Positions 1 through 64,000 of a stretch of 64,000 nucleotides of DNA are shown piece after piece. Under the pieces are notes generated by a model. The model saw only the letters and a list, made by a program, of their open reading frames with translations, was not told where the DNA came from and did not search any database. The stretch's first letter is position 1, and each line of letters begins with the position of its first letter. The position numbers were made by a program, and so were the translations under genes. The DNA is from Aphrocallistes beatrix (taxonomy: Eukaryota; Porifera; Hexactinellida; Sceptrulophora; Aphrocallistidae): NCBI GenBank assembly GCA_963281255.1, contig OY725492.1, positions 3,959,104 to 4,023,103 of the forward strand. Direction: 5' to 3'.

Positions 1-406
1 GCAAACTCATTTACGAAATGAATTGCCCTCAAATCGGTGCAGCCAGAGAGTAGAGTAATATTATTCGATTTTACGTGACTGTTCAGTCCACCTTCTCTTG
101 TCATAGCCTATCCTATCAGAATCGTTTGCATTTTTTGCATTCATTTAGAGGAAATTAATATGATCTATTTCCGTTCTCTCTCCTTTAGTTATTATGATCA
201 CAACTGGAATTGTCGTGAGTTTTAGTTCAATTGATTAATAATAATGAGTTTGCTAGTTAGTATTCTAAGCGGGTTTATAATGTTAATTCATTAACGCTTG
301 CAGAAGTTCGGTTATTTGCAAAAGAATTCGAATATATTGCATTTATGCAAAACAGCAGAAGTGTTTTATCCTTTTAACTAATGTAACGAAACCCTCTATC
401 TTGTAG

Positions 407-722
407 TATTTCTGGTACTTCTGGGGTACAATGGTGAGTTTTTAAAATATACTTATAATGCTTTCATTTCTAATACAATCTCACCCTCCGATAGAGATAC
501 ACGTTGATCTGGTACATCATTATCTACGCACTGCTAACAGTGCTCCAGTGTGTCTGTATTGTGGTTTTTGTAATGGCCGATAATTCCCTCCCGCCAGCCC
601 CAACCCCTGTTACCACCCATACTATTCCCTTCTTCACTATTAACAACACTAACACCACTAACCACACCACACCGAGGCTCCTTTTCACGACCAGCCAGCC
701 AACTAAGTTGGACTTCTCCTAA
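407..722 (+). CDS. C-terminal exons of an unrecognised membrane protein
   Basis: Two exons can be read: 407-433 (27 nt, after an AG and before GTGAGT) and 495-722, separated by a 61-bp intron. Joined in phase 0 they give about 85 residues: an aromatic, very hydrophobic stretch of some 35 residues that should form one or two membrane segments, then a Pro/Thr/Asn-rich tail with several N-glycosylation sequons (NTT, NHT). An open stretch at the left edge, bases 3-50, may be an earlier exon of the same gene, but I could not join it with certainty. The 5' part lies outside the window. Function is unknown. A second frame through 495-590 is also open, so the frame choice rests on the hydrophobic pattern and the longer ORF. 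Confidence 0.4.
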
Positions 723-1112
723 GCTTTTATCCTATCTGGCTTTGTGAATTTTTGTAAATTGCACATTTTGAAGATTTAATATTGTAAATATGTTTGTTTT
801 TATTTTTTGAATTGTTTTAGGAGCTCAATGTACAAACTTTTCAGTGCATTTATTAAACTATCAATTGCATTTTAGTACAATTTGTACTGCGCATGGTATG
901 AACAATGTACTATCTAGGTCCTTCAATGAGTTTAACATGACCCTACCTTTTCTCACTCTGCATACATTTCATGTGCTACGAGTATAACTAATTGTTCAAG
1001 TTTATGTTCCGCAATTGGTCTTTCCACTGTCATTTACGTTCATTATACTTATATTAATAAAACATTAGTTTCACTAATATTCATCTATTCCGACTAATCA
1101 ATCAATTAATTA
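723..1112. other. AT-rich intergenic spacer
   Basis: No gene is visible. It should contain the 3' UTR of the preceding gene and the promoter of the NHL gene at 1113. Confidence 0.5.
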
Positions 1113-2036
1113 ATGGGTCACCGCTTAACAAAAGAAAAACCTCAACATGTCCTGAATCCGCATTCTATTCGTAACACCAGTTTCCCTCAGCCCCGTGAGA
1201 TAGAAAATGACTCGATCAGTCCGGAAAACCCTCAATATGATTTGAGACAGGTTCCTTGTTTATCTTTAACTACACCGAGTAAGGAAAACCAGCAGTTCGT
1301 TTGGGTTCGCTCGATTTCCGTAGCAGAGGATGATCGAGTGTTTGCGGTCTCTCCTTTCGATTGCACGATTAGTGTGTTTTCTCAAGATGGAACTTTCCTG
1401 TATAACTTCAAGGAAGGTGTAGTTTCACCTTGGAAGGTTTGTGTGTGCGGAGATGCAGTGTTTGTCACTGATTCCTGTGCAGTATCTAAGTTCACCTTGT
1501 CAGGAGAGTATATAACAAGATGGAGGAAGGGTTCTCAAGTTCGGAGAAATTCAGCTTTTTATGGACTGGATTGTGATAAGGCGAGTAGGATTTATGCCAT
1601 CGATTCGGATTGTTTCCTGTTTATTTTTACATTTGATTGTGACTTAATCACATACTTTAAGATCCCTTACCTCAAATCACCTTGTGATCTGGCTGTATCG
1701 GGGAGAGGAGACTTAGTACTCACTGACATGTTCAAAAGCAGCTTTATATTCTGGGGCACTGAAGATCTGTTTCCTTTCAGGTCTCCATTCGGGTTGCAAC
1801 TTCGGGACAGAGCACCTACAGCAACATTTTGCTGCTTTGATAGCCAGCACAATATCCTCGTCACTGACCCCTATTCAAACTGCATTAGGCTGTACAGTCC
1901 TTCTTTTGTTCTGCTGCACACTCTGAATGAGAATAACCTCACGCCTACCTTCAAACGGCCGTATGGTATAGCCGTTAATAAGGCTGGGCTCGTTTTATGT
2001 CCATGTGATAGTGATCCTTACTTCTTCATCTTCTAG
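1113..2036 (+). CDS. NHL-repeat beta-propeller protein, no RING or B-box
   Basis: An intronless ORF of 307 residues. After a polar N-terminal stretch of about 60 residues, the rest is a run of NHL/6-bladed-propeller-like units of about 40-45 residues: an aliphatic 'I(S/A)V..DDRVFAVS' strand, a charged or aspartate turn, then 'I.VFSQDGTF' and similar. Motifs such as 'LVLTDMF', 'ILVTDPYSNCIRLYS' and 'RPYGIAV' are typical NHL blade edges. No RING, B-box or coiled coil precedes the propeller, unlike TRIM2/3/32/71. The protein is probably cytoplasmic and binds a protein or RNA ligand, but no partner can be inferred. The gene at 19177-20358 has a related propeller with an added coiled coil. The start is the first ATG after a run of stops. 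Confidence 0.75.
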   Translation: MGHRLTKEKPQHVLNPHSIRNTSFPQPREIENDSISPENPQYDLRQVPCLSLTTPSKENQQFVWVRSISVAEDDRVFAVSPFDCTISVFSQDGTFLYNFKEGVVSPWKVCVCGDAVFVTDSCAVSKFTLSGEYITRWRKGSQVRRNSAFYGLDCDKASRIYAIDSDCFLFIFTFDCDLITYFKIPYLKSPCDLAVSGRGDLVLTDMFKSSFIFWGTEDLFPFRSPFGLQLRDRAPTATFCCFDSQHNILVTDPYSNCIRLYSPSFVLLHTLNENNLTPTFKRPYGIAVNKAGLVLCPCDSDPYFFIF

Positions 2037-2392
2037 CAGCGTGTATACAGTTTCATGTTTTCTTTTTGTATATATTTGTGCTTTGGATTAAATATATATT
2101 TTTAATATTACGTACTCCATACTGAATACTAAATACAATGAAGCATTCTAAATTCAAATGGCCCTGTGACTTATTCCTCAAGCATGTACGTATATACTAG
2201 TGTATGCACTTAAATTTAAATTACTTAATATTCAACGACATACTTGCTCTTAGAAGGATACCTTACATTCTTCTTAAAATGTTACGACATTAACATTAAA
2301 ACATGTGTATCGAGGCCAATTAATTTGACATTTCAATATAGGTAGTTACCTAACTAATTGCAGTACAGCATTCTAGCACACGAGATTACTGT
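2037..2392. other. AT-rich spacer up to assembly gap
   Basis: No coding signal seen. It contains the 3' UTR of the NHL gene. Confidence 0.5.
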
Positions 2393-2592
2393 NNNNNNNN
2401 NNNNNNNNNNNNNNNNNNNNNNNNNNNNNNNNNNNNNNNNNNNNNNNNNNNNNNNNNNNNNNNNNNNNNNNNNNNNNNNNNNNNNNNNNNNNNNNNNNNN
2501 NNNNNNNNNNNNNNNNNNNNNNNNNNNNNNNNNNNNNNNNNNNNNNNNNNNNNNNNNNNNNNNNNNNNNNNNNNNNNNNNNNNNNNNNNNNN
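2393..2592. other. assembly gap, 200 N
   Basis: Exactly 200 undetermined bases, a conventional placeholder for a gap of unknown size. It removes the 5' part of the gene that ends at 2869. Confidence 1.
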
Positions 2593-2869
2593 GTTAGGAC
2601 TTAGGGCTATAATAGATAGAATATTTCATAAAGAAATGCTGAAATCAGTTATGGAGGAAGATAGATTTTGTGCTCTGGAACGTTGCCAGCAGCAGCTGTC
2701 AGCTGAATACGAAGAGAGGCTTTCCAGGTTGGAGGAGAGGATTATAGAGGATAAATTGAGGATCTTGGAATTAGAAATTCAAATTCAAACTATTTATGAC
2801 AGGATCGTAATCTTGTCGAGGAGAATTGGGATGGAAAACGGAGTATGCGACTATTACTCTCAAGGTTGA
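2593..2869 (+). CDS. C-terminal fragment of a coiled-coil protein
   Basis: The frame ending at 2869 is open all the way back to the gap, so the ATG at 2636 need not be the start. About 91 residues are visible. The central part (ALERCQQQL, then EERLSRLEERIIEDKLRILE) shows the heptad spacing of Leu/Ile with Glu/Arg flanks expected of a coiled coil. It ends in a non-helical tail. The fragment is too short to assign to a family. Whether this is a full exon or a chance ORF depends on the sequence missing in the gap. Confidence 0.4.
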
Positions 2870-3333
2870 TTGGAAAGTAAAGTACAAATCTTTTGATTGC
2901 TCTATCATTACCCTGCTAAATTTATTCCAGATCGATTCACTTATTTGGACATTATTTCTTCTTTAGATAATTTGAGTACGTATATATATATTTCATTGAT
3001 CAAGAAAATTCTTCACACTTTGTTCTCTCTACGTATGTAATAGCTGGGACAATATAGTTAGAAAAATTGAAGAGACATCCTTTATTAACGGTTTTTACTG
3101 AGGGTGTAGATTATGAATATCGAATTTTACGAAGTGTTTTGCAAATATTTACGTGCATTGAATCTCGCGGAACGCAATAGAAAATAATTGAACATGTAGC
3201 CCATAAAAGCGCGGCATAGTGGAGGAATTTCATGTAAAAACGGGACACTCGTGAAATTTGGCTAAAAGGTGCTATTGTTGCAATAAATTATCTACATCTA
3301 AACTAACTTTTGGATTTTTTGGATTCATTACGG
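2870..3333. other. upstream region of TAF6
   Basis: AT-rich, no gene. Its 3' part (about 3160-3270) is a diverged copy of the GGGAC-type dispersed repeat, so this repeat lies within the presumed TAF6 promoter or 5' UTR. Confidence 0.5.
3160..3270 (+). repeat. diverged copy of GGGAC-type dispersed repeat
   Basis: Shares blocks with 60276-60483 in the same orientation: AACGCAATAGAAAA, AATTTCATGTAA and CGGGACACTCG occur in the same order and spacing. It is more diverged than the copies at 47695-47888 and 60276-60483, so it is older. It ends about 60 bp before the TAF6 start codon. Confidence 0.65.
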
Positions 3334-4827
3334 ATGCATGAACCGACGAGTTCTCTAGCCCCTTCCGACCACAAATCGAGAGGAGATAGTCTGACAGGCT
3401 GCCAAATAGCAGTCGACTCAGTCCGCATAATGGGAGAGTCCATCATAGTGAACAATCTCCCAGAGGACGCTGCTACCTACCTCGCGGAAGATATCACCTT
3501 CAGACTGAAGGACATTCTCCAACTGGCTCAGAAGTTCATGCACCACTCAGCACGCGATAGACTGATGACCTCAGACATCGACTCAGCACTGCGGTCTCGG
3601 AACTTGGAGTCAGTGTATGGCTTCCAGTCTGATGACGTCACTCCCTTCCGCATGACCAGCGGCGTGGGACGTGAAGTGTTCTACAAAGACGAGCCAGAGA
3701 TTGACATCAGCAAGATACTCAACTCCAGTCTCCCTAAAGCCCCGCACGACATCTCTCTCCGGGCCCACTGGCTGGCTATTGAAGGGGTGCAGCCCAAGAT
3801 TCCTGAGAACCCAGTCGCACACACCAAGGAGGAGAAGGAACTGAGTGAGGACTACCCACAGGACAGGTCCCCGCGCGTGGAGTCCTCGTACGAGGTGTTC
3901 GAGTCCCCGGCCCTGATGGACCTCCCTGCAGAGCTGCAGCTCTACTACAGGGAGATCTCAGAGGCCTGCATCGGCACGAACCGCGCGAGGAGAGACGAAG
4001 CGCTGAACAGCCTCGGCAGCGACCCCGGCCTCCTGCCGCTCATGCCGCGATTCTCCGTCTTCATCGCAGAAGGGGTGAAGCTGAAACTGAGCGAGAATAA
4101 GGTCCACACCCTCCTCTACCTGATCAAGATGCTACGCGCTCTGTTGGACAACCCTTCCCTCGCATTGGACAAGTACCTCCACGAACTGCTCCCTTCTGCC
4201 TGCTCCTGTGCCCTGTTCAACTACCAGTCCGCACACGACTCCCCGGAGATCTGGAACCTCCGCACTGAGTCCGCCTGTATCGTGGGGCGGGTCTGCAACA
4301 AGTACAACAACTCCGTCAACAGCATCCAGTCCCGCCTCACCCGCCTGCTCTACCAGATAATCGTGGATGAGGCCACCAGTCTGGGCACTCGGTTCGGAGC
4401 CGTCAGTTCCATCTGTGAGTTGGGCCCCGAGGCCGTGAAGACGCTGCTGCTGCCCAACCTGCACTCCGAGGGAGAGATCGTGAAGAGAGCATTGGAGAGT
4501 GCGGATACGACTGCGCTTATAGCTGCAAACAGGCTGCAGTCATTGTTAGTCAAAACATGCGCCCCTTCCCTCCTAGTCACCAGAGACCCGCCGGACCTCG
4601 TGGAGGAATTTGAAACAGAGTTCGGGTACCTAGGCAAGCAGCTATGGACGGAAGTTCGCGGTCTCCGTCCTCAGATCACCAATCCTCACGATGCGAACCT
4701 GATGCTAGCCGACTCCCCCGTCAACAACGAGGAGGTGGTGGGGGAGGAGATGCTAGCGGAGTACGCCAGCTTCTCAGAAGAAATGAACTCGACGAGCATA
4801 CACAACAGCAGCGTTATGGATTCATAA
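3334..4827 (+). CDS. TAF6: TAF6, transcription initiation factor TFIID subunit 6
   Basis: Intronless gene of 497 residues. TAF6 pairs with TAF9 through a histone fold and forms part of TFIID (in many animals TAF6 or TAF6L also serves SAGA) for RNA polymerase II promoter recognition. Residues about 20-95 are the histone-fold region, with the recognisable run 'KDILQLAQKFMHHSARDRL', then 'TSDID.ALRSRNLE.VYGF'. This is followed by the conserved 'LRAHWLAIEGVQPKIPENP' linker. From about 200 on is the HEAT-repeat C-terminal domain ('LQLYYREISEACIG', 'DPGLLPLMPRFSVFIAEGV', 'LDNPSLALDKYLHELLP'). The frame is open upstream to 3310 without an ATG, so 3334 is taken as the start. It lacks the long Pro/Ser-rich tail of the vertebrate protein. 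GC content is much higher than in flanking DNA. Confidence 0.96.
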   Translation: MHEPTSSLAPSDHKSRGDSLTGCQIAVDSVRIMGESIIVNNLPEDAATYLAEDITFRLKDILQLAQKFMHHSARDRLMTSDIDSALRSRNLESVYGFQSDDVTPFRMTSGVGREVFYKDEPEIDISKILNSSLPKAPHDISLRAHWLAIEGVQPKIPENPVAHTKEEKELSEDYPQDRSPRVESSYEVFESPALMDLPAELQLYYREISEACIGTNRARRDEALNSLGSDPGLLPLMPRFSVFIAEGVKLKLSENKVHTLLYLIKMLRALLDNPSLALDKYLHELLPSACSCALFNYQSAHDSPEIWNLRTESACIVGRVCNKYNNSVNSIQSRLTRLLYQIIVDEATSLGTRFGAVSSICELGPEAVKTLLLPNLHSEGEIVKRALESADTTALIAANRLQSLLVKTCAPSLLVTRDPPDLVEEFETEFGYLGKQLWTEVRGLRPQITNPHDANLMLADSPVNNEEVVGEEMLAEYASFSEEMNSTSIHNSSVMDS

Positions 4828-5409
4828 GAGACGGAATTTTGGAGTATTTATGCTGATTAAATGCGTTCAAGAGGCGAGTGAGAGCTATAGCTAATGGCCT
4901 AATGGTATCAACTAACCCGCAGGCTGATGGGTATTCAACTGATTATTCTGTGTAGCTTATTGATAATGCCACTTCAATCGATTAATTTCCTGTCTATAAT
5001 AATTAATTACTTGCGAAGAATCTTGCGAAATTGATTGAAAATATTTGTAAGCAAATCGGTATTTATTAAACAGTTAAGAATCGTCACAAAAAAATGGACA
5101 TTTAAATTGCTACCAAATCATTTTGCTCAGCAATTCTATGATCAAAGATAAAATAATGTTGGAATAATGCAAATTTTTGCAATCACTAAATTTTAATATA
5201 GTTTCCTATATCGTATTTTCGGGAGATTATTTTACTCATCACAGCTTCAAGAGTCCAGTTTAGGTATGTCGTGGGTTGATTAGGCCTAACTAACTTATCT
5301 CTTTTGAAGCCCAGTCCAACACGCTACATTCTTATGTAGTAGAAACGCTCTAATACTGCATTATGAAAGAAGTTCAGCTAACTACGTACGTGTTGTCCCT
5401 TACTTCAAG
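4828..5409. other. intergenic spacer
   Basis: AT-rich. Holds the 3' end of TAF6 and the promoter of the EMSY-like gene. Nothing else seen. Confidence 0.5.
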
Positions 5410-7896
5410 ATGATGTCTCCATATGTCACCCCTGAACAAAACGATTCAGTGAAAAGTTTCAAAGTTCTTGAGGCTCGAAGGAATTTGCGGAAACTCGAAA
5501 TGGAAGCGTACGCATCAGCTGTGGACGTTTTCCGCGCACAAGGAGTACTGACCGAGGAGAAGCTAGACATTCTACAAAAACTCTGTCATCACTACCAAAT
5601 TCCAATGGAGAGACATTTCGCAGAGTTGAGGCGAGCTCTCAGTGATGATGATCTAAACGAGATTGCTGAGACTTTGGTTGGGTATGACCCTTCTTCAAGT
5701 TGGATGGAGGAAGCGACGAAATATATCGATCTTTTCAAACCATTCATTCCCAAGTCTCACTTCACGACGAACGCCTTCAGAGCTATCAGTAACTTGTACG
5801 CAAACTCTCTAATCCATTCTAAGCTTCAAGCTGGAGAGAATGGCACCAAGTCTCCAGAGCAAGTGGAGGAGATAAGTGAAGAGGTGAGAGTGAACACAGA
5901 CCACGAGTACCATTGTAAAATGAACCCGCTCGCTTCTCGAATCCTCGCGGAATCTAACACCGAAGAGGAATGCTCAGCTCTCTCCCGCTCCTACCTCACC
6001 CCGTTAGGACTTGAGGGATTGACAGAAGTGTTTCCTGATCCGAGTCCAGACACCCTGGACAACCCTCCCCTCTCCCCCTCTCGTGATTTCTTCCAAGAGA
6101 CATTCACCTACGGGAACGGGAACAGAAGAGGCACGGAACCGAACTCGCTCCCCTCCAAGCGCAGACGGACCACTTCAGAACACAGATCTGTGGAGGAGAG
6201 TCCGAGTTTCGAGTTCAAACGCTCAGACAAGAGCATCCCCTCCAACACCAGCAAGATCATGCAGGACTGCCAGCTGATCATGGCCAACCTGAGGAAGAAA
6301 GGGAAACTGCCCGCCGAGCAGCAACCGCCTCCGGACCGGAGGCGTGGCAAGGGGAAGCGGGTCGAGCCCGTGGCTCAGGAGTCTCCCAGCCTGGCCGGGG
6401 AGGGGAAGAACATCTCCGGTCTAATTGTCCCCTGCATCTCTATCGAGAGGATCCCGATATCTCAGCCGAAATGTAACACCTCTCCCCCCGCCAAGCAGCA
6501 GAAGCTAGACAGACCCGTGATGAAGGGCGGTCGGATCAAGTGGAGGAAGAAAAAACTGTCCAAGACAACCGGTAAGAAGTGTCCTTCTCAGGAACCTGCT
6601 CCCCCTAGCCCCCCTGCCCCTGCTCCTGCTCCTGCCCCTGCCCCTGCCCCTGCTCCTGTGAAAAAGCGCAAACCGATTCGAGTCAGGTCTACCTCCTCAC
6701 GGCACTCAGAGACTGCCCCCGCGTCTCCAGAGGAGGAGACTTCTCCCGCCAAGAAAGCGGACACATCTACCCCTCCTCCCATCCCACCCGCGGAAATTGA
6801 CACAAGTGTGAATACAGTTAGTCTCACAACACAGCTCAGCACGAGCGGAGAGACAGAAGCAGTTCTAACACAACCTCAGATCAAATGCTATTCTGACATC
6901 ACCAACATAGCACCACTCACGGAACCTGGAACAGAGAAGGAAGCTGATGCAAGAGAACCCTTCCCTCCCAAAGATGCAGATCTCCTCCCCACAGACGCTC
7001 CCCTTTCTTCTGAACCACGTGGCGCTCAGATAGAATGCATGCAGTCTGACATTCCAATCTCTTCTCCGCCCCCTGTCCTCCCTCACACCCTTCCTGCCAC
7101 TCCCCCCTGTCCCGCCTCAGAGGTGACAGGTCCCCTCCAACCCCTCTTCTTGGAGTATCCCCTGTCGGAGCGGATTCTAACCAGAGGAAGGAAGGACAGC
7201 TCCAACTCGCTGGACATTCCTTCTCCTGACCGGATAAAGTCTGGTTTCCAGGGACTCTACTCGCCCATCTCGAGTACAGGCACGCCCCCTGACCGCGATA
7301 GATCCGCCCATATGGTCCTGGTGTCTGAAAGCACCCCGATATCGGACCAATTGATACCCCGCCCCCTTTTCTCACCTATCACCTCCCCAGAGGAATCTTT
7401 CTCTCAGTCTTCTGTCAAATCGGGCGCTAACACCTCTGATCAGCTGTCCCTCGTTCTGCAGTCGCCACACGTAGAGATTTTGGCGGGAAACAGGCGGTCT
7501 CTCGCACTCAGCGATATCGTGGACGAGGTGTGCGACTCCATCTCAGACCCTCTCTCACACCCATCAGCTGAAGAGAACAAGCCCTTCACACCCAGCACTG
7601 ACATCGTGTTCACCAATTCCTCGTTCATGCTATCCAAAGCTCTCAACTCCTTCATCACTCGGGTTATCTCAGACGAAGAGGTACCTCCCGAGGAAGAAGG
7701 AGGAGAGAAGGGTTCCCCTTCCCCTAACCCTCCCGCCCCTCCCAATCTTGACGACATCTTAACCGGACAAGAGTTGGCACCCGTAGAAGCACTCGACTTC
7801 GCTCAGATGTCCTCTTCCCTCCTGAGCTTGGGACCGCAGGGAGGAGACCCTGCCGAGGTGTCGACGCCCTCCCCTGACTCCCCTCCTAGCCAATAG
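5410..7896 (+). CDS. EMSY: EMSY-like ENT-domain protein
   Basis: Intronless, 828 residues. Residues about 22-105 form an ENT domain: 'RRNLRKLEMEAYASAVDVFR', 'LTEEKLDILQKLCHHY', 'MERHFAELRRALSDDDL' closely follow the layout known from EMSY, the BRCA2-interacting transcriptional repressor found with histone demethylase and deacetylase complexes. The rest is low-complexity and Pro/Ser/Glu-rich, with basic clusters (KRRR, RRRGKGKR, KWRKKKLSKTTGKK) that could act as nuclear localisation signals, and a Pro-Ala repeat at 6600-6660. Apart from the ENT domain there is little to anchor orthology, but in animals ENT is found almost only in EMSY. Two ATGs (5410, 5413) start the frame. Confidence 0.85.
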   Translation: MMSPYVTPEQNDSVKSFKVLEARRNLRKLEMEAYASAVDVFRAQGVLTEEKLDILQKLCHHYQIPMERHFAELRRALSDDDLNEIAETLVGYDPSSSWMEEATKYIDLFKPFIPKSHFTTNAFRAISNLYANSLIHSKLQAGENGTKSPEQVEEISEEVRVNTDHEYHCKMNPLASRILAESNTEEECSALSRSYLTPLGLEGLTEVFPDPSPDTLDNPPLSPSRDFFQETFTYGNGNRRGTEPNSLPSKRRRTTSEHRSVEESPSFEFKRSDKSIPSNTSKIMQDCQLIMANLRKKGKLPAEQQPPPDRRRGKGKRVEPVAQESPSLAGEGKNISGLIVPCISIERIPISQPKCNTSPPAKQQKLDRPVMKGGRIKWRKKKLSKTTGKKCPSQEPAPPSPPAPAPAPAPAPAPAPVKKRKPIRVRSTSSRHSETAPASPEEETSPAKKADTSTPPPIPPAEIDTSVNTVSLTTQLSTSGETEAVLTQPQIKCYSDITNIAPLTEPGTEKEADAREPFPPKDADLLPTDAPLSSEPRGAQIECMQSDIPISSPPPVLPHTLPATPPCPASEVTGPLQPLFLEYPLSERILTRGRKDSSNSLDIPSPDRIKSGFQGLYSPISSTGTPPDRDRSAHMVLVSESTPISDQLIPRPLFSPITSPEESFSQSSVKSGANTSDQLSLVLQSPHVEILAGNRRSLALSDIVDEVCDSISDPLSHPSAEENKPFTPSTDIVFTNSSFMLSKALNSFITRVISDEEVPPEEEGGEKGSPSPNPPAPPNLDDILTGQELAPVEALDFAQMSSSLLSLGPQGGDPAEVSTPSPDSPPSQ

Positions 7897-8213
7897 GCTC
7901 ATGGACAGGCACATTATAATGTCGGTATTTAGAATAATGTATTTGTGTTCTTATTTCGTTTCTATCGCAGCTGTGAGAATTACATGTGGGATGTAGTGTT
8001 GAATTCAAATTGATACGCTTTTAGATTAAAATCTATTTTACAGATTATTTAATTGACTAATTACGTACTTGTAATTCAAAATATTATGCCCACTTTTTAT
8101 TGCAAATAAAATTACTTGAAGCATTCAAATCATGACATCTCCCAATATCCGAGAGTTGAAGATTAAATGGCTAAATTTACACATTGATTGATTTATTAGT
8201 TGCGAGACAGGCC
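7897..8213. other. intergenic spacer
   Basis: AT-rich, no gene. Contains an AATAAA-type polyadenylation signal near 8105, suitable for the upstream gene. Confidence 0.5.
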
Positions 8214-9299
8214 ATGTCTCTCCCACACATAGACAACCTCATCACTGACCTCCCTGCGCTACAGCTCGAGAACGCGCTTCCGTCCCCGGAACAAGCCTAC
8301 CTCCCCCTGAGGATGCAGTCCCGAGCTTTCCTCCTCTCAGCACTGGCACAGTGTCGGTACCTGGTGCACACCTGGAGAGTATTGAAGGATTCCTGTCCCC
8401 TTCTCAAGAGAACGACCTCGAAATTAAGTTACGCTAGTCTCCCCAACCTCTCCTCTCCCTCTCGTACGTGGAGCGCTCCAGATGGGTCATTCACCATAGG
8501 TGTTATAGGGTGTGGTCGCATGGGGAGACATATCGTGAACAAACTCTTACAAGATCCGAATATATCACCGGATATGATCCTCATCTCAACACGGCAACCA
8601 GATCTCCTTGAAGAATTCATATCACAAGGTGTGAAGTGCCGCTTTGACAACGTTTGGGTCGCTAATAACTCTGACGTCATCTTCCTAGCCTGCCTCCCCT
8701 GCCACCTGTCCCCCGTGGTGAACGACCTCTACAGGAGCTCAATCTCGCGGGCGAATCTCCTCGTGTCTCTGCTGGCTGGGGTGAGCTCGGCCAGAGTGAG
8801 GCGGTCGCTTAGCTTCCGTGCTAACGTCACGAGTGTGTACTTCGACTGGAACCAGTTGGACACTGAGGACAGAGTGCTCCTCTCGGAGGATGTTGCTCCG
8901 GAAGTTAGGATGAGCAGTCGTGCGCTGTGTGTGGCCGGATGTCCATTCAGACTAGAGTTGGGCGTTTGGTTCGGTGAGCTCGTGCTAGCCTGTCTGTCAT
9001 GCTGTGCCCTGCACGGAGTGGCTTCGAGGGAAGGGGTGGAGGTTGTGCATTCTCTGCTAGCTGAGGCTACGCCTGACTTTGCGAGTTGCATCCCTGGTGC
9101 GTTGATGGAAAAACGCGGCATGTTCAGTTGCATGGAGCATGAAGAGGCGTGGAGTGAGAATTGTGACAAGCTGTCCGCCGCTCTCAGGGATGAGAAGTTG
9201 AGAGATGTCCTCGTTGAGAAGTATTGGCAGCGAGTCAGAGAGAATGAACCCAGTCTGCTCGACCTAGCACGAGAATCCGTGTCTACTAAATCTCTTTAG
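8214..9299 (+). CDS. NOXRED1: NOXRED1-like NADP-dependent oxidoreductase
   Basis: Intronless, 361 residues. A Rossmann fold starts near residue 93, with the dinucleotide motif G99-C-G101-R-M-G104 in 'IGVIGCGRMGRHIVNKLL'. It is followed by 'DMILISTRQP' and 'SDVIFLACLP', the pattern of the pyrroline-5-carboxylate reductase superfamily. The N-terminal extension of about 90 residues ('LPLRMQSRAFLLSALAQCR') is characteristic of NOXRED1 (NADP-dependent oxidoreductase domain-containing 1) and absent from P5C reductase. Its substrate is not known. The frame is open back to 8184 with only a TTG there, so the ATG at 8214 is chosen. The head-to-tail neighbours TAF6, EMSY and SPEF1 are also intronless. 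Confidence 0.85.
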   Translation: MSLPHIDNLITDLPALQLENALPSPEQAYLPLRMQSRAFLLSALAQCRYLVHTWRVLKDSCPLLKRTTSKLSYASLPNLSSPSRTWSAPDGSFTIGVIGCGRMGRHIVNKLLQDPNISPDMILISTRQPDLLEEFISQGVKCRFDNVWVANNSDVIFLACLPCHLSPVVNDLYRSSISRANLLVSLLAGVSSARVRRSLSFRANVTSVYFDWNQLDTEDRVLLSEDVAPEVRMSSRALCVAGCPFRLELGVWFGELVLACLSCCALHGVASREGVEVVHSLLAEATPDFASCIPGALMEKRGMFSCMEHEEAWSENCDKLSAALRDEKLRDVLVEKYWQRVRENEPSLLDLARESVSTKSL

Positions 9300-9795
9300 T
9301 TCCCAGTTCTAACTCTCAAGACGATTGGTGACTTAGATGCTTAAGAGTATCCTCGAATTCAGACAATATGATCACACTCAGGCGTAATATACGTATATCA
9401 AGAATAATTTAAATGTTTTAAACGATTCTTATTAGAGTGCGATGTTGGACATGGGGAGTTCGTGTAACTAACACCCTCAGGGTTGGATAATCCAGACCTG
9501 TTTGGAGAAATATTCAAATAATCGTATCTTCTTGAAGTAATTATTTCCCTAAAGAGTATACTTTATTCCATATTTGCAGTAATCATGAGTCACTGTTGAT
9601 CTTAGGGATAGCCAAGTAGTTCCAGGGGTCCCTGGCAATCTCAGTAATCAATGGTTTCCAATCTCAGAAACCCCAAACAAGAAGTGCTAGCTACACCTTA
9701 GCTGTCTATACTGTATCATCAGGTATGATATCTGCAGTAGTTGTAACTTAGCACTGTAGGTCAGCTGCTGCGAGAGAAGATCCACCCAGCTAGCT
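9300..9795. other. intergenic spacer
   Basis: No gene seen; should carry the SPEF1 promoter. Confidence 0.5.
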
Positions 9796-10539
9796 ATGAC
9801 TAAGGCAGGGAGCTACTCGCCCAATGCTCTGGCATTCGAGCACGAGCTAGACGACAGCTCGTTACAGGCGCTCTACTCGTGGATAGACAACATCCGACTT
9901 TCCCGCCCGAAAAAGAACATCACACGAGACTTCAGTGACGGCGTCCTGGCAGCTGAGGTCGTGACGAACTTTATTCCCCGCCTAGTGGAGATCCACAACT
10001 ACACTCCGGCCAGCAACACCACACAGAAGCTCGCCAACTGGCAGCTTCTCAACCGGAAAGTGCTGATTAAGCTGGGACTCCGGCTTCCGGACGGAATCCT
10101 GCGTCAAATCGTCAGCTGCCACCCGGGAGCAGTCGAGATAGCACTGCACAACATTAAGCTGCGAGTTGAAGCGACGCTATCCAGGACACGGCATGAATCT
10201 CACGGGCCGATGAACTCGTACATGAATCATGACGGAGACCAGTACTACGACCCTGAATTGATGGGAAGTAGACCTCCCTACACTCTGTCAGGACCAGGGG
10301 CTGATGGACTGGAGAATTACACCGAAATTGAGAAGAGAATATTTGCAGCTGAGAAGGATCAGAACTATTATGAACAACAAGAGACGATGCATCTCCTACA
10401 AATGAAGATACGGCGTCTGGAACATCTCGTGAGGATCCGCGATTTGCGGATTGAACACTTGAGTTCCCAGCTAACCGAAACGAATAAAAAATTGCAAGAG
10501 TACGAAAGTGTTAAAAATGTGACACAAATTCATCCATAA
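9796..10539 (+). CDS. SPEF1: SPEF1/CLAMP-like microtubule-binding protein
   Basis: Intronless, 247 residues, the usual length for SPEF1. Residues about 20-130 are the calponin-homology-like domain: 'LQALYSWIDNIRLSRPKKNI', 'RDFSDGVLAAEVV', 'NWQLLNRKVL.KLGLRLPD'. The C-terminal third is a predicted coiled coil ('MHLLQMKIRRLEHLVRIRDLRIEHL'). In vertebrates SPEF1 binds and bundles microtubules in the central apparatus of motile cilia and at planar cell junctions. Together with RGS22 and the ninein-like gene in this window it suggests a ciliated animal. Confidence 0.93.
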   Translation: MTKAGSYSPNALAFEHELDDSSLQALYSWIDNIRLSRPKKNITRDFSDGVLAAEVVTNFIPRLVEIHNYTPASNTTQKLANWQLLNRKVLIKLGLRLPDGILRQIVSCHPGAVEIALHNIKLRVEATLSRTRHESHGPMNSYMNHDGDQYYDPELMGSRPPYTLSGPGADGLENYTEIEKRIFAAEKDQNYYEQQETMHLLQMKIRRLEHLVRIRDLRIEHLSSQLTETNKKLQEYESVKNVTQIHP

Positions 10540-11360
10540 TCGCCGCTATACCCAATTTCAGATGTATCATTATTTACCTGTCTTCTTAGAAGCAAATGGT
10601 GAACAGCAACCCTGTCACATTGGACTCATCTGGAATGACACTCCTACCTTATATCTCTTGATAACCCACTTCATGCACAATATACACTTATTCACTTAGC
10701 ATGAGATTGATGGAGGGACTGTATGAGAGGCAGTGCCTCTTGCTGATATTATTAATTAATTCACCAGATAGGCTATCAAACTTTGGGACATTTCACGTCG
10801 ATTGCGTAGTTTGGTCTTTAGGCATACTCCTTCCTTCCTCGTTTGCCTGACTATTTTATTTTGACATCCAATATCCCAAATTCCCTACTAGTGTTCAATT
10901 AATCATGGGGAGTCAATTCCGAATGCAATTTATTTTCCCAGTCAGCTGAATTCTAATGAAATAAGACAAATTCATGTCATATCATATTTCGCAAAGTTTA
11001 GCTCATAAGAGCCGACGGGAGCTGAAACACCAGAAACAGGAATTGGTACTTCCAATCTAAGGAGTAGCAAAAACATTTTAGCATCCTTTGGGCGGTGATT
11101 ATTGGAAAACCGGAAACTATCGAGTATAGACTGTATTTAACATTTGATAAGAGTTCTATTTAGCATAAATTAGTTCAGATTTTCAGATAAAACTAGTCAC
11201 CCGATCACTTACAGACTTTTATCTAGTAAGTTACTAAAACAGAATTTCCATTCATGATAAAGATACAATTCCTTCTGTCTTAGTAAAGTTAGTAGTCAAG
11301 TAATGTGAGTGGAGAATTGCTTGTGAAATACTTTATTTCTAGTTGTGTGGCATTACTCCT
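10540..11360. other. intergenic spacer, 0.8 kb
   Basis: AT-rich; no ORF or repeat recognised. A TTTCTAG at 11335-11341 could be the acceptor of an unseen non-coding first exon for the next gene. Confidence 0.4.
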
Positions 11361-13568
11361 ATGGCAGAGGAAGGTCATCCTAACCCACCCCTGATTGCAA
11401 TCCAGGATGAGCTGACAGAAGTGAGACGTATCTTGGACGAGATGGTCAACAATCCTGGCACTGATCAGGCAATGATCGCACTAGAAACGATCGTGTACAA
11501 GTACCACACCAACCTGCACCGACTCAATGAAGCGCTGGCTGCTCCGGACCCCGGGCGTGTCTCCTACAGACCCCCGGACGGAGACCTGCACCAGAGGCTG
11601 GCGGGAGAGAACGACCTGCTCAAGAACAAGATTAGACAGCTGGACGCTGAAGTGGATGAGGTACAGGCACTTCTTTATGTGACTATTTTCCTTACGTAAA
11701 CTGGGGCGACTTTGGCCTTAAGAGGTGACTTTGTCCCACAATAGCAATTTTAATAAAATACTATACTCAAACTTATGAATTAATGTAATCACACTGCTAA
11801 TATGTTGAATGAAACTCTCAATATATCCAAAGGTATTTAAACTGCAGTATTTCTAAGTTTGAGTATATTTTATTAAAATTGCTATTGCGGGACAAAGACA
11901 CCTCTTAGGGCCAAAGTCGCCCCAGTTTACGGTAGTTTATAGTATTTGGTTAATGAAATAATTCTGTAGCTGAGCAGGGTGAACGCTAACTGGAATGTGC
12001 AGTACCATCGCAATGAGGCCAAGCACCAAGACGAGAGGTTACAGCTGGAGGCCAAGATCCTGGAGCAGGACAGCAAGATAGAGCTGCTCAGCACCATACG
12101 GCCGCAAGATGACCTCCTCCCTTCTCATGAGCAGTTCGCGCAGATAATCAACGAGAAGGAAGAGGCTATGAATAGGGTCAGTTAGACATGTATCCATGGT
12201 CTGCTTTTGTTATACAATGTGATTAAACATCTCATTAAGTGTTGGAATATCTAACTTTATCGATTTGCTGTCAATTCATCTATAAACTAGGATTAATGAT
12301 CGACTCCGTACTTCTGCTATGCATGAAGGTGTCTTCTTAGGTGTCGGAGCTGGCGCATGCAAACACCAAACTGAAGAAGCGCCTCGAAACCCAAGACATG
12401 CTGATCCTAGAAGATGAACAGAACGCAGAGGCAGTGGAAAAGTTGGTGAAGGAGCTGAAGGATAAGTACAAACAGAAAACATCAGAGGAAACGAAGCATA
12501 TTTCTGAATACCAGGCACTCCTATCTCGCTATAACGATCTGAAGGACCAGGTAGGCGTTGGAGCAAAATCTCAAACAAAAAACTTTATTATAATTATTTG
12601 ATTCAGCATGAGGCTACCAAGAAGTCAGAATCGGAAGCTAATGAGAAACTAAAAAAGACAGAAAAGGATCTGAAAGCCAAAGAGGAAGCGAATGAAAAGG
12701 CTAAAAAAGATTACAAAGCTCTCCAAGCAGTAAGTGCAGAATAATAAAACAAGAAAATAGACCCGAGTAATGTTCTTTCATGGCATTCTACCGCTAAAAT
12801 ATGTATAGTATTATACTCCTAGCTAATAGTTTTATGGTAACCATAAAGGATTTATGCGTATGTCCTCTTTATATCTCTCATTTAATGTATGGTTAATCCT
12901 CCACATGTCATGGATTGTAGGAATGGATAAAGTTATCATAAATGCCATACTTTTCGCGCTAGCGTTCTTTGTGTTTTATTATTGGGTAAGATCTTAGTTG
13001 TTCTGTGCTAAATTGCTGAATATCCAAAGAGCGTCCGACTATGCAGTTTTTGCTATAAATTCGTTTTTATAGAAAGTGATACTGGGGCTGTTAGGGGAGG
13101 AGAAGGCTGAACCCAAAAAGAAGGACCCGAAAAAGAAGAAGACAGTTTGGTTTCGCAATCGGAGGCCTTTTGGCTTAGATTACCTCGATTCAGAATTATC
13201 AGATTACTATGACCCGGAATATGTGAGTTAGCTTTAATGAAATATTTGCCTCAGTTTCCCATTAATAACTTTGAAATGATGTAACTCTAGGAAATGTTGA
13301 TGCACAGGCCTCACAAGCATAGAGCTTCTAAGCTAGCTTCCTTAACAGACTGGGACAAGGTATAGGCTTGTTCTATTCCAGTATACTCTTACAATAGATG
13401 CGTATTATTCTTAGTGCTTCTTCTATTACTTTCATGTGTATCCATTCCTTTCCCACTTCCAAGTACATATAATTATTTTCCGTATACTTGTCTCAGGACT
13501 TCGAGACGCTCGACTACCCTCGTTTCGGGCCTTCGAGCAGACCTTACTACACCATAGACTCAGACTGA
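11361..13568 (+). CDS. unrecognised coiled-coil protein, 7 exons
   Basis: Exons 11361-11660, 11970-12176, 12341-12550, 12607-12729, 13073-13222, 13291-13359 and 13497-13568, every junction in phase 0 and with good GT/AG signals, give 376 residues. Residues about 85-240 are a long Lys/Glu-rich coiled coil (for example 'LLKNKIRQLDAEVDE', 'KLKKRLETQDMLILEDEQN', 'KLVKELKDKYKQK'). The C-terminal 115 residues differ: a Lys-rich patch (PKKKDPKKKK), then an aromatic/acidic tail. I do not recognise the family. If the GTAAGT after exon 4 were not used, the protein would stop six codons later. A second form starting at 12923 shares the last three exons. Confidence 0.65.
11699..11927. mobile_element. 229-bp MITE with TA duplication
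   Basis: Terminal inverted repeats of about 75 bp begin AACTGGGGCGACTTTGG and are flanked by TA on both sides (11697-11698 and 11928-11929). The arms differ by a few substitutions. TA duplication suggests mobilisation by a Tc1/mariner-type transposase. It occupies most of intron 1 (11661-11969) of the coiled-coil gene. Confidence 0.85.
12923..13568 (+). CDS. possible alternative form: small single-pass membrane protein
   Basis: An ATG at 12923 opens a 21-codon exon (to 12985, donor GTAAGA) encoding a nearly pure hydrophobic helix, 'INAILFALAFFVFYYW'. It ends in phase 0, so it joins directly to the exon at 13073. The product would be 117 residues: an N-terminal membrane anchor, the Lys-rich patch and the aromatic/acidic tail of the gene at 11361. 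This could be an alternative promoter product or an independent small gene whose three exons I have wrongly given to the coiled-coil gene. A transcript is needed to decide. Confidence 0.45.
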
Positions 13569-14339
13569 GGCTTCGATTCACTCATTCACTCCTCAATCAT
13601 TACTTTTGTATTGGGAAATTTCACTAGCGATGAAGCTACAGACAAATTACATAGGCTGTCTCAATTTTGATTTGTATTTCCTACGTACTCGTGTTCTAGT
13701 TACTATTTTGATTTGTTACTTCTCATACATTATATCTCTACACACAGAATCACTCTGATTCATTACATTATTTTTCATTTTTGTTTGAGAGTTCGGATTT
13801 CCATATTTGAGGGTCTGCAGAATTGTATCCAGTCATTTTATACCTTACTTAGGATTAATATGAAGTCGAGTTCACTTTATTAATATGGAATCTCTCTATT
13901 ATCAACAATTTCTTTTGTCCCCTGGTGGCTCATAATAAGCAACCTTGACTGTATAATCCAAAAAATCTTTTCCTGTAGACAGTTATTTAAATTTATCAAA
14001 TCTGCATTTTATTCGAATCATTTCAAGTATTGCGTTCGCAGTAGAAGTTTAATTTGATTATACATACGTTTAAGTATCTAAACTTGGGTATTTATACCTA
14101 ATTCTGCGTAGACTAATTAGCTCATTATGCTATCTACGCAGGAAACCTTGCTTTATTCGTATTTTATTCACCAAACCAACACATTGACTATTATTTAGCC
14201 CTCAACTTCTAGTAAATCGCCTAAAGTAATGTAAATGATTTGAAAAATAATACTAAAGTTGGAGCAATTATTCATAAGCTCTTTGTGTTTCCAATTATAC
14301 CTTTATTTACCAAGGTGTATTTCTATCTTATGCTACTAG
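13569..14339. other. intergenic spacer with a MITE fragment
   Basis: AT-rich. The only recognisable feature is a fragment of the CAGTCAGGGTCGC-type MITE at 13876-13951. Confidence 0.5.
13876..13951 (-). mobile_element. fragment of the CAGTCAGGGTCGC MITE
   Basis: The reverse complement matches the left half of the full copy at 16768-16945, including the terminal CAGTCA end (here CAGTCAAGGTTGC), the 'CCACCAGGGGAC' block and the 'AGAGA..CCATATTAA' block. It ends next to a TA. Confidence 0.7.
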
Positions 14340-17300
14340 ATGTTGCAGCAAGTTTATTTAGAGAGTTCAGAAGGAAAAAAAGTTTCAGTACGACGTGGTT
14401 TGCTGCGAAATCTCGGAACGCTAAACAAGCTAATGAAAGGTGTGTATTTTTAATCCGTTAGAAAATAATAATTTGTCAGTTCATTTTCAAAAAAAAATAT
14501 TATTGGATATGGATACTAAAAGTAATGAATAATGCAATTTTTCCTCAAAAGTTTAAATATCTAAATTTAAAAAATGATTTGATTTGGAAGGTATCCAAGG
14601 GTTTTATTAAATGTTTGCCTTTTATTGACATTTTAGAAACATCTCAGAATAGCAATTGGTTTTCTAAAAACTAGTCTAGAGACAGATGTTATTGATATTC
14701 TAGCTATGGCTATTTCCAGATATTCTTCAAAATATTCATAATTTTTTGCTGATAAATCACTCACTCTACCCTCGATACCATTTTATTCTTATCGACACTA
14801 GAAAATACCATAAAAGTGCATTCAATATAAAGGCTACTTGGAACTGTGAAAGCACTTTTGAAAATGATAAAAAGTGGTCTATGTTCACTCTTGCCTCAAC
14901 CTTGTTCCCGATAGCCTAATTAATCCGTTTCTATTTTTTAGATTTAGGATACCTCGAAAACGAAGTTATTCCTCTCCCAGAAGTTCCAGTTAAAATGTTG
15001 AAAAAGGTAGACAACAGTTTTTAAATAATTATTCCAAAATAATAGGTTAGAATACAATGAATAAAAGTACACGAAGTTATTGTCAAATAGTTCTTTCGAG
15101 GTTGTATTATAATTGTACTTCACTTATCTGTCATTTTAATTGAATGTATAGTATCAACGAATTTCTTGACATTATTAAGCTCAGTTGGCGGATAGATCCC
15201 ATCTCCCAAGTTGGCAATGTATCGCTCCTTCCCAAACTTTTTAACCATCTGCTTCGTATCTCTTTCCACCTCGTTCCCATCTGCCAGCAGTCCCACCGGA
15301 TCCAGATTGCCCATCAGTATCTTCTTGTTCCCCAACTTCGCCCGTGCCTCTCCCGGCTCAATCCTCCAGTCGATCCCGATGATCTGGTACTCCAACTCGC
15401 TCAGCTCGCTCAGTGCGAAGTGGACTCCCTGAGTGTAGAGGATGATGGGAACATTCTGAGTTATGCGCTGCTTTACTTCGCTCGCGATCTCCTTCAGCTG
15501 TGGGTAGCAGAATTTCATGAATTGGTCCTTGCCCAGTACGCTGGCCAAAGAGTCGATCACCATCAGTATCTGTGCGCCTGCGTTGAACTGTTCTACTAAG
15601 AAGTCCACCACGATAAACCGCAGGTTCATCAACAGCTGCTGAGACGTGTCCGCGTAGAGGTAGAGCCAGGATTTCGCGCGAAACCATTTCGTCTCTCCCA
15701 TTCCCTCCACCAGGTATGCGAGTAGCGTCCAGGGAGCAAGTGAGAACCCGATCAGTGGAACCCTCCCATCCAGTTCGTGCCGTGTCAGACTAATGCCTTC
15801 AAGAAGAGGCTTCAGCTTCTGGTTCAATTGTATATTTTTCTCTAATCGATTGCTGTCTTCGGGAGTCATCAAAGGGTTGGAGATGGTCAGGTTACCTTTC
15901 TTATTACTCTCAATGTTGATTCCAAGTATCTTGAGCAGTGCAAAGGAATCCGCGAAGATTATCACTGCGTCCACATCCAGATACTCCAGTGGGAGCTGTG
16001 TGATTTCACTGACTAATTTCGGATTTGCGTAAATTTCTTCTAAATCGTGCGTACTGAAGATCTCAGCAAACTTTGGCAGGTAGTAGCCGCTCTGTCTCAA
16101 CATCCATACCGGTATGCGCTCAACCTTCTCTCCTCGGGCCAGCCGTATTATGAGGTCATTCTTCAGTTTGGGCATTGTTTTGGACCGAGGGTATATTATG
16201 CTCATACTCATTTTGAATAGTTTTAATTGTAGCCATTGATTCCTTATTTAAGTGAATAATAGAATATGTTCGATAGCTCGTATTACATTAACTCCATATC
16301 GTATGTACTATGCCATATATACATAATATATATGGTAATATTGTTCTCCAGGTTTCTATCTGGATGTTCAGGTATTTGTGAATTAATAAAAAGTGCTTTC
16401 TCAAACAATTACGTGTACTTGTGTATTATCAGAATACTTATTTGGACTCTCTCTGCCTGAAACAATGCTCAACTACTACGTATTGAATTTGATAGTGAAT
16501 TGATGTACAAAGTAAACGTTGAAGTTCTACTTGTCATGTCTAACTAGACAACATAGTATTTGAACTGAAAGTTGGCAGTCTGTAGATGTGAAAAAATCAA
16601 CGCGATGAAAAAACGTATTCAAAACAATGTGCTTACGGAAGAGTAGACATTTCCATTTCAGGACTTGCCTAGATTCTTAGGCGAAATCTGTGCCACCTTA
16701 ATTAATGAGAATAATCAACTCTGGCTTACTTAATCAGTTGTATTTACATTTTCAAAAGTGTAAAATACAGTCAGGGTCGCTTATTGTGAACCACCAGGGG
16801 ACCAAAAAATCTGTTCATAATAGAGATACTTCATATTAAGCGAACTTGGTTCAATACAAATCCTATCTAAAAATGAAATTGGGACCAGGAGGTTAGTTCA
16901 TAATAAACGAGTGTTCATATTAAGCGGGTTCATAATAAGTGACTGTACTAACTGATTAATAAGTGATCCAAGTATATAAATTATTGTTGTAGACATTTAT
17001 TTCCATTTTCAAATGATTTTATGCTGAGTAGTAAGATCTGCACGTGCAGTCTTACTGATTTTTCTCAGCTAAAATTAGCTCCTCTAAAAAGGCATTACAA
17101 TATATTCCTAGCTCAGAGAAAAACACTGAAATCAACATTCTGATGATAAATAGAATATTAGTCATCATCTACTTCAATGGCGCAATTTGCTTTACTTTTT
17201 ACAGGTTAATTTAATTGGCTAACTTTCTAACATGGTAATATTTTAAACGACAATCAACGTCAGTTGGAGATACTCGGGGAGACTTCTGTCATGCGCAATA

Positions 17301-17841
17301 CCCGAAATATTACATTGAATTCCTCAATGCTGGAGCAGACAAAGGATTTAGTTCTAGTTTAGAGGCTTTCTTTTCTGTTTTATTTAGCTTTAGAAATCGC
17401 GTTAATTTTATTGACTATATTAAAATTTCTTCTCTTCCGTTAACTTCGTTTATTTGATCCAAATCGCTTCAATTCCCTTCATCGATATTTTTGATGACGT
17501 TCATAAAGTATATGTTCAGCCTTCACCCCTTCACCCTAGACATTCTTACATCACGTGTACGAGCATATATACCGTATGTTATATTCTGTTCAATTCAATA
17601 GGTACTGCAATGGTGTGAACATGAATTGATGTGCGAGAACAACGAATTTCCGAATCCTCCTTTCTCTATCCCGCTGACAACAGCTCATGTGGTGAGGGGG
17701 GATAGGGTGGAAGAGATCTCCTCGGTGAACCTCCCACGGCATGCGCATGAGGGAGTTAGCCCTATCTGGAGAATAGAGAACGATATGTGGGAACAGGAGT
17801 TCTTGAATAAGAACAAGTCCATTTGGCACCCTCTACTGCTG
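14340..17841 (+). CDS. SKP1-like protein, 3' end not found
   Basis: Three exons join in frame: 14340-14439, 14942-15006 and 17602-17841, giving 135 residues. The product follows SKP1 from its start: 'VYLESSEGKKVSV' for the first BTB strand pair, 'DLGYLENEVIPLPEVPVKMLKK' for the IPLP/NV helix, 'VLQWCEHE' for the conserved VIQWCTHH, and 'DMWEQEFLNKN' for the VWDQEFLKVD block. SKP1 links F-box proteins to CUL1 in SCF ubiquitin ligases. The last exon ends at GTTTGT within the helix before 'AANYLDIK'; no exon for the remaining 50 residues, which form most of the F-box contact surface, was found downstream. The sequence is strongly diverged, with an insert after VLQWCEHE. It may be a diverged paralogue or a decaying gene. 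Its second intron holds UROD on the other strand. Confidence 0.7.
15120..16211 (-). CDS. UROD: uroporphyrinogen decarboxylase homologue with altered active site
   Basis: Intronless, 363 residues, the usual length. UROD removes four carboxyl groups from uroporphyrinogen III to give coproporphyrinogen III in haem synthesis, in the cytosol. Family blocks are clear: 'LKNDLIIRLARGE', 'VPLIGFSLAPWTLLAYLVEG', 'RYIANLGDGIYP'. Residues matching human Arg37 (R39), Asp86 (D88), Tyr164 (Y166) and Ser219 (S221) are kept. The residues matching human Arg41 and His339 are changed, to Y43 and D337; both are nearly invariant in the family, so activity may be altered. The gene sits wholly inside intron 2 (15007-17601) of the SKP1-like gene in antisense orientation. 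Two early ATGs precede the family start. Confidence 0.92.
   Translation of the reverse strand: MSMSIIYPRSKTMPKLKNDLIIRLARGEKVERIPVWMLRQSGYYLPKFAEIFSTHDLEEIYANPKLVSEITQLPLEYLDVDAVIIFADSFALLKILGINIESNKKGNLTISNPLMTPEDSNRLEKNIQLNQKLKPLLEGISLTRHELDGRVPLIGFSLAPWTLLAYLVEGMGETKWFRAKSWLYLYADTSQQLLMNLRFIVVDFLVEQFNAGAQILMVIDSLASVLGKDQFMKFCYPQLKEIASEVKQRITQNVPIILYTQGVHFALSELSELEYQIIGIDWRIEPGEARAKLGNKKILMGNLDPVGLLADGNEVERDTKQMVKKFGKERYIANLGDGIYPPTELNNVKKFVDTIHSIKMTDK
16768..16945. mobile_element. 178-bp MITE, CAGTCAGGGTCGC family, full copy
   Basis: Starts CAGTCAGGGTCGCTTATT and ends with its inverted form, flanked by TA (16766-16767, 16946-16947). Internal motifs 'CATATTAAGCG' and 'CATAATAA' recur. The TA duplication and CAGT ends fit pogo/Tc1-mariner-type mobilisation. 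It lies in the large intron of the SKP1-like gene. Other copies: 13876-13951, about 21294-21370 and 48097-48228. Confidence 0.85.
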
Positions 17842-19176
17842 GTTTGTATTTATTGGTTATTTTAATTGCGTTATTCCTTGATTGATTTTGGCGGAAATAA
17901 ATTTGGAGATAATTCAATCATGGCTTGACCAAAAACCACTGATTATCGGAACAATGATTTTGCAAAACAAGTACCAATTCCCTTCCCATATACTGATTTA
18001 CTAGAATAATACATAATTATGTTTATCAGCCACTGCCACATATGCATACCACTCTCTGCTTAGCAAACACTACAGCGAATATAATGGGTTTAATACTGAA
18101 TTATTTTGTGTCTATTCAACATTCAAACGAAACCTCGTTTCCAGTTAAGTTTATTTCTCGTTATGATTCGTTATTTAGGTTTTAAGGTTGCGAACTTATA
18201 AGGCATAACAATGTAAACCAAGCAAATCATCAAGTAAATCAAATTATTTACATGAACCTTTTTTATTAATTGTTAAATTAGAACATATCTATAATAGGTG
18301 TTATATTTAAAAACCTATAGATTCTAGCGTATATATCACGTGTATACTGACACAAACTCCTATTTTTACAATTTCCCGAACCTGCAGCAATATCTGATTC
18401 TTTCATGTTTGGAAATTGCGTATTAATTACGTCAGCATTCGTTCCAAATGGTGGATCATCAGAGATGTGGATATCCTTAGATATGCTATGATTTACCTGG
18501 AATAGATTGATTCATGCATGGCGATCCTTTATTTCTACCAATTATGTCTCAGTCCTGAGTATAGCCTCTTCCGCTCGAGCTAGACTTGATTCATTTATAA
18601 ATTCCAATTAGCGGTTACAATTTGGCTCCTTTTGCAGCTCTTGCTTTAATCAGACTTCCTGATTTCTAGCAATTTGACAGTAATTAATTATCTCGTATTA
18701 AGTCAATATAAATGTGATGCGTAGGAATGGCAGTGAATTGAGCTTGAAAAGAAATTGATACGAAGTACATAGTAGTTGCAGAACAAACATTAATAATATG
18801 TTCAAACCTAAAGTTCGAATAATACTAGTGCCAAGAACCTCTTAGGCATTCATGGGTTTATCAGGGTGAGTCCTTATTGTGTAGTTGTTTCACTGCCCTA
18901 ATATTATAGACCAAAATGTTACAATACTTTGCTCTAGTCCATATAAACTATTATTTTAAAATGAAATTATATTATCCTAATCTCTTAAATTTATCAGAAA
19001 ATTATTTTTTCGCATTTAATACCAAAGGAAATCTTTGGTTTATCAAATCTAGTTTTAAATTGCAATCCTTAAAATAGAATGTACTACATTTACGTAAAAG
19101 TGTCTTTAATTATAACAACTATTGAATACAGAAAGGAAGGATGTATGTAGAGCAATTTAACAATCTAAATTTATAA
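17842..19176. other. 1.3 kb without recognised coding sequence
   Basis: Searched by eye for the missing SKP1 C-terminal exon (AANYLDIK-like, then a long acidic helix); none found on the plus strand. AT-rich throughout. Confidence 0.5.
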
Positions 19177-20358
19177 TTACACATAACAAGAGAAAGAATC
19201 CAGCTTGAATTTCTGGATCTGCTTGTTGTCTTGATCACACAACATGAACTCCCCTCTGTCGTTCATACAGGTCCCATGGTACTGGTTGGAATGACCGGTG
19301 GACAATACATCTTTCCCCAGTCGATAGACCAGCGAGCCTACATCATTGTTAAGGTAGATGACTCCGTTATTAGCGTCTGTCACTATGATATCACCGTTCT
19401 CTCCCAACACCAGTCTTCCTGTCATCACGCTGTCCCTTGGGATATCTAGGTACACCTGTTTCCATACCTCCCCATCTAGACCGTACATGTTGATGGATGG
19501 TATCCCGCTATGTAGAACAACTACCTTCTTATCCTTTGTTACCGACACGGAACACGGCTCTTTTAAACCTTCGCAATTATTGCCGATAAAGTGGCTGTGC
19601 ATGTGGCTGGATAAGACTTGCACGCGGTTGTTACTCTGTTCACAAATCAGCAGATATTTCTTGTAGACACATAATCCGGTAGGAGCGCGTAATTCGCAGG
19701 CGCCTGTTAACTCCTTGCTCACCTCCTTTATGAATTGTCCTTCTTTGCCGTACATCTGCACACGATTCTGGTTTGTGATAGAAATGTAGAGGTGCTTATC
19801 TGAAATCGCGAGGTCTCCGACGCTGATTTTTGTCATCAATGGGTGTTTGCATGCTGTGTGCTTTATGGGTTTTAGGTTCTCGTCAGTTATTTCTATTCCT
19901 CTGTTCGACACGATGTAGTAGTGCCCCTCGTTATGCTGCCTGATGAAATGCGGCTTGAAAGGTAGCTCGATCGCTTCTCGTGGAGTTACATTGCACGAGA
20001 CGACTATCTCGCCGATGCTATTTAACCTGGTGGGAGATAGTGGTTCATTCTCGAAGAATTTCACTGCTTCAATTTCTGGCATCTTTGAAGATTGTGTTTT
20101 CTCTTTCAGAGTTCTCAAACAGAAATCCCGCGCATCGCATGCTTCGTTCCCAATTGTAGCCTCTTCTAACGCTTGATTCATCTTCTCCAAATCTTCCACC
20201 AGCTTTTCATTTGCTCTTATCCTCTCGTAATAGCTCTGTTCCATCTTGTCCACATTGCTTAGGAGTAAAGCTTTTCTCTTCTGTAGCGATTCTTCCAACA
20301 GATCGAATCGCTCATGAATGCATTGTCTAACCTCATTCCAATAGGATTTCGCTGCCAT
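19177..20358 (-). CDS. coiled-coil/NHL-repeat protein (TRIM-like, RING-less)
   Basis: Intronless, 393 residues. Residues 1-70 are a predicted coiled coil ('CIHERFDLLEESLQKRKAL', 'ANEKLVEDLEKMNQALEEA') like that between B-box and propeller in TRIM-NHL proteins. From about 120 to the end are six NHL-like blades, for example 'DLAISDKHLYISITNQNRVQ', 'APTGLCVYKKYLLICEQSNN', 'GEFMLCDQDNKQIQKFKL'. RING finger and B-boxes are absent, so no E3 activity is expected; the coiled coil should mediate oligomerisation. Such truncated TRIM-like proteins are often expanded in invertebrates. The gene is tail-to-head with RGS22 on the minus strand. Confidence 0.8.
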   Translation of the reverse strand: MAAKSYWNEVRQCIHERFDLLEESLQKRKALLLSNVDKMEQSYYERIRANEKLVEDLEKMNQALEEATIGNEACDARDFCLRTLKEKTQSSKMPEIEAVKFFENEPLSPTRLNSIGEIVVSCNVTPREAIELPFKPHFIRQHNEGHYYIVSNRGIEITDENLKPIKHTACKHPLMTKISVGDLAISDKHLYISITNQNRVQMYGKEGQFIKEVSKELTGACELRAPTGLCVYKKYLLICEQSNNRVQVLSSHMHSHFIGNNCEGLKEPCSVSVTKDKKVVVLHSGIPSINMYGLDGEVWKQVYLDIPRDSVMTGRLVLGENGDIIVTDANNGVIYLNNDVGSLVYRLGKDVLSTGHSNQYHGTCMNDRGEFMLCDQDNKQIQKFKLDSFSCYV

Positions 20359-22227
20359 TATTTGTTCAACTTAACTTCTTTTTAATTATTATTCTGCTTT
20401 TATACTAACTCTATCGCTTGGTCAATCATCGCTTTACTTCGTGTGGCAAATGATTTACCTTATATTCAAGGAACTCTCAGATCGTATTGATAATAGTTTC
20501 ACTTCGAGTCACTTCATCCAATTACGATTTATTCATATATTTGTAATGAAAATAATATAAGGAATATTATACGTATAATATTATTTACCAAATTGTTGGC
20601 TAAAGCATTTGATAGTATCTGTATTTATGTTTTGCAATATGTACTTTTTTTTATCACCAATTGTAAATGAATGCTCGAGCGATGTAAACTGTTGAGCTGC
20701 AGAATATTTAATTGACTTTCATTGATCCCAAATCTTAAATAAGAAACAGAAAGTATAGCTGTATCCAGTTTAGAGGTCACGTTCATTGCTGTGCAATACA
20801 TCCTCAATTATAGAAACCTTGGTTGTTTGGCTAAGTGAAATTAATCTATCTATTAAAACACAAGTGTTGGATGTTTGTTTGTTTGCTCAAAATTAATTGG
20901 AAAAGACTATGCGTCATAGAAAGCTGGAAATTTGTATAAAGTGATAATTTTTAACTACAACGATCTATTGGTTTTTGAAGTCAAATTATGGGATTAGACA
21001 TTGTTTATCCACATCTGCAGAACTACAGCTAAAATCTTAATAAAACACAGGCAATAATACCATATACTGGGGAGCGAAATTTTCCTTTTTAGAATATTGA
21101 AGTTACAAAGAATTCTCCATGATACCTAGTGAAGGCTGACGAGATGATTGTTTGCATATTCTTAGACCTGATAATTATTTTGGGAAACTGAATGATTCTC
21201 GGTTTAAAAGTTATTGATGATAGTCCGTGGTGAAGCTGAGATTATATTAGCACACCTACTAGTAATATGAATTTTCCTGAAATTGAACTAACCTTGTCCC
21301 AATTTTTCGCTAACATAGGATTAGTATCAATAAGCCAAGTTCGCTTAATATGAAATCTTTCTATTGTGACTTTATTGTATAGAGCTGAACTGAAATCAAA
21401 TCGTAACGAACGAATAGACAATATTTAATTCCCTTTTTATGGAATCAATGCCAATACAAGCCATTTTCAATGTAGAATCCAGTTTCACATATTTATTCCT
21501 TGATTAGTGTTCCTCTGAAGTTAGCAATTGATTTCCATGGAGAGTCAGGGTAGTTTTTTATATTTTTCCTTACTTTCCTGAGATCAATAGCCAAACTGGT
21601 TAGCTAAAATCGTAAAATACAATTTTGTACACAAAATACTATGTAATTCTAAGCATTAGAGAGGATGTATTTCTGGAAATTAGTTTCTGAATCACTGTAA
21701 TAATAATAATGGTTAAAATATTACCTTACACATCTGACGGGAGTCCAGATGCAAGTTGATTCTATGGAATGATCTATGGGGAATCTCATTAGCTGCACGT
21801 GAGTGAGCCAATTACTGCTTGATTAATGATTGCGTTGACTGCAGAATTATGTAGATTAGTAGCAATACTTAGCTAATAGTTAGCAATACTTAGTAGTTGA
21901 ATAGTACTTTACACTAAGGAAATGTTACTTCAACTATTTAGCTATAATAAATTTATGAAAGTACTGCAGAGCACTGTGTAAGATCTTACAGGGAATGTGG
22001 TATATAGTTTTATTTCTTAAATACATAGAAAGGGTAGTGGGGTTCGCCTAATAACAATTCGCATTCTGCACGAAATATGTATGTACTGGTTCCATATCGC
22101 TTTTATAAACACACATTGAATAAACTGGAAATAATTTGCATAAAACAAATGAAGTTACAAGTAGATAGCATACGGATATATTATAAAGACTATACGTAAT
22201 AATTATATAAATAAATAAGTATGTCGA
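20359..22227. other. 1.9 kb intergenic region
   Basis: AT-rich, no gene seen. A degraded piece of the CAGTCAGGGTCGC MITE lies at about 21294-21370 (reverse orientation). Confidence 0.5.
21294..21370 (-). mobile_element. degraded fragment of the CAGTCAGGGTCGC MITE
   Basis: The reverse complement matches the middle of the element at 16768-16945: the 'GGTCCCAATTT', 'TAGGATTTGTAT' and 'CAAGTTCGCTTAATATGAA' blocks occur in order with substitutions. No ends remain. Confidence 0.55.
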
Positions 22228-25149
22228 CTACTGTACTGTCATCATTTTCATGAAAAGTTCAGATTGTGTGGGGTCTGGGGCTTTCTTCCTCATGCTGATT
22301 CCGCTACTACCCCCCTCTATATCTGAGAGCCGGAAGGTAAGGTCGGGCACATTATCCTCCTCTCCTGGAAGCTGTCCAATCCCAAAAGGTCGTAGTTGTG
22401 CCATCTTTTTCTGTTCGAACTCTTTCTGCTTCCTTAACCGCACCAACTCTCTCTCATGTACCTGCTGTCTCAACTCCATGAAAGCAACATCTATATCTTC
22501 CCCTTTGTGCTGGTCCTTGAAAGTTTGGTACTCCATCCAGTAGGAGAAAATAACGCGAAACATATCAGCTTGAGCCTCACGGAACATGTACGGACCTACG
22601 ACTTTCCTCATTAACTTCTCGACCAGATCTTGCGGCAGATCAACTTGAATTTTGGGAGGAAGTTTGCTCTGTAAGAAACAGTTTATGATGGCTTCAACTT
22701 TCAATTGTAATACCGTTTTCGGGGTGTGCACATGCCACAGCTCTTTGAATCTCTCTATTTCCAGCCAGAAATTGAGATCATTTTTCAAATGCTCGTCCTT
22801 GCTACTCTTAAGTTCAATGAAAGTTTCGAATGTTTTACAAGTGGTCGGGTTTAAGATCGATTTGCGGCAGTTGATAATGTCACGGCTGTTCGTCATCCAT
22901 CTACTCTCGAACACTTTATTCTTCCACTCTTCAGGGTTAGGGAGGCTAGCTTGCATGGACAGTTTCCTGAAATCCTGATCTGGAAAAGCGTAGCGTAAAA
23001 ATTCGCGTGTCTTCACGAACACAGGCAGCCACCTGTGCTCCAGTTTCGCTTGGACCTGTTTTTGCCCCTCAACCAGGACAGGTGTGGGTGGCCGCTGAGG
23101 GAGCTTTTGTCCGAATTTTCCACCCCCGAGAGTTACCATCCTCCGCTGTGCCTCCTTGCTAGCCGGACTGTTAACACTGAAATAATAGTTCTTAGTTAGG
23201 TATTGGGAACGGATGAGTTTGGCCTTGGCATTCCTGAGGTTACCCTCCTTGGCTGGAATCCTCCTAAACGACTCGACCTCCATCCAGAACATGATGTCAA
23301 CTGACGCGTGTTTTGAATCAAGAAAACCCTTGAACAGATTTAACATCGTGTTGTCCTGTATCACCTGTTGGAATGTGTACCCTAGGGGCGTGTTTAGATC
23401 CACTCCACCTTTCGTCTTATCTGCATCCTCATCGTGTTCCACTTCCTCTCCGCTATCTAAAGGCTCCGGTGATTTTTCTCTCGTCTCGACTGCGATTTCC
23501 GAGACAACCCCGAGTTCTTCAATCAAGACATCATCCTCGAACTTCTCCCACTGATACAGTGATGCACTATCGTCTGACTTTCGGATCTGCTCCAAGAATT
23601 CCTGTTCTCTGCTAACACAAGCTTCCCACGGCTCAGTTAGGATCTGGAGTGTGTGTTCTTCAAGCGAATCGAACAGGTCTTCAAATGCTGGGTAGATGCT
23701 GCGACTTATACTCTCTCCTAATTCGTGCGGACAACACACCCACATTTCTCCTGAAGAGAGGACGTATTTACTGAAGATTATCTTCGCTCTTGTTTCCACC
23801 TGAAACGGATTGAAATCCTCGGTTAGAAATCCAGCTTTGAAGTTCTGAATTTCTCTCCAGCAGAGCAGGGAGTTACGCCATTTCTGATTCCCTACCTTCT
23901 CGATGTATTGCTGGAACACTCCTCCAGCCTTTCTATGTTCTATCGACAGACACCGAGTCAACTGCTGGTGGAACTTTTCCTCCTTCACAGACGTGATTAG
24001 TTTGGGTAGAGGTACAGACCTACTCCTCTTTCTTTTTTGCATTTCAGAGGGAAACGTTGCACTGGAAGACTTAGGTATGCTGATTGACTCTGAGAGGCAT
24101 ACATTTTCGCAGATATAAGGCAACTTATTGATAGAAGCGATGACACTGAAGCTCCTAGCAGTAGGCATCTGTGATGACGTGTTAGGTGTGGAGCAGAGAG
24201 GGAAGTGGGTGTGAGAGAGCTGCGGGAGGATGAGTGGGCTGGCGAGTTCTCTCGAGGCCTGAGAGTCACATTTCAGAGCACTCATCTGGGACTCATTCAG
24301 AACGCTGCTTCTGCCCTGATGCGTGGTGGGACGGGATCGCTTGCTGTTGTTGGAGGAATTCATCACTCTGCTACACGCACTCATGAGGTACCTTGGACAC
24401 CAGTAGTTGACTAAAGAATTCAGCACTTTCCCCTGAAGGTTGAATATGTCATCTAGAGAGATTGGTTGGGATCTTTGTCCCCATCTTCCTTTCGCTAATT
24501 CGCACTTTGCTCCCGGTCTGATATACTTGTCCTTAATCTCCCTAAATCCTACGGACAGCTCTGGGTCTCCTCGCTCATACGTTGTGAGACGTTCGCACTC
24601 GATCCAGAAAAGATAATCATTTTCTCCTTTAGTATTTATCAAGGATCTTTTGAAAGCTCCCATTTCCTTTTTGGAGGCTAAAATCTGGAAATTGACACCT
24701 CCTTCAAACTCATCACTGACAGCTATACAATTCAAGCTCTTTGAATGTGTAACTGATGGAATCTGACATCTACCCTCCTTGCTAATTAACAAATTGGCTA
24801 GCTTATATTCGCTATAGAGGTCACTCTTCAGAAAAGCTGGCAGACGCTCTTGTGAAATCCAATCAAGCGCCTTGTCACGTTCCAATGTCGATATGTAGTT
24901 GTCCCCGCATATCGATGGAGCGTGACTATGTGTGACAGAGGGCGGCACTAGGCTGTCAACTTGGAACGCATCCTGTGGTTCATTTGTTTTCTCAGTTTGT
25001 TCGTCTCTGATAAGATTAACTTCTTCGAATTCTTTTGTGTTTAAATTGTATTGGATAGTACGTGAGAATATTGGGAGAGCCAGGAAGCAGTTGAAGTATT
25101 CGGTGAACAAACTATTCTGCAAATTATTTTCAAAGCAGACTTGATCCAT
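22228..25149 (-). CDS. RGS22: RGS22-like protein with several RGS domains
   Basis: A single long exon, 973 residues from the ATG at 25149. The N-terminus 'FTEYFNCFLALPIFSRTIQY', then 'WISQERLPAFLKSDLYSEYK', is characteristic of RGS22. Downstream are several RGS-type helical units: about 160-260 ('LFWIECERLTTYE'), 400-530 ('SLLCWREIQNFKAGF'), 610-740 ('DIMFWMEVESFRRI') and 790-930 ('DLNFWLEIERFKELW'), then a basic coiled tail. RGS domains normally accelerate GTP hydrolysis by G-alpha; RGS22 is testis- and cilium-associated in vertebrates. The frame is open upstream and an acceptor-like CTATACAG lies just before it (minus strand), so a short first exon may be missing. Confidence 0.9.
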   Translation of the reverse strand: MDQVCFENNLQNSLFTEYFNCFLALPIFSRTIQYNLNTKEFEEVNLIRDEQTEKTNEPQDAFQVDSLVPPSVTHSHAPSICGDNYISTLERDKALDWISQERLPAFLKSDLYSEYKLANLLISKEGRCQIPSVTHSKSLNCIAVSDEFEGGVNFQILASKKEMGAFKRSLINTKGENDYLFWIECERLTTYERGDPELSVGFREIKDKYIRPGAKCELAKGRWGQRSQPISLDDIFNLQGKVLNSLVNYWCPRYLMSACSRVMNSSNNSKRSRPTTHQGRSSVLNESQMSALKCDSQASRELASPLILPQLSHTHFPLCSTPNTSSQMPTARSFSVIASINKLPYICENVCLSESISIPKSSSATFPSEMQKRKRSRSVPLPKLITSVKEEKFHQQLTRCLSIEHRKAGGVFQQYIEKVGNQKWRNSLLCWREIQNFKAGFLTEDFNPFQVETRAKIIFSKYVLSSGEMWVCCPHELGESISRSIYPAFEDLFDSLEEHTLQILTEPWEACVSREQEFLEQIRKSDDSASLYQWEKFEDDVLIEELGVVSEIAVETREKSPEPLDSGEEVEHDEDADKTKGGVDLNTPLGYTFQQVIQDNTMLNLFKGFLDSKHASVDIMFWMEVESFRRIPAKEGNLRNAKAKLIRSQYLTKNYYFSVNSPASKEAQRRMVTLGGGKFGQKLPQRPPTPVLVEGQKQVQAKLEHRWLPVFVKTREFLRYAFPDQDFRKLSMQASLPNPEEWKNKVFESRWMTNSRDIINCRKSILNPTTCKTFETFIELKSSKDEHLKNDLNFWLEIERFKELWHVHTPKTVLQLKVEAIINCFLQSKLPPKIQVDLPQDLVEKLMRKVVGPYMFREAQADMFRVIFSYWMEYQTFKDQHKGEDIDVAFMELRQQVHERELVRLRKQKEFEQKKMAQLRPFGIGQLPGEEDNVPDLTFRLSDIEGGSSGISMRKKAPDPTQSELFMKMMTVQ

Positions 25150-25931
25150 CTTCACATCCAATGCTGTATAGAACTAATGTTAGACAACTTGACTACACTT
25201 GTACTAGGAATGAGTTGTGAAATACTATTACATGCAGTACCTTATCACAGTCTTCAACAAAAACGTATTTACAGGAGTTCTCCATAATAGTTAGTTACCT
25301 TTCGAATTAATAACCAATGCTCTTAGAGAGAATAAACCGCATCACTACCAAATAGTGATACAGTTTATTGACGCAAAAATGAAAAAAAAGAAATATTATT
25401 CCATTTTCATTTTTGTGCATGGCAAAAATAATTAATTTGACTAAAGTTTGTACAAAGTTCAGATGCACCACAATTGCAACATTATCCTTACAAAGTAGTA
25501 GATAGAGAGTGCTGTGTACTGAATGCCTTGTTTGTTACTAATAGTGGTTACTTATCAAATAGGGCTGTACTTGCTGATAGTATTCATTCTTAAGCAATTT
25601 ATCTTGGCGCAAGAAAGCACATGAGATTGTACAATGCTGGAGCTGTGTGTTGTCATTTAGTAATTCTACAACATTTTGTAAGATCCTCTTTGTTATAAGC
25701 AATGGTAGTCTGCTCAGAGTAGATTGAAAAACTGCCAGGCTCAGAAAGCTTTAAATGAGGAATCAACACTCTTTAATGATTAAAGAGTGTTTAAAGTTTA
25801 ATCAAATGAAACTAAGGTATAATGGTGCTGATTTTGATCTATTATTATACGTGTCAAAACCCCATATGGACCGACCATAAATGCAAAATAAAATTCATTC
25901 ATGGCCCATTGGGGTTTTATAAAGGTAAATT
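25150..25931. other. 0.8 kb intergenic region
   Basis: AT-rich; should hold the RGS22 promoter. A small inverted repeat (ACTCTTTAATG ATTAAAGAGT) occurs near 25770. Confidence 0.4.
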
Positions 25932-25939
25932 GGTTACAT

Positions 25940-26833
25940 GGGGCTGCATGCATTTGTCAGAATTTTGAAGTTGTCAGTTGTCAGAATAAGCTTTTGCAGA
26001 ATTTGCATTTGTCAGAATGAACTTTTGCAGAATTTGCATTTGTCAGAATGAACTTTTGCAGAATTGGCATTTGTCAGAATGGACTTTTGCAGAATTGGCA
26101 TTTGTCAGAATGGACTTTTGCAGGATTGGCATTTGTCAGAATGAACTTTTGCAGAATTGGCATTTGTCAGAATGGACTTTTGCAGAATTGGCATTTGTCA
26201 GAATGGACTTTTGCAGAATTGGCATTTGTCAGAATGGACTTTTGCAGAATTGGCATTTGTCAGAATGGACTTTTGCAGAATTGGCATTTGTCAGAATGGA
26301 CTTTTGCAGAATTGGCATTTGTCAGAATGGACTTTTGCAGAATTGGCATTTGTCAGAATGGACTTTTGCAGAATTGGCATTTGTCAGAATGAACTTTTGC
26401 AGAATTGGCATTTGTCAGAATGGACTTTTGCAGAATTGGCATTTGTCAGAAGACTTTTGCAGAATTGGCATTTGTCAGAATGGACTTTTGCAGAATTGTC
26501 ACTTGTCAGAATGGACTTTTGTAGAATTGTCACTTGTCAGAATGGATAATTGTAGAATTGCCACATGAGACAATTCCGCTTTCTTCCCTTTCTCATAGAT
26601 ATCTCACCACAAAATGCTATAAATCAGTCGTAAAATGCTGCTTTCCCCCCCTTATTATTATAGACAATTTTACAAAAGTCCATTCTGACAAATGCCAATT
26701 CTGCAAAAGTCCACTCTGACAAATGCCAATTCTGCAAAAATCCATTCTGACAAATAACAACTTCAATCATTCTGACAACTGATAACTTCAATCATTCTGA
26801 CAACTTCAAGATTCTGGCAAACGCAGCTTGCCT
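25940..26833. mobile_element. 894-bp foldback element with internal minisatellite
   Basis: The 8-bp sequence GTTACATG flanks the block on both sides (25932-25939 and 26834-26841) as a target duplication. The ends are imperfectly inverted: left GCTGCATGCATTTGTCAGAA, right end read backwards GCTGCGTTTGCCAGAA, each followed by TTGAAGTTGTCAG. The left arm has expanded into a 31-bp tandem array; the right arm (26663-26800) holds only three or four inverted copies of the same unit. An 8-bp duplication suggests hAT-type or related mobilisation. There is no transposase. Confidence 0.75.
25993..26560 (+). repeat. 31-bp minisatellite, about 18 copies
   Basis: Unit TTTTGCAGAATTGGCA plus TTTGTCAGAATGGAC, repeated about 18 times with few substitutions; one copy (near 26450) lacks three bases. 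Since 31 is not a multiple of three and the unit has no stops on the plus strand, all three plus frames stay open; these ORFs are artefacts of the repeat. Confidence 0.95.
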
Positions 26834-26841
26834 GTTACATG

Positions 26842-27842
26842 CCACTAAATTGTGTCGTGTGCCACAATTTGGTGGCGATGGTTATCAAGTTGCGATGAAA
26901 CCTATTGAACCACAAGGCCATTTGAATAAGCGAAACGAAATCTCACGATTCTACGGATCATCTCAGAATTCAACACTACAAAATCATCCATGGTTATGTA
27001 GTATAAGAATCTCATGGAGATCTACGCAACAGGTCCTATGAATAGTAGGCCATGATTTGGCTAAAAGTTCGTACAAAGTTTAGATACGAGTGTCACTACG
27101 AAAGTTCCTGGGCTGATATATATTAGTTTATAGATTTTATAATTAGGTTGCGAATTACTTGGATCAACGCAGACTCTCCTATTCGATTTCTGGACGAGTA
27201 GCTGATTTGATAAAAGGTATTTCTTCAATTGTTTTAAACCAACTTTAAAAAGCAAAATTTCAACTGATCCTTTGTTTAACTAGGTAAAGATCCAGAAACG
27301 ATTAGAAAACTATTCCATGCACCCAAGAGATCTTCAGATCTCATCTCTCTTCGCTCATTCTCTTCCGCTCTCACTTCACTCTCGGCTTGTAGCACTCACA
27401 GCATCAGCGTGACCAGTCTTCACTCCCCACAAGATTAACGCATCCGTTCTTGTGGAATTCACATTCGTAAATTATTTATCTGTTTAAGATGTATGTTTAT
27501 TGTTCTGCATGGCAATTGGTAATACGATATTTCTAAAGTTAAAAGTTAAGGTATTCTAAAATCTAACGAGTAAAATCGCACTTTTTATGAAATCTCCGAG
27601 TAATTCCGAATTAAAATGGTTCAAAGTAGGCATCGTAGCATACCGGGTTGTCCGATGTTCCCCGTTTCCTTTACAAATCTTCCTCTCAGCATAACAATCC
27701 CGAAAACCCAAACTTAGGTCCTCGTGTTGTGATCAGAGTCCGATCGGTCAATGTTACGGCGCTGGGCTATAGTTATTGGAAAATCCATTGGCATTTCCAT
27801 TATAATATTATTAACATGCTATGTATGTATGATAAATATACG
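26842..27842. other. 1 kb intergenic region
   Basis: No gene recognised. A hairpin next to the foldback element (about 26841-26876) has arms GCCACTAAATTGTG and CACAATTTGGTGGC. Confidence 0.4.
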
Positions 27843-28235
27843 TAGTACCATAGCATTCTATATACTAAGGCAATGGCACTCACCAAAAAATTGGTACCAT
27901 GGATTGGTTAAATACTTCAATCCTAAAACCGTTAATTAAATAACTGTTATTATCAACTATATAATTATCTCATATTGTGAGTTCATGGTTGTTTAATTAA
28001 AACCCTCGCCTGGCTAGGTCTCAAAAGTATAAATAGAGAAAACCCCACTTTCATTTTCACTTTCAACATTCCTAGCCAACCGCGGGTTAAATATTCATTT
28101 TGAAAATATTATGTAACTACAATATTTATATTTACTTCACATACAACACTAGTGTATTACAATAATGTATTGTTTTGCTGCATATTATTTCTATTACTCA
28201 TTTATAATACCTCACTTGACAATACTAATTGCATA

Positions 28236-28758
28236 CAGTAGAACCTCTATAAGTGGGGTCTCTATATGTGGGGGGACCTCTATAAGTGGGGAAATTTTTT
28301 GACATCTTTGCTCATTTCCATACAGATAAACCTCCATAAGTGGGGAAGTGCCATTATGCGGGGAATGGGGGTGACTTTTAGGCTAATAATACCTCACGAC
28401 ACTAAGATTAACCTCTATATGTGGGGAATATGATAGGAGTTTTTCTATGCGAAATTGGATATTAATCAAAACAACCGTTCACAGATGAATCGGAACTTGG
28501 GATTGTGCTATACCATTTGCTGGAAATTTCGTGCCTCACAAATCAACCCTTTCTCATATCATTACACCCTTAATAAACCATTAAAAAATCGTAAGAAAGT
28601 AATAATAAATTTTAGGGAAAGTAGAATAGAGAATTCTCATAGTAATACTAAGGCAAGCTTGTTTTATGGGAATATTACAATTGGAATCATAAGTGGGGAA
28701 TGGGGGAGTATCATCATGCTAGCCGGCCCAACCTCCCCCACTTATAGAGGTTCTACTG
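28236..28758. mobile_element. 523-bp pogo/Tigger-type MITE nested in copy 1
   Basis: Ends CAGTAGAACCTCTATAAGTG and its inverse, flanked by TA on both sides (28234-28235, 28759-28760). Copy 2 of the host transposon has a single TA at the same place (48340-48341), an exact empty site. The motif TAAGTGGGG or close variants recurs about six times inside. Confidence 0.93.
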
Positions 28759-28763
28759 TAAAT

Positions 28764-28926
28764 CATTTGGACGAGATGTCTTGTCTCGTGCCTGACTCGA
28801 CTTCCAATTACAGAGGAGTAGAACACTTCATGAAGTTTTTCAATTTCCTAAAGATGGTGCTCATCGTGAAAATGGTATTGAGCCATTCCAAGACGTGTGA
28901 ATACTACCAGAACAACAAGATCACGG
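28764..28926 (+). pseudogene. captured exon-like block, copy 1
   Basis: Open frame of about 54 codons ending at a consensus donor (G|GTGAGT), almost identical to 48345-48510. It begins HLDEMSCLVPDSTSNYRGVE and continues with a Phe/Lys/Met-rich helix-like segment. The opening 'LDEMSCLVP' loosely recalls the loop/helix-2 start of bHLH-PAS factors, but this is too weak for an assignment. No acceptor-bounded upstream exon is visible. It looks like a host gene fragment carried by the transposon. Confidence 0.5.
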
Positions 28927-29151
28927 GTGAGTGATTTCTTAAGTAATGTAGTTCATTATTCTAGAATCATGCATATACATACTCAAGTTGGGTAGAAACA
29001 ATTGACTGAATTTAAAAGACCAAGAAAAAGTGTTGCCTTCCCCAAATTTAGTAAATGCAATCCTCGTTACTACAAAAACGTGGGCATAAATACCTTTTTT
29101 TAAATTCGGACAAGTGCAATGTAACTAAACGTGCTCCAAATTAACATCGGG

Positions 29152-29210
29152 ACATTTCGCCTTTCCAACCTAACAAGCCTGCTGGTTGTCAGGTTGGAAA
29201 GGCGAAATGT
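29152..29210. repeat. perfect 20-bp hairpin in copy 1
   Basis: Arms 29152-29171 (ACATTTCGCCTTTCCAACCT) and 29191-29210 are perfect inverses with a 19-base loop. In copy 2 only the left arm and most of the loop remain; a deletion starts within the loop. Confidence 0.9.
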
Positions 29211-29384
29211 AATTTTGGCCCTTAAGATTTTCTATTAGTCAACTTCAGCCGGACTGTTAGCTTATATCATGGATAAGAACAGTGTAGACCAGAACTAAAC
29301 TGTTGAGTTCTTGAAATTCGTTAATGATGTTTAGGAGATGTTCAATGTGAATTGGGTAGGGAAGAATAGTCGTTTAACGACGAT

Positions 29385-29538
29385 CATAGGCGTAACTATT
29401 TTGATTTTTTCATGGTTAGCTGGGGTGGCGAGATTTGTAAACATATATCAAACTAATGTGGCATGTCACCCCAAGTCAACATAACATTTAGGTATGTGGT
29501 GGCACGCTACCCCTGCCACCCCTGGAGTTACACCTATG
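29385..29538. mobile_element. 154-bp hAT-type MITE nested in copy 1
   Basis: Starts CATAGGCGTAAC and ends GTTACACCTATG, flanked by the exact 8-bp duplication ACGACGAT (29377-29384, 29539-29546). Duplication length and ends fit hAT mobilisation. The region is missing from copy 2 through a larger deletion. Confidence 0.88.
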
Positions 29539-29802
29539 ACGACGATGTATCTGCACCCTCAGCATAAATTTAAAACATTTATTCTGGCTCTTCCCGTACT
29601 AATATTATTCATTTGGCATGTGCTACTATGGAACTAAAACATTGTATACACTTCTAATAAAGTTAAGACCTATATATAATGCACTAGTATTGAAACAAGA
29701 GAATAGTAAACTGGCTAAATTCAAGAACTAATTTAATATATTCTTTGTTTATTTAGCCAACTTCACAGACTGTAGAAATCAACTTCACAGACTGTTGACT
29801 TG

Positions 29803-30160
29803 ACTTGACTTGACTTGAAGTCAAGTCAAATCAAGTCAAGTCAAGTCAAGTCAAGTCAAGTCAAGTCAAGTCAAGTCAAGTCAAGTCAAGTCAAGTCAAG
29901 TCAAGTCAAGTCAAGTCAAGTCAAGTCAAGTCAAGTCAAGTCAAGTCAAGTCAAGTCAAGTCAAGTCAAGTCATGTCATGTCATGTCATGTCATGTCATG
30001 TCATGTCATGTCATGTCATGTCATGTCATGTCATGTCAAGTCAAGTCAAGTCAAGTCTGTCCCTCAAGCTAAGTCAAGTCTGTCCCTCAAGCTAAGTCAA
30101 GTCTGTCTCTCAAGCTAAGTCAAGTCTGTCTCTCAAGCTAAGTCAAGTCTGTCCCTCAAG
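29803..30160 (+). repeat. TCAAG/TCATG pentamer array plus 23-bp repeats, copy 1
   Basis: About 50 pentamers: a short inverted start (TTGAC repeats), a long run of TCAAG, a block of TCATG, then TCAAG again. Four or five copies of a 23-bp unit containing AGTCTGTCCCTCAAGCTAAG follow. The array lies near the right end of transposon copy 1. Confidence 0.97.
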
Positions 30161-30432
30161 TCTCAATATTGTGATTAACTATTCTTTTGATATTTTGTAT
30201 GTATTAAGTATATTAAATAATTCGACTATGTGCATTAAAAACCAAATAATATATCTCATTTCAATTGTTCTGAAATAATAGTTAGTTAGTCAGGGTGGGT
30301 GAATGCCTAAATTGATGGAAAATTGAAATATCTACAATATCAAAATTATTGGTTTTGAAGTATTTAACCAATCCATGGTACTAATTTTTTGGTGAGTGCC
30401 ATTGCCTTAGTATATAGAATGCTATGGTAGTA

Positions 30433-31164
30433 CCTATGAGCATATATCCATTGTTCCTAAGTAGAGAACACATTTGAATAATCTCAATCACTGAAGTGAC
30501 CCCATAATCTGACAAACGGTTTTTGATAAGTTCTATAGGAATATGGCCTGGCATAGGCAGTGTAGTACGTACGTACGTCGGTCCGCCCGCGCGATCCTGC
30601 GAAATCTAACAATCCGATTTCTAGCGAATTAGGTATGTAGGATCCTTATCTGGGATGTAGACTTTAATTTTTCACTTTCCTAGCAGTTGCAATCAAATTA
30701 AACTACCTCCTCAATCAAATTGTGTCGGCCTAGCAACCTAAGATGTGTCATTTTACTCAAAGTTCGCTTGTTTATAAGCAGACTTGCTACTGGTAACGAA
30801 ATTAACGTCGACAATTTGAAATCTTGTTATTGTGTATTATTTAAACTTCCTGAAAGTTCAAATGAGCGAGCTTAGTTACTCGATTGTGCTTACTTTATTA
30901 ATACTGTACCCACCTTTTCTGCATGATAAATTAAGTTCATTGTTAAAAAGACAAATGTACAAGTATGTAGTGAACTCTGTTGCAGTTAACCTATCCTGTT
31001 GAACTTAACCTTGAAAGTGGCACGTGTAATTATCGATCATTAATAATTGCTAGAAGCTCATTGTCTTGAGCTAAGTTCATCTCATTTTGATTACTATCAT
31101 AGATTCCTTGAATTTCTCGTATATGTAAACTTAGCAGAGTTCTCATTAGTGGGTCTTATTTGAA
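30433..31164. other. 0.7 kb intergenic region
   Basis: No gene. A stretch at about 30565-30640 (CGGTCCGC..., GAAATCTAACAATCCGATT) resembles 60545-60625, a further dispersed repeat. Should include the TSFM promoter. Confidence 0.45.
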
Positions 31165-32079
31165 ATGTTATCGATGCAACGCATTTCCAGAACTTTTCAA
31201 CATAGTTTCGACCTTTTTAGAAGAACAAAAACTCTTCATAAATGTGGTCACAGTGTCAGGAGTTACTTCCTAACTACATTGAATCAAGCACAAGACAAAC
31301 CTCTGAGCAATTTAGCCCTTCTGAGAAGGAAAACTGGTCTTCCCATCTTGAAATGCAAGGAGGCGCTGACTCGCTTTGAGACCATGGATGAAGCTGAGGT
31401 CTGGCTCGAGGAAGAAGCGCGCAAGGAAGGAATGCAGCGTGTTTCTCTCGGTAGAGACACTGCTAACGGCGTTGTGGCCTTATGTATAACCAAACTCCAG
31501 TCCGTTCTAAGAGCTACAATGATCCAGATAAGCTGCGAGACCGACCATCTATCACTTGGTGAGGACTTTCAGAACTTTTCTTCTAGTTTATGCAGGTTAA
31601 TCTCTAACAACACCCAGCACGCTGGTAGTCTGAGTATCGACCAGATGATGGCAGTTAGTGAGAATGGGGGACCGACTGTGTCCGATCATATCAATAGTTT
31701 CGTAGGCAGAGCTAAAGAGAACACAACTCTGAGTCGTGGCATTGTCTACGAGTGCGGGGAAGATGGGTGTCTAGGCAGTTATGTGCATAATTACAAGAGT
31801 TTCTCCTCGTCGGACACGGACGTGCTACTGAAGGTAGGGACGCATGCTGCTATCGTACATGTGGAAGGAGGAAAGGAAGAGACGGAAGATTCAGATACTC
31901 AGTCATTTGCCGACCAGCTGGCGCAGCATGTTGTAGGCATAGATCAGGACGCAGAGGGTAAGGTAGACATTCTCAAAGGACAGCCTTGGCTCTTTGATCC
32001 AGATTTGACTGTCAAATCCGTGTTAGACTCTAAGCAGTTGAACTGTGTTCACTTAATCAAGTATGAATTACGAAAATAA
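31165..32079 (+). CDS. TSFM: mitochondrial elongation factor Ts
   Basis: Intronless, 304 residues, close to the usual length. EF-Ts reloads EF-Tu with GTP in mitochondrial translation. The first 40-45 residues are rich in Arg, Ser and Phe with almost no acidic residues, as expected for a mitochondrial presequence. The UBA-like N-terminal domain follows ('LALLRRKTGLPILKCKEAL', 'AEVWLEEEARKEG'), then the core with 'GVVALCI' and 'QISCETDHLSLGEDFQNFS', equivalent to the nucleotide-exchange region ET.F..... Flanked by the transposon on the left and the TBC gene on the right. Confidence 0.95.
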   Translation: MLSMQRISRTFQHSFDLFRRTKTLHKCGHSVRSYFLTTLNQAQDKPLSNLALLRRKTGLPILKCKEALTRFETMDEAEVWLEEEARKEGMQRVSLGRDTANGVVALCITKLQSVLRATMIQISCETDHLSLGEDFQNFSSSLCRLISNNTQHAGSLSIDQMMAVSENGGPTVSDHINSFVGRAKENTTLSRGIVYECGEDGCLGSYVHNYKSFSSSDTDVLLKVGTHAAIVHVEGGKEETEDSDTQSFADQLAQHVVGIDQDAEGKVDILKGQPWLFDPDLTVKSVLDSKQLNCVHLIKYELRK

Positions 32080-33021
32080 CTCGACGATTCTGATATATTT
32101 CAATATTAATTAATAGAATGAATAACCGATCAAAGTAGTTCTTTTATCAGAACTTACCCTTTGTCTATAGACTTCGGAAGTTTGGCAAACTTCTTAATTT
32201 GCTGATTAGTTTGGTATAAATTACTTAAATAATGCAGCTTCCCTTTTATGGAAGCAATTGTTTAGTAATGAGAATATCTAGTGATATCTACGTGAGTAGA
32301 ACTGTCACCATCTCAATTACCGGCTAGATCATGGATCCATTCGAGCTCTTAGACTTGATATGAAATTCAGGGTACTGTGTATGTCATCAATATCTAGTTC
32401 ACATGACCATTCCTATGTATCCATTATTTAACAAAGTTAAGGTCAGTTTGTATTTGATACATAGGTGAAGTTGAAATATTCAAATTATGCAATTGATTAG
32501 GTGTCTAGAAGTATTATTTTCTCGTTATTTTGGGATTATTGAGCACTTATTATTGTTCTTGGCACAGACGGCTACTTATCATGTTGAATTATAATTTAAG
32601 TATTCAGGTGATACGGCTCAAATATGGCCTGGGTTCAATATACGTAGTCGTGCACCGATTTATCTACGGATATATATTTATGACATTCGGGGCATCTGGT
32701 GCGTTGTGGAGATAACTATACATTAACTGCGTTTCCCAGTTTGCCTGCTACAGCTGTTATCTGAATCTGATACGGTGTGTAGCTATCATTTCTAATTGGT
32801 GGCATATAATCTAAATTTACGAGGTTTCATTCTCCAGCAGTCTTATACAATCTTTTGTAGTCTTATGTATATACTCATTCTCCATGTAGTCTTGTGTAAT
32901 CCATCTATTCAATCTTATTTAGCATTACTAATTACAGGCTCTTGTGCCAGTTTCAGTACAAACTCGAGTATATAAACGTACTGGTATTACCCAGTGCATC
33001 ATTACAGCAAGGAATAACAAA
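32080..33021. other. 0.9 kb intergenic region
   Basis: AT-rich, no gene recognised. ATTACAG at 32932-32938 could be the acceptor of the TBC gene's coding exon, with a first exon further upstream that I cannot place. Confidence 0.4.
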
Positions 33022-34119
33022 ATGAATACAGACAGATTCGGGTTTGAATTGCGATCAGAGCAGGCATCTTATGAGTTCGCCATTCCGCATAATAAATTGA
33101 GGGAGAGGGAGGCCAAGTGGTTGAAAATGTTAGGGAGGTGGGATTATTACATATCGAAAAAATCTGATTTGGTAATGAAACGTTGTCGGAAGGGAATTCC
33201 GTATTCGGTGCGCGGAAAGGCCTGGCAGTATCTGACGCACAGTTACATTCTAGAGGAGAAACACCCGGGTCTTTTTAACGACCTCGTAAGGCAAGCTGAG
33301 AAAATCGCGAATCCAACCGACTTATCCGCGATAGAGAAAGATTTGCATCGTACTTTTCCCGCGAATGAGATATTCGCAAACGAAGAAGGCCGCGAGGAAT
33401 TGAAACGAGTTCTGTCAGCGCTTGTCGCATATAAACCTGAGCACGGCTACTGCCAAGCAATGTCGCCCATCGTCGCAACCCTGCTCATGCACATGGCAGC
33501 CGAGTCTGCTTTCTGGGTGATGGTGCGAATCCTAGAGGATTACCTCCCCGGTTACTTCTCAGATGGTCTCTTCTCTCTGCAGGTGGATTGCGAGGTATTC
33601 GGACTTCTTCTGCCTTCATTCGCTCCTAAGTTAGCAGCACACATGAGCTCGATCGATGCCGTTCCCAGTGTGGTCCTACTTGAATGGTTGATGTGCGTGT
33701 ATTGCCGTACGCTCCCCTTCTCCTGTGCACTGCGGGTCATTGACATGTTCCTGTATGAGGGTCCTATTGTCCTAATGAAGACGGCGCTTTCCCTAATGAT
33801 CCTCAGAATGGGATCCCAATCAGAGTTCAGCCAGTTATCCTCCGTTAATGAGTTCTATCCGGCAATGAGAGAGCTGCCAACTGACATCACCCACGAGTCA
33901 GTGCTTATCCCACACATCCTCTCTCTTAAAGTTAAGCCGCGTCAGTTGGAGAAGTTGCATTTAATTGCGCAGGAACGAGTGACACAAGAGCAGGCTGCTA
34001 CAGCTAGGAGACGGTCGGCTTACAAGCAGAGGTTGCAGGACCAGAACGGAGTATCTCTCTCTAATGACAGCAGCCGCCAGTCAACGCCCAGCCCTACGAT
34101 AATCGTTAATAACGAATAA
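33022..34119 (+). CDS. TBC1D10-type Rab GTPase-activating protein
   Basis: Single exon, 365 residues from the ATG at 33022. TBC domains stimulate GTP hydrolysis by Rab proteins. The N-terminus 'DRFGFELR' then 'REREAKWLKMLGRWDYYISK' and 'RCRKGIPYSVRGKAWQYL' matches the TBC1D10 (EPI64) group, which acts on Rab35/Rab27 in vertebrates. The catalytic arginine (I-EKD-LHR, about R110) and glutamine (YCQAM, about Q145) fingers are present. The usual 'LRVWD' is LRVID here. A polar C-terminal tail ends the protein; no PDZ-binding motif is evident. The frame is open upstream of the ATG, preceded by a possible acceptor, so the N-terminus may be longer. Confidence 0.88.
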   Translation: MNTDRFGFELRSEQASYEFAIPHNKLREREAKWLKMLGRWDYYISKKSDLVMKRCRKGIPYSVRGKAWQYLTHSYILEEKHPGLFNDLVRQAEKIANPTDLSAIEKDLHRTFPANEIFANEEGREELKRVLSALVAYKPEHGYCQAMSPIVATLLMHMAAESAFWVMVRILEDYLPGYFSDGLFSLQVDCEVFGLLLPSFAPKLAAHMSSIDAVPSVVLLEWLMCVYCRTLPFSCALRVIDMFLYEGPIVLMKTALSLMILRMGSQSEFSQLSSVNEFYPAMRELPTDITHESVLIPHILSLKVKPRQLEKLHLIAQERVTQEQAATARRRSAYKQRLQDQNGVSLSNDSSRQSTPSPTIIVNNE

Positions 34120-35316
34120 TCTACTTAAATTCTGCGATTGTGCTTTACTTGTAAATTGCCTAGGTACACTGACTATACGTTTATCACTTGATTAAACATA
34201 TTATACAAGTATTTTATACTTCATAATGAAAACGTTATTTTATCAAGTAGCGTTGGGTTCAGACTTCAGGAGTCAATTATTGAACTTATGCATCCAAGTT
34301 AAGACTTCTTAATATCTGGCTTGTACCTCAATAAATTATTAAAACATGGTTCTCATATCAGGATTTACGACTAAGAAATGTTGCCATAAAGTAATCTAGC
34401 TAGTCATAATAATGCATTATAAATTTTCTAAGAAATTAATTGATTATTTTCAACTAATTGGTTTGTCTAGTTTGATTATTCTGCAATTGTTGATGGATAC
34501 TTTGAATCTGTAGGGTATATTGCATTTTTTTTGAAATTAGATATATTCTGGATAGTTTAACCAATAAGGTTGTGTAGCGTTGTTGTTTTTGCACTAGCGT
34601 TGATCTTCCAGCTATAGGAACTGTAGCTTTCTTTGCAAATAGCAATACTCAGACCTGAACACAAATTGTTGACTGTTTCGGTTTAATCTTATGAAATATC
34701 ATTAAAATTCACAATATGATTTTCGAATAGCGAAATATAGTTATAGTATATTAGTCGATTCGGGCTTAATGTCACCGCATAATTTATTTGACTATTTGCA
34801 TGATATTTTTTTATGCTTATTAGATTGAAGTTTAAAATTAACAGTTACCAAAAAATCGGTAAGTATATACTGCTATATATTTACCCTAAATGGTGCATCT
34901 ATTCCATTTTACCAATCAGCTAGTGATGATCAAATTCCTTAGCTACCTATACGTATCCTTGTTAAGTATGTGCCTCTTCACAATAATGGATTCTTCACAG
35001 TTTTAGCAGAGTTGTAAGCGACTCGAGGCTTCCATTTCTTTGGATAAAATCATAAGAAGCATACTTTATATCGCTTCCTTTCTGTGTCGAACTAGACCTT
35101 ATATATATATTATTTCATCTTGAATGTTTTCGAATTCCTACGATCCATTATTAGCTGACATTACCTTAAAAGTGTAAAACTTATCAATACAATTATCTCA
35201 CCTCTAACAACGTGTTAGACTAGTAGCTTATGCCGTGCTCCTTTCTATGGTGATTCTAACAATATCAACAATTGTTCTTGTTTATACTCATTATTCACTA
35301 AATAGACAATTAGCTG
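34120..35316. other. 1.2 kb intergenic region
   Basis: AT-rich; nothing recognised. Includes the presumed HGSNAT promoter. Confidence 0.45.
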
Positions 35317-38300
35317 ATGAAGTGGTTTTCACTAATTGCTCTTTGCTGTATAGCGATTTTAGTGACACTCGTTTCTGTTGATGCAAGTAAGATTAATTAT
35401 TAATTTTCTTGAGAAAAGATTATTTATTTTGTCAAGAATGCAATTTAACCTTATTTTTATTCGATTTCAATCAATTATTTTAGATGGACTCCATGTTCTA
35501 ACTCTTGAGCTGGTATTGGATAATTGCAAGAGTGACGACGTTCACTTTTACATTCGACTCACTGAGAGAAACAACGTATGTGTATCAATACTTCATACTT
35601 GATGCATTCCAACGTATTCTGATAATAATAATTACTTTTCATGTTTATCATCCAGAGCAATGAAGTATGGGCAGATCATCTCGGATGTTCAAAGGGTGAA
35701 GAGCAAAAAACTTTCTGGACTAACAGTACGTTTCTTAGAAACGAACATACATATGTATTTATAATTTTGTCAATATCATGGCATAGTCCACATCTCTAGC
35801 TTCCTACCTCGAAATATTAGCTGGAAGGGATCAGAACAATATGGAATACAAAGGATGTGAGTTGTTTCTTTACTGGTGATAGGATTCTAGCTTGAACATG
35901 TTCTCAACTGTCTACTGCATTTCTTAGCCGTCCAGCTACCGGTGATGTTACAACAAGATGAGAAAAAACCATACACGAACAACACATTCATTTTCTATGG
36001 AAACAATACTCAAGTTTCCTTTTGGAACAGAGACAATTCTAAAACGTATACTAACTTCGTACTCACTTATATTAGTTATACAGGGTGACCCATAAGTTCT
36101 GTTACAAGCTTCATTAGGTATAAAATTTCTTATACTCAAACGATCTTAGTTATTATGGTCCTTAGAGATTGTAATTCGAATATCCTTAATGATTTTAAAA
36201 GATTTTTCGATTCTATGACTTAGAAATGTGTTTTGTATGGTGAGTTTTGAGAAAAAAAAATGTGTCCTGGACCGCAGCGAAAATCGTGAATCAGGCCCCA
36301 CTGCTTTTCAAGTTATCTTCCCAGAGTCTTCAAATTCTAGGAAAAATTAGCTCACACATTTCCCTCGCGAACTCTAAATTTGTAGAGATATAAGATGTTC
36401 AGATCAGTGCATTTTGAAGACCATTTGGATCATATTTTTCTGTGATGTGAAAAAAAGTGCCATTTTGGGGAATTTTGCAAAATGTACCTAATTTGAACTG
36501 CGACTGAATAACTTTTTCTCGTTTCTGATAACGAATTCAGTGGATTTATGAAATCTTTTTATGGCGAAGAAAGGTACCTGGTGCTAAATCGTCATGGGAC
36601 ATCGATTATGAAGACATTTTTTACAGAAGCAGTGGGGCCTGATTCACGATTTTCGCTGCGGTCCAGGACACATTTTTTTTCTCTCAAAACTCACCATACA
36701 AAACACATTTCTAAGTCATAGAATCGAAAAATCTTTTAAAATCATTGAGGATATTCGAATTACAATCTCTAAGGACCATAATAACTAAGATCGTTTGAGT
36801 ACAAGAAATTTTATACCTAATGAAGCTTGTAACAGAACTTATGGGTCACCCTGTATACGTACATGTATGAACCATATATTAATGTCATTTAGTTTAAACT
36901 TATTATTGGTGATATTATTCTACATTTAATTCTTTCTCTCTAGTTTTGACATTTCAGATACTTTAGATGAAGCTTTGATATTTCTAAAGAACGAATTGTG
37001 TGACAATATCTCCATCAGTGGATTATCCGCTCTCTGCTACAACGTGACTACTAACTAATCACACTAGATCTGAGTTTTATAGTAGAATTCAAATTATCAA
37101 TTGTATTTTAGTGCCAGTACTCTGCAATATTATCAGATGACCAAACATTCGTTCTTCCGATGGAGACCGTAAGATTTAAAGTAGATACTCGATTTCTTTA
37201 CACTCTTCGCGTCAGCAAGATTTCTTACAACAACCGTCAGGAGAAGTGGTATGTAATGATCGAATTTGTACTTTGATAGTTGGTAATTTGATCTAGTCGA
37301 TCTCGTTATTTTCATAGCCTCTACCTCCCGTATACTTATCAAGAAAAAGCTCGTTACGCATTAACCATCAAGGATTTCAACACATCGCTTAATGTTATTC
37401 TCATTGCACCAGGATTCAACACTTTTCTTCGTGAGTACTGTGCACTCAACTTCCTTAGAGAGAAGTAGAGCATTTATTCAAATATCCTGATACTACGTAT
37501 TTTAAGATTTATTAATGAAATTATTTGGAGACATAGGCGATCCGATGAACTTCCTCAATTTAAAGTATTCTAGCTGGCACACACTCAACTAAAAATGAAT
37601 TTTGCTGAATAGTAATCAAACTGTTATAGCACGTAATAGAGTTACTACCTCCCTATTCCATCTAGCTCTTATAGTCAATGGCGCTGTGTTTGTCCTGCTT
37701 GCTTCGGTGTTCACTTTCATCTCATTGGCCGTCAAGTAAGTTTAAACAATTTCCTATGTCTTGTACCATCCTATACATATTTTCAAATACCATTATGTGA
37801 TGTGGAGTATTGGAATTTAGGTATTCGCTGAATAAGAAGCTGTGTATGCTTCCTGGCATTGAGAAACTGATAAATAATGTATGTTAACTCTACCACTGCA
37901 CCTGTGTTTCAATGATACTATCTTTATCACTGAATGATGGTAGGAGTTGGGCGGTGGTACGAAACAGGGGGAAGGACGAGACACTGGCAGTAGGGATATT
38001 AACAGTGCGAGTCAGAAGAGAGATGCATCGGAAGATGATCCTCTCTTGAAGCATAATCTGCGAGTGAGTAAGCGTGTTAATTCAATGGAGTTTTCAAATA
38101 GACGTAGTTACACTTTGTGGATGTTCTCTAATGCTAGTTATCTCCTATACAGGATTCAACAGATAGGAAAACTCCGTATGATGGGAAGAAGGAAAGGCTC
38201 AGGTCTCTTGATACATTCAGAGGGTATGTCATCCAGATCAAATGCTAAATACAGCTGGTGTATCATTATTGAATATTGTCATAAACCACTACTTCAAAGT

Positions 38301-40972
38301 AAAATCATAATTATACAATCATACAGCTCGCAGTTGTGCAGCTTGCTGTCTGTTAGCTCGTTATGTAACTAGCCTCAAACTGTGTTTTAGGTTTTCGCTC
38401 TGCGTTATGATATTCGTTAACTATGGAGGTGGTGGATACTGGTTTTTTGAGCATAGCACGTGGAATGGTGAGACATCCGTCGCAACTACTCAGTATTCAT
38501 TCTAGTCTGTATCATTAATGCTGCCTCTAACAGGACTGACAGTTGCAGACCTCGTCTTTCCTTGGTAAGTCCTCTTCTTGATACTTTTGTATTTTAGTTT
38601 ATCATTGCTCGATATTATTTTCTGAGGTTTGTGTGGATAATGGGCGTGTCTATGGTGTACTCTTTCCGAGGACGAGCAGCTGACTCTAAAATTTCGCTCT
38701 ACTACCAAATCGTCCGTAGGAGTGTCATCTTATTCGGGCTAGGAGTACTGTTCATAAACAATTGTGAGTATTCAGTCTAACTCCATTTTTCTATTACATA
38801 GACAATTCATAATACCAATTTAAGGTTATGATCTCTCCACGTGTCGAGTTCCTGGCGTACTGCAAAGATTTGCAATTACATACTTCGTCTGTGCATCAAT
38901 CGAGTTCGTATTTCTATTCGTCTACAAATTGAAGTGGTTGGAAAAGCTGGGCAAACTGCTCCCCAACCTGGTTGCAGATCTCTACTATTCTTCCTTCCAA
39001 TGGATCATTATGCTCATACTCGAGATGATTTGGCTTATCGTTACGCTAGGAGTTGAGCTTGAAGGCTGTCCAAGGTGAGTTTCAAACTGATCAGTTAAAT
39101 TAACTACCTTAACTGCCACAATACAATACATAAAAAGTCCTTTTCTAACTTTCTTAGCTCATGCTTACCTTCAATAATTAATAGCAATCACATGTGTCAA
39201 TCAGCCGATTTCTTAATGAATAGTTTAGTTACGATTCACGAGTCGGTGCTACATTAGATTGTGATGAGGAACATCTTCATGACAACTTGATTTTACCGTA
39301 CCATATGATCGTACACCACCATATGATTCTGACAACATTATTCTGCTATCTTATTTGCGTGGTATATTTTTATGTTGATCAAATTCTTTCTTAGATTAAA
39401 ACTAACAATGTAATAAGCTAGCCGCAGTAGGCTGTACTTGCAATTGTAGAACAAGTATTTAGAATTGGTTTGCAATGGCCATAGCGCCGAATAAGAATAG
39501 TTTAGCCTACCTTGCAGATTCCTAGTCACTTAACACATGCTTATTACTTCTAATTAGTTACGATAGATCTGAACATATCGGACTCAGGATATAACTTCAA
39601 ATTAATACCTTTGCCACTAACTCGATTACCTCCTACTTCCATCCACACTCTCCTAATTTCTAGAAGTATGCCACTAAGTAGTCAAATTGTTTTATCTCTA
39701 TCCTGTTCCTAGGGGGTATCTAGGTCCTGGAGGGATATCGGTTGATGGTAACCACAGTCATTGCACTGGTGGAGTTGCCAACTATATTGATCAGCGATTC
39801 TTCGGAGTAGATCATGTCTTCTCTAACCCAACCTGCAAAGTATGTGGTTATTGTGTTAGTATGTAATTAAAATTATTTTCCGTATTCCATGAAGGGATAG
39901 CTATTAGCACTAAATCTACTTATGTCACGTGTCTCAGACTTTCTGAAATCTATTCAGCTGATCCTAAATAATAATGTAAATAATTCTGTGTTTTGATTAG
40001 TTGACATCCTCTCTATCTTTTGCCAATTTATGCAAAATAATCATTCCTAAATGGGTATTTATTAACAACTAATATCTACCACAGGAAGTGTATAGAACTG
40101 GTCCGTACGATCCCGAAGGAATACTCGGATCCCTCAACTCTATTGTGATGTGCTATTTCGGAGTCTACGTAAGGAACTACTATTAGAGTTCAGTTTCCAG
40201 TCAGAGTCAGAATTCAGTGTATTCCATTTCTCTCATAGGCCGGTAAAGTGCTTCTCTATCACAAGGGACATATCAACCGGATAGTGCGGTGGCTCATCTG
40301 GGCTTTTGCTACGGTTAGCATATTTATTCACTCACATCAGTGTTGTGCTCTTTCTCAATTGAATATTAACTATACAAGCGGAATCTATCAATTGATTTCG
40401 GTGCATTTAATACTTAATTAGTCGTAAAATTAGCATTTGATTAATTGCAAATATTCTCTTGATGTTTGTCCGTATCTTCTAGGGAGTGTTTGCAATATTG
40501 TTGTCTGAAGGAAAGCAGAATGATGGCTGGATACCGATCAACAAGAATTTATGGTTGTTTCTACACTTTTGAGCTGATCTCATTGTTGAATAGCAACTTT
40601 ATAGATTTCCTCCCAGGTCTCTCTCCTTCATACTCGCCCTCACTTCAATGGCATTCATCTTGCTCGCCGCATTATACATACTAATTGATGTGTTCAGGAT
40701 TTGGAACGGTGCACCATTTCGTTATGTTGGTAAGAATAATGATATCAGACTATTGATATATGGAATGTATTGTTATTTTCTATGTACTTCTAGGCCTGAA
40801 TTCAATACTGATCTACATGGGACATGAAGTGTTTCAGTTATACTTTCCTTTCAGCTGGAAGGGCATAGACACGAACCATTGGATCTATCTCACTTCGAAT
40901 GAAATCGGCGTCGCGCTATGGATGTTGATTGCTTTCTACTGCGATTACATTAAGTTCTACATAAAGATATGA
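35317..40972 (+). CDS. HGSNAT: heparan-alpha-glucosaminide N-acetyltransferase, 22 exons
   Basis: HGSNAT is the lysosomal membrane enzyme that moves acetyl groups from cytosolic acetyl-CoA to heparan sulfate glucosamine. Exons: 35317-35386, 35484-35575, 35656-35725, 35800-35856, 35928-36045, 36944-37043, 37112-37248, 37318-37430, 37666-37735, 37821-37878, 37944-38063, 38153-38223, 38391-38467, 38534-38564, 38627-38763, 38825-39074, 39713-39839, 40085-40168, 40239-40313, 40483-40553, 40617-40729, 40794-40972. They total 2220 nt in one frame (739 residues). A signal peptide ([16 protein letters not shown]) and a glycosylated luminal domain lead to '[20 protein letters not shown]', '[16 protein letters not shown]' (His380, matching the reported catalytic histidine) and '[19 protein letters not shown]'. 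A multi-helix membrane region ends in '[18 protein letters not shown]'. The small-exon structure contrasts with its intronless neighbours. Confidence 0.95.
36081..36853. mobile_element. 773-bp mariner-type MITE with ~230-bp inverted repeats
   Basis: Ends CAGGGTGACCCATAAGTTCT and inverse, flanked by TA (36079-36080, 36854-36855). The arms are about 230 bp and nearly identical, ending internally at GGGGCCTGATTCACG-type blocks; the centre is about 310 bp without an ORF. It fills most of HGSNAT intron 5 (36046-36943). The CAGGGTG ends and TA duplication fit Tc1/mariner. Confidence 0.93.
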
Positions 40973-41525
40973 ATGACCCTATTCTCTCTAGATTCCCTCC
41001 ACTCTAAATACTATTTACGTTTTTAGACTTTGTATATTTAGCAACTTTTAATATTTAAATTTTTTTCAAAACTTTTTATGTCTGCAATGTACAGTACTCT
41101 ACCTCCTTTGATGATGAACATATATTTGTATATATATTTTTGTATTTATTACAAGGACTGTAAGCGATTTATATTCTATAATCAGCAAAAAGGATCTAAG
41201 ATATATTAATGGTTTCATTTGTAAGAGGATATGGCTTGTTTACTGCCTCTGCTCCGTTCTTGCAATGCTACATCAGTCACGTCGCAGGAAGTTCTGAATA
41301 CATGATTTTACTTTTCAAATGCATTATTTGTATGAGCCCACTCAATTTTTTTTGTTATTATAATTTTGCTTATCGAATGTTCGACCAGATGAGAATATTT
41401 GACCTTTCAGTTTGTGGCCTTGCAACATATCCATGAATCAATTAGTTACACATAACATGGCCTGATAGGATATGCTATGGTATGTATCCCAGCTGAATAA
41501 TTAATACTTGAATAATTAATAGTTG
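40973..41525. other. spacer between HGSNAT and ninein-like gene
   Basis: AT-rich, no gene recognised. Holds the HGSNAT 3' UTR and the next promoter. Confidence 0.5.
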
Positions 41526-44500
41526 ATGGCCAGTTGGTCTGATATTGAGCTTGAGGAACCTATCACCACTCTATCCCCCGAGGACAAGAAAAAGGAACTC
41601 TCTCTTGAGCTCTCCGCCAGCTCCAGAGAGAACGAGTTCCGCCTGGTGCATCTGAAGAAGTGCTTCAGCAAGTGTGACAACGACAACGACGGATTCATCG
41701 ACAGCAGAGAGTTGAGGAAGCTGTGCATCAGTCTTGACATGCCTCAGTTCGCGTCAGGAGAGAGTGCCGCAGCTCTGTTCAGAGCTCTTGATGTCAACTC
41801 GAGTGGGAAGATCGCGTTCAGAGATTTCCTCCGTTACAAAGACATTTATTTGAAAACTGCTCTAGCGGTGGGGGATAGACTTGATACCACTGGGTCTCTC
41901 TCCCCCTCTTCCACAGCCACCTCCTCCTCCTACCAAGAGGCCGTCATGTCTGTGGACTCAGAAGTTGAAGTAGCAAATACCACATTCGAGTCTCCCGGTC
42001 CGATTGTTCGGAACCCCGTCGAGATAAGCGACAGCTCCGAGTCTCCTGATAAGTCCGGCACCAGTGGTATACCTCCTCTCGCTAAGGGGGAGAAGAGGAG
42101 ACTGCGTCCCAGCAGTGCTGGACTCGCTGGCAGTTCTTCTGCCAGAAGGAACAGAAGACCTAGCAGTGCAGAGACAAAAGATTCAGGTACTAGTGCAAAG
42201 TTTGTCTACGTGGTCTTATTAATGGAAAGTTAGAACTCTTACAAATGTGCGTATATCACTTTCACAGTGGTTTTTGAAAATGGAAAGCACAGCCAGCAAA
42301 CTTATGAATCATTAGAGTAGACTCTTTCAGTCACTTTTAGGATTAAAATTTCTTATGTGAAACTGAAGGGAGGTTTCCAAACAGTTGCAACTGAACCTTG
42401 TGGCATTCTCTGCATTTCATTATAGACATCGTTATCAGTAACCCGAGCGTTTCACTTCGAGCTCGCAGCTATACTTATCTGAATTCCAGTTCCAATAAGG
42501 ACGAAGGAATGAAGAGCAAACGTTCTTCCTCCTCAGGCTACATCCACCAGCTCTTATCACACAACCCTGCACCAGTTACGGATGATAGAGATGGAGACAA
42601 ATCTGATGATGAACAGGTACTTGTTTGAACTCTAATAAAACTTACGAATGCAAATTTAATACAGCTCAGTCTTAGTAATTCTGAATCAGTTGATTTGACG
42701 ACTGCTGAGCCGAATAAATATTAATGACTTATTACTAAGAAATCAAATATTGCCGTTGCAAAATATGTTTAGTTCTTTGACACAATTTGTCTGTTTGTGT
42801 TTGCTTTGTCAGTAAAATATTTTTTATTCATTGCAAAAGACTGAAACAGTCATTTGTTTCCGTAGCAAGAGTTCGAAAACCATGTCATGTTGTAATTGTG
42901 TAATTCAAAAGTGGAAGAGTCATTTCACTTCAAAAATCTCGATGCGCTCACTCAGATGTTTCTCTCTTGATGATACACAATAATAAAATAAACATCTGTA
43001 AATAAGGTTTTGTTTTGAAGTAGTATAAATAACAATGACAGTTTATTGTGGTGTCGTACAATGATTTCTATTGTGAGAGTAAAGCCATATATATTCTATA
43101 GAAAAGGTGTGAAAAATTTTCTCCATTTTTTTGCAGAGGATTGAAAATTTCGCTTAGATCTTCGAAATTAACCCTCATTGACAATGATTTTTGCTTGCTC
43201 ATTTCCGGTTAAGTCATTTTTGGGCGTGAGCCATAGAAATGTGGGGTCCAAGCTATAAATAGAATGAACCCCAGGTCATTGATGGGTAATAGTAGGTTGA
43301 TCACTTGACACCTACATTCCAATTTTCATTTATGTCTCTATAGTAGACAAAAGTAAACAAATAATTTATCATAAATTCATAAGATTCGAAAATATGATAT
43401 TCGAAATCTACGCCCCTAAAACCCCAAGTCAAAAGTTGAAAGCTAGTTTCAAGCATATTTTTGAGATCTGTTTACTTTATATATCGATTGTAAACAAAAG
43501 TAAACAAAAATTTCTTAATGGAGATAGTTATACATTTTATCCTATACGTACCTTTTACTAAATCGCATTAATTCACAGAATCTTCTTCTATGAAAACTAG
43601 CTGGAAATGAATAAATTAAACAATATTTCTTAATTAGACGAAGTTCACCGAGCCTACACCTATTCGCAGTCAAATTTCTCGCTCAAGACTTCAATTCTCT
43701 CCCTTCGACTCTCCTGTCATCAAACCTCCCCTGCCCCCCACCTCCTTACCCCTAGAAGCCCTCCCCTCCTCTCCCGTTACCGTCCTTCAATCCATCTGTG
43801 AGGAGGGGAGCGATCATGTAAGCATGTCTCAGCTGACGGAGCTGTTCCAAGTGCTCGGATTTGATAGGAATGAAGTGTGCGAGGATCTGGAGCGGGTACT
43901 GCAGGAGGTTCCGAGGGATGGGGAAGAGGGTTTGAGCGTGATAGGAGTAGCTCTTGCCATGGAGAGGATAGCCGCAGGAGAAGAAGAAGTCCAAGAAGGC
44001 TCTCTCCTCAGACAACTTTCCCTGAAACTATATCAGCAGGAAATTGTGGCTTGGAGGTCAAACTATCAAACTGTTAGTTTGTACGAGTAACTTCTTACTT
44101 TATTAAGGAATATGTAGCGATAAGATTGATTAACATTTGATGAAATGGACCATGGATCATACACTTGTTTAAATTGTGTTATCACTTTAGTCGATGAATG
44201 AGAGGAACCAACTGCTGGACAACCTGGAGTACCACCGAGGGGAGCAGCGGCGACTCCTGATGCTGGGGGATGAGCAGGCTGAGATCGAGGCTCTGCACTG
44301 GGGTAAGAAGCTGCGAGATACGGAGACTAAGCTGAGGAATAAACTCAGATCTTTCGAAGAGAGCAAAAAGGATGAAATGAAAGATTTGATAGAGAAGACT
44401 ACGAAAGAGATAGAAGAACGTGAAAAGGTTATTATTAATAATATCAATGTAGTATTATGAAGATTAATTATTCGCTTGTTATCTCAGTCAATCAAATTAT

Positions 44501-47473
44501 TGCAAATTGAGAGTGAGCATCTGAGAGAGTTCGTGAGAGACCTGAAAACAGATAAGGATTTTCTGAATCATCAGCTAGAAGATTCTAAGAATAAAGCCAG
44601 CCTATCGGAACGTATTATAGATGGACTGCAACTCCAACTCCAAGAGACCCAGGGCCTCTCTTGCCTCGCAGACCTGTCTCAGGACGCGGAGACGACCAGC
44701 GACCTGGATCGAGCGGTGGAGGAGAGGAATCAACTGCTAGAGTCGAACAAGATATTACAGGACAGCAACGATGAGATCACGGCTGAGAACCAGAAGATAC
44801 AGCAGCAGCTACGGATGACGCATAATCGGTACAAGCAGGCTATGAAAGCGTTGGGTGGTCGTCCGTTGAGTGGGAAAACGCGCGCGTCTCCGCTCATTCC
44901 CCGCCACAAAAGCAAGTCCCTAGTGGAGCCTCCTCAGGTGGAGGCGGAGGGAGACACCAGCCCCACCCCAGAGAGGAAGACCAACCTCATGGGCGAGATG
45001 ATAGAGCATGATTTGCAGGTGAATATATACGAATTAATAGTGTGTACTGTTTCCTATATAGTCTACTTTGTTTCTACTCCGATCTACCTTCTTTCCTATA
45101 TCGAATGGTCTTGACCCTGCTTTTATCTAGGAAATCGAATCCGCATGCATAGCATCACGATATTAAAATGTTGTCCTTTTGAAATGTAGCTTATTAATGA
45201 GAATCTACCTTAATTAGGCAATGGAGAAGAAACGCTTATCTCACTTGGAAGAAGTGAACTTGAAATTGGAGCAGAGGTTGGAGGAACTTGAGAATAGTAT
45301 CAGACTTTCGGATTCTAAACTGTTCGATTCAGAGCGAGAGAGGGACAGAGAGAGACGCAAGAGAAAGAAGGAAGAGAAGACGATAAATTCTAAGATAGCA
45401 GACCTGGAATCTGATAATAATCAGCTGAGAGAATTGGGATTAGGTGCTGAAGAGAGGCTGAGAGACATCCAATCGGATATCAGCCAAAAAATGATAGAAA
45501 TAAGTGAGCTCGGTAAAGAGTTGAATTCACTCACGCTTAAATTAACCGAGTTAGAACTCAAGAACAAATCCCTCACAGATCAGATCAGAAACCTGGAAGA
45601 GTCAGTCCAAAATGCAGAATTGAGGGAACTCAGTGTTTCTGTTGATAGGTCCGCTCTACGTAAAGAAGTGCAGGAGCTGCAGTTCCAGCTGTCAGACTCT
45701 AAGTCTAATTACGAATTAAAATTGGCAGAAATGCAACGATTGCTCTCAGAGGCAGAGGCAGCTGTCGGGAAGGAGACGAGTAGGCTCATGCTTGAGAAAG
45801 AACAGGAAATACAGCGCATGCATCAGGACATAGAATCGGCAAATCGCACAGTGGAAGAGTTGAAAAGAGCGCATAAAGAAGTGGTGACAGAGCTAGAGGG
45901 GAGGATAGGATACCTGGAGAATAGTCTGGCTGAGGTGACTGAGAAGCATAGGAGCGAGGTGGAGAGTATGTTAGGGGAAATTCAAAATGCCGCGGAGAGA
46001 GACAAAGCTAGCAGAGATGAGAAACTTGCCATCAAGCTCAAACTGGCAGAGTCTCTCTCTCAGCTGGATGAAGTTACCAAAAGTCGCGATTCAGCAGAAC
46101 GTACGAGAACTCATTTGTCTGAAATTCTTGACCACCATAAATCAGAATGGAAACTCGCTGTAGAACAGCTTGAGGCGGAAGCAGCTAGCATCTCTACAGA
46201 TATGGAGTTGAAACTTGATACAGTTTACGCTAGGTTAAGCCGGTGTGAAGCAAAAAGCAAACTATTATCGATTGATAAGGAAACAATGGCCACTCTAACT
46301 CGACAGGTAGATCACTTCCGTAAGCAAACAGAAGGGTTAGCAGAAATAAGTATTCAAAATGATCAGTTGCAGAAAGAGTTGGAAAGCGTTTGGCAAGAAT
46401 TGGAGAGCTTAAAGGCTGAGAAGGACAGAGAGAACGAAACACATTTTGACCAAATAACTGATTTCAAAGACAATATTGAATCCTTGGAAGAAAAGCTCCA
46501 AGCAGTGAGTTTGCAGGCGGAGCTAGAGAGAAGTGAGTTGGAGGAGAGTATAAAAGGGTATGAGGAGCACGAGAAGTTGTTGGTTGCAGAGTATCAAATG
46601 AGAATTTCTCAGCTGCAAACTAAGTTCGAACAAGAAATAGCAGACCGATCACTTGACGATGAGAACTATGTGGCTGAGATCGAGAGGCTAATGTTCCAAC
46701 TGAGTGAGAGTAAGGAAGAGATGCATCTGATTCGTGATGATAGCCTCCAGCAGATAAAGACTCTGAGAGAAAAGGAACTTGCTGCTGTCTCTTCGATGAA
46801 TGAGTTCAAAAAGAGTAAGGAAGTAGAGATTACGCGGCTAAGGAGCACTTTGTTAGATCATGAGTCTAGGATGAGATCTCTCTCGAGCACGAATGAAGCG
46901 AACAAACTGGAAATATTGCATCTAACCAGGGAGGTGGATGGCGTTAGTAGCGAGTTGAAGTCTGCCCGTAAAGCTAGACAGCTGCTGGAAATGCAGCTTG
47001 GGAGTAATCGAAAGGAGCTAGAAGGAGCGAAACAGCTGCAAGCTCGAACCCGTGCGAATCTGGAAGAGCGCGTCCGGGAGCTGGAGATTAATCTCCGCGA
47101 GACAGAGGAGGGAAAGGAGCGGAGTCTATCAGAACTCGAGTCCAGATTCAGTCTACAGGTGAGGGATCTCAAGACGGAGATTGAGAATAGACAGGCAGAA
47201 GTTAGAGCGTTGAAAATGCGGTTGATAGAATTCGATTCTGTGAGAGCGGGAGAAGAGTTGAATGTGGAATGGAAGAGTCACATCCAAGAACTCAACTCAC
47301 AGATAATCGAATTGGAGAGACAACTGAGATCTAGAGACGCCATCCTGGAACAGGTGCGGAAGGAGAGGAGAGAAGCACAGGAATTTAAACGGAGTATTGC
47401 TCAGCTTTCGGAAGAGAAAGAAGCACTCCTCTGCATCATAGAGAAAATATCCTACCTGGCAGTTGCAGACTGA
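41526..47473 (+). CDS. ninein/NINL-like centrosomal protein, 6 exons
   Basis: Exons 41526-42186, 42426-42616, 43638-44072, 44191-44427, 44488-45018 and 45218-47473 join in frame to 1436 residues, similar in size to ninein-like protein. An EF-hand pair lies near the N-terminus: loop D51-E62 (DNDNDGFIDSRE) and loop D89-D100 (DVNSSGKIAFRD), both with good calcium ligands. Residues 110-350 are Ser/Pro-rich and probably disordered, followed by a second EF-hand-like helical unit ('LTELFQVLGFDRNEV'). From about 430 to the end is continuous coiled coil with Leu heptads. This order (EF-hands, linker, EF-like unit, long coiled coil) is that of ninein, which anchors microtubules at centrioles. Sequence identity in the rod is uninformative, so other EF-hand coiled-coil proteins remain possible. 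Confidence 0.75.
43010..43510 (+). repeat. composite dispersed repeats in ninein-like intron 2
   Basis: Bases 43010-43330 match 54270-54490 and, in part (43173-43290), 56280-56400; shared blocks include GTCGTACAATGATTTCTATT and GGGGTCCAAGCTATAAATAG. Bases 43340-43510 are about 1.3 copies of the 'GTAAACAAAT / CCCCATGTCAACCGTTGGAA' module found at 49605, 54030 and 62000. Confidence 0.8.
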
Positions 47474-47979
47474 ATTTCTTTTTACTTACTTAATTATTCA
47501 TTTTATAACTAAGTCTTTAGTGCTTTGGATTATCTACATTTTATACTGCAATGAATTTGCTATTTTTGTTAACAACATTTGTGTTTTCTTTGTATTTAAT
47601 AATAATTCTAGAATCCGGTCTCTTTCGTTCATTCTTTCTTGCAGGGATATTTAGGCATACATTATTCATATATTTTGTAGAGAATAGTTATTCCATACTT
47701 GCCAACTGTCCCGTTTTTTTCACTCTTCTATTGAGCTATTTTGTCTTCTATTGAGCTATTGTGTCCCGCTTTTACATGAAATTTCCCCATTATGTCCCGC
47801 TTTTTTAATTCTATGTATAGTACATTTCTATTGCGTCCCGCCAAATTCAGTCCCGCTTTTATTATGCATGGCTCAGGTTGGCATGTATATTATTCATATA
47901 TTCATATATTGTTGAAATCGAAACATGTTGAAATCACGACATGTTGAAATCTCAACGTGTTGAAATCCAACGGTTAACG
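47474..47979. other. intergenic region with repeats
   Basis: After the ninein-like stop there is AT-rich sequence, the GGGAC-type repeat (47695-47888), and a short tandem run of ACATGTTGAAATC-like units (about 47910-47975) bordering transposon copy 2. Confidence 0.6.
47695..47888 (-). repeat. GGGAC-type dispersed repeat
   Basis: Reverse complement of 60276-60483 with moderate divergence: ATACTTGCCAACTGTCCCG at one end, GGCTCAGGTT at the other. The sequence consists of alternating short GTCCCGC/TGTCCCG motifs. A third, older copy is at 3160-3270. Confidence 0.88.
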
Positions 47980-48096
47980 GTCAACCATAGCATTCTATAC
48001 ACTAAGGCAATGGCACTCACCAAAAAATTGGTACCATGGATTGGTTAAATACTTCAATCCTAAAACCGTTAATTAAATAACTGTTATTATCAACTA

Positions 48097-48228
48097 TAGA
48101 GATACTTCATATTAAGCGAACTTGATTCAATACAAATCCTATCTAAGAAAAGAAATTGGGACCAGGAGGTTAGTTCATAATAAACGAATGTTCATATTAA
48201 GCGGGTTCATAATAAGCGACCCTGACTG
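48097..48228. mobile_element. truncated CAGTCAGGGTCGC MITE in copy 2
   Basis: Matches the right three quarters of 16768-16945 with few differences. The right end CCTGACTG is intact and followed by TA; the left end is missing, the junction falling in a short ATAGAGATAC stretch. Confidence 0.85.
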
Positions 48229-48344
48229 TATTTATATTTACTTCACATACAACACTAGTGGATTACAATAATGTATTGTTTTGCTGCATATTTTTTATAT
48301 TACTCATTTATAATACCTCACTTGACAACACTAATTGCATAAAT

Positions 48345-48510
48345 CATTATTTGGACGAGATGTCTTGTCTCGTGCCTGACTCGACTTCCAATTACAGAGG
48401 AGTAAAACACTTCATGAAGTTTTTCAATTTCCTAAAGATGGAGCTCGTCGTGAAAATGGTATCGAGCCATTCCAAGACGTGTGAATACTACCAGAACAAC
48501 AAGATCACGG
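48345..48510 (+). pseudogene. captured exon-like block, copy 2
   Basis: About 55 codons, open, ending at the same G|GTGAGT donor as copy 1. Relative to copy 1 most of the few base changes alter the residue (for example Lys/Glu, Glu/Val, Val/Ile, Ser/Leu), which argues against recent protein-level selection. The parent gene was not found in the window. Confidence 0.5.
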
Positions 48511-49062
48511 GTGAGTGATTTCTTAAGTAATGTAGTTAATTATTCTAGAATCATGCATATACCTACTCAAGTTGGGTAGAAACAATTGACTGAATTTAAA
48601 AGACCAAGAAAAAAGTGTTGCCTTCCCCAAATTTAGTAAATGCCCAATCCTCGTTACTACAAAAACGTGGGCATAAATACCTTTTTTTAAATTCGGACAA
48701 GTGCAATTTAACTAAACGTGCTCCAAATTAACATCGGGACATTTCGCCTTTCCAACCTAACAAGCCTGCTGGTTGCCCCGTACTAATATTATTCATTTGG
48801 CATGTGCTACTATGGAACTAAAACATTGTATACACTTCTAATAAAGTTAAGACCTATATATAATGCACTAGTATTGAAACAAGAGAATAGTAAACTGGCT
48901 AAATTCAAGAACTAATTTAATATATTCTTTGTTTATTTAGTCAACTTCACAGACTGTAGAAGTCCGGAATGTGTGACTATATTCTATTGAAAGGCCCGAG
49001 TGTGATTGTTCCTTAGTACCTTGTAGAAGTATATTGTTCCCTTATGATGCCTCAAGTCTCAG

Positions 49063-49342
49063 GTCTCAAGTCAAGTCAAGTCAAGTCAAGTCAAGTCAAG
49101 TCAAGTCAAGTCAAGTCAAGTCAAGTCAAGTCATGTCAAGTCATGTCAAGTCATGTCAAGTCATGTCAAGTCAAGTCAAGTCAAGTCATGTCAAGTCATG
49201 TCAAGTCATGTCAAGTCAAGTCAAGTCATGTCAAGTCATGTCAAGTCATGTCAAGTCAAGTCAAGTCAAGCTAAGTCAAGTCTGTCTCTCAAGCTAAGTC
49301 AAGTCTGTCCCTCAAGCTAAGTCAAGTCTGTCCCTCAAGTCT
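49063..49342 (+). repeat. TCAAG/TCATG pentamer array plus 23-bp repeats, copy 2
   Basis: About 41 pentamers in which TCATG alternates with TCAAG in repeated patterns, unlike the block arrangement in copy 1, followed by two or three 23-bp units. The arrays have diverged in order since the copies separated. Confidence 0.97.
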
Positions 49343-49604
49343 CAATATTGTGATTAACTATTCTTTTGATATTTTGTATGTATTAAATATTAAATAATTC
49401 GACTATGTGCATTAAAAACCAAATAATATATCTCATTTCAATTGTTCTGAAATAATAGTTAGTTTGTCAGGGTGGGTGAATGCCTAAATTGATGGAAAAT
49501 TGAAATATCTACAATATCAAAATTATTGATTTTGAAGTATTTAACCAATCCATGGTACTAATTTTTTGGTGAGTGCCATTGCCTTAGTATATAGAATGCT
49601 ATGG

Positions 49605-50190
49605 GTCAACATAACCTGGGGTATTTAGAGGTGTGGATTTCTAAAATCATATTTTCCGATCTATATATGATCACTTATTGCTTACTTTTGTTTACAACTA
49701 AACAAAAAAGTAAACAAATCTCAAAAATATTGTAGAAACTAGCTTTCAACTGTTGACATGGGGTCTTAGGGGTGCATATTTCGAAAATCATATTTTCGAA
49801 TCGATATAAATTATTTTTTCTTTTGTTTACAATAGATTCATAAGGTAAACAAATCTCAAAAATAGGTTAGGAACTAGCTCCCAACGGTTGACATGGGGTT
49901 TGGGGCTATAGATTTCGAATATCATATTGTAGTATCTACATGATAAATAATTTGTTTAGTTTTGTTTACAATAGGTACATATTGTAAACAAATCTCAAAA
50001 TTTTTTAGGGGTGTGGATTTCGAATTCTTTTTATCAGGGTTTTAATTTTTCTTCAGGAATTCATTGTTCACCATAAATAAATGACGTTATTAGTAGAAAC
50101 TTAGAAGAAACCAATCATCGTTTTTTTGATACCCCCAGGCGACCTTGCGAACACGCAGTGTCTGCAAGCCGCGTAGCGCACTTGTATACA
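49605..50190 (-). repeat. dispersed repeat: tandem GTAAACAAAT modules with GC-rich head
   Basis: Three to four modules of roughly 120 bp, each with 'CCAACGGTTGACATGGGG', 'GTGGATTTCGAAT.ATATT' and 'TTTGTTTAC' blocks. At 50138-50185 is a GC-rich head with GCGACCTTGCGAACACGCAG and CAAGCCGCG. In the opposite orientation it matches 53938-54185 and 61905-62325. Transposon copy 2 is inserted in its first module. Confidence 0.82.
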
Positions 50191-51337
50191 TTAATTTCTC
50201 AATGGAATGATGATTGCATTGATTAGATTATCGTGGGTATCAAATTTAAATGCTGAGTAGAGTTGAAAAATGTTTCTAACTAACAGTGGCCTCTATAACA
50301 ATTAGCACACAAATTATTTTGTACTGCCACTAGTCACTGAATTAATATTCTAGTCTCATTCATTCATTCGATTATAATCTAGAACAATCACGCTTTGCTT
50401 GCTTGCGGACACTTTGTGTCCGCCAGCTCTCTAATAGTTTATCTTACATGAAATACAAAGTGAAGTACTACCACAAAACTGAAAACAAGTTAAATAATTG
50501 GATAGGAAGTTCTACTCAAGAAAATAAAATTGAATTATTGCGTATTGCGTAAAAATTAAGATAATCCCATTTGATAATCTTAGGTGATCGAATGCCATCA
50601 TACTTGTACCAGATACCATATAATTTAATGGATAAATAAAAATGCTGAGACTGTACGCTACCAGGATAAAGGTATTCGACCACCACGAAAACTTAATAGT
50701 ATTAAAGTTGATCTATTTATAATGGAATAGTATGTGTTCAAACTGTAAGAAATATGTTATTTTTTATTTCAAATTCGTAAACTACACATCCGAATTACTC
50801 ACTTTTGAAAGTTTTATCACAAATACTCATTCACAGGTAGAAAATTATCAACCTGTACCACTTAAAATTATCAATCTGTACCACTTTTTCAAAATATACT
50901 GAAATAATGCTCAAATTATGCAATTCATTAGGCTAAAATTTTTTTACGACGTGAAATTAACATTAGGGTGAAATTTTTTTATGACGGGAAATTAACATTA
51001 GGGTGAAATTTTTTTATGACGGGAAATTAACATTAGGGTGAAATTTTTTTATGACGGGAAATTAACATTAGGGTGAAATTTTTTTATGACGGGAAATTAA
51101 CATTAGGGGCAAATTTTTTTATGACGAGAAATTAACATTATGCTCAAATTGTTTATGACGGGAAATTAACATTATACTCAACCATTAAAGTGTGTTATAT
51201 GTATAATCAATCAATTTGATCATTAAAAACTTTTAACTGTAGAATACCTAGCATTTATATGACTTAATTAATGCCATAGAAAATCAAGACCGAAAACATT
51301 GCTTTTTAATATATACTAAGATTAGCAACTCTAGTAG
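50191..51337. other. intergenic region before PCGF1
   Basis: AT-rich with the 35-bp minisatellite (50934-51180). Another short GC-rich piece, GCTTGCTTGCGGACACTTTG at about 50396, resembles the head of the dispersed repeat at 49605. No gene. Confidence 0.5.
50934..51180 (+). repeat. 35-bp minisatellite, about 7 copies
   Basis: Unit GGGTGAAATTTTTTTATGAC followed by GGGAAATTAACATTA. The central copies are nearly identical and the outer ones degenerate. It ends about 160 bp before the PCGF1 start codon. Confidence 0.95.
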
Positions 51338-52066
51338 ATGGACATAAGTAGCAGCATGCTGGAACAGCAAGACCCTACCCACCAATCCCGCGTGTATCTC
51401 AGAGAACTCAACCCCTACATCACCTGCTACATGTGTGCCGGGTACCTGATAGATGCTACCTCCATCACTGAGTGCAACCATCGCTTCTGCAAGTCCTGCA
51501 TCGTACGGCACCTCCAATCCAACTCCTGCTGTCCCGAGTGCGATATTCCTCTCAACGGGACCGACCCCTTCTCTTGCCTCGCTTTCGATCGGAGCATACA
51601 GGACTTGGTTTACAAGCTGGTGCCAGAGCTGGAGTTGCGTGAGTACAATCTACGCGCCGAGTTTTACAAGTCGCGCAACATGGAGGTCCCCAACTTCAAC
51701 CTCCGAGAGAAGAAACCGCAGGCATTCATTCACCCGGGAGAAATGCATTCCCACAGTCGGGACCAGAAACTATTTCTAGAAGTTCGCCCCCATCCGTCTC
51801 TGGAAGACTTTAAAGACGCTAACCTCAAGGCGATGCCGCACAAAAACGTTCGCTGCTCTATGCGCACACTGGTGTCCCACCTGAAGCGATTCATCAACTG
51901 TCGAGTGCAGGTACCGCACCCCTACGAGCTGGAGGTGCTGTGCAATGATACGATACTGGAGAAGGATACAAGCCTCAAGAACGTGTACTTGGAGATGTGG
52001 GCAGCGCAGAAGAAGGAGCTGCCTATCTGCATCTACTACACCGTCAAAAGAGCCTCTCATAGTTAG
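51338..52066 (+). CDS. PCGF1: Polycomb group RING finger protein, PCGF1-like
   Basis: Intronless, 242 residues. PCGF proteins pair with RING1/2 in Polycomb repressive complex 1, which ubiquitinates histone H2A. The RING is complete: C30, C33, C46, H48, C51, C54, C65, C68 within 'LRELNPYITCYMCAGYLIDA' and 'TECNHRFCKSCIVRHLQ', followed by 'SIQDLVYKLVPEL'. The C-terminal ubiquitin-like RAWUL domain ('VRCSMRTLVSHLKRFI', 'ELEVLCNDTILEKDTSLKNV') ends in 'ICIYYTVKR', nearest to PCGF1 among the family as I recall it. Only 171 bp separate its stop from the SMC4 start, so SMC4's promoter must be very short or overlap it. Confidence 0.9.
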   Translation: MDISSSMLEQQDPTHQSRVYLRELNPYITCYMCAGYLIDATSITECNHRFCKSCIVRHLQSNSCCPECDIPLNGTDPFSCLAFDRSIQDLVYKLVPELELREYNLRAEFYKSRNMEVPNFNLREKKPQAFIHPGEMHSHSRDQKLFLEVRPHPSLEDFKDANLKAMPHKNVRCSMRTLVSHLKRFINCRVQVPHPYELEVLCNDTILEKDTSLKNVYLEMWAAQKKELPICIYYTVKRASHS

Positions 52067-52237
52067 GAAATAAATATTGCGAGTCGAAATTTCAGTAAGA
52101 TTCTTTGTCGATTTTGGTTTTATAATATAATAGAATTTGTTTTTTCTTTGAATCATTCGAATTATTCTAAATCGGACCACTTCAAATCTGGTGCTTCGGT
52201 CTTGTAACGTTAATTAGCGCAGTATTGGATAGAAAGT

Positions 52238-55200
52238 ATGGCGGCGGCAACAGCCAGTCCAGAGGCCGTCTCTCCTCCGCCCCGGCTACTGATCACACAC
52301 ATCGAGGCTGAGAACTTCAAGTCGTACGCGGGCAAGAAGATCATCGGTCCATTCCAGCAGAGATTCACGTGCATAATCGGACCGAACGGGAGCGGGAAGT
52401 CCAACGTGATAGACGCAATGCTGTTTGTATTCGGGTACCGAGCTAAGAAGATACGCTCCAAGAAACTGTCCGTCCTCATCCATAAGTCCGCTAAGTTCCC
52501 GAACATCCGCAGCTGTAGAGTGACCGTGTTCTTCCAGCAGATACGGGACCTTACTGACACTCAGTACGAGGTAGCCGAATGGAGTTGATATCTGCGTTCT
52601 TTCATTTTGATTTGTTAGTGGGACTTATAGTTAAAACGTCAGCATAAAGTTCTACTAAATAGAAGACTAATATATTTATCAGAAAAATGGAATTTTGATT
52701 TTGATTGAAATCCCACGTTTCTGATCGAAGTTCCACATTGGTTTTCTGATCAAAATACACAGTCTGCTGAATAGCCTGGTGTATTCGTCCATTAATTTCC
52801 ATTTTGACTAGCATGGTTTGATAGGTGGTAGAAGGAAGCCACTTCCAAGTGTCTCGTGCTGCACACCAAGACAACACGTCTGAGTACTTCCTGGATGGAA
52901 AGAAGGTCACCTACAGAGAAGTCACTGAGCTACTCAAGAACTACGGAATCGACCTAGACCACAATCGGTTTCTGATCCTACAAGGAGAAGTAGGTACCTT
53001 CCAGTTCAGAATGGGAGAGTAATTGTTGCTGTAGTTTGATTAGCCAGCAGTTTGTAGTTATATTAATTTTAAATCTATTGTCTGACAAACCACATTTCTA
53101 AGTCGTTTCAAATTACTGTTGAGACTGATATAGGTGGAGTCTGTTGCACTGATGAAGGCGAAGGGTCAGAATGAACATGATGAAGGAATGCTAGAGTTTC
53201 TGGAAGATATCATCGGTACGAGTGAGTATAAGGAGACTATAGAAGAGCTGTTTAAAGAATATGAAGAGTTGCAGAACACGCGAGGAGAGAAAGTGAATAG
53301 GTAATTCGGAATAAAAAACCTATGCAAATAATATTTTTTCACACGTAGTTAATCTTATTTCCTCTTCCTGGGATTTGAATTTTTGAAAACTCAGAGAGTA
53401 TATGCAGTTAGATTAATGGATATTGAATTATTATTTTAAATGTTTTAATATTGAGTACTGCTACAATTTAATCACCACTCCTTATATTGCTTTATGCTAA
53501 TTCCTATTCTCCATTGAGTTAGGCTGAAATTTGTTGAGAAGGAGCTGGGTCAGCTAGAGTCAGCTAAAGAGGAGGCAGAGCAGTATCTGAAGCAGAGAGA
53601 CAAGCTCACTCAATGTCGCTACAGACTCTACTACAAGTATCTGTATGACGTGAATAAGGAGAGGTCCGTTGTCAGTCAGGAGTTAGACCAGCAGAAAGAG
53701 GAGATTGCCAAGTTCGAAACAGCTGTCGAAGAAGTAAGTATTTGAAGTAACGGCGTGAAAGCTATCTTATATATTAAAAACAATGATTTTTGTTTGTTTG
53801 TTTATGCAAAGTTGATTGAGGAACTGCTAGAAATGTGAAATTTAGCACACATGTAAATCAGTCTAGAAGTGTGCTGCTGACTAATCAAATTCGATTATTT
53901 TTAATGCAAATATATTGGGATCAAACAATATTGACTTACAAGCACGCTTCGCTTGCTTGCGCTGCGCGGCTTGCAGACACTGCATGTCCCCAGAGTCGCC
54001 CTAAGTTACTCAATCTAACATATTTAGGGAATTTTTTTTCCTTTATATAAATATTGTAAACAAAATTTAACGAATAATTTCTCATATGGATCCGAAAATA
54101 TAATATTCGAAATCTACACCCCTGAAAACCCCATGTCAACCGTTGGAATCTAGTCTCTAGCATATTTTTCAAAATTCGTCAAATGGCGTGAAAATATGTA
54201 TATAAAGGTGTGAAAATATGCACATAATATTTTTTATTGCTATACACTATAATACATTTAAGATATCAAACATAAGTTGTGGCTTTGAAGTATTAATAAC
54301 AATGACGATATATTGTAGTGTCGTACAATGATTTCTATTGTGATAGTGCAGTCATTTATTTTGTATAGAAAATGTGTGAAAATTTGTTTCCCATATTTTT
54401 TGCAGAGGTGTGAAAATTTCGCTTAGATCTTAGAACTTAATCGTAGTAATATCATTTGACACCTACATGCCAATTTTCATATCTCTACGACTTGCCAATT
54501 CTTCGTGTTTAAATGTTTAAACATAATGTATTTAAACGTGTTTAAACATGTTTAAACATGTTTAAACATAATGTGTTTAAACGTGTTTAAACGTGTTTAA
54601 ACATGTTTAAACATGTTTAAACATTGCGTTTGACTTGTAGAAGTCAAGTTCGATCAAGAACAAGCAGAAAGTACTGAAGGAGAAAGATAAACATTTGGAA
54701 AAGATGAATGAAGCAGAGGAGAAGAAGTCTACTTCGCTGTGTGAGTGTGAGAGGAGAGATGTGAAGGCTCGAGAGGATCAAAAGAGGATGAAATCCAACC
54801 TCAAATCTCTGAACAAGAATCTGGAGAAGGAGAGACAGAAATTGGAAGATCTCAAAACCGCTCCAGATCGTCTAGCTCTCGAGATAGAACAAGGAGAGGA
54901 GAGGAGGACAGAGATGGAGAAGTCTCTCTCAGTAGAAGACCAAAAGTACGAACATACTTATATTTTTACTTCCTTTAATTTGGGGTCCATTCTATTTATA
55001 GCAAAGACACACATTTTTTTGACATCCTCGCTCAAAAATGAGATTGCTATGCTGGGTTTTAAATGTAGTGACTCACAGGTTAGTGCAGTGGTTCCCAACC
55101 TGGGGTCAATGGACCCCTTAGTGTGATCCATAGAATATATCAGTGGTTCCACAGGGTTCGAAATTTTGTATTACGGTTAATTTCACAGAATGTACGAAAA

Positions 55201-58200
55201 TTGCTATCAGGGGTCCACAGCCAAAAAAAGGTTGAAGACCGCTGGGTTAGTGCCTATATACGATCACAGGTTGGAGAAAATAATGTCAGGCTTGAGAGGA
55301 GCAACGAAAGACCTCCAGCAGGAGAAAGAGAGGAAGGAGAGCGTGCTGCTGTCAGTGAGGGAGAAGGTGGACCAGGCTAAGGCGGACCAGGACATGGCAG
55401 GGGCGGAGTATGACGTGTACATGAGGAAGGTGCGGGAGTACGAGAGTCAGATCAAAGACAAACAGTTCAACCTGGAGGACTACCAGAGGAAACTGCAAGG
55501 TAGGATGGAGGTGTCAACATTTCTAATAAATGCATTATTATATTCAAACTTTCATTCAATAACTTTATTATTTATTTACGACAAAGCAATTGTGTTAACG
55601 TAGTGAGCATGCTAGAAGCTAGCTGGAGGTGAGTTTATTTTTCTTCGGGAGGTCCTGTGAAGAGCTGGTTCCTTTCCTCTTCCTGCTGGTGGGAGTAGAA
55701 CTACGGCTAGACGTCTGGTTCCCGCCTGTCTCCCTCTCCTCTAGGTTATCACTGTCGATATCAGTCAGTTTCATGTTTTCAGGGAGTGTGTCGTATTTCA
55801 GTTTTAAACTACCCATTTCAAACTCGGCAGCTTGTACCGCGTTTTTCAGATCTAGCAGCAGGAGGATGTTGTTCCTGAGCACATTGAACTGCGTGGTTAC
55901 CTTCTCAGTGGCAATAGGCTTAATCCCGATGCTCAGATCATCTAGGATGTGCTCCATCGCTTTAGCTCGCTTGTTGGTCATGGTGTTAGGTACCTTCAGT
56001 CTGTAGCTGCGCAGGTAAGGACCTGCGCCCCTCTCTTCTGTGATCTTGTTCAGGTGCTTGGTCACGCCGGTTCTATCCCTGTCCCTGTCCCGCTCCTTCC
56101 TGCCCTTCTCCTTCTTCTTGCTGGAGGAGCTGCGCTTGGTTTTGTCTGAGGCTTTCTCGTCTGTAATTTCTACTTGTTCTATCAACTTCTGAGCTGTCTG
56201 GGAAATCCTCTCTCGCTCCTATACCATGTGTGTAACAGTAATCTTAGGCAATGGAACGTCGAACTTAATAATAATTATCCCCTCATTGACAATGAGTTTT
56301 GCTTGCTCATTTCCGGTTAAGTCATTTTGGGCGGGGAAGCCATAGAAATGTGGGGTCCAAGCTATAAATAGAATGGACTCCAGGTCATTGATGTGTAAAC
56401 TTACTATTTTGAAAATCGAAACTTACTTTATAGTAGAAGTGTGCAGGTAATATACTTAGTATAAGCATAAGTATTGACATACGCATGCACCTACCTTCCT
56501 CCTGTACTCAATCTTCTTCACCTCCTCGACCAGATAATCGTGCTCCCCTATCTCCTCCTGAGTCCGGGAGTAGAGCAGCTCCAACTGCTCCTTCCGTAGC
56601 TTCTCATGCTCCACGTCGTACGCCACTAACCTCTCCGACAGATCCTCCCCCGGCACTGCTCGGAGACTGGCAGTGCGGTTGCAGAGGGTGTAGTAGCGAT
56701 CCTTCAGATCCTCGACTGACCGCGAGGGAAACCTCGTGGTATCATAACGGTCCTGTAGAGTCGAATTTTGAATACAATGCCCATCTAACTGAATGGTCAA
56801 GGTTACTTGCCTTTATCACGATGAATCTTAGGTCGAATCTTCCACACAGCTCACACAAATGCCTCGTCTCTTTTAAAGTCCAGTCAGAGCATCCCAGATG
56901 GCACCTGTACTCCTCGTCACTGAAGTCAGGAATGCTGACTTTGTCGTTGTACTTAGCGAAGGGGTACGCTTTCCCTTCCTCCCCCACCCTCGCCCAGTGG
57001 TAGAATATCGCACTGTCGCTACGGGCTGGGTTCATGAACGGCGTCAATTTCCAAGGCCTCACTCGCTGCAGTCCCAGTCTGGCCTTCATCTGCTTGTAGC
57101 CGAGGTTGGTGTCGATCGGGAGGTCTGGGAGGAGCTTCTGCACCCCTTCTCCTTCCCGCAGCGCCTTCACTTCCCTGTTCGTTCCTTCTGGGACCACAGC
57201 TGCACTCTGGGTGCGCTTCCGGAGTTTCTTGTTACTGCCTTGTGAGAGGACTTGTTCCTTTATACTCGTACCTTCGCGGTTTTCTTCACCCTCTCTCCCT
57301 GCCAGGATTTCCTTTGCATCTTTCGCAGTCATAATAAATAAGCTAAAATCAAGGAAGTTATTCATAACTGATATGAATTGGATTGGATGTGAGTAGATTA
57401 ATTCATTAAATAATTCTCATTTTAGCCAATACTTCATTATGTGAAGAGCTGAGGCGAAAAGTTCCGAAACAGAAACAGGAGATACAAAGCTTGGAGAGAG
57501 AGATCGAGCAGTACTCTCAAATGGAGGCTTCCCTGACACCTAAATTGGAAGGAACGCAGCGACAGCTCGTGGAAGGAAGATCTTCTCTCTCTGCACATCA
57601 ATCTCGAGGTAGCTGCTGAATCAGTTTATATATAATTAATCCGTTTTGTACCCATAATCTATTTGAAACAACATTTGTAAGGAAAAATTCTGGAAAGTCT
57701 GATGATGGCAAAAGACGCAGGCCACATCCCAGGGATCATCGGGCGACTGGGAGACTTAGGTAAGTTCCTTCGCTCTCTATTCGCTACACTTTATTAGTCG
57801 ACCTAATTCTGCTCTTGCACTCCTATTAGAAAGATCCATAGTAATACATTGCAGTAAACTATAAATAGAAGTGATATTACCTAGACCTGCTGGCAAATTT
57901 GAATACAAGGATAGTTCATGGCTACGAAAGCCGTTTTTGATACACCACAAGATGACGTCACTACGTCACAAACTCCACAAACACTCCCCGAGTCCTCATC
58001 TGCACCTAGCCCACCCGGTAAGTCCCCGACCCCCTGCATCCTGGTGCTGGGGATGGCGGGCGCGGGTAAGACCACATTCGTCCAGAGACTAGCTGCAGAG
58101 CTCCACTCGAAGAAGACGCCCCCTTACATCATCAACCTGGATCCCGCCGTCTTGAAGCTGCCCTATCCAGTGAACATTGACATACGCGACACAGTCAACT

Positions 58201-61200
58201 ACAAGGAAGTCATGAAGCAGTATAACCTAGGCCCTAACGGAGGAATCATGACCTCCCTCAACCTATTCTCCACTCAGTTCGATCAAGTCCTGAAGTACAT
58301 TGAGAAGCGAGCGGATGAGCATAGCATGGTGATATTCGACACACCTGGGCAATTGGAGGTTTTTACTTGGTCCGCTTCTGGTACGATCATAACGGACACA
58401 CTCGGACAGACGCTGCCTACCGTTGTGGTGTATGTGATGGACACCTCGCGGAGTGTTAATCCCACCACCTTCATGTCCAACATGCTGAATGCATGCTCCA
58501 TCCTCTACAAGACCACTCTGCCCTTCATCCTGGTCATGAACAAGTGTGACATCATAGACAACGGCTTTGCCTTGGAGTGGATGCAGGACTTCACAGCATT
58601 TCGCCAAGCTCTCGCCGACGAGACAAGCTACATGTCGAGTCTCGTGCAGTCGATGAGTTTAGCTCTGGAGGAGTTCTATGCGAATATCAACACGGTAGGC
58701 GTCTCCTCTCTCACGGGGTTCGGAATAAAGCAGTTTCTCGTTGCAGTTGATAAATCAATGGGAGAGTACTGGGATTATCTCGCTCGTAGAAAGAAACTTC
58801 AAGAACAGAGAGAGAAAGAGGAAAAGGATAAGAAGGAGGAGAAGTTGACTAAGATGAAGAAAAGGAGCGGGAAAGGAGACAAAGTGAAGCTAGGGCTAGA
58901 TCTGGCTATCAGGCCTGAGTCTGATTCTGATGACGTGGAAGGAGGCAGCCAAGACGAGTACAGTGCTGAGCTAGCAGATGATTCTTTGTTTTAGAAAAAA
59001 AATGTATTGAATGGATTATTGTGATGAAAAAAATTGACAATTGTGAATGTACAAACTACATGCAGGTATTGAAATAGCTTTGGGTCCAGGCATAGGCGTC
59101 GTCGTAACCCACCCGGTTACCCGGCAATGGCCGGGCGGCCCAGAGGGAATGCCGGGTAGTGCCCGGTCTCCCGGGTGCTACCCGGTTAATGACCGGGTAC
59201 AACCCGGTCATTCAGAAACGAGGGAAAAGGAGCGATATTAGAAATGAATTTTTGTTTGTAGCTTCCATCGATCAGAAGTTCGACGTCGCTATCAGCACTG
59301 CTTGTCCATTCCTGGAGCACATCCTGGTGGACACAGCGGACACCAGTGTCCTGTGCATCAAGTTCCTGAAGGAGCACAACCTCGGAAGAGCCAGTTTCTC
59401 CATTTTGGATAAGATGGAGGTGAACAGACCTCAAGCCACTAAACCCTTCCACGGCCCTCCAGGGTTTCCAAGACTATTCGATCTCATTCACGTAAGTTTG
59501 TTTTGTGAAGAAGCGTTTATGGTAGATGAGAATGCACAACATTGTGTGATACTTAGACAGCTTCTTTACACGTATTAGATTCAAGATGATAAGCATATCC
59601 CAGCGTTTTACTATGGAATGAGAGATACACTCGTTGCCAGCAACCTTGAAGAAGCAACGCATATAGGTTAGTAATAGAATCACATAATTCAGGAATTCAT
59701 TTTTGATGGATATGTTTCATTCTTATTATTTCTTATAGGGATGGGAGCTGGGAAAAAGGAACGTTACAGAGTTGTGTCCGTAGCAGGGGATCTAGTTGAG
59801 AAGAGCGGTACCATGTCAGGAGGAGGGAAGAGCGTGTCTAGGGGGAGGATGTCTGCTCGGGTTCAGATGGATGTTACGCCAGTACAGGTACGAAATATTT
59901 TAACAAAATTGTTCACTAAACCAACTCATACTAATCTTCAAAAGACATAAATTATAACACTTGCGAAATCAACTACCTGTATTCCATTAATTCATAATTT
60001 AAGTTTTCGTGATGAGTTAGTATTTAGACATAGTACTGACTATTTGGGTTGGGTGTTGATCTTTCAAATGTAGTAAACATTTTTTAAAATTCTTATAAAA
60101 AGAACCTGGTTCGTCTGGGGCTCGAACCCAGGACCTTCTGCGTGTAAAGCAGACGTGATAGCCACTACACCAACGGACCAAGAATAGTGGTTTTGGAATC
60201 TGTTCTTTTTATCAATATCTGCAACGCATAATTGCTAGCCAAGCAGAACAACTGAACTTAACCCAACCTGAGCCAACCTGAGCCATGATAAAAACGGGAC
60301 GCAGCGTTGAATTTCGCGGGACATGGCGGGACGCAATAGAAAAGTATTATACATGAATTAAAAAAAAGGGGGACATAATGGGGAAATTTCATGTAATAGC
60401 GGGACACTCGAGAAAATTAGCTCAATAGAAGAGTGAAAAAAGCGGGACGTCCCGCCAAAAACGGGACAGTTGGCAAGTATGTTAAGGTGTGAAAATGCTA
60501 TATACAAGTGTTACAACAGCGTCGAATGGTTTGCATGTCATGGACGGTCTGGTCCGTGTGTCCACGCAGTCGCGGGCCATTCCTTTCGAAATCTAATAGT
60601 CCGATTGCTATCAAATTCGGTATTAGACCAATTTGTGGTATTGAAAATAGAGTTAAAGGAGTCATTACAAGCATTTTTTGTGTAATTCTAACCGCACTAG
60701 CTACTTTTTTTTAATTTTTAAGCTGAGTCTCGTAATACTTAAAACTTATTTAATATAACCTTGTATTTAATTGACACAACAACTGAACATTTCATAAAGT
60801 TGTGCTAAATGTATGACAATAAAAAGGAGGGTTTCTATCCGCATCTATGCCACTCTGTTTTATAGAAAGTGTGCATAAAAGAATATCATACACCAACTAA
60901 GATCTTCGTGTTGTCGCCCTCAGTGTTTCAGTTCAACATAAGAGTCAGTAGGAGCAATATGCTGAGTGTCAGCTCATCACTGGGCAGGGCTTTAATGCAC
61001 GTAACCAATTAATCTAAAACTTGGAGTTATCTGATAGGGTATTCTAAGAATTCCTTCTGAATACTGTATCATAGTAGTACAGAAATGGAGGTTCAATCTA
61101 GAAGTTTCAGAAATATTCCACCCCGAAATAAGGGAAATTTTTTCGATCCCAATCGGTCAAAATGCAACTTGACTCTTCTCTTAAAACAGTATTTAATATT

Positions 61201-63992
61201 GGAAATTAGTTTGAAAATGATATCTCAGATTTTGATTTTCGGAGGAGACTTAATTAATTCTGGTACGTTCGTAAAAAAATCTATTTAATTATCCGAATAA
61301 GAGATCTCGTGAAAAGTAATTTACTCTCTAACTCTTGAAATTTATTTAATGGAGAATGTTCCGCAGTCCTCTTCTGTCTAGATCGAAGGTCTTGAGAAGG
61401 ACTCAGCTAGGATAAGACACGAGATCGAGGAGTATCAGAAACGGAAGCGAGCAACTGAGAGCAAACTTTCATCACTGAGAACGGAGGTACAAGAAAATGA
61501 CAGTAAACTACAGAAAGCTGCTCTGGACATAGACTTCTGTGCTGAGCAATGCAAAGTATATGAATCCCAATTGTCAGAGTTGGGGAAGAATCAAGTTACT
61601 GTTGATCCAAGGAGAGTAGAGAAGCTGGAGAGGAGAGTAAAGGAATTTCAAGACGTCTACAGTCAGATTCATGCTCAGTTTGCTAAGTCGGAAGCTGCTG
61701 TGCAAAAGTTGGATGAGAAGATCAAGGCTGTTGGAGCTGATAAAGTGGAGGCTCAGCAGAGCAGAATTAACACGATAAAGAAGGAGCTAGACGGGATTAA
61801 AAGCGCTATTTCTAAAGCCAAAGTGAGTTATAGTTATTGCGAAATTTCAAAATACGTATATAATACACGTAATTATATAATAATTATAGAATAATTATAG
61901 AATAATAACAAGCGTGCTTCGCTTGCTTGCGCTCCGCGGCTTTCAAACACTGCGTGTCTGCACAGTCGCCCTGCGGGCGCCTGGTGTTACTCAATCTAAC
62001 CTATTTTGGGAATTTTATATAAATATTGCAAACAAAGGTTAACAAATAATTTATCATATTGAACTGAAAATATAATATTCGAAATCTACAGCACTAAAAA
62101 ACCCCATGTGAACCGTTGGAAGCTATTCTCTAGCCTATTTTTGTGATTTGTTTACTTTATGTATCTATTGCAAACAAAAGTAAACAAATGATCATCAAAT
62201 TTACTCGAAAATATGATATTCGAAATCTACACCCCTTAAAACCCCATGTCAACCGTTGAAAGCAAGTTTCTAGCATATTTATGAGATTTGTTTACTTTAT
62301 GTATCTATTGTAAACAAAATAATTATTATATAATAATCATATAATTATTTTATAATAATTATATAATAATTATATAATAATTATATAATTATTTTATAAT
62401 TATTATATAATTATTATATAATTATTATATAATTATTATATAATTATTTTATAATTATTATATAATTATTATTGTAAATTATTCTTCGGCATCGATTAAT
62501 CGTCGCGTTGTGCCTCGGTATTTCCTCCCAATTAAGCTGCTGTTTGTTGGAAGCATGCTTCAGCTCAAGGTTGAAACCGCTTCAACCAAATACCAATTTA
62601 ACCGAATAATGGGTAGACCAAATAATTTGGTTAACCGAATAATTCGGTCAACCGAATATTTGGTCAACCAAATAATTTGGTCAACCGAATAATTTGGTCA
62701 ACCAAATAATACTTGATTATAGTTTTGCATAAATGTTTATATAAATATTTATATAGTAGGCTATGGCCTACATGTGATTATTGTGTTGGGAAAGCATGCA
62801 AATTACTTGTTTGGCTAAATATTCAGTTGACCAAATTATTTGGTTGACCAAATTATTCGGTTGACCAAATTATTCGGTTGACCAAATTATTCGGTTGACC
62901 AAATTATTTGGTTCTCAACCGAATACCAAATAATGATATTTGGTTACAAACCAAATATCAATTATTTGCAAATAATATTTGGTTAAACCGAATAATCAAC
63001 TATTCGGTTTCAACCCTGCTTCAGCTCTTAAACAAAATTTAAATTTTAGTAATTAAACTACATCTAAGAATCTCGTAACTAGACTTCGTTTTAAAATTCT
63101 TTTTGAGTGAAAATTAGCTTTCATTTTTAACAGATCAGCTGCTGATATCCTAATGGAAATTATTTGCAATTTAATTTCGGAAAGCTTGCCTATTATTCAT
63201 TGTCAATCAACAGGTTGGGATAGCCTCCAATGAAAGGAATATCAGCAAGTGTACTGATCAAATAGAATCCTATGAGATGGATATGAAGGAGGCGGAGAAC
63301 AAGAAAATAACTATTTCAGAGGATCTCTCTGCCTTAGAGCAGGACGTATTGCGGATAATGGAAGTATTTGAGAAAGCTGTGGAAGGGAGAGACGAGCTGA
63401 GGGAGGAAGTGGAACTGATAAAGAGTGAGTTGACTGAACTCACGAACTTGCTCAACAAACAGAAGTATGACCTCCAGGACTTGAAGCATGAGAAGGAAAA
63501 GTGAGAACTTTGCTAATAGGATCAATCCAAGTAGGAGATCCAAGCTAGATTGGATTTGGGAACTCCATATTCTATGATTCGAGCTTGAAACTAGAAAACT
63601 GACTTTTACCACAAGCAATTTTTGATACAATAAAATTTTGAAAAAATTTTGTGATCTACTAACCACAACATAGATACCTGCATTTTATCTGTTTGCATAT
63701 TATTAGACAAGATGCTATAATGAAGCAATACAAAGATAAAGAAAAGAACTACAAAGAGAAGTTGAAGAAACTAACATTTGACGGTTCTCCTCCCGACCCA
63801 CCCACTGAAGAGATGCTGGAGCAGATGGTGAAGGAGGATATGACGACAGAAGTGTCGGTGGAAGAGGAGAAACTGAGCATAATGAAACCTAACCTAGCTG
63901 CGATAGAGGAGTACAAGAAGAAAGAGGGAGTTTACGTCAAAAGGTCCGAATTGATCAGCCATTATGATAATGCGCATTTACATACTGAATAG
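52238..63992 (+). CDS. SMC4: SMC4, condensin ATPase subunit, 14 exons, C-terminal part missing
   Basis: SMC4 pairs with SMC2 in condensin. Exons: 52238-52570, 52825-52989, 53134-53300, 53523-53733, 54641-54945, 55270-55499, 57426-57608, 57682-57759, 59262-59491, 59579-59666, 59739-59887, 61382-61822, 63214-63500, and one starting at 63707. Junction phases all agree. The Walker A '[20 protein letters not shown]' is in exon 1 and the SMC4-type '[16 protein letters not shown]' in exon 2. Long coiled coils flank the hinge in exons 8-11 ('[12 protein letters not shown]', 'FDVAISTA', '[15 protein letters not shown]'). The last exon reaches '[18 protein letters not shown]' and then a stop at 63990-63992, before the signature and Walker B head. 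A donor inside this exon (perhaps AAAAG|GTCCGA near 63942) with exons beyond the window is more likely than a true end. DMAP1 lies in intron 6, GPN1 in intron 8 and a tRNA in intron 11. Confidence 0.93.
53938..54185 (+). repeat. dispersed repeat (GC-rich head plus one module) in SMC4 intron 4
   Basis: Head ACGCTTCGCTTGCTTGCGCT, then one 'CCCCATGTCAACCGTTGGAA' module; same family as 49605-50190 and 61905-62325. Confidence 0.8.
54270..54490 (+). repeat. second dispersed repeat in SMC4 intron 4
   Basis: Matches 43010-43330 with the middle part missing: shared GTCGTACAATGATTTCTATT, TTTTGCAGAGG.GTGAAAATTT and TTGACACCTACAT.CCAATTT blocks. Confidence 0.78.
54506..54624. repeat. tandem GTTTAAAC palindrome array
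   Basis: About nine GTTTAAAC octamers (plus near-matches) spaced every 10-12 bp by AT or GT linkers (CATG, CGTG). Each unit is its own reverse complement. It ends 16 bp before SMC4 exon 5, where a polypyrimidine tract would be expected. Confidence 0.93.
55086..55244. mobile_element. 159-bp hAT-type MITE in SMC4 intron 5
   Basis: Ends CAGTGGTTCCCAACCT and (inverted) CAGCGGTCTTCAACCT, flanked by the exact 8-bp duplication GGTTAGTG (55078-55085, 55245-55252). The CAGNGGTTC ends are those of animal hAT elements. It makes up about half of intron 5 (54946-55269). Confidence 0.92.
55619..57332 (-). CDS. DMAP1: DMAP1, DNMT1-associated protein 1, nested antisense in SMC4 intron 6
   Basis: Exons (5' to 3' on the minus strand) 57332-56811, 56752-56495, 56218-55619 give 459 residues, close to the usual length. 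DMAP1 is a SANT-domain subunit of the TIP60/NuA4 acetyltransferase and SRCAP complexes. Clear family blocks: '[20 protein letters not shown]', '[20 protein letters not shown]', '[19 protein letters not shown]', SANT '[20 protein letters not shown]', '[20 protein letters not shown]', and the DMAP-binding C-terminal half. Junction 1 works only if the 58-bp intron begins GCAAGT after AAG, a GC-AG intron. The ATG at 57332 is chosen over an upstream in-frame codon because it aligns with the family start. Intron 2 (56219-56494) contains a dispersed repeat. Confidence 0.94.
56280..56400 (+). repeat. dispersed repeat piece in DMAP1 intron 2
   Basis: About 118 bp nearly identical to 43173-43290: TCATTGACAATGA, CTCATTTCCGGTTAAGTCAT, GGGGTCCAAGCTATAAATAG. 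It contains a TATAAAT that could mislead promoter prediction. Confidence 0.82.
57918..58994 (+). CDS. GPN1: GPN1 GTPase, nested in SMC4 intron 8
   Basis: Intronless, 358 residues. GPN1 (XAB1/RPAP4) is a GPN-loop GTPase needed with GPN3 for assembly and nuclear import of RNA polymerase II. Motifs: G1 '[10 protein letters not shown]' (45-54), the family-defining Gly-Pro-Asn loop in '[16 protein letters not shown]' (105-107), G3 'FDTPGQ' (140-145), G4 'NKCD' (208-211). A Lys/Glu-rich C-terminal tail ends with an acidic stretch. It is on the same strand as SMC4, entirely within intron 8 (57760-59261), so its mRNA must arise from its own promoter in about 160 bp, or the SMC4 intron must be processed around it. 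Confidence 0.96.
59100..59215. repeat. GC-rich CCGG cluster downstream of GPN1
   Basis: About nine CCGG sites (ACCCGGT, CCGGGT and variants) within 115 bp of otherwise AT-rich intron. It includes the perfect inverted repeat AATGACCGGGT / ACCCGGTCATT with a 3-base loop (about 59188-59212). Confidence 0.85.
60107..60179 (-). tRNA. tRNA-Val (anticodon TAC), in SMC4 intron 11
   Basis: 73 nt on the minus strand. It folds as a cloverleaf: acceptor GGTCCGT/ACGAACC, D-arm containing GTGTAGTGGCTATCAC, anticodon stem TCTGC/GCAGA with loop TTTACAC (anticodon TAC), and T-arm CTGGG-TTCGAGC-CCCAG. The GTAGTGG A box and GGTTCGAGCCC B box are intact and a TTTTT terminator follows (60097-60101 on the plus strand). 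Acceptor pair 4-69 is C-A, a mismatch, so the gene may be slightly impaired. Confidence 0.93.
60276..60483 (+). repeat. GGGAC-type dispersed repeat in SMC4 intron 11
   Basis: Inverse of 47695-47888, same family as 3160-3270. The right end ACGGGACAGTTGGCAAGTAT is well conserved. Many CGGGAC motifs inside. Confidence 0.88.
61905..62325 (+). repeat. dispersed repeat (GC-rich head plus 2-3 modules) in SMC4 intron 12
   Basis: Head GCGTGCTTCGCTTGCTTGCG, then two to three modules with CCCCATGTCAACCGTTG and TTTGTTTACTTTATGTATCT. Same family as 49605-50190 and 53938-54185. Confidence 0.85.
62326..62480. repeat. AT-only palindromic microsatellite
   Basis: Runs of ATAATTATTATATAATTAT-like sequence with no C or G for about 150 bp, directly after the dispersed repeat. 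Confidence 0.9.
62567..63017. mobile_element. 451-bp foldback element with 10-bp target duplication
   Basis: The exact direct repeat GCTTCAGCTC flanks the block (62557-62566, 63018-63027). Ends are inverted: left AAGGTTGAAACCG, right CGGTTTCAACCCT. Both arms consist of a roughly 16-bp motif, TTGGTCAACCGAATAA and variants, repeated many times and inverted across a short AT-rich centre. A 9-11-bp duplication suggests Mutator-type mobilisation. It lies in SMC4 intron 12. Confidence 0.88.
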
Positions 63993-64000
63993 TGTTGAAC

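Follow-up and report, generated by a model that had tools for sequence, protein, structure and literature searches.

The SMC4 gene of Aphrocallistes beatrix is best read as a single host gene of 16 exons whose long introns house independent genes for DMAP1, GPN1 and tRNA-Val(UAC), and probably a small antisense gene as well. We assign this reading a probability of about 0.82. For DMAP1 and GPN1 the entire coding sequence, and for tRNA-Val(UAC) the entire tRNA, lies inside a single SMC4 intron. At the level of the DNA sequence, the reading frames are complete, splice sites are present and SMC4 is continuous across the host introns. Each resident is most likely its own transcription unit.

The window, a stretch of 64,000 nucleotides (C6:3959104-4023103), belongs to a 100.5-Mb assembly of 28 contigs, and the locus sits within a contig of 5.59 Mb. 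The downstream flank, L009, overlaps the last 2 kb of the window and extends 7.9 kb past it; window position equals L009 position plus 62000, and positions past the window are given as extended coordinates. The splice search for SMC4 used GT donors and AG acceptors with an open frame imposed, starting from boundaries set by eye. It found a model with 15 introns that is unique except at exon 5, where three bases are ambiguous, and in which base is taken as the last. The two proteins obtained are near-identical, with a one-residue difference at exon 5. The gene encodes 1208 aa and runs from an ATG at 52238 to 65107 (extended coordinates), beyond the window. The original prediction had placed its end at 63992, which corresponds to an in-frame stop within intron 14; exon 14 ends at 63943 and two further exons lead to 65107. 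The exons, all defined by the splice model, are as follows.

52238..52570, plus strand, SMC4 exon 1 with the ATG at 52238 (Pfam SMC_N, 1.3e-29)
52825..52989, plus strand, SMC4 exon 2
53134..53300, plus strand, SMC4 exon 3
53523..53733, plus strand, SMC4 exon 4
54641..54945, plus strand, SMC4 exon 5 (alternative start 54644, frame open in both)
55270..55499, plus strand, SMC4 exon 6
57426..57608, plus strand, SMC4 exon 7
57682..57759, plus strand, SMC4 exon 8
59262..59491, plus strand, SMC4 exon 9, in which the hinge continues (also PDB alignment)
59579..59666, plus strand, SMC4 exon 10
59739..59887, plus strand, SMC4 exon 11
61382..61822, plus strand, SMC4 exon 12
63214..63500, plus strand, SMC4 exon 13
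63707..63943, plus strand, SMC4 exon 14, the last within the window
64046..64337 (extended coordinates), plus strand, SMC4 exon 15, modelled on L009
64877..65107 (extended coordinates), plus strand, SMC4 exon 16, modelled on L009

From these coordinates, the introns that bear residents measure 1926, 1502, 1494 and 539 nt. The remaining introns span 72-324 nt, except for intron 4 (907 nt) and intron 12 (1391 nt), both of which contain repeats. Diverged copies of one repeat block are common to these two introns (53938-54176 and 61908-62289), and intron 12 also carries AT-rich near-perfect palindromes (62318-62473). A dispersed repeat with the core CTATAAATAGAATG was seen in four copies, near 43 kb (43254), in a DMAP1 intron (56363), in an SMC4 intron (55000, minus strand) and downstream of SMC4 (L009 ~8647).

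The spliced SMC4 protein gives a single alignment to SMC4 in the PDB (9f5w_B), covering residues 13-1206 with an E value of 4.2e-290 and 968 bits. The paralogues score far lower, with 269 bits for the best SMC1A match, 154 for SMC2 and 150 for SMC3. By exon-length arithmetic, the resident-bearing introns fall at residues ~470, 557, 713 and 1132, and the alignment is ungapped at the first three of these junctions. The GPN1-bearing intron splits the conserved hinge, across which the alignment is continuous, and the last intron separates the signature motif from Walker B. Because one unbroken alignment runs over the junctions, with the GPN1 intron inside the hinge and the last intron between these two motifs, SMC4 is, as judged from its sequence, a single host gene. 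The original prediction had stated that the exon phases agree across the resident introns, and had named a division of SMC4 into two or more separate genes as one outcome that would overturn it. An open-frame model exists and the alignment spans all the resident-flanking junctions that had been noticed, so both points are settled in its favour.

The alternative, that SMC4 is two or more genes or that GPN1 is an alternative SMC4 exon, appears extremely improbable. It can draw on nothing more than the other ORFs that lie between the SMC4 exons. Against a division into separate genes, the SMC4 pieces join in an open frame and the hinge aligns gap-free over the GPN1 intron. Against an alternative exon, a stop stands immediately before the GPN1 ATG, and escaping it would require an acceptor inside the GPN1 frame. 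We consider it equally far-fetched that an assembly error has joined unrelated loci. One run of 200 N is present in the window, but it lies at 2393-2592 and is the sole gap; the sequence between 52 kb and the SMC4 stop is free of N. The frame is kept across every SMC4 intron, searches for further copies of the residents found none, and several independent errors would be needed, each exactly intronic.

The three residents were found where the original prediction had placed them: a complete three-exon DMAP1 on the opposite strand between exons 6 and 7, an intronless GPN1 on the same strand between exons 8 and 9, and a minus-strand tRNA-Val between exons 11 and 12. Splice model, Pfam and PDB matches bear this out for DMAP1, a single 358-aa ORF with Pfam and PDB matches for GPN1, and both ARAGORN and Rfam RF00005 for the tRNA.

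DMAP1 occupies the interval between the end of SMC4 exon 6 (55499) and the start of exon 7 (57426), and encodes 459 aa on the minus strand.

56811..57332, minus strand, DMAP1 exon 1 with the ATG (Pfam SANT_DAMP1, 4.5e-17; splice model)
56495..56752, minus strand, DMAP1 exon 2 (splice model; its SANT_DAMP1 piece alone scores 26.9 bits, below the cut-off of 29.1)
55619..56218, minus strand, DMAP1 exon 3 with the stop (Pfam DMAP1, 5.2e-31; splice model)
55564..55576, minus strand, two AATAAA hexamers starting 43 and 50 nt past the DMAP1 stop, within SMC4 intron 6

The SANT_DAMP1 and DMAP1 domains are located on different exons, and the splice model unites them into one protein, which gives one match to DMAP1 in the PDB (8qr1_F, residues 4-405, 3.4e-97). 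DMAP1 intron 1 (56753-56810) is of the GC-AG type. An assembly search for a second DMAP1 returned only the gene's own three exons, a count that is a lower bound. The DMAP1 ATG is separated from SMC4 exon 7 by 93 nt; if more than this is needed, the DMAP1 promoter overlaps SMC4 exon 7 or lies beyond it.

The tRNA gene is flanked by SMC4 exon 11 (ending at 59887) and exon 12 (starting at 61382).

60106..60180, minus strand, tRNA-Val, a cloverleaf with anticodon TAC, in SMC4 intron 11 (ARAGORN; Rfam RF00005, 61.5 bits, E 2.1e-11)

A 34-base piece of it has zero other matches in the assembly at up to 3 mismatches. A looser tRNA-Val(UAC) pattern gave five matches, of which ARAGORN accepts one, the copy in the SMC4 intron. 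The other four are at chance level, since a reversed-pattern control gave six. The gene may thus be the only tRNA-Val(UAC) in the assembly, although these searches are lower bounds. It is surrounded by an exact 11-bp inverted repeat (60095-60105 / 60202-60212), which could be a pair of T runs resembling terminators or the trace of a mobile element. Among 20000 random flank pairs, 2 have such a repeat, in a test that was picked after the observation.

GPN1 lies on the same strand as its host, between the end of SMC4 exon 8 (57759) and the start of exon 9 (59262).

57860..57867, plus strand, TATAAATA, a candidate core promoter starting 58 nt upstream of the GPN1 start codon
57912-57914, plus strand, in-frame TAG directly upstream of the GPN1 ATG
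57918..58994, plus strand, intronless GPN1 in SMC4 intron 8, one ORF of 358 aa (Pfam ATP_bind_1, 2e-80; PDB 9t5j_B GPN1, 2e-115)

The product is a GPN-loop GTPase, and the PDB scores place it nearest to GPN1 (389 bits against GPN1 versus 73 against GPN3). Any reading that enters from an SMC4 exon through an acceptor upstream of the TAG ends at this stop, so the simplest reading is that translation of GPN1 begins at its own ATG. Downstream of the gene, neither AATAAA nor ATTAAA occurs for 1363 nt; SMC4 and the following WD40 gene are likewise without a nearby one.

An assembly search for GPN1 gave one full match, as a lower bound. Two further GPN-family matches each lie in one open frame, the first 31% identical over a frame of 276 codons and the second 27% identical over one of 274, suggesting that few introns are usual for the family in this genome. 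Both GPN1 and DMAP1 are presumably working genes, because other copies were not found.

A recent origin of GPN1 by retroposition into the SMC4 intron is unlikely. Its lack of introns and the 8 A's directly after the stop fit such an origin, and the authors of the Aphrocallistes vastus genome suggest that retrotransposed new genes are maybe a main breaker of synteny there (PMC10282587). However, the assembly search did not find an intron-bearing second GPN1, and the other GPN-family matches are also single open frames. The longest exact direct repeat common to the GPN1 flanks measures 9 nt, and no clear target-site repeat is seen. An old retroposition followed by loss of the replaced parent is possible.

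The last SMC4 intron, outside the window, contains a candidate fourth resident.

64614-64375 (extended coordinates; L009:2375-2614), minus strand, ORF of 79 aa in the 539-nt last SMC4 intron

Its codons are coding-like, with a score reached by 0 of 2000 shuffles of its own letters, while an ORF of this length arose in 184 of 2000 shuffled copies of the intron. Every Pfam family stayed below the cut-off and the best PDB match has an E value of 0.12. By eye, the predicted protein is coiled-coil-like. The ORF is probably a small protein gene.

In the arrangement we propose, each resident would have a promoter of its own, and splicing of the SMC4 pre-mRNA would skip over the residents. DMAP1 would be an antisense unit and tRNA-Val(UAC) an antisense Pol III unit. 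A short GPN1 mRNA would start in the 158 nt that follow SMC4 exon 8, perhaps at TATAAATA, while a long SMC4 pre-mRNA would share the same DNA, with GPN1 there being discarded intron sequence. These 158 nt do contain TATAAATA at a plausible distance from the ATG. Over 13.6 kb, however, the plus strand contains TATAAA seven times, and the same 10-mer recurs in a dispersed repeat; the position of TATAAATA before GPN1 may be due to chance or derive from a repeat. An independent GPN1 promoter is favoured by analogy with human KTI12, which lies in TXNDC12 (PMC3192792).

SMC4 is part of a same-strand gene run with operon-like spacing, comprising a RING/RAWUL gene (51338-52066), SMC4, a WD40 gene and ribophorin II, and extending to L009 6862. 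Successive gaps along the run are 171, 243 and 578 nt. Promoter space is locally short, with 171 nt from the stop of the preceding gene to the SMC4 ATG.

This spacing would also suit a different, operon-like route, in which GPN1 has no promoter of its own but is excised from the SMC4 pre-mRNA and receives its 5' end by spliced-leader trans-splicing upstream of the ATG. Trans-spliced leaders have been reported in A. vastus (PMC10282587) and are common in Hormiphora (PMC8527503). The best acceptor-like AG before GPN1 scores 5.9 bits and lies 88 nt upstream of the ATG; a 9.5-bit acceptor is found 27 nt upstream of the ribophorin II ATG and a 6.6-bit acceptor 7 nt upstream of the 79-aa ORF. Yet acceptor scores before 16 gene starts are at background (median 5.71 vs 5.67), and 2411 of 5000 random sets score as high, with a matrix built from 17 introns only that discriminates weakly by leave-one-out scores. 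In A. vastus, only 4% of long reads carry a predicted leader (PMC10282587). Searching our assembly with 29 bases of the Hormiphora leader gave zero matches at up to 3 mismatches, which leaves room for other leaders. We regard trans-splicing of GPN1 as improbable.

A broader version is slightly more doubtful still. In it, SMC4 and GPN1 would have the SMC4 pre-mRNA as their common precursor, intron 8 would be thrown away in some cases and turned into a GPN1 mRNA by trans-splicing in others, and tRNA-Val(UAC) would be tied to SMC4 transcription. If it were true, one transcript would yield either a subunit of condensin or a factor for the import of Pol II, and the sole tRNA-Val(UAC) gene found would depend on SMC4 transcription. 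Transcription of each resident from its own promoter remains our preferred reading.

The surrounding genome is compact and intron-poor, and long open frames without introns are numerous. Its assembly size of 100.5 Mb exceeds that of two published glass-sponge genomes (80.32 and 61.46 Mb; PMC10282587). Within the window, a 751-aa open frame (45218-47470) uses codons in a strongly coding-like way but matches no Pfam family. An 18S stretch occurs at 8 places in the assembly; on C1 (~5.62 Mb), C6 (~3.04 Mb) and C7 (~2.50 Mb) the matches form pairs of opposite orientation separated by 4-16 kb. A homeodomain search gave 19 matches; it proceeded exon by exon, so that the counts are lower bounds. Classing 18 of the 19 by eye, we take one to be Msx-like, two Bar-like, one NK-like and two paired-like. 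The further types, also presumed by eye, are POU, LIM, SIX, HNF and four TALE-like, with two unplaced and none Hox-like. The published Oopsacas homeobox list is similar in types, with two NK-like and six TALE-like genes there versus one and four here, our counts being lower bounds. This small homeobox set and the numerous single open frames suggest a glass sponge, although the larger assembly speaks against it. A ctenophore, which published nested genes and spliced leaders had first brought to mind, fits less well, given these homeobox types and the lack of a match to the Hormiphora leader piece.

The nesting in SMC4 is real, and gene-within-gene arrangements are common in compact animal genomes. 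In A. vastus, 2432 of 19,578 genes (12.4%) are reported to be nested in introns (PMC10282587). Hormiphora californensis has 2357 nested genes in 1654 hosts, 484 of them doubly nested and many on the same strand as the host; one host with four nested genes is described in a figure legend (PMC8527503). With such numbers, the original description of the locus as unusual is weakly founded. Its question of how a same-strand GPN1 mRNA is separated from the SMC4 pre-mRNA is a real one, but the problem was already known from KTI12 in TXNDC12 (PMC3192792). Across five well-annotated animals, same-strand overlaps are under-represented, and 75 nested parallel pairs are still listed for human (PMC2330155). 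The available portion of the A. vastus nesting account (PMC10282587) makes no mention of SMC4 or the genes nested in it, and our literature search for DMAP1, SMC4 and GPN1 together found nothing. The cited nested-gene literature, in the portions available, did not tally the hosts that carry at least three residents.

Because nested genes have been published for A. vastus, and same-strand and multi-resident cases for Hormiphora, we view the SMC4 nest as a fresh instance of a known pattern. While this type of arrangement is documented in thousands of cases, the locus is a clean, well-resolved one, with several unrelated core genes within one host gene. It should be useful for testing how an animal whose genes are compact keeps a same-strand resident apart from its host, and whether expression of the host is limited by its residents.

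The locus resembles A. vastus in its setting, which is likewise a compact genome with many single-exon transcripts and intron-nested genes (PMC10282587). With Hormiphora it shares the presence of several residents per host and of same-strand residents. Two of the four genes in the Hormiphora figure are doubly nested, whereas none of the SMC4 residents was seen to be, and the leader there is found on at least 56% of Iso-Seq reads (PMC8527503). The closest parallel for GPN1 is KTI12, which also codes for protein in one exon and lies within an intron of a same-strand host. In KTI12/TXNDC12 minigenes, an SV40 promoter replaced that of the host; KTI12 was transcribed even when this promoter was absent, and its presence disturbed upstream splicing. 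That pair has been tested with minigenes, while GPN1 and SMC4 are known here as a sequence arrangement (PMC3192792).
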